20,392 bases of DNA from a virus, in IMG/VR virus record IMGVR_UViG_3300007234_002215, positions 1 to 20,392 of that record; one strand, written 5' to 3'. Below the pieces are notes generated by a model. It was not told where the DNA came from. It ran no database searches and saw only the letters and a list, made by a program, of their open reading frames with translations. Made by a program: the position numbers and the translations under genes. Positions within the stretch are counted from its first letter, which is position 1, and every line of letters starts with the position of its first letter. Of the stretch, positions 1 through 20,392 are shown piece after piece.

Positions 1-184
1 GGGAACGGGAAGTGACGCCATCTGTACTGCCTTCGCGTTTGGGGGTGGTGACAAGGACGTCACACGCGCCGTAGAGATCGACCGCACACACTGCGTGGTG
101 CCCGCTGGCACGGCTATCCGTGTCCGCAAGAGTGGTGCAGGAAATGCCGGCGACGTGATCATCGTGACCTTCATCCGAGGCTGA
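1..184 (+). CDS. C-terminal end of a truncated ORF, probable virion protein
   Basis: An open frame runs from the window edge (codons from base 2) to the TGA at 182-184 and gives 60 residues without a start, so the gene begins upstream. The visible part is rich in Gly, Val, Ala and Thr, with alternating hydrophobic residues near the end (DVIIVTFIRG), which suggests beta structure. The next gene follows after 23 nt with a good ribosome binding site on the same strand, so it probably belongs to the same late operon. I do not recognise the family; the virion assignment is inferred from neighbours only. Confidence 0.6.
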   Translation, partial: GTGSDAICTAFAFGGGDKDVTRAVEIDRTHCVVPAGTAIRVRKSGAGNAGDVIIVTFIRG

Positions 185-207
185 TTGAAGCCCCCTGGAG
201 GTGACTC

Positions 208-654
208 ATGGCTACGGGCCAGTACAGGAAACAGAACCTTCTCCCGTCTGACTTGGATGTCACGACGGTGAAGGCGGCGGCTGCGCCTACTACCGCGTAC
301 GCAGGGTACATCACGGACGGCATCGACTGTCGGGGCTTCCGTGAGGTCGACTTCTTCGTGGATGTGGCCTCTGCGGGCTCCATGACGAAAATCACCGTGC
401 TGCCGCAGGCAGGGCAGGCCCTGGACAGCACGACCGTCGAGTACGCCTCGTACATGACGGAAGAGATTGCCGAAGGCGGCGGTGTTGCCACCACGTACCA
501 GTACGAGGTGGAACTCAACGACCCTGCGCCCTCGGGAACGCCTGTCTACAAGGTCACTGTGCCTGTAGAGGGCCGCTACGTGCGCCTGAAGCTCAAGGTG
601 GACAACGCAGGCAGCAACCCCAGTGTAGCTGTCTACGCCCAGCGGAGGGTCTGA
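208..654 (+). CDS. Small beta-rich phage protein, possible virion/decoration protein
   Basis: The 148-residue ORF starts at ATG 208 behind a strong GGAGGTGACTC site. The sequence has alternating polar/hydrophobic stretches (FREVDFFVDV, MTKITVLPQA, GRYVRLKLKV), few charged helices and no Cys cluster or membrane segment. This pattern is common in small virion or decoration proteins. Its TGA shares its A with the ATG of the next gene (TGATG), so the two are probably translationally coupled. I recognise no named family; the structural role is inferred from composition and position in the late operon. Confidence 0.75.
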   Translation: MATGQYRKQNLLPSDLDVTTVKAAAAPTTAYAGYITDGIDCRGFREVDFFVDVASAGSMTKITVLPQAGQALDSTTVEYASYMTEEIAEGGGVATTYQYEVELNDPAPSGTPVYKVTVPVEGRYVRLKLKVDNAGSNPSVAVYAQRRV

Positions 655-1403
655 TGCCCCTCCAGGGCACACGACTACAGGGCGTGGTACGCGCTGTGCA
701 GAAGGTCGGTGAAACCCAGGAGTCTCTGGGCACCTTCGACTTCACAGGCGTGGCCTCTGCTGACTGGCGCTCTAGCGGCAGCGCGACTGTCAACGGCGTC
801 ACGTTCACCGCCATCAATGGCAACAAGTGTGCGAGCACCTTCGGGCCGGACGGCTCGACGGGCATCCGCATCATCCAGACGAACACGGGTACCATCGAGG
901 CGGGCAACGCTCCGGGTATCCAGACAGCCCTGTCGAACTTCGGTACGCTGGAGAACGACGACGAGTTGTGTGTCGACCTACGCCTCACGGGCGCCGGTGC
1001 CGGTGACTTCGGCCGCCTGGTCGTAGCCCTGGTGGACACTGACTATGTCGCTGCCGGCGCGATGTACCGGTCAAGCCCTGGTCAGTGGGAAATCGGGTCT
1101 ATCTCGGCCCCAACACAGTACACCGACCGGTCCATCTCTCTGACAGATGCGACGGACTGCGTCATCCAGGTGTTGTTCACAGCCTCGGGAGCAGTCGTCT
1201 TCGACCGGGGCTCGTGGACAGGCAGCTTCCCCAGTGACGTGGGCGGTACGGTCAAGGACGCTGTCGGCACCGAGGCAGGTAGTGGTCGTACGAACTTCAG
1301 GCCGCGTCTAGCGTCGGCTACACTGCGCGTTGTGTCCTACCGCACGTCTGGCGGCACCAACGTCACCATTCATGCCATCCGTGTCCGCCGCAGGAAGAAG
1401 TGA
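654..1403 (+). CDS. Beta-rich phage protein, possible tail/head fibre or adsorption protein
   Basis: The 249-residue ORF starts at ATG 654, one base inside the previous stop, with AGCGGAGGGTCTG as ribosome binding site. It is rich in Gly, Ser, Thr and Ala, has many short likely beta strands and ends in a basic tail (IRVRRRKK). Low Lys content, high Thr/Ser and jelly-roll-like alternation are typical of phage surface or fibre proteins that bind sugars. No catalytic motif is visible. The downstream gene overlaps its stop, so it sits inside the late operon. The fibre/adsorption role is inference, not recognition. Confidence 0.75.
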   Translation: MPLQGTRLQGVVRAVQKVGETQESLGTFDFTGVASADWRSSGSATVNGVTFTAINGNKCASTFGPDGSTGIRIIQTNTGTIEAGNAPGIQTALSNFGTLENDDELCVDLRLTGAGAGDFGRLVVALVDTDYVAAGAMYRSSPGQWEIGSISAPTQYTDRSISLTDATDCVIQVLFTASGAVVFDRGSWTGSFPSDVGGTVKDAVGTEAGSGRTNFRPRLASATLRVVSYRTSGGTNVTIHAIRVRRRKK

Positions 1404-1666
1404 TGCAGGCTTACCTTCGCGTCAACGTCGACTCCATCAAGGGCCTGTTCGGCATCATGTCCGCACGGGCCTCCACCCTGGGCTCTACGACCCGTGCCGC
1501 ACGAGCTACGCTCTACGGCATGAGCGAGTCCGCCCTCGGTGACTTGGAGCCCGGCAACCGGGTGCCGACTGCCGACGAGATTGCCGAGATTAGCTCGGCC
1601 TTCACTGCCTTGGGCATGTCGATGTACCCCGATGACATCGCTGCCCTTCCCGCCACGCAGAGCTGA
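1403..1666 (+). CDS. Small phage protein of unknown function
   Basis: An 87-residue protein. ATG 1403 overlaps the previous TGA (TGATG); a GTG at 1400 is also in frame, but the ATG has better spacing from AGGAAGAAG. It looks mostly helical, with a Ser/Ala/Arg-rich N-terminal half and a second half (TADEIAEISSAFTAL) resembling an amphipathic helix. The string ESALGDLEPGNRVPTADEI is loosely reminiscent of a helix-turn-helix, but too weakly to call one. It ends 2 nt before the next ATG. Inside a late operon it could be a small virion or assembly factor; family unknown. Confidence 0.65.
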   Translation: MQAYLRVNVDSIKGLFGIMSARASTLGSTTRAARATLYGMSESALGDLEPGNRVPTADEIAEISSAFTALGMSMYPDDIAALPATQS

Positions 1667-1668
1667 CG

Positions 1669-2109
1669 ATGGCGATTGACCCCAGTTCTGTTGCCGGACT
1701 TGTCTCGATGGGAACCTCCCTCATCCCCGAGGATGAGGAGGAAACCGACAAGACGAAGAAGGCTGCGACCGGGGCACTCAAGGGGGCCGCATCCGGTGCC
1801 GCAACAGGTGCAGCGGCGGGTACTGCGGTCTTTCCCGGCGTAGGCACACTGGTAGGAGCACTCGGCGGTATGGTGCTCGGGGGGGTCGCGGGCGGTGTCA
1901 AGGGAAGCCAGGAAGCACAGGCCGCCAAAGACGTGAAGAAGGCGCAGGCTTCTCAACAGCTTCAAGCTAAGATGGCCGCAAAGCCGCCTCCCGAGGACTT
2001 CATGGACGCGGCCACGGCAAAGGCCAAGCAGAGCATCCGTAAGGAACTCGCAGACAAAGAACTGGACGAGCTAGCCGACCAGCAGGTCGGCACAACTGCT
2101 TACGCATAG
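1669..2109 (+). CDS. Glycine-zipper protein, possible virion/DNA-ejection protein
   Basis: A 146-residue protein. Residues about 31-79 form a Gly/Ala-rich block with repeated GxxxG spacing (GALKGAASGAATGAAAG, then GTLVGALGGMVLGGVAGG), a glycine-zipper pattern known for membrane-inserting or oligomerising helices. An acidic segment (EDEEETDKTKK) precedes it, and a long charged helical region rich in Lys, Gln and Ala follows (about 80-135). There is no signal peptide. Proteins of this kind in phage late operons can be ejected internal proteins, but that is inference. The start sits 2 nt after the previous TGA, so coupling is likely. Confidence 0.75.
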   Translation: MAIDPSSVAGLVSMGTSLIPEDEEETDKTKKAATGALKGAASGAATGAAAGTAVFPGVGTLVGALGGMVLGGVAGGVKGSQEAQAAKDVKKAQASQQLQAKMAAKPPPEDFMDAATAKAKQSIRKELADKELDELADQQVGTTAYA

Positions 2110-2118
2110 GGGTCTATC

Positions 2119-2487
2119 ATGGCAGTCACCGTTACCAACCAGCGGAATCCCCTGGCGAGCACCATCGTGCAGGACACGGCCGTAACGAGCACGCTCGTTG
2201 CGAACGTCACGGGCGCAACGGGCACCGTGTACCTTGTCGAAATCGACAACACGATGAACGCAGGCGTCGCCAGCTACCTCAAGCTCATCGACAACGGGTC
2301 CGGTACTCCCGGCTCGATTGCCGCGAACATGGTGCTGGGCTGCCCCGGTGGGCAGACTCGCGCCTACGTCTTCACCCAGGGCATTCCGTTCAGCACGGCC
2401 ATCTCGTACTGGGCGACCAATGCTGCGGCAGAGAGCACGACGACCGGTCCCGTCTCGGACATCACCATCCGCTTGGTCGTTGGCTGA
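2119..2487 (+). CDS. Small beta-rich phage protein, possible virion protein
   Basis: A 122-residue protein starting at ATG 2119 after a weak site (AGGGGTCTATC). It is rich in Thr, Val, Ala and Asn, with alternating strands such as GTVYLVEIDNT and SDITIRLVVG, and has no charged clusters. Composition resembles the protein at 208-654, which points to a surface or decoration role. Its TGA overlaps the next ATG by one base. No family recognised. Confidence 0.75.
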   Translation: MAVTVTNQRNPLASTIVQDTAVTSTLVANVTGATGTVYLVEIDNTMNAGVASYLKLIDNGSGTPGSIAANMVLGCPGGQTRAYVFTQGIPFSTAISYWATNAAAESTTTGPVSDITIRLVVG

Positions 2488-3002
2488 TGAGCGTCTACGC
2501 GCTGGCCCAGGAAGAGAACCTGCCGTGCTGTACGTTCGTAGCCCTGGCTGTGCTTGAGGGCGACGGCGCTGCAATCAGCAGCGTGAACGACGGCGTCCGT
2601 GCCCGAGGCATGGACTGGTGGACGCGGGCCAACGTGTGGGACGTAGGCTCCCCATGGAGTGCGCTCGATGCCGCCAAGGAAGTCTTTGGCGGGCTCATCC
2701 AGCACGTGCCCACGGTCGGGCCGGCACTCGCTCCCGAGTTGACCAGCGGCCGGTGGCATGTCGTCCAGCGGTGGCGCTTCCTCGACCAGGGAGCCCCCGG
2801 CCCCGAGGACGACACCGTACTGCCAGGGCACAGCACGGGACACACTTACCTGGCGTACTGTGAGGGTGCCCAGGTGCGCATCGTGCAGTCATCCGTCTCC
2901 AAGGGCTACCGGGACACCGAGGGCTCCTGGGAGGGCACTGCGGGCCTCGACGGGTACACCGTCTCCGTACTCACGTTCCCCGAGGGAGTGTCGCTATGCT
3001 GA
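2487..3002 (+). CDS. Putative cysteine peptidase/amidase-fold protein, candidate endolysin
   Basis: A 171-residue protein with the layout of a papain-like (NlpC/P60-, CHAP- or C39-type) enzyme. A Cys pair (C14, C15) sits at the start of a hydrophobic helix (CCTFVALAVL), and a later GHTYLAYCEG stretch puts a His (H119) at the start of a beta strand, followed by QVRIVQSS (Q134), where a third polar residue is expected. In such enzymes Cys is the nucleophile and His the base. It directly precedes small membrane-type proteins, so a lytic role is attractive. Neither the family nor the substrate can be proved by eye; a virion-associated peptidase is the alternative. The start overlaps the upstream stop (TGATG). 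Confidence 0.5.
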   Translation: MSVYALAQEENLPCCTFVALAVLEGDGAAISSVNDGVRARGMDWWTRANVWDVGSPWSALDAAKEVFGGLIQHVPTVGPALAPELTSGRWHVVQRWRFLDQGAPGPEDDTVLPGHSTGHTYLAYCEGAQVRIVQSSVSKGYRDTEGSWEGTAGLDGYTVSVLTFPEGVSLC

Positions 3003-3184
3003 AGTTCAAGCTCATCACGGCTGTCGTCAAGGCTCTCGGGCACGTGGCCGCTGCCACGCGGAAGGACAGCGAGGGCGGCAAGGCTATCACTCCGGGTGAG
3101 CGCGACGAAATCATCGGGGCTATTCTCGATGCAGTCATCGAACTCCTTGACCCCATGGTGGATGATGCTGGCGAGCAGGCTTGA
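2996..3184 (+). CDS. Small amphipathic protein in candidate lysis cassette
   Basis: A 62-residue protein that overlaps the preceding gene by 7 nt (ATG 2996, upstream TGA 3000-3002), with CCCCGAGGGAGTGTCGCT as leader and a GAGGGAG ribosome site. The N-terminus is basic and amphipathic (MLKFKLITAVVKAL). The second half is acidic and helical (DEIIGAILDAVIELL). There is no clear full membrane span. It lies between the candidate lytic enzyme and two proteins with C-terminal membrane segments. No family recognised. Confidence 0.7.
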   Translation: MLKFKLITAVVKALGHVAAATRKDSEGGKAITPGERDEIIGAILDAVIELLDPMVDDAGEQA

Positions 3185-3500
3185 GCTAGAGACGCCCACC
3201 ATTCTCGAAGGCATTGCTGACGAGGCCCGCAAGGGCCACGCAGAAGGCGTGCTCGGTGAGACGGTCACTGCGCTCCGCGACCACGAGGCGCGCCGGCCAG
3301 TGGCTGACGCCCTCGATGAAGTTGTGCGCACCATGGAACGCGTCCGCGCCCACCTCGACCAGGCCGAGGAGGCCGGTGGTCTGGCAAGTGTCCTCGGCTC
3401 CATTGACGCACGCACCTGGGTTGGTATCATCCTCGGCATAGCCGCCGCGCTTGGTGCTGCGACTGGCCTTGATGTTGCGGATATCTTGGGGGAGCCATGA
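3162..3500 (+). CDS. Small protein with C-terminal membrane segment, possible holin-type
   Basis: The ORF is open further upstream, but that region overlaps the preceding gene; the best starts are the two adjacent ATGs at 3162 and 3165, overlapping the previous gene by about 20 nt (112 or 111 residues). Residues about 5-80 are charged and helical (Glu, Arg, Ala-rich). Then a hydrophobic stretch (TWVGIILGIAAALGAATG) could span the membrane once near the C-terminus. A cytoplasmic helical domain plus one membrane segment next to a candidate lytic enzyme fits a holin or lysis accessory protein, but also a tail-associated membrane protein. The start is uncertain. Confidence 0.6.
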   Translation: MMLASRLELETPTILEGIADEARKGHAEGVLGETVTALRDHEARRPVADALDEVVRTMERVRAHLDQAEEAGGLASVLGSIDARTWVGIILGIAAALGAATGLDVADILGEP

Positions 3501-3712
3501 GGGAAGCGGACAGGGCGGCGATGGCACGCGGTACGTTGACCGCTGGCATCGACCTCGCCCAGGTGGCTGAAGCTCGACGGCAACTCGCAGCGATGCGCGA
3601 AGCAATGCCCGAGCCCCTGGTGGTAGAGCCCTGCGTGAACCAGTGGCGTCTGCACACGTACGTCCTCGCAGGGCTCCTCATCGGCTCAGTCGTTTGGCTG
3701 GTTCTCGGCTAG
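3497..3712 (+). CDS. Small protein with C-terminal transmembrane helix, possible lysis accessory
   Basis: A 71-residue protein starting in a 4-nt ATGA overlap, with GGGGGAGCC just before the ATG. Residues about 1-38 are charged and helical (AQVAEARRQLAAMREAM), and about 52-71 are hydrophobic (YVLAGLLIGSVVWLVLG), giving a C-terminal tail anchor. It is the last + strand gene, and its final 27 nt overlap the convergent gene on the other strand. Position and topology suggest a second holin-like or regulatory lysis protein. Function is inferred only. Confidence 0.7.
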   Translation: MREADRAAMARGTLTAGIDLAQVAEARRQLAAMREAMPEPLVVEPCVNQWRLHTYVLAGLLIGSVVWLVLG

Positions 3713-3946
3713 GACTTCCTTCAGGTCGGTGACGGCCGCAAGGAGCCAGTCGAAGGAGCCGTGCCCTCGCACCAGGGTAACGGCGTCAGTCGTCATCTCG
3801 ACGCTGATGTACCGCTTGGCGTCCTTAGCCTTCGAGGCCCAGAGCCAGCGGTCAGAGGGCACCCCCTTCCACTCGACAGACCAGCCCCTCTTCTGAAGCA
3901 CCAGCTTGATGTTGGTTTCTCGCTTGGTCAGCGGACTCCTCTTCAT
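3686..3946 (-). CDS. Small phage protein of unknown function, last gene of the - strand block
   Basis: An 86-residue protein whose ATG (3946) overlaps the upstream gene's stop by 4 nt. The N-terminus is basic (MKRSPLTKRETNIKLVLQKRGW), with alternating strands in the middle (RYISVEMTTDAVTLVRG) and a helical end. The shape (about 50 residues of beta hairpins, then a helix) would suit a small nucleic-acid-binding fold, but no motif proves it. Its 3' end runs 27 nt into the convergent lysis-type gene. Confidence 0.7.
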   Translation of the reverse strand: MKRSPLTKRETNIKLVLQKRGWSVEWKGVPSDRWLWASKAKDAKRYISVEMTTDAVTLVRGHGSFDWLLAAVTDLKEVLAENQPND

Positions 3947-4374
3947 GACGCAGCCTCCAACGCGACCACCAGGGCCTCGGCTTCGGTGTAGCCGAGCCCA
4001 GTAGGGACCCTCGCTGTCTTGTTACCGTCCCGCCGCGTTACCATCGCAGCCCACGGAGGCAGCGAGGGCGGTCCCCAGCGGGTGCGCGTGTACGCTTCGG
4101 GGTCGCCCCACGCCTCCCGCACCAGCGCCAGCAGACAGCCCAGCGTGGCGGGGTCGGTGAGGTCGGGGACTCCGTGCTTGTCCATGCGGTCGAGCCTGTA
4201 CCTTATCCACATGCCGCGCGGATTTTCGGCCTGCTGGCTCTCTGCCCATGCGTGTATGTAAGTACTGTCGATGCCCGCTATCCTATCGGTGGGTCCACCG
4301 ACCGTTTGAATCAGCATCCCCGGAGCCCATCGCCAGTGTCGGCAGGCAACGGCTCGTTTTGCGAGTTCACTCAT
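3943..4374 (-). CDS. Conserved-type phage hypothetical protein
   Basis: A 143-residue protein rich in Trp and Arg (CRHWRWAPGM, AWGDPEAYTR). The segment GVPDLTDPATLGCLLALVREAWG is of a kind I associate with widespread small phage proteins annotated hypothetical, but I cannot name the family. There is no signal or membrane segment. The ATG at 4374 overlaps the upstream TGA by 4 nt, and its own stop overlaps the next start by 4 nt, placing it within the tight 3686-8557 operon. Confidence 0.75.
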   Translation of the reverse strand: MSELAKRAVACRHWRWAPGMLIQTVGGPTDRIAGIDSTYIHAWAESQQAENPRGMWIRYRLDRMDKHGVPDLTDPATLGCLLALVREAWGDPEAYTRTRWGPPSLPPWAAMVTRRDGNKTARVPTGLGYTEAEALVVALEAAS

Positions 4375-4736
4375 GCCTTCTTCTCCTCGACCTGCTTCTC
4401 CAGTCGGTCGATGCGGTCGTACAGCTTGTCGATGGCTGCATCGAGGACATCACGAGCCCGCTCTACGTCGTTGAGTGTCCCGTCCTCGGCGGCACGGGCC
4501 AACTGGTCAGCCGCATCGTCGGGGCTCAACGACCCGAGGCGCAGGTCGGGGAGCGGACGGCGCTGCCGCTTCTCTGCCCACTTGGCCAGAGCGCGGATGC
4601 GGTCGGCCGTCATGGACGCCTTGGCACCGGGCGTGTCGTCCACTTCGGCAGCCAGCTGTTCGAGGAAGACAGCGAGGGTGATGCCCTCACGGCCCACCAT
4701 CCAGGGCATCAGGTCAATCTCGGCTTCGTACTTCAT
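4371..4736 (-). CDS. Coiled-coil protein of unknown function
   Basis: A 121-residue acidic/helical protein. The N-terminal part contains MPWMVGREGITLAVFLEQL. The last ~35 residues (AIDKLYDRIDRLEKQVEEKK) show heptad spacing of Leu/Ile and look like a coiled coil. It is joined by an ATGA overlap to the ATPase gene upstream, so it is a plausible partner or oligomerisation factor of that ATPase (inference). No family recognised. Confidence 0.75.
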   Translation of the reverse strand: MKYEAEIDLMPWMVGREGITLAVFLEQLAAEVDDTPGAKASMTADRIRALAKWAEKRQRRPLPDLRLGSLSPDDAADQLARAAEDGTLNDVERARDVLDAAIDKLYDRIDRLEKQVEEKKA

Positions 4737-5701
4737 CGGTTGCTTCCTGTGGTGATGTGGATGTCTACGTCGACCTTGACCCAGAACTTCTCCAGGTCGT
4801 AGTCATCAGGGAGGATGGGGCTCTGTGCGATGACGACTGCTGCGGGAATCATCCGCAACAGACGGAGCAAGTGTGCCAGCCGCTGTGGGTCGTACGCCCG
4901 GTCAGGCAGGATGTACACGCTCTCCTCGGGCTCTCGTGTCAGGGCCGCCAGGTGGATAGCGCACTCGACCGTCTCGGCCCCAGACGGCACAGGCCCCTTG
5001 CCCTTGAGCCCGAGTCGCACCTCCTTCCCCAGGAAGAAGAACTGGATGGCCCCGTGTGGAGCGGCCCGTGTCACTTCCTTCAGCCAGGTCAGCGCGGCCT
5101 CGTCGCACGCCTGCTTCAGTGCCTTGGCCTCGTCCTCGGCTACCAGAGCAGATGCCAGCACCTCTCGGATGCCGTCCATCTCCCCGTACTTGAGGATGGT
5201 ACGGGCGTCTTTCACCTCGGCACGGGCCTTCCGCAATGCGTTGCCAGCAGCCCGCTGGATGCGCAGCAGGGCACGCCGGACGTTGCCCTCGGCGGCGACC
5301 CACTTGTCCCAGGACGGGTAGTCCAGGGACACGCTTGTCTCCACGTCGTCGAACCTGGACCCGTGCTCCAGCATGTACTGGATGAGGGCGGTACCCGTCC
5401 CCGAGATAGCCGCCATCGCGTCGGCCACGACGTTGTGGTAGCGGGGCTTCTTGCCGTTGTGTGTCATGCCGTCGAGCAGCACTTCGACCTGGGCCTCGGG
5501 ACCGTTCGCCAGGGTGTGAATGTACGTGCGGGACTTGATGTCCCGGCCCGCTGCGTCCGCCACAAGCCCCGTGAGGGCACACTCGATGGAGTGCACGACG
5601 GCGGACTTGCCGCAGCCGTTGGGTCCGTGCAGGAAGATGTAGTTGTCTCCGTCGATGTGGATGTACTCGGGGAGGTTCTTCAGGTTGCTTCTGACAATCA
5701 T
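4733..5701 (-). CDS. Compact SMC/Rad50/RecF-like ABC ATPase
   Basis: A 322-residue protein. Residues 26-33 (GPNGCGKS) are a clear Walker A of the SMC/Rad50/RecF type, placed near the N-terminus after a short strand as usual. The middle (about 125-215) is helical and charged, too short for a long Rad50 coiled coil. Near the C-terminus PSGAETVECA (signature-like SGAE at 240-243) and VYILPDRAYDP (about 262-272) align with the ABC signature and Walker B/D-loop, but both are degenerate, and the later VVIAQS has Gln where a His switch is normal. Likely roles are DNA recombination or end processing. Neighbours are a coiled-coil protein and a zinc ribbon. Confidence 0.75.
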   Translation of the reverse strand: MIVRSNLKNLPEYIHIDGDNYIFLHGPNGCGKSAVVHSIECALTGLVADAAGRDIKSRTYIHTLANGPEAQVEVLLDGMTHNGKKPRYHNVVADAMAAISGTGTALIQYMLEHGSRFDDVETSVSLDYPSWDKWVAAEGNVRRALLRIQRAAGNALRKARAEVKDARTILKYGEMDGIREVLASALVAEDEAKALKQACDEAALTWLKEVTRAAPHGAIQFFFLGKEVRLGLKGKGPVPSGAETVECAIHLAALTREPEESVYILPDRAYDPQRLAHLLRLLRMIPAAVVIAQSPILPDDYDLEKFWVKVDVDIHITTGSNR

Positions 5702-5922
5702 GTCGACTCCTTCAGTCGTTGTAGGTCTGTCTCAAGTAGTTCCACGGTGTACGCCTTCCATCCGCACTTGGGGCACACGCGCTTTCTGGCCACAAAGTCT
5801 GGGCCGTCAGCCCACTTGTACCCAAGGGCCACAAGCGTCCTCACCTGGTGAGCGTGGTGGGAATCCGCAGTGCGTGAGTTCTTCACTTTGGTGCGCGCCC
5901 TACCACACTTGGGGCACATCAT
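5698..5922 (-). CDS. Zinc-ribbon protein resembling the NrdR zinc-finger domain
   Basis: A 74-residue protein with two CPKC knuckles (C3/C6 and C50/C53), expected to bind one zinc. The flanks match the zinc ribbon of NrdR, the repressor of ribonucleotide reductase genes: TKVKNSR resembles the TKVxDSR segment, and ARKRVCPKCGWKAYTVE resembles the RRRRxCxxCGxRFTTYE segment. The ATP-cone domain of NrdR is absent, and the gap between knuckles is about 19 residues longer. A DNA-binding or regulatory role is inferred. It starts at the first of two adjacent ATGs, overlapping the upstream stop by 4 nt. Confidence 0.7.
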   Translation of the reverse strand: MMCPKCGRARTKVKNSRTADSHHAHQVRTLVALGYKWADGPDFVARKRVCPKCGWKAYTVELLETDLQRLKEST

Positions 5923-6110
5923 TCATCCGTCTCGTGTAGGCGTAGGGTGTACCGAACCTGCCCGAGCCGTTGCTCTAGGCGCGTCATGGTCAGGAGCAGT
6001 GCCCGCTGCTTCGATGGTTCGTAGCGGTTCATGCGGGCTTCGATGTCCTTGATTTGCTCGTCAAGCTGACGCTCACGGGTTTTCAAGCACAGCAGTTCGT
6101 GTCTCTTCAT
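5919..6110 (-). CDS. Small coiled-coil protein
   Basis: A 63-residue, highly charged helical protein (ERQLDEQIKDIEARMNRYE, LEQRLGQVRYTLRLHE). ATG 6110 gives the standard 4-nt ATGA overlap with the polymerase stop; an in-frame ATG at 6122 would add four residues but overlap more. The heptad pattern suggests a coiled coil or small scaffold. No family recognised. It sits between the polymerase gene and the zinc-ribbon gene in the same transcript. Confidence 0.65.
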   Translation of the reverse strand: MKRHELLCLKTRERQLDEQIKDIEARMNRYEPSKQRALLLTMTRLEQRLGQVRYTLRLHETDE

Positions 6111-8557
6111 GTGTCCATCCATGTCTCGCCGACCTCTGCCTCGGCGGTGAATGTCACCGGTAGCCCTTCAACTCGCGTCGTGAGGGTTTCCGTGACAACT
6201 TGTGACGCGTAGTCGGCGCGGCTCTCGGGAACCGCGAACAACACAGCGTCGTGCAACTGGTTGACAAGCCCGGTTCTCTGCCCGAAATCGAAGGGCAGGT
6301 GGTTGTGAACCAGGTCTATCATCGCTTTGGCTACTACCGCGAAGCCGCCGGCCTGTACTCGGTAGTTCAAAGCTGCGTTATAGTCCATGTCGACGAAGTA
6401 CCTGCGGCGCTGCATCACAGGCTCGGCCAGGTACCCCAGGCGGCGTAGCTCGGCGGTCGTCTGTCGCCACCACGCCTTGAACTCGGGCGCACGCTCCAGC
6501 CAGGTACGGTGCAGCGTCCTAACCTGGCGTAGGTCTAGCTCTGCGTAGAGCATGTTGCCGTTGTCATCCTCCGCACGGTGGATGATCTCAAGCACCTTGG
6601 GAGGAGCAGCCCCGTACAAGGACGCGAAACAGATGGTCTTCGCCAGGTTGCGGAGCTTCTTGAACTGCCCCTTGCCCTTCCCCATCTTCGTGTCCGGGGC
6701 TCCCTGCGCTCGCCAGAACTTGTCCCCGAACATGAGGTCAGCGGTCAGGTTGTGCGGGTCAATCTCCTTCTTCTCGAAGGCGTCGAGGTAGCTCTGCGTG
6801 CTGGCCAGGGCTGCGGCAAAGCGTAGCTCTAGCTGGTCATAGTCTGCCCCTACGAACACGCAGCCTGGCGGTGGGACAAAGATGTCCCGCAGGAAGTAGG
6901 GGATGTTCTGGAAGTTAGGGTTGGAGCTAGACAGTCGCCCAGTCACAGTGCCGTGGCTGTGGTAGTCCGGGTGGACGTAGCCCTCGGGGGTGACCACCCC
7001 GGCTCCCGGTGCCAGCTTGTACAGGTACGTGCCGAGGAGCTTGTCGGCTCTCCTGTAGAACTTGATGGCCTTGAGCAGCGCCTTCTGGCTCTCGTCCAAC
7101 AGCGGGTTCACGAGGAAGCTCCGCACTGCGGCGGCGTTGACCGAGGGCTCCCCCGACATGGTGTACTCGTGCGGTGGCAGGCCCCACTGGTCGAACAACA
7201 GGTCCCGCATCTGGGCAGGGCTTCGCGGGTTGAGCCCTGGCTGTGCTGTGTGGATGGCTCGCAGCCACTTGGCGGCCTCGGCTGTCTGCTCGGCCTCGTG
7301 CTGGGCTCGGCGCCCCTCGTCCACCCTCATGCCCAGTCTGTGCATCCCAGCGCACAGGTCCTGGATGTGTGCGTCGAAGTGGTACAGGTGTGTCTGCTTA
7401 CGCTTCCGCGCCATCTCCAGCAGGGGCTGGGCGACGCGTGCCGTTACGGCCACGTCCGTTGCACAGTATTCGTGCAGGTCCTGGTCAGTCTGCGCAGTGA
7501 CGCCCGTGTGGTCTGCCTTCCATGCGGGCACGTCGAGGAGCATGGACGCCACAAAGCCCAGGCGATGCCGGTGCTCGCTGGCTCCCAGCTTGTGCATGAG
7601 CAGCGTGTCGATCAGCGGCTCGGGAGTGACGCCGAGGTGCTGTTCGATGACCGTGCGGTCGAAGTACCCTGCGTTGTGTCCGACCTTGCGCCACCGGGTG
7701 TCGGCGAAGACCTTACGGAGCAGCCGCTTGTGTAGCTCCTCGTCCTCCGCAGAGTACAGCCGCGTCTCCCCGTCGACAGACAGGAAGCCCAGCATCAGCA
7801 CCTCGCTCTCTGTGCCGATGCCGATGCACCGCAGCCCTGCTGTCAAGCTCTCCACGGCGTCTGTCTCAACGTCGTAGGCCAGAGGAAGGTGCTGGTTCTT
7901 CAGGTACCACTCGGCCGCGAACTGCGGCGTGGGCTGGTAGTACACCACAGGGTCAGTCCAGCGCAGCATGTCCCGGTGCCAGCGCAGCATCTTCGCCACG
8001 TCGACAGTGAAGACTTCCCGTAGCTCGGGCTTCACTTGGAACAGGCGAGGGTGGTAGGTGGGGAGGATCTTCATCTCGCCCACTCGGGTCGGGCCACCTC
8101 GCACAGCATCCAGCGAAGGGTTGCCCTCTAGCAGCGCCTTGGCCGCGTGTGGCCCCAGGGTGAGCACGGTCGAGTATCGACCCAGCTGCTGCTGTACGTG
8201 GCCCCAGCACGCCTTCAGCGGGCTCTGAAGAGGTTCCTTGCCAGCCCGTACCCGCTTGCGGTTCTGGCTCTTCAGCTTGGCGAGGTAGGCCTTCGGGTTG
8301 TCGTCCGGCCACCGACAGCCCAGGAGGTTGCCCCAGTCCAGGGCTAGCCGCTGGATGCCGTGCTTCTTCAGTTCGTCCATCACCGCGATGCCGTTGGCGT
8401 CCGTAAAGGGACGGCTCGATGCCGTGTCCTGCTTACTCGGGGCGTCGCCGAGGACCAGCACATCGCTGCCGTTGTCCTCAAAGCTGATGGGGTTCCAGTG
8501 CCCCTTCGCCTGCCAGTAGGGTCGCAGTGGACAGTTGGCGCAATCAGCGCAGTCCAT
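6107..8557 (-). CDS. Family A DNA polymerase with N-terminal UDG-like domain
   Basis: An 816-residue replicative-type polymerase. Residues 1-195 resemble family 4 uracil-DNA glycosylase: Cys C3/C6/C9, C81 and C117 for a 4Fe-4S cluster, GDAP at 37-40, a SRPFTDANG loop, LGPHAAKALL, and HPRLF near 169. Residues about 220-400 are a DEDDy 3'-5' exonuclease with D229, E231, D300, Y364 and D368 all present. The polymerase follows: motif A DYDQLELR (D572), motif B R636-K640-F644-Y648-G649, motif C QLHDA (H769-D770-A771). The usual Glu of motif C is Ala. Phe644 matches the Phe762 type of E. coli Pol I. It starts at ATG 8557 after a GACACA leader. Confidence 0.95.
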   Translation of the reverse strand: MDCADCANCPLRPYWQAKGHWNPISFEDNGSDVLVLGDAPSKQDTASSRPFTDANGIAVMDELKKHGIQRLALDWGNLLGCRWPDDNPKAYLAKLKSQNRKRVRAGKEPLQSPLKACWGHVQQQLGRYSTVLTLGPHAAKALLEGNPSLDAVRGGPTRVGEMKILPTYHPRLFQVKPELREVFTVDVAKMLRWHRDMLRWTDPVVYYQPTPQFAAEWYLKNQHLPLAYDVETDAVESLTAGLRCIGIGTESEVLMLGFLSVDGETRLYSAEDEELHKRLLRKVFADTRWRKVGHNAGYFDRTVIEQHLGVTPEPLIDTLLMHKLGASEHRHRLGFVASMLLDVPAWKADHTGVTAQTDQDLHEYCATDVAVTARVAQPLLEMARKRKQTHLYHFDAHIQDLCAGMHRLGMRVDEGRRAQHEAEQTAEAAKWLRAIHTAQPGLNPRSPAQMRDLLFDQWGLPPHEYTMSGEPSVNAAAVRSFLVNPLLDESQKALLKAIKFYRRADKLLGTYLYKLAPGAGVVTPEGYVHPDYHSHGTVTGRLSSSNPNFQNIPYFLRDIFVPPPGCVFVGADYDQLELRFAAALASTQSYLDAFEKKEIDPHNLTADLMFGDKFWRAQGAPDTKMGKGKGQFKKLRNLAKTICFASLYGAAPPKVLEIIHRAEDDNGNMLYAELDLRQVRTLHRTWLERAPEFKAWWRQTTAELRRLGYLAEPVMQRRRYFVDMDYNAALNYRVQAGGFAVVAKAMIDLVHNHLPFDFGQRTGLVNQLHDAVLFAVPESRADYASQVVTETLTTRVEGLPVTFTAEAEVGETWMDT

Positions 8558-8573
8558 GTCTGTGTCCTGTGTC
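8558..8573 (-). repeat. 16-nt leader repeat, copy 1 (polymerase gene)
   Basis: GACACAGGACACAGAC on the - strand directly precedes the ATG at 8557. Identical copies are at 16565-16580 and 17137-17152. It contains the AGGA Shine-Dalgarno core. Confidence 0.85.
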
Positions 8574-8633
8574 GAGGAGCAGGGGGCTGGGCGCCGCCCA
8601 AAACCAACACGGAGTCAGCCCAGCCCCCTCCTC
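8574..8633 (-). other. GC-rich hairpin between the SSB-like and polymerase genes
   Basis: Arms 8582-8592 and 8618-8628 pair perfectly (GGGGGCTGGGC with GCCCAGCCCCC), and GAGGA/TCCTC (8574-8578/8629-8633) extend the stem across a 3-nt bulge. A smaller internal GGGCG/CGCCC hairpin is an alternative fold. It lies right after the upstream stop on the coding strand. There is no T-run, so it could be a processing or attenuation element rather than a classical terminator. Confidence 0.7.
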
Positions 8634-8637
8634 AAAG

Positions 8638-9165
8638 TCAGCCGTTCAGCATCTTCGCCAGGGGGTCATCGTCGTCGGAGGACGAGGCCGCTGCCACGCT
8701 CTCCTGCGCCGAGCACGCCGCTGCCCACTGCTTCGCAGAGAGCCAGTTGGTCTTGGCGTAGCGGCTCCCGTTCTCCGGGTCGGCGGGCACGAACTTGACG
8801 TAGCCGGTACGGCCAATCAGGTTCTCGAACGCCTTGCCGTCGTTGACCTTCTCGAAGTCGAAGCCCTTGGTGCGGATGTCTTCCTGGTCGTAGCCGACCG
8901 AGATGAAGAAGCTCATCCACATGCGAGCCATCATGGAGTCCATGTTGGCGTCACCGCTGTTGGGCAGGTTGAACCCGTCCCGGATGGTGCAGTTCTCCTG
9001 CTCCATGCCAGTGCGAGCGCCCTCGATGATGCGTGCCTGGAACCGCAGGCGGTCGCTGCCCTTCTGCGTCTGCGTCTGCTCGGTGGTGACAATCTCCACC
9101 TTGTAGATGTCGGAAGCACCAGGTGCCACCGCGACGAACGTGTTGCTGAAGTCGAACGTACTCAT
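8638..9165 (-). CDS. Acidic-tailed protein, probable ssDNA-binding/DUF669-type
   Basis: A 175-residue protein. It has a beta-rich start with IYKVEIVTTEQT and LRFQARIIEG, then helical and strand segments, and ends in a Ser/Asp tail (SSSDDDDPLAKMLNG). Such an acidic C-terminal tail is typical of single-stranded DNA-binding proteins (T7 gp2.5, bacterial SSB), where it recruits partner proteins. It lies between a RecA-fold ATPase and the DNA polymerase, where phages often carry a DUF669-type or SSB gene. I infer the role from tail and context; the OB fold is not proved. AAGGA ribosome site, 12 nt after the upstream stop. Confidence 0.65.
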   Translation of the reverse strand: MSTFDFSNTFVAVAPGASDIYKVEIVTTEQTQTQKGSDRLRFQARIIEGARTGMEQENCTIRDGFNLPNSGDANMDSMMARMWMSFFISVGYDQEDIRTKGFDFEKVNDGKAFENLIGRTGYVKFVPADPENGSRYAKTNWLSAKQWAAACSAQESVAAASSSDDDDPLAKMLNG

Positions 9166-9177
9166 GCTCTTTCCTTG

Positions 9178-10053
9178 TCAGTAGTTACCGATGAAGTCGG
9201 TGATCATGTTGGATTGATGCTGACGTAGAACCATACGGTCCATCGCGTCAGCGAGAACCCACCGCACGTGGCGGGGGGACTTGTGCTCCAGTGCGCCGGC
9301 GGTTGCCGTGAGAACGCGATGGTAATCGGGCTTCTTCTCTGTGCCCTCGGTGAGTAGGTCCTGGGCGGTAGCCTCGACGTACTCGTCCATCCACGCCAGG
9401 GACTCTGGACGAGGCACGTCGAGGCCGGCGCCTAGCATCGCTTCCCGCAGGTTCAAGGGGAACCTCTCGGGCAGGATGGCGAGCCGGTCACCTTGGATGT
9501 AGTTCTGGTCTGGTCCCGTGGCGTACATGAAGGGCCAGCCCGCAGCGTGGTCGTCGTGCACCACTCGGGCACAGAAGTCCACCATAGCCGGCAGCTTCTC
9601 TGGTGCCTGCCATCCAGGGATGAGCGGAGCACCAGGGATGTACCTGTTGTGCTGGTCCTTCTTCACCTCGCGTGGTGCCTGCTCGTGGCAGGTGAACACC
9701 ACGTGGCACTTCGCCTCACGGGCTGCATCACGCAGGTCGTACAGTCGCTTGTTGAACAGGTCGAAGGCAGCGAACCCAGGCGCCACGTTCTTACACGTCT
9801 CAAGCTCTGCGTCTGCCAGGATGGACAGGTCGTCCACCACCACCGCAGGGAACCTGCCCGACGCTTTCTTCAGTGCATCGGTGATGTACTTGAACCCCTG
9901 ACGCCGGTTGACCTCAAGCACCTGGGGCTCCCAGTCGAGCCACTTGGCACAGGTCAACGAGCCCGGTGGGGCGATGAACAGTGCGTCAGGAAACGCCCTG
10001 ACTAGCGCCAAGGTCTTGCCGACCTTGGAGCGTCCGTAGGTAAGTCCGAACAT
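9178..10053 (-). CDS. RecA-fold ATPase, AAA_24-type phage recombination protein
   Basis: A 291-residue P-loop ATPase. Walker A is GRSKVGKT at residues 7-14, and Walker B is FPAVVVDDLS with Asp74/Asp75. The very early Walker A and the RecA-like core (KCHVVFTCHEQ strand at about 116) match the phage RecA-like/AAA_24 family that accompanies Cas4-type nucleases and SSB-like proteins. It likely loads or remodels ssDNA during recombination or replication. It starts at ATG 10053, 3 nt after the nuclease stop, with only a weak Shine-Dalgarno, so it is probably coupled. Confidence 0.85.
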   Translation of the reverse strand: MFGLTYGRSKVGKTLALVRAFPDALFIAPPGSLTCAKWLDWEPQVLEVNRRQGFKYITDALKKASGRFPAVVVDDLSILADAELETCKNVAPGFAAFDLFNKRLYDLRDAAREAKCHVVFTCHEQAPREVKKDQHNRYIPGAPLIPGWQAPEKLPAMVDFCARVVHDDHAAGWPFMYATGPDQNYIQGDRLAILPERFPLNLREAMLGAGLDVPRPESLAWMDEYVEATAQDLLTEGTEKKPDYHRVLTATAGALEHKSPRHVRWVLADAMDRMVLRQHQSNMITDFIGNY

Positions 10054-10056
10054 TGT

Positions 10057-10887
10057 TTATTCTGTTCCCCATTCACATCGTGCGTGGTTGTCGCATGGCC
10101 CGTAGGGTGTCCAACAGGCCGTCTCGTGGTGTACCCCAGGCCAGGCCATAGGGTCGTCGTACTTGGGTGTCATGTCACGGATCAAACGCTCGGCGTGAAT
10201 CACCGTGTCTCTGAACGTCTTGTCTGCATGTGGTGCCGGTTCCAGGTCCGACCGCTGGAACATAGCATCACCGTCGCCTCTTGGCCACTGAATCATATTG
10301 AGAACCACACCACCGAACTTGTTCCCCAACAATCCGCGACCAAAGAAGTTGTAGCCACGGAACTGTCCGGACAGGGTGTAGCGGCGCAGTGTCTTCGCGG
10401 AGAGGCGTCCTGTGGTCTTGTGGTCTACGATGTAGATCAGTCCGGTCTGCGGGTGACGGACGATGAGGTCAGCCCGCTGGGTGTAGAGGTAGGCTTCGTT
10501 ACGGTCGTCGTCGTGGATGGTGGCAACTAGCTCTCGCTCTACGTTGACCACCTCCCACTGCTCGGCTGCCCAGCGTAGCTCGTACTGGAGGTACGTCTGG
10601 CTGACCAGCTGTGCGTGCTTGTCCCACTCGGCTGCGTTGGGCTGGCGCCTGACCTGCTCCTCGATGGCACCGAGCGGAGAGAACAGCCCTGCCCCAGGGT
10701 TACGCTTGAGAGCGTAGTGGTGTGCCAGGGCTGTGTGCAACAGCGTCCCCTTGATGAGGGCGGGGCTCGACACCGGACCCGGCGTAGCCTTGGAGGCTAC
10801 GTACAGGGCGTACTTGCGTGGGCACTGCAGCACTGTCTGAAGACGGTGCCAGCCCTTGCGGCTAGGTCCGGGGTCGAGCAAACGCAT
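10057..10887 (-). CDS. Cas4/RecB-like PD-(D/E)XK nuclease with Fe-S cluster motif
   Basis: A 276-residue protein with all hallmarks of the Cas4/AddB/RecB nuclease family: QCPRKY (C22), KGTLLHTAL with H51, RADLIV with D140, VDHKTT with D155 and K157, and LSGQFRGYN with the conserved Gln/Tyr helix. The C-terminal C258-x6-C265-x5-C271 together with C22 gives four Cys for a 4Fe-4S cluster. Family members resect DNA ends 5'-3' or 3'-5'. In phages they act in recombination and DNA-end processing, as the neighbours here suggest. There is no Cas1/Cas2, so it is a phage replication nuclease, not CRISPR adaptation. The start overlaps the upstream stop (TGATG). Confidence 0.9.
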   Translation of the reverse strand: MRLLDPGPSRKGWHRLQTVLQCPRKYALYVASKATPGPVSSPALIKGTLLHTALAHHYALKRNPGAGLFSPLGAIEEQVRRQPNAAEWDKHAQLVSQTYLQYELRWAAEQWEVVNVERELVATIHDDDRNEAYLYTQRADLIVRHPQTGLIYIVDHKTTGRLSAKTLRRYTLSGQFRGYNFFGRGLLGNKFGGVVLNMIQWPRGDGDAMFQRSDLEPAPHADKTFRDTVIHAERLIRDMTPKYDDPMAWPGVHHETACWTPYGPCDNHARCEWGTE

Positions 10888-11195
10888 CAGGCTTCGCCAA
10901 TCACGCTGTTGTTCATCCAGATGATGTCCTCGTCACCGGACGTGTCGTGGACGGCGTGCATCGCCAGCACTGCGTTGTACGCAACGATGGCGGAGGACAG
11001 CACCTCCCGCATGATGTTCATGGCGACCTCGGGGTCCTCGCGAACCACCTCCATCATGGCGGCGGTGGCACCGCACGCCGTGAACAGGTCACGCAGCAGG
11101 TCTAGGTTGTCGTCTGGGCCATGTGTCTTTACGCAGTCGTAGAGCGCCTGCAGGAAGGGTGTCATGTGTGCGTCGTCGTTGTGCTCGTCAGGCAT
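10887..11195 (-). CDS. Small acidic helical phage protein
   Basis: A 102-residue acidic helical protein from ATG 11195, with the AGAGGA site ending 9 nt upstream. An earlier in-frame ATG at 11204 forms an ATGA overlap with the previous stop, but the Shine-Dalgarno would abut it; both are possible. The sequence contains TPFLQALYDCVKTHG, AMNIMREVLSSAIVAY and no motif. It is possibly a small regulator or partner of the helicase/nuclease genes around it. Family unknown. Confidence 0.7.
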   Translation of the reverse strand: MPDEHNDDAHMTPFLQALYDCVKTHGPDDNLDLLRDLFTACGATAAMMEVVREDPEVAMNIMREVLSSAIVAYNAVLAMHAVHDTSGDEDIIWMNNSVIGEA

Positions 11196-11200
11196 CGTTG

Positions 11201-11377
11201 TCATTCCTCTAGGGTAGTGAGCCACTTCTCAAGTCGGGCTCGGTTGAACCGCACGGTCTTAGGACCGATGCGGAGGTGTGGAATCTCCTTCTGCTGGACC
11301 TTCCGGTAGACAGCGTGGATGGACAAGCCCAGCCACTCCGCCACTTCCTTCGTAGTCAGCAGTCTCTCGTCACTCAT
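11201..11377 (-). CDS. Excisionase/MerR-type helix-turn-helix DNA-binding protein
   Basis: A 58-residue protein from ATG 11377, preceded by a strong GGAGGT with 4-nt spacing and overlapping the helicase stop by 8 nt. The sequence LLTTKEVAEWLGLSIHAVYR is the typical winged helix-turn-helix of the HTH_17/excisionase-like family. It is followed by a basic linker and strand (IPHLRIGPKTVRF) and a final helix (RLEKWL), so the complete fold is present. Such proteins bind DNA as excisionases or repressors. No integrase is present in the window, so a transcription or replication control role is more likely. The ORF can be extended upstream, but the ribosome site decides this start. Confidence 0.9.
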   Translation of the reverse strand: MSDERLLTTKEVAEWLGLSIHAVYRKVQQKEIPHLRIGPKTVRFNRARLEKWLTTLEE

Positions 11378-12836
11378 CGCTACCTCCGAACAAGTCAAAC
11401 ACACTCTGGATGATGGCGTCTGCATCTTCCGCAGCACCGAGTGTGTCCGCGATACCAGCTGCCGTAGGGTCATCCACGGTGCTGACAACTTGTTCTAGCT
11501 TGCCCAGTAGCTTGTCGGCAACTGTCTCGTCCACTGTCCCCTCGGCCACAGTGTACATGATGTGCACTGACCGTTGCGAACCATGGCGCGAGAAGCGCCC
11601 TTCTGCCTGGGTAACCATGCCAGGTGTCCACGGAAGCAAACCAAACACAGCTATGTCTGTGTTCTGCAACCCGTCGACTGCCTCGCCGAACGCCTCGGTG
11701 GTGCCCACGAACGCACAGCCCTCCTCGGTCTGCGCATAGGCTGCCACCATGTCGGCGCGTTCATTGGTCGAGACACCACCGTGCCCCCACCACATCGGTG
11801 CGTTGCCCTTGAGGCGTGTCTTGATGAGGTTCGCCAGGGCCTCACAGTCCTTGCGTCTGCCCGTCAGAACCACCACCTTCTGGTTGTCCTCCAGCACCGC
11901 GTCCTTTACCGTGTTGGCAATCCACATCCGCTTACGGGACGCAGCTTCCAACAGCTTCATCTCGAACAGAGCACCCTCGCCCTGCTTCGCTGCACGCTTC
12001 ATCTCTGCCTTGAACCCGGTGGGCCTACTCTGCTCCTCCTTGCCCAAGTAGATGAGGCTGCGCTTGAGGGGAGGCAGATGCCGACTAGCCTCCTCCTTGG
12101 TTACCACCGACATGACGCTACCCAACCGCTGGCGTAGCTCGTCGGTGTTGCTCTCCCCGGTGGCGTCGATCCCACCGTGGCGTCCTGGTCGTGCGTCGCA
12201 GTAGCGGTGGATGAACTCCCAGTTGGAGCCCCACTGCTTAGGCTGCACCAGGTCTAGCTGCGCCCACAGGTCGGAGCGTCTGTCCCTAACTGGCGTCGCC
12301 GTAAGGCCGAGGCGTCGGGTCGCTGCCTGCGCTAGCTGCGCACAGGCTGCTGCTCGGTTGTCCTTCCAGCTGTAGTACACGTCGCCGTTACGGGCGACCA
12401 ACCTCTCCTTCCGCTTCCACGACTTGCCCTTGTGAATCTCGTCCCACACTACGGCAAGGGAGCAGCCCCGTGCCCACTGGATGAGGTGCGGTGTCCAGTC
12501 CCGGACGACGGCCCAGGACAGCACCACGACGTGTGACCGAGGGGCGTAGGGCGTCTGACCCTTGAGCACTTCCGGTCGCAGGGTGGTGTACTTCTGCGCC
12601 TCCCTAGCCCACTGCGCTGTGGTCGGGGCTCGGGTGACAACGATGACCTTCTCGTCTGGCGCACCCTTGGTCATCCAGGCCAAGGCAGCCAGGGTCTTAC
12701 CGGACCCACAGGCCCAGTGCAGGAAGAGGTCTGGCCGCTTGTCGACCAGCACCTCTTCCTGGTAGGGCGTGAGGAATCCGTCGGTGACGAACTCCCGCAG
12801 CACGTCAGGCCCACGCCAGCTGCTTGATGAGGTCAT
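11370..12836 (-). CDS. SNF2/DEAD-like superfamily 2 helicase
   Basis: A 488-residue SF2 helicase. Visible motifs are the Q-like LTPYQ (22-26), Walker A ACGSGKT (42-48), Ia VVTRAPTTAQW, DEIH at 132-135 (motif II), GLTATP near 177-182 (III), VVVLTGRRKD (IV), GTTEAFGEAVDGL (V) and QAEGRFSRHGS (VI). The arginine-rich motif VI and overall arrangement fit the SNF2-type phage helicases. It likely unwinds or translocates on DNA in replication or recombination. It starts at ATG 12836, 32 nt inside the previous gene; a GTG at 12803 just after that gene's stop is the alternative. Confidence 0.92.
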   Translation of the reverse strand: MTSSSSWRGPDVLREFVTDGFLTPYQEEVLVDKRPDLFLHWACGSGKTLAALAWMTKGAPDEKVIVVTRAPTTAQWAREAQKYTTLRPEVLKGQTPYAPRSHVVVLSWAVVRDWTPHLIQWARGCSLAVVWDEIHKGKSWKRKERLVARNGDVYYSWKDNRAAACAQLAQAATRRLGLTATPVRDRRSDLWAQLDLVQPKQWGSNWEFIHRYCDARPGRHGGIDATGESNTDELRQRLGSVMSVVTKEEASRHLPPLKRSLIYLGKEEQSRPTGFKAEMKRAAKQGEGALFEMKLLEAASRKRMWIANTVKDAVLEDNQKVVVLTGRRKDCEALANLIKTRLKGNAPMWWGHGGVSTNERADMVAAYAQTEEGCAFVGTTEAFGEAVDGLQNTDIAVFGLLPWTPGMVTQAEGRFSRHGSQRSVHIMYTVAEGTVDETVADKLLGKLEQVVSTVDDPTAAGIADTLGAAEDADAIIQSVFDLFGGSDE

Positions 12837-13224
12837 CCGTCAGCCGCCAGCCGAACAGCTTGCGGTCACGCCAAGCGTGGCGCTGCGTGACGACGGCGAT
12901 GGACACGGGAGCCCGCACACAGTCGGTGTCCGACCACACCCACCACTGTCCGTTGTCGACGACAAGCAACAGGGGCAGCTTGCCGCCGTTGTGGTCACAC
13001 GCCTCCTTGGCGAGGTTCCACGGACCAGCGAGGATGCTGCCGTCGATGAGCACGTCGGCGATGCGCATCTCGATGGCGATCACGTCGAAGGACCACTCGT
13101 CGTCGTCGGCGTCCGGTCGGATGACCACGAGCCCCGGCTGGACTTGCCAGCCGTCTTCGGTGGGGAGGGCCTCCCGGAAGAGGGTGAGAAGGGGGGTTGC
13201 GATGCCAGGGGTGGTGGTTGCCAC
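12805..13224 (-). CDS. Phage protein of unknown function
   Basis: A 139-residue protein starting at GTG 13224, right after the preceding gene (1-nt gap). It has alternating strands (WSFDVIAIEMRIADVLIDG, GKLPLLLVVDNGQWWVWSD), several Trp and Asp residues and an acidic middle (DADDDEW). The central IEMRIADVLI region with acidic residues could hide a small nuclease-like or immunoglobulin-like fold, but no catalytic motif is clear. Its end overlaps the helicase start by 32 nt. Function unknown. Confidence 0.7.
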   Translation of the reverse strand: MATTTPGIATPLLTLFREALPTEDGWQVQPGLVVIRPDADDDEWSFDVIAIEMRIADVLIDGSILAGPWNLAKEACDHNGGKLPLLLVVDNGQWWVWSDTDCVRAPVSIAVVTQRHAWRDRKLFGWRLTDDLIKQLAWA

Positions 13225-13225
13225 G

Positions 13226-13498
13226 TCAGTCTCTCTGTGTGTTGGTGTTGTTGTTAAGCTCGTCGGCCCACATGCAGGCCAGTTCTAGTGCGATGTCGGA
13301 GTAGCAGGTGGTGTCGTCGAACCCACTACCCTCCAGCAGTTCGATGTCCACAGCATCGAACAGCAAGTCCTCGATGCTGTCTGCGATGTCTACGATGAGG
13401 GCAGTGAAGTCCACCCCCTTCGCAACACAGTCCGCCTTGGTCAGAGCCACCCGAAAGGTGGCGTCAGTGAAGGGCTCGGTCACTGTCGTCCAGCCCAT
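13226..13498 (-). CDS. Small acidic phage protein
   Basis: A 90-residue protein. The ORF is open upstream, but ATG 13498 is chosen because a GGGGGT site lies 6 nt before it and the upstream gene stops at 13500. It is strongly acidic and helical in the middle (DIADSIEDLLFDAVDIELLEG). The Asn-rich end (NNNTNTQRD) is encoded by the CA-rich stretch that also serves as leader for the next gene. Family unknown; it could be a DNA mimic or small adaptor, but this is only composition-based. Confidence 0.7.
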   Translation of the reverse strand: MGWTTVTEPFTDATFRVALTKADCVAKGVDFTALIVDIADSIEDLLFDAVDIELLEGSGFDDTTCYSDIALELACMWADELNNNTNTQRD

Positions 13499-13499
13499 G

Positions 13500-13790
13500 T
13501 CAGTACCCCCGAGCGAAGCGAGCGTCGGCCAACTCACGGGCCTTGTCGTAGGTCAGGTCGTAGTCACCGTGGCTCAGCCCAGAGGCTGTGCCGTCCTTGA
13601 ACGTGTGCAGGATGTGCACCACGTAGGGCTTCAGAGGGTTGGGGGCGTCGGGGCGGAGGCAGACCACCGCGTGAGACTTGGCCCGAGTGTACTTGGGGTC
13701 AACGTCGCGGAGGAACACGACGACCTCCCAGCCTAGCTTCTGGGCGGCGGCGGTGGCGTACTCGATGGGGGTGGGGGTAGGGTTGCTCAT
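13500..13790 (-). CDS. Small phage protein of unknown function
   Basis: A 96-residue protein from ATG 13790. A GGAGACACA site lies just upstream, and the preceding 50 nt hold a hairpin and hexamer repeats, so the longer upstream frame is not used. The protein has a Pro/Thr N-terminus, a helical segment (EYATAAAQKLGWEVVVFLRD) and a beta-rich middle (KSHAVVCLRP, YVVHILHTFKDG). No motif recognised. Its stop is 1 nt before the next ATG (13498). Confidence 0.7.
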   Translation of the reverse strand: MSNPTPTPIEYATAAAQKLGWEVVVFLRDVDPKYTRAKSHAVVCLRPDAPNPLKPYVVHILHTFKDGTASGLSHGDYDLTYDKARELADARFARGY

Positions 13791-13803
13791 TGTGTCTCCG
13801 TCG

Positions 13804-13821
13804 GTGTCGGTGTCAGTGTAG
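13804..13821 (-). repeat. Imperfect hexamer repeat in leader
   Basis: Three GTGTCG/GTGTCA/GTGTAG units on the + strand (GACAC-type on the - strand) lie between a hairpin and the ATG at 13790. Similar to the array at 19187-19210. Confidence 0.7.
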
Positions 13822-13822
13822 T

Positions 13823-13841
13823 GTGCCACGTTTCGTGGCGC
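13823..13841 (-). other. Hairpin after the 13849-14319 gene
   Basis: A perfect GCCACG/CGTGGC stem with a 3-nt loop, extended by two pairs, begins 7 nt after the upstream stop and sits before the hexamer leader. No T-run. Confidence 0.7.
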
Positions 13842-13848
13842 GAGGTTG

Positions 13849-14319
13849 TCACGAATTGTAAAGCGCATCAATGGCTGCACGAACGTCGCTGCCGTTGAGA
13901 ACCCATCCGTTCCCCGCAACATACAGGATGTCTGCGTGGTCGATGGTGGCGGTTCCCACAGACAGGGTGACCTCTGCGAAGCGCAAGGGGCAGTCAGGGA
14001 GGAATCCTTCGAGGTCCTGTGCCGCCTTGCGGATGGTCCGCAGGTCGTCCTCGGTAAGGTCGTCCACCGTTGGGGGCACATGGTGCTCGGCGTCGTCCCA
14101 GCCAGGAGGGGGCTCCTCACTCGTGAAGTGGAGCCCCGAGCCGTAGCGGGGAACCTGGTAGCCGTTGAACCGGTTGAGGTCCTGCACCTCAATCTTCCGC
14201 CAGGTCTTACCCTTGGCAAAGGGAGCGCGGGGCTTCAGCGTCCGCATCTCCAGGGTACGGACGTACCAGTAGTCGTATGCCTCGGGAGCGTCAGTGTAGC
14301 GGATGTGTACGGTGTCCAT
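13849..14319 (-). CDS. Phage protein of unknown function
   Basis: A 156-residue protein starting at ATG 14319 after GAGGACTGAGAC. It contains an aromatic/basic N-terminal part (YDYWYVRTLEMRTLKPR, KGKTWRKIEVQDLNRF) and an acidic helical middle (DDLTEDDLRTIRKAAQ), and its C-terminus is mixed. No recognised domain. The stop is followed within 8 nt by a perfect hairpin on the coding strand. Confidence 0.7.
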   Translation of the reverse strand: MDTVHIRYTDAPEAYDYWYVRTLEMRTLKPRAPFAKGKTWRKIEVQDLNRFNGYQVPRYGSGLHFTSEEPPPGWDDAEHHVPPTVDDLTEDDLRTIRKAAQDLEGFLPDCPLRFAEVTLSVGTATIDHADILYVAGNGWVLNGSDVRAAIDALYNS

Positions 14320-14322
14320 GTC

Positions 14323-15051
14323 TCAGTCCTCCAGTGCGGCAAGGATGCCGTCGATGATGCGTGTCCAAGCGTGAGCCACAAAGCCCACGGCGAAGTTACG
14401 GTCTGCCCTGGCACAGAGCGGACCCTTGCTGCCGCCACAGTTGGCGCAGGTGATGCGGGCTGACTCGTTGAGCCTGCCTGCCTGGATGAGGCGAGCCGTA
14501 CTCGCAGCAGGACACTCGACGATGCGAGTGCCAGCCTCGGTCGGTCCTGGCTTGCGGGTCTTACTCGGCAGCACAATGACTGCCGGGAGCCCCAAGCTCA
14601 TGGCGTAGTCGACCTGCTTACGAGTCTCGCAGGACACCGACAGCCCTGCTCGGGGCATGGCGTTGAGCCGCTGCAGAACTCGAATGTTGTGGTCGTTCAG
14701 CGGGTAGTGGGTGTAGGTGAAGAACTCCTTACGCCGGCTGGTCGCAGCCTGGACGTAGGCGACACACGCTGCCTCGTCGAGGTGCACCCCGTCGCCTGGC
14801 ATGTCGCCAGCCTGCTGACCACGGACACGCTGCCGAGGAGGCAGGGCCCGCAGCTTACCGAGGAACACCGGGAACGTGTCACCACGCTCGCCCTTGGACA
14901 CCTTGGTCCAGTGGATGTTGAGCTTACCGGCGTTCGGGTAGCACTTGCCCACGAACGGGCAGGTCGGTGGACAGGTTTCCCGGCCTGACGTGGTGACCGC
15001 AATCGGCCCCGTCTTACCGTTGCTGCTGTTAGGTGTGAGATGGTACGGCAT
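14323..15051 (-). CDS. Cys-rich phage protein of the NGKTGPI (DUF7227-like) type
   Basis: A 242-residue protein. The N-terminal string SNGKTGPIAVTTSGRETCPP is typical of a phage protein group with a CPxxCPFxGxCY cluster (here C27, C31, C37), annotated DUF7227 as far as I recall; biochemical role unknown. A second Cys group lies near the end (CANCGGSKGPLC). The Cys pattern could bind an Fe-S cluster or zinc, and the middle (YAMSLGLPAVIVLPSK) suggests an alpha/beta fold. The preceding gap holds three hairpins and a GACACA-type leader. Confidence 0.75.
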   Translation of the reverse strand: MPYHLTPNSSNGKTGPIAVTTSGRETCPPTCPFVGKCYPNAGKLNIHWTKVSKGERGDTFPVFLGKLRALPPRQRVRGQQAGDMPGDGVHLDEAACVAYVQAATSRRKEFFTYTHYPLNDHNIRVLQRLNAMPRAGLSVSCETRKQVDYAMSLGLPAVIVLPSKTRKPGPTEAGTRIVECPAASTARLIQAGRLNESARITCANCGGSKGPLCARADRNFAVGFVAHAWTRIIDGILAALED

Positions 15052-15067
15052 GTGTCCTCTGTGTCGT

Positions 15068-15084
15068 GTGTCGTGTGTCCAGCG
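15068..15084 (-). repeat. 17-nt leader/hairpin repeat, copy 1
   Basis: CGCTGGACACACGACAC on the - strand, upstream of the gene starting at 15051. An exact copy is at 17375-17391. It includes one arm of a CCAGC/GCTGG hairpin followed by the GACAC-type leader. Confidence 0.8.
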
Positions 15085-15141
15085 AGGCTGGCGGCTAGCC
15101 CCGAGGGTCGGGGCTACTCGGCAGCCTCCCCAGAGGGGAGG
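15079..15141 (-). other. Three consecutive GC hairpins between two genes
   Basis: Stems are CCAGC/GCTGG at 15079-15091, AGCCCCGA/TCGGGGCT at 15097-15115 and CCTCCCC/GGGGAGG at 15125-15141. All lie in the 98-nt gap after the TAA at 15150 and before the leader of the gene at 15051. No T-run follows. Confidence 0.75.
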
Positions 15142-15149
15142 GGCTAGGG

Positions 15150-15461
15150 TTAGAAGGGAAGGTCGAAGTCGGGAGGTAGGTGCGGCCCGTACTTGAGCGG
15201 CGGAGCGTTGTGGTGCCAGTCCTGGTCGCCGTAGTAGGCAACCATGTCCGAGTCGAGCACGGAGAAGTACTCGTGCTGCATGTGCCCTGCTCGGGCACAG
15301 TCGACACAGGCTGCAAACAACACGCTACCCAACTGGCAGCGCCATGCCTGCTCTACCTCCTCCAGCGTCTCCGCCAGGGAGTGCAGGAACGACTGCTCCT
15401 GCCACTCCTCTGCTTCCTCTAGCGTCTCGGGCTGCCAAGGTTCCCCGCGCATGTATGCCAT
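15150..15461 (-). CDS. Acidic helical phage protein
   Basis: A 103-residue protein from ATG 15461 behind GGAGGACAC. The N-terminal half is Glu-rich and helical (ETLEEAEEWQEQ, LAETLEEVEQAW). The middle has a Cys/His patch (CVDCARAGHMQH) that could bind zinc (inference). The C-terminus is Pro-rich (HLPPDFDLPF). The longer upstream ORF overlaps the hairpin in 15462-15544 and lacks a good site, so the shorter start is preferred. Family unknown. Confidence 0.7.
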   Translation of the reverse strand: MAYMRGEPWQPETLEEAEEWQEQSFLHSLAETLEEVEQAWRCQLGSVLFAACVDCARAGHMQHEYFSVLDSDMVAYYGDQDWHHNAPPLKYGPHLPPDFDLPF

Positions 15462-15494
15462 GTGTCCTCCGTCGTGTGTCGGTGTGGTCGGGTC

Positions 15495-15524
15495 GACCGG
15501 CAGCAACGTGCTCTGTTGCCGGTC
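15495..15524 (-). other. Bulged hairpin between two genes
   Basis: GACCGG plus CAAC (15495-15500, 15104-type arm at 15504-15507) pair with GTTGCCGGTC (15515-15524), leaving a 3-nt bulge. It lies in the 83-nt gap before the gene starting at 15461. Confidence 0.65.
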
Positions 15525-15544
15525 GGTCGGCCCGTCAAAGTTTG

Positions 15545-16087
15545 TCATCCGCCGGTTGGACGGTGCAAACGGAGGAGGTCGCGGCGCGTCTCCCGCTGCC
15601 TCCACGCCGCCTCGTCGGCGTCTGTCCAGCCCTCGACCCTCTGGCCGAGACGAACATAGGGCAGCCCCGCTGTAGGCTGCCCGTCGAAGGTAAAGCTGCT
15701 CCCCTTGTACGGGTTGTAGCTGACCTTACGGCCATCGAAGTTGAGCCAGTGGGGGACGAGGCCCCACTTGACGTTCCCAATGGCGTAGGCATGGACGTTC
15801 TTACGTCCCTCCGCAATCACCTTGAGGCGCTTTGCCTCGTCGACCTTGAAGGTCACGTCCCGCAGGGTGATGCGGGTAGCGTATGCCACAACGAGCCAAC
15901 GCTTGCGGCCGTCCTTGCGGCCCTGGTTGGTGTACTGCTGGACCGAGTACACAGGCCGCTCGGTCGTCCCTCGGTTGAGGTTCCTGTACACTCGGCACAG
16001 GGCGTGTGAGTCGAGGTGCCGGCCCTTGTAGGTCACCATGCCAGCGATACCGCTGGCGAAGAAGTCCTTGAACGAGACGAAAGCCAT
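15545..16087 (-). CDS. Basic phage protein of unknown function
   Basis: A 180-residue basic protein from ATG 16087, with GGAGGTGAGTG at the end of the upstream gene as ribosome site; a GTG three bases earlier is the alternative. The sequence is rich in Arg, Lys, Tyr and Trp (GRKDGRKRWLVVAYATRITL, KWGLVPHWLNFDGR), with likely beta strands, suggesting a nucleic-acid-binding fold (inference). The upstream stop and this start overlap (TGATG). Confidence 0.75.
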   Translation of the reverse strand: MAFVSFKDFFASGIAGMVTYKGRHLDSHALCRVYRNLNRGTTERPVYSVQQYTNQGRKDGRKRWLVVAYATRITLRDVTFKVDEAKRLKVIAEGRKNVHAYAIGNVKWGLVPHWLNFDGRKVSYNPYKGSSFTFDGQPTAGLPYVRLGQRVEGWTDADEAAWRQRETRRDLLRLHRPTGG

Positions 16088-16563
16088 CACTCACCTCCAT
16101 AGGGGATGCGCTCCCAGATGGTTCCCTTGCTTCGTGAATACCCAACGGGACGGAAGCGGTGCTTGTCCAGACGGCGCTCGCCGTCAGCGTTGAGGACGTA
16201 AACCAGGATGGTGTCGTCCTCGACGTTGACCTCCACGATGCGGGCTTCCCGGCTGTACAGAAACATCACGTCGCGGAAGCAAGCGAGAGGCAAGGAGTCG
16301 ACCCCGATGCCCCCTACTACCTCGGGGTACGCGCTCCTCGTCATGTAGTAGCTTCCGTCGGGCTTCTCGCCCCACGTGAAGACTGTCTCGGCGACCCTCG
16401 GGCCGTTCAGCTGCACTGCCTGGCGTACTGCTACGCCTGGCCTGGGAGGCTCCATTGTCGCCCCCCTCGTCGGCAGGAGGGACTTGATGGGGTTGGGTTC
16501 TGCTCCTCCGCAGGATTCGACGATGTCGTCGAGTGCGTCGAGGATGAAGTGCGATGACATCAT
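16087..16563 (-). CDS. Phage protein of unknown function
   Basis: A 158-residue protein beginning with two adjacent ATGs (16563, 16560), behind the leader GACACAGGACACAGACA. It has an acidic N-terminal helix (ILDALDDIVESCGG), a Pro/Arg-rich linker and a beta-rich C-terminal half (RIVEVNVEDDTILVYVLNADGE). No motif recognised. It is encoded immediately after a 31-residue membrane-type ORF whose stop codon is embedded in its leader. Confidence 0.75.
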   Translation of the reverse strand: MMSSHFILDALDDIVESCGGAEPNPIKSLLPTRGATMEPPRPGVAVRQAVQLNGPRVAETVFTWGEKPDGSYYMTRSAYPEVVGGIGVDSLPLACFRDVMFLYSREARIVEVNVEDDTILVYVLNADGERRLDKHRFRPVGYSRSKGTIWERIPYGGE

Positions 16564-16564
16564 T

Positions 16565-16580
16565 GTCTGTGTCCTGTGTC
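16565..16580 (-). repeat. 16-nt leader repeat, copy 2
   Basis: The same 16-mer as at 8558-8573. It lies 1 nt before the ATG at 16563 and overlaps the TAG stop of the 31-residue ORF, so stop and ribosome site of successive genes share bases. Confidence 0.85.
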
Positions 16581-16675
16581 TAGTTGTTGAAGTAGAGGTA
16601 GAGGAAGGCAGCGAAGGGGGCAGCGTTAGCCACCATCTCCACCACCGGTCCCCAGCAAGCGAGGAGGTCGTACAT
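16580..16675 (-). CDS. 31-residue small membrane-type protein
   Basis: A short ORF (MYDLLACWGP, then VVEMVANAAPFAAFLYLYF) ending in TAG. The ATG at 16675 overlaps the RadC-like stop by one base (TGATG), with GGAGGCCTG as a good ribosome site. Residues about 4-29 are mostly hydrophobic and could form a single membrane helix. This coupling and the strong site argue for a real gene despite its size. Function unknown. The first codons (TGATGTACGACCTC) are repeated at 17167-17181. Confidence 0.6.
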   Translation of the reverse strand: MYDLLACWGPVVEMVANAAPFAAFLYLYFNN

Positions 16676-16678
16676 CAG
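16664..16678 (-). repeat. 15-nt stop/start repeat, copy A
   Basis: CTGATGTACGACCTC on the - strand contains the RadC-like stop and the ATG of the 31-residue ORF. An exact copy lies at 17167-17181. Confidence 0.8.
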
Positions 16679-17136
16679 GCCTCCACGCGGCGGTAGTCGT
16701 TCTCGGTCACGACGACGTGATCCAACAGCATTAGCCCCACCGTCTCGGCTGCCTGGCGTAGCCGCCGAGTGACTTCCCGGTCTTGACGGGACGGCGTGGG
16801 GTCGCCGCTTGGGTGGTTGTGTGCCAGGGCAAAGGCATAGCAGGGCTTCTGCCGCGTCAGGACCCAGCGCAACACAGCACGTGGGCAGACGATGGTCTGG
16901 CAGTCGTTGCCGATGCTGACTACCGCCGCATCGACGACAGCATGACGCCGGTTCAGGGCGACAACGGCTAGACGCTCCGTGTCGCCGAGTACCAGAGGCC
17001 GCACGACCTCCGCTACGCACTCTGGTGTGGTCACCCTCCCAGTCTCGGCAGGGGCTTCCATCACTCGGAGCAGCCTCTCTGCTGCCTCTGGGTCAGCCGC
17101 TAGCAGCTGACGGAAACGGGTTGTCGGTGTTGGCAT
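16675..17136 (-). CDS. radC-like: RadC-like JAMM-domain protein
   Basis: A 153-residue protein from ATG 17136, preceded by AGGACACAGAC. It has the JAB1/MPN/JAMM signature: general-base Glu (E54 in GDTERLAVV) and AHNHPSGDPTPSRQD with H106, H108 and D119. This is the RadC-family (UPF0758) core; the N-terminal helix-hairpin domain of bacterial RadC is mostly replaced by a short helical region (about 7-45). RadC proteins are predicted metallopeptidases of unknown substrate, often found on phages and mobile elements. An in-frame ATG at 17178 (MYDLITH) overlapping the upstream stop is possible but lacks a ribosome site. Confidence 0.88.
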   Translation of the reverse strand: MPTPTTRFRQLLAADPEAAERLLRVMEAPAETGRVTTPECVAEVVRPLVLGDTERLAVVALNRRHAVVDAAVVSIGNDCQTIVCPRAVLRWVLTRQKPCYAFALAHNHPSGDPTPSRQDREVTRRLRQAAETVGLMLLDHVVVTENDYRRVEA

Positions 17137-17152
17137 GTCTGTGTCCTGTGTC
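17137..17152 (-). repeat. 16-nt leader repeat, copy 3 (RadC-like gene)
   Basis: The same 16-mer, immediately before ATG 17136. The match with copy 2 continues for 4 more bases with one difference (AACY flank). Confidence 0.85.
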
Positions 17153-17166
17153 TGGTTGTGGGTGAT

Positions 17167-17181
17167 GAGGTCGTACATCAG
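17167..17181 (-). repeat. 15-nt stop/start repeat, copy B
   Basis: An exact copy of 16664-16678, spanning the stop of the 59-residue basic protein and an in-frame ATG (17178) upstream of the RadC-like start. Confidence 0.8.
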
Positions 17182-17357
17182 AAGCACTTGATGAAGCCAC
17201 GGACCCCATCTGCCGTGGTGAAGTAGAAGTTCTCCTCACCGCACTCACCATCAGCGAGCCAGCCAAGGGTTGGCAGGTCAGCCAACTCGTACTGAACAAT
17301 GGTTCGCTTTGGCTTGATGTACTTCGGCTTGGTGCGCTTGGTACGCTTGGTGCGCAT
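17178..17357 (-). CDS. 59-residue basic phage protein
   Basis: A small gene from ATG 17357 to TGA at 17178-17180, with the leader AAAGGACACAAC before the ATG. The N-terminus is a tandem Arg-Thr-Lys repeat (RTKRTKRTKPKY), encoded by near-identical 9-nt units. The rest is mixed (ADLPTLGWLADGECGEENFY, FTTADGVRGFIKCF) and not low-complexity, which supports coding. The basic start may bind DNA or RNA (inference). It is coupled to the RadC-like ORF through TGATG. Family unknown. Confidence 0.7.
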   Translation of the reverse strand: MRTKRTKRTKPKYIKPKRTIVQYELADLPTLGWLADGECGEENFYFTTADGVRGFIKCF

Positions 17358-17374
17358 GTTGTGTCCTTTGTGTT

Positions 17375-17391
17375 GTGTCGTGTGTCCAGCG
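17375..17391 (-). repeat. 17-nt leader/hairpin repeat, copy 2
   Basis: An exact copy of 15068-15084, upstream of the gene starting at 17357, again combining a CCAGC hairpin arm with the GACAC leader. Confidence 0.8.
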
Positions 17392-17519
17392 GGATGCTGG
17401 CTACCAGAGCGAGTGTGTCGCCCTGTTAGTCAGAGCCCCGATGGAGCCCGGGGTAGCTAGCGGAGGAGCGAGAGTAGAACTCCACTAGCAACCCCGGAAC
17501 TCGGTCGACTAGGCCGGGG
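17386..17519 (-). other. Four hairpins in a row after the DUF932-like gene
   Basis: Stems are CCAGC/GCTGG (17386-17400), GCCCCG/CGGGGT (17435-17454), GCTAGcGGAG/CTCCaCTAGC (17456-17489, one mismatch) and CCCCGG/CCGGGG (17492-17519, spanning the stop codon). The 151-nt gap contains no convincing gene. Confidence 0.7.
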
Positions 17520-19176
17520 AGAGAGCCAGTGCCGGCAGCAGTTCCCTGCCGACGTACTCCTCCGTCTCGAACTGCTCAAGCTGGTTGAGGAAGCGGGACT
17601 CGTGAGCAGCCCGAGTGATGGCATTGATGCCATCGTAGACAGAGTCACCGGGCTGCTTGTTGTAGGCGTCGAGCAGCACCTGGGGCAGGGCTGCTGCACT
17701 AAGGGCCTTCTCCATCGGAGAGCCCTTAGCCAGGGCAGCCAGAGCCTCACCCGGCGTCTTGCCGTACAGCGCCAGGGGCTTCTGCTTGAGGATGCCCCAG
17801 TACTCGCCGATGGTACGAGCCCCGGACTCCAGGTGGTCCATGTCGGACCTGACCGCCGCAATCACCTTGCGGTACGCCTTGATGTCAGCGGCCCTCTTGG
17901 TGGTGCTGTAGGAGCTTGAGTGGCGCATGGCCTTCTGCTTGTCCCCGGCAGGGTGCGCCGTCATCGTGCAATTGATGCAGATGATCTGCACAATGAAACC
18001 ACCGTGACGGTACGAACGCCAGCCAGCATCGTTGGTGCTGACCTTGGTACCGAACTCAATCGGGTCACCGACGGCGAAGTCGAAGTCAGGGGGAGCAGCG
18101 TACCGCAGGGCGATGGTGGCGTCCCCCGTCTCCTGGTTGTAGGACCAGTCGACATGAACATCCTTGATGCCCCGACGCTTCAACTCCTCGATGTGAGCGT
18201 GCGCCACAATGTGGGCGTCCATCGGCAGGTACTTACGGCTGTTCGCACGGTACAGCTGAGGGATACCGTCGATGATGCGAGTCCCGAACTGGAACTGCCG
18301 AGCCTCCTTCCCCTTGCCCGACGTGGGGAACCGACGGTAGCGGGCCAGCGCATCGTTGACGTAGGTGGCGATGGTGTCCGGGGAGCAGGCCCGGATGCAG
18401 GGCTCGCTGAAGGGAACCACCTTGTGATGCCGGGACAGGAACTGCCAGAGGCAACGGGGCTCCACTGCGTAGTGCTTGCCGTTGACCTTCATGATGCCAG
18501 GCTCGTAGCTGATGTTGGCGACATCAGCGTTGACCAGGTTCCGCTGCTCCCCGGACACCATGCGAATCAGAGCAGGAAGCCCGTCCTTCTCGGCCAGTGC
18601 CATAGGCAGCTTGGACACTTCTAGGCTACGGTTCCGGGCGACCTGCTTGCCGCTTTCCAGCATCTCGGTACCCGGTGGGTACCACGTCTTGTCGGTGAGG
18701 TTGACTGCCCAGCCGTCGTTGTTCAGGTTGGCCTGGAGTTGTGCGATACCCTCGGCCTTGTGACGGTGGATGGTCTTACCTGCCACGGGGGCAGGCTCGT
18801 CGAAGCCAGGGCCGGTGATGTTCTTCACGTCCAGCTTGTCTTCCAGGGCTTCCGTAGCCGCCTCCAGGCGGTCCAGCACCTCGTCCTCCTCCTCCTCGTC
18901 CTGCGGCTCGGGGCGGTACCACCCCTCGGGCAGACGCCCCAGGGCAGAGATGGTGTACTTGTCCGCGTCGGGGCGACGGGACACAGCGGCAGTGGCCTGG
19001 TTCCAGACGTTGCGCTCCGTGTAGGCCCTGACGAGCCCGTCGGGGAACAAGATCGTGCAGAGGAACGGGACGTAGATCTCCCGTGGATAATCCAGGCGCC
19101 TGGGAGGGGCGTCGACCTCCCGCCAGGTGCTGCTCTCGGTAGTGCCCATGTTGGGCGTCACGACGTACTTCTTCAT
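17509..19176 (-). CDS. DUF932-like phage/plasmid protein
   Basis: A 555-residue protein from ATG 19176 (GGAGCAACC site). The C-terminal part (about 370-440) has the DUF932-like pattern in which a Gly-rich strand is followed by (I/L)CxN and an RHS box: HGGFIVQIICINCTMTAHP then KAMRHSSSY. An Asp/Glu-rich region (QDEEEEDEV) lies near residue 90. DUF932 proteins are common on phages and plasmids; function is unknown, and a role in DNA metabolism is suspected. A GTG at 19221 with strong AGGAGG is in frame and would add 15 residues of Asp-Thr repeat; it is the main alternative start. Confidence 0.75.
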   Translation of the reverse strand: MKKYVVTPNMGTTESSTWREVDAPPRRLDYPREIYVPFLCTILFPDGLVRAYTERNVWNQATAAVSRRPDADKYTISALGRLPEGWYRPEPQDEEEEDEVLDRLEAATEALEDKLDVKNITGPGFDEPAPVAGKTIHRHKAEGIAQLQANLNNDGWAVNLTDKTWYPPGTEMLESGKQVARNRSLEVSKLPMALAEKDGLPALIRMVSGEQRNLVNADVANISYEPGIMKVNGKHYAVEPRCLWQFLSRHHKVVPFSEPCIRACSPDTIATYVNDALARYRRFPTSGKGKEARQFQFGTRIIDGIPQLYRANSRKYLPMDAHIVAHAHIEELKRRGIKDVHVDWSYNQETGDATIALRYAAPPDFDFAVGDPIEFGTKVSTNDAGWRSYRHGGFIVQIICINCTMTAHPAGDKQKAMRHSSSYSTTKRAADIKAYRKVIAAVRSDMDHLESGARTIGEYWGILKQKPLALYGKTPGEALAALAKGSPMEKALSAAALPQVLLDAYNKQPGDSVYDGINAITRAAHESRFLNQLEQFETEEYVGRELLPALALSPA

Positions 19177-19186
19177 GGTTGCTCCG

Positions 19187-19210
19187 GTGTCAGTGTCAGT
19201 GTCAGTGTCA
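19187..19210 (-). repeat. Four tandem 6-nt repeats upstream of the DUF932-like start
   Basis: (GTGTCA)x4 on the + strand, read as TGACAC repeats on the - strand, just before ATG 19176. If the GTG at 19221 is used, the repeat encodes Asp-Thr repeats. Confidence 0.85.
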
Positions 19211-19298
19211 GTAGTGTCCACGGTGCCTCCTGTCGCCGAGGGCTGCTCCCGGCACCCCCATCCTGAACTAGCCCGGGGGGCGGTTCAAGTCGTTCGAT

Positions 19299-19359
19299 GT
19301 CACGATCGCCGATTCCGGGCGAAACTGCGTTTTCGGCGAGCCGAGGCCGCGATTGTGAC
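19299..19359. promoter_or_regulatory. 11-bp inverted repeat upstream of the DUF932-like gene
   Basis: GTCACGATCGC (19299-19309) and GCGATTGTGAC (19349-19359) are complementary with one G/T mismatch and a 39-nt spacer. It lies about 120 nt before the DUF932-like start, so it is a plausible operator pair or cruciform. Confidence 0.4.
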
Positions 19360-19690
19360 GAAATTTGACACAAATCGGGCCGAGCCTCGCGCGACTATTT
19401 AGTCCCCCAGCAACTAGGTAGGTACCACATAAGTTTGGTAGGGGGGCTGTAGAGGGGGAAAGCTAACGGGGGGAGGGGGGATATCAGCGATTCTGTCGCG
19501 CTGTGTAACGCGGCGTACGTACCCATGCTACAACTTAGCCTAAGCGATTACCCAGTTAGCTCCTCCCTAACCGGGCGCACCGCTACGTTAAGTAGCACCG
19601 GGGCTACCACCCCCCACCCTAACTCCCCTACGACTTACCCCCCCCCTACGTACCCCCACCCGACCGCCCCCCGGTGCAGCACGGGCCGGG

Positions 19691-19712
19691 CTATCATGTG
19701 TGCCGGTGATAG
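19691..19712. promoter_or_regulatory. CTATCA-N10-TGATAG inverted repeat, candidate operator
   Basis: A perfect 6-bp inverted repeat with a 10-nt spacer, echoed by a second CTATCA...TGATAG pair at 19742-19773. The repeated half-sites in a non-coding region suggest a dimeric repressor site; the binding protein is unknown (the HTH protein at 11201-11377 is one candidate). Confidence 0.4.
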
Positions 19713-19741
19713 TCTGCCTCCCCCCTGCCCTCTCGCTCTTT

Positions 19742-19773
19742 CTATCATGCGCTAGCTAGTGATATAGTGATAG
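19742..19773. promoter_or_regulatory. Second CTATCA/TGATAG pair, candidate operator
   Basis: CTATCA at 19742-19747 and TGATAG at 19768-19773, with an extra AGTGATA direct repeat between and an internal GCTAGC palindrome. The same half-site as at 19691-19712. Confidence 0.4.
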
Positions 19774-19833
19774 GGCGCACCCCTGCGCCTGCCTGGCAGT
19801 GCAGGCCACGTAGCGGCCCCAAGACGCAGCAAA

Positions 19834-19859
19834 GCCCCGCCAGCGGGTGCCAGCGGGGC
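19834..19859 (-). terminator. Probable Rho-independent-type terminator
   Basis: On the - strand GCCCCGC and GCGGGGC form a 7-bp stem followed by TTTGCTGCGTCTT. It begins 5 nt after the TAG of the 59-residue gene. The T-run is short, so termination strength is uncertain. Confidence 0.5.
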
Positions 19860-19864
19860 GTCGG

Positions 19865-20044
19865 CTACGCGCCGCTCCGAGAGTAGTACTCGTGCGGCGC
19901 AGGTCCGAACCGCGCAATCCAAGTGACCCAAGGCCACTCGGGGCTCGCAAGTAGGATGTACACATCCACCTGCTTACCTCGGTACTCCTGGCGGCCAAAG
20001 AACAAACAGTCCTCGTCGTCAGGGTGCTGCCAACGTGGTTTCAT
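19865..20044 (-). CDS. 59-residue acidic/aromatic phage protein
   Basis: A small gene starting at ATG 20044 with a strong AGAGGAGAGAGAGA site and ending in TAG at 19865. The protein has an acidic N-terminus (HPDDEDC) and a Trp/Tyr-rich second half (SPEWPWVTWIARFGP, HEYYSRS). Normal composition, a good start signal and a hairpin with a T-run just downstream support it as real. The family is unknown. The other frames here are less convincing. Confidence 0.75.
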   Translation of the reverse strand: MKPRWQHPDDEDCLFFGRQEYRGKQVDVYILLASPEWPWVTWIARFGPAPHEYYSRSGA

Positions 20045-20067
20045 TCTCTCTCTCCTCTGTCGTGTGT

Positions 20068-20091
20068 GGCGGCCCCCCGAGGGAGGCCGCC
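20068..20091 (-). other. Hairpin between the two right-end genes
   Basis: A perfect GGCGGCC/GGCCGCC stem (7 bp, 10-nt loop), 6 nt after the stop of the membrane-type gene. No T-run. Confidence 0.7.
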
Positions 20092-20097
20092 GGTGTG

Positions 20098-20322
20098 TCA
20101 GTTGTTGCCGTAGTCGGCCTCATGGCCAAGCCGAGCCACGAAAGTCTGCTGCATAGCGAAACTGACGGTCCAGCAGATGATGATGCCGTTAGACAGGCCG
20201 TTCACCGCAATTTCGTTGAGGGCCATGAAAGACACGAGTGCGTGCCCCCCGGTGACCATCATCCCCCTGGCCCACCACGATGTGGCGACCTCCCTCACGT
20301 CGTTCAAGGTTTCTCTGTCCAT
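20098..20322 (-). CDS. Small membrane-type phage protein
   Basis: A 74-residue protein from ATG 20322 with GAGGAAAGATGAC upstream. Residues about 1-18 are charged, then two hydrophobic segments (about 20-38 and 42-62; GHALVSFMALNEIAV, GIIICWTVSFAMQQ) suggest two membrane helices. The C-terminus is polar. Its stop is 53 nt before the next ATG, with a GC hairpin in the gap. Function unknown; membrane location is inferred. Confidence 0.7.
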   Translation of the reverse strand: MDRETLNDVREVATSWWARGMMVTGGHALVSFMALNEIAVNGLSNGIIICWTVSFAMQQTFVARLGHEADYGNN

Positions 20323-20392
20323 GTCATCTTTCCTCTGTCAATACCGCAACAGCGCGGTTCTACATAAATCATAGGGTGAAAGGGAGAGCGAG

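Follow-up and report, generated by a model that had tools for sequence, protein, structure and literature searches.

A G-run-rich non-coding gap before a phage replication operon: a candidate control region with predicted operators

Control regions of several kinds resemble the locus described here. Phage repressor/operator regions, such as lambda OR/OL and the stoperators of mycobacteriophage L5, are one; the iteron origins that lie beside primase-helicases in phage P4 and SaPI are another. ColE1 RNA II carries G-tracts on the non-template strand of its leader transcript. The mitochondrial CSB2 G-tract is described (PMC5027508) as having the same strand position relative to a leader transcript, and PMC8036883 presents surveys of putative G-quadruplexes in dsDNA viruses that used G4Hunter.

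The window, the whole 20,392-nucleotide stretch analysed here, is an uncultured phage fragment (an IMG/VR record). It contains a 643 bp non-coding gap (19222..19864), which we read, at about an even chance, as the cis-regulatory leader of a leftward early/replication operon with predicted regulator-bound operators. As in the lambda and L5 regions, one type of short inverted repeat occurs in intergenic control regions only, before early or replication genes; the gap differs from them in having only 2-3 sites, a long distance to the start codon and embedded G-run blocks. Like the viral genomes surveyed in PMC8036883, this dsDNA phage has an intergenic site that scores positive with G4Hunter, but here the site is placed within a conserved control region. 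What began as an isolated G4 guess is thereby turned into a control region defined within a group of uncultured phages.

The gap and its operon

A codon-based scan scored no ORF in the gap as coding, and the region gave no protein-family, Rfam or tRNA match; GC skew was without a clear switch. Among cultured phages we found no near similarity to the window and no distant similarity to the gap. The gap lies between a small upstream gene (19865..20044, - strand; 59 aa) and the first gene of a - strand operon (17509..19221; 570 aa from the GTG at 19221), neither of which has a family match. The same operon encodes a PolA with an N-terminal UDG domain, a Sak4-like protein, a PD-(D/E)XK exonuclease, an SNF2-type helicase and a DNA-repair protein of the phrog_10276 family, RadC-like by our reading, and the region is plausibly tied to these replication genes. 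The PolA-family DNA polymerase, whose N-terminal domain belongs to the uracil-DNA-glycosylase superfamily, is encoded at 6107-8557; a genome scan found no host relatives with PolA.

Only one relative with the gap was found, IMGVR_UViG_3300001450_000206, in which it has a similar length (L002 4042-4760). The 570-aa protein is 78% identical to its homologue there, and searches with this protein, and with its alignment, returned a single relative encoding it. In both phages the ribosome-binding site GGAGCAAC precedes an ATG, and in the window this ATG (19176) is a likelier start than the GTG. Profile comparison did not show the 570-aa protein to be a DUF932 member (probability 0.5%); in distant relatives, DUF932 genes do occur close to where the corresponding operon begins. 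A further relative (L032/L059) is ~94% identical to the window over much of the operon, and at L059 48-1184 it carries a different protein in the slot of the window's first gene, ~22% identical to the DUF932 proteins near the operon head of the distant relatives. The operon heads of this relative and the window thus appear to differ by gene replacement. Short A/C-rich repeats (GACACT/GACACC/GACACA) stand directly before several start codons of the operon (19174-19212, 17355-17379 and 13788-13819), with ACACCA repeats likewise at L002 4789-4809; they are possible translation-enhancing leaders.

Inverted repeats and conserved blocks

Read leftward, the gap opens with a terminator-like GC hairpin, GCCCCGCTGGCACCCGCTGGCGGGGC followed by TTTG (19834..19859, - strand), at the end of the 59-aa gene. 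A strict terminator scan did not call it, and together with the following TGCGTCTTGG it is 85% conserved over 41 bp in the relative. Two inverted repeats come next, both putative operators: repeat A, CTATCA-N20-TGATAG (19742..19773; N12 in the relative), and repeat B, CTATCA-N10-TGATAG (19691..19712), which reads CTATCACCGGCACACATGATAG on the - strand and CTATCACCGGTAGACATGATAG in the relative. The G-run element between them (19713..19741, - strand; GGGCAGGGGGGAGG) is conserved as GGGGAGGGGGGAGGGGG in L002, and the centres of the operator pair are 51-56 bp apart in both phages.

We counted the pattern CTATCA-N6-24-TGATAG against shuffles. Both of its two occurrences in the window fall in the gap (shuffle mean 0.00). 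The relative (L062) has three over 21 kb, where 0.03 are expected: two are again in the gap, and the third, adjoining a heptamer iteron array, is in the control region that precedes the HTH and D5 primase-helicase genes. Within the phage, then, the repeat recurs in control regions only. Because it is so confined, stands far above shuffles and does not occur in any of 18 further stretches of sequence from related phages, it behaves like the site of a specific regulator. Apart from the known relative, the loci returned by pattern scans of IMG/VR (28 and 8) look like chance matches, since each is a single site in surroundings poor in long G/C runs and the second set has no homologous genes. HTH_17 proteins are encoded in the window at 11201-11377 and beside D5 in L002; we identified no repressor gene for the inverted repeats. 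The repeats lie ~470-600 bp from the first start codon, which is far for simple operators.

Although the two gaps align poorly overall, their conserved blocks are colinear. The hairpin, inverted repeat A, the G-run, inverted repeat B and a G-rich block are followed by GCTAAC/GTTAGC words, a C-rich ATATCCCCC block, AACTTATG..CTACCTAGTT and the ribosome-binding site before the ATG. The CTAAC/GTTAG words number 4 in the gap, whereas the whole 19.2 kb before it has 7 (Poisson p 1e-4). At 19412..19435 (- strand) stands AACTTATGTGGTACCTACCTAGTT, a putative promoter or protein site that reads AACTTATGGTCAGTCTACCTAGTT in L002; a scan limited to the sigma-70-like type found no promoter in the window's gap. 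Distant relatives have no such G-run block before the equivalent operon and instead show TTGACA-type promoter-like sequences, as read by eye. The relative's gap also holds a 10-mer, ATGTCAATAG, in 6.4 tandem copies (L002 4230-4293) that is missing from the window's gap; a 10-bp array of this kind is what helical phasing of a protein-binding region would lead one to expect.

Support for the reading as an operon leader comes from where the gap lies and how the genes are oriented, from the colinear blocks, the repeat enrichment and the G-run excess in both gaps. A dimeric phage regulator would probably bind the inverted repeats downstream of the hairpin and so switch the operon's transcription on or off; the promoter position, the regulator, its binding as a dimer and the role of the G-runs are what we infer here. 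Because the same site recurs beside the relative's D5 iteron array, one regulator probably coordinates the operon and the replication-initiation region. The repeat is thus a candidate operator that the likely replication origin shares with the early operon.

Iteron arrays beside D5 and the question of an origin

The D5 protein, used as a query, brought in 18 further relatives, and heptamers were counted upstream of the gene in twelve of them, some of which form closely related pairs. In all twelve, a lineage-specific heptamer (GTAGACA, GGTTACA, TGTAACA or CGTAGAA) is present in 7-12 copies within the 750 bp upstream of D5, against at most 2 copies downstream. The close relative has its own heptamer, GTAGTAA, with 11 of 13 copies in that same upstream stretch. 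Across the phage group, iteron arrays (GTAGTAA, GTAGACA, GGTTACA, TGTAACA) precede the HTH and D5 primase-helicase genes, at L062 9160-9525, L070 2735-3060, L073 9340-9660, L069 500-790, L078 9380-9690 and L072 9400-9700. As in P4 and SaPI, the heptamers stand in clusters ahead of a D5-type primase-helicase and read in both orientations, and the gap's inverted repeat also occurs in the relative's D5 region; unlike those origins, the window's gap has neither an iteron array nor an AT-rich core. Judged by their sequence, the D5-side arrays are candidate replication origins, and better candidates than the gap. By synteny, the corresponding D5 region of the window phage would lie ~1.1-1.5 kb beyond the window's right end. 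The candidate iteron origins next to D5-type primase-helicases in this group are testable and may be the more useful by-product of the analysis.

The first-pass annotation had suggested an origin in the gap itself. As an origin or second origin, the inverted repeats would bind an initiator and the G-runs would keep the strands open. The gap adjoins the replication operon, and CTATCACCGG..TGATAG and a 13-bp word, ATGCTACAACTTA (19525..19537), are common to it and the D5-side iteron region of the relative, where the word lies at the edge of the array (L062 9158-9170; E 0.01). The relative's gap has its 10-bp repeat array, and in several lineages the D5 iteron arrays, too, are flanked by G-run clusters. 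We nevertheless consider an origin here unlikely, and a primary one is not borne out: the window's gap has no iteron family or repeat array of the kind found at L062 9160-9525 and no AT-rich unwinding segment (AT 0.25-0.45 in 80-bp bins), while both the relative and twelve related contigs that are more distant have a much stronger origin-like array next to D5. It is for these reasons that the origin is a weaker reading than the operon leader.

G-runs and the remaining alternatives

The G-runs first noticed in this region, four on the + strand and seven on the - strand with one stretch that meets the strict G3+N1-7 rule, are present exactly as listed. G-block II (19441-19480, +) comprises G6 19441-19446, G5 19454-19458, G6 19468-19473 and G6 19475-19480; it appears as C-runs in the operon transcript, and it fails the strict 1-7 nt rule because its second loop is 9 nt. 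G-block I (19610-19672, -) lies on the operon's non-template strand, with runs G6 19667-19672, G3 19660-19662, G5 19653-19657, G9 19638-19646, G4 19625-19628, G3 19617-19619 and G6 19610-19615, and contains the strict motif (19638-19672, -). G4Hunter, the check proposed for these blocks, gives peaks of +2.36 and -2.6.

Against dinucleotide shuffles, the gap has 12 runs of at least 5 G/C (mean 4.8), 8 of at least 6 (1.8) and 96 positions with |G4Hunter| of at least 1.5 (9.7), and none of these values was reached in 1000 shuffles. In the relative's gap G-runs are enriched as well: 0.6% of shuffles reach its count of runs of at least 5, and its G4Hunter peak has a magnitude of 2.44. The earlier description of a special non-coding region with palindromes and repeated CTAAC/GTTAG words agrees with the G-run clustering, the inverted repeats, the word counts and the lack of a coding-scored ORF. 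Whether comparable runs occur elsewhere has a divided answer. The density of 12 runs is unmatched in 1401 other 643-bp windows from the phage group (maximum 8), but three more strict motifs lie in the window, at 2903, 13626 and 15135. The strict count in the gap (1) is not above chance in dinucleotide shuffles (p 0.27), and the relative's gap has 0 such motifs despite its enriched G-runs. Folded as RNA or as DNA, the whole region, with pairing of the G-block and the C-block allowed for, did not differ significantly from shuffles (z -0.07 to -0.44). Folding therefore lends the transcription barrier suggested in the first-pass annotation no support beyond composition.

Neutral drift, with the intergenic DNA of a GC-rich phage free of constraint, would be compatible with G-run lengths that vary between the two phages and with the absence of a conserved strict G4. 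We hold it rather improbable as the source of the G-runs, given their excess over shuffles in both phages and the conserved blocks, including the core of block II (19461-19484; ATATCCCCCCTCCCCCCGTTAGCT on the - strand) with 21/24 positions kept in L002, among sequence that can hardly be aligned. In the favoured reading as an operon leader, the G-run blocks, which are kept in place (G-rich on the non-template strand first and C-rich further down), most likely aid regulation through protein binding or slowed transcription.

A transcription-dependent G-tract switch is more doubtful. In it, the leader transcript would form an R-loop or hybrid G-quadruplex, which would either make RNA polymerase pause or serve the phage PolA as a primer for DNA synthesis. 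Block I is on the non-template strand near the leader start in both phages, the G4Hunter peaks are strong in both, and the phage encodes PolA; G-tracts on the non-template strand of the leader, beside a phage-encoded PolA, are also the likeness to ColE1 RNA II and CSB2. The difference is that the strict G4 is not conserved here, where the leader transcript, the R-loop and the priming are hypothetical. Pausing of this kind is a minority reading because folding does not exceed composition and the strict motif is not kept, at a count that is itself no higher than chance. Still less probable is a combined scheme with a single regulator, which from the paired inverted repeats would control whether the G-rich leader forms an R-loop or hybrid quadruplex and would be active at the D5 iteron origin too; if true, it would couple early transcription to the start of replication.

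A packaging or cohesive-end site (pac/cos), the other early suggestion, is very improbable and weaker still than the origin because, although the gap is non-coding, repeat-containing and strand-asymmetric, it has no terminase gene adjacent, terminase and portal are on the other arm of the relative, at a distance of ~8-12 kb, and the relative's contig is continuous across the gap with ~13 kb on both sides.

Beyond the gap, the hairpin AATACCGCAACAGCGCGGTT at 20340-20359 of the window is identical at L002 3453-3472, where it stands between otherwise divergent small genes.
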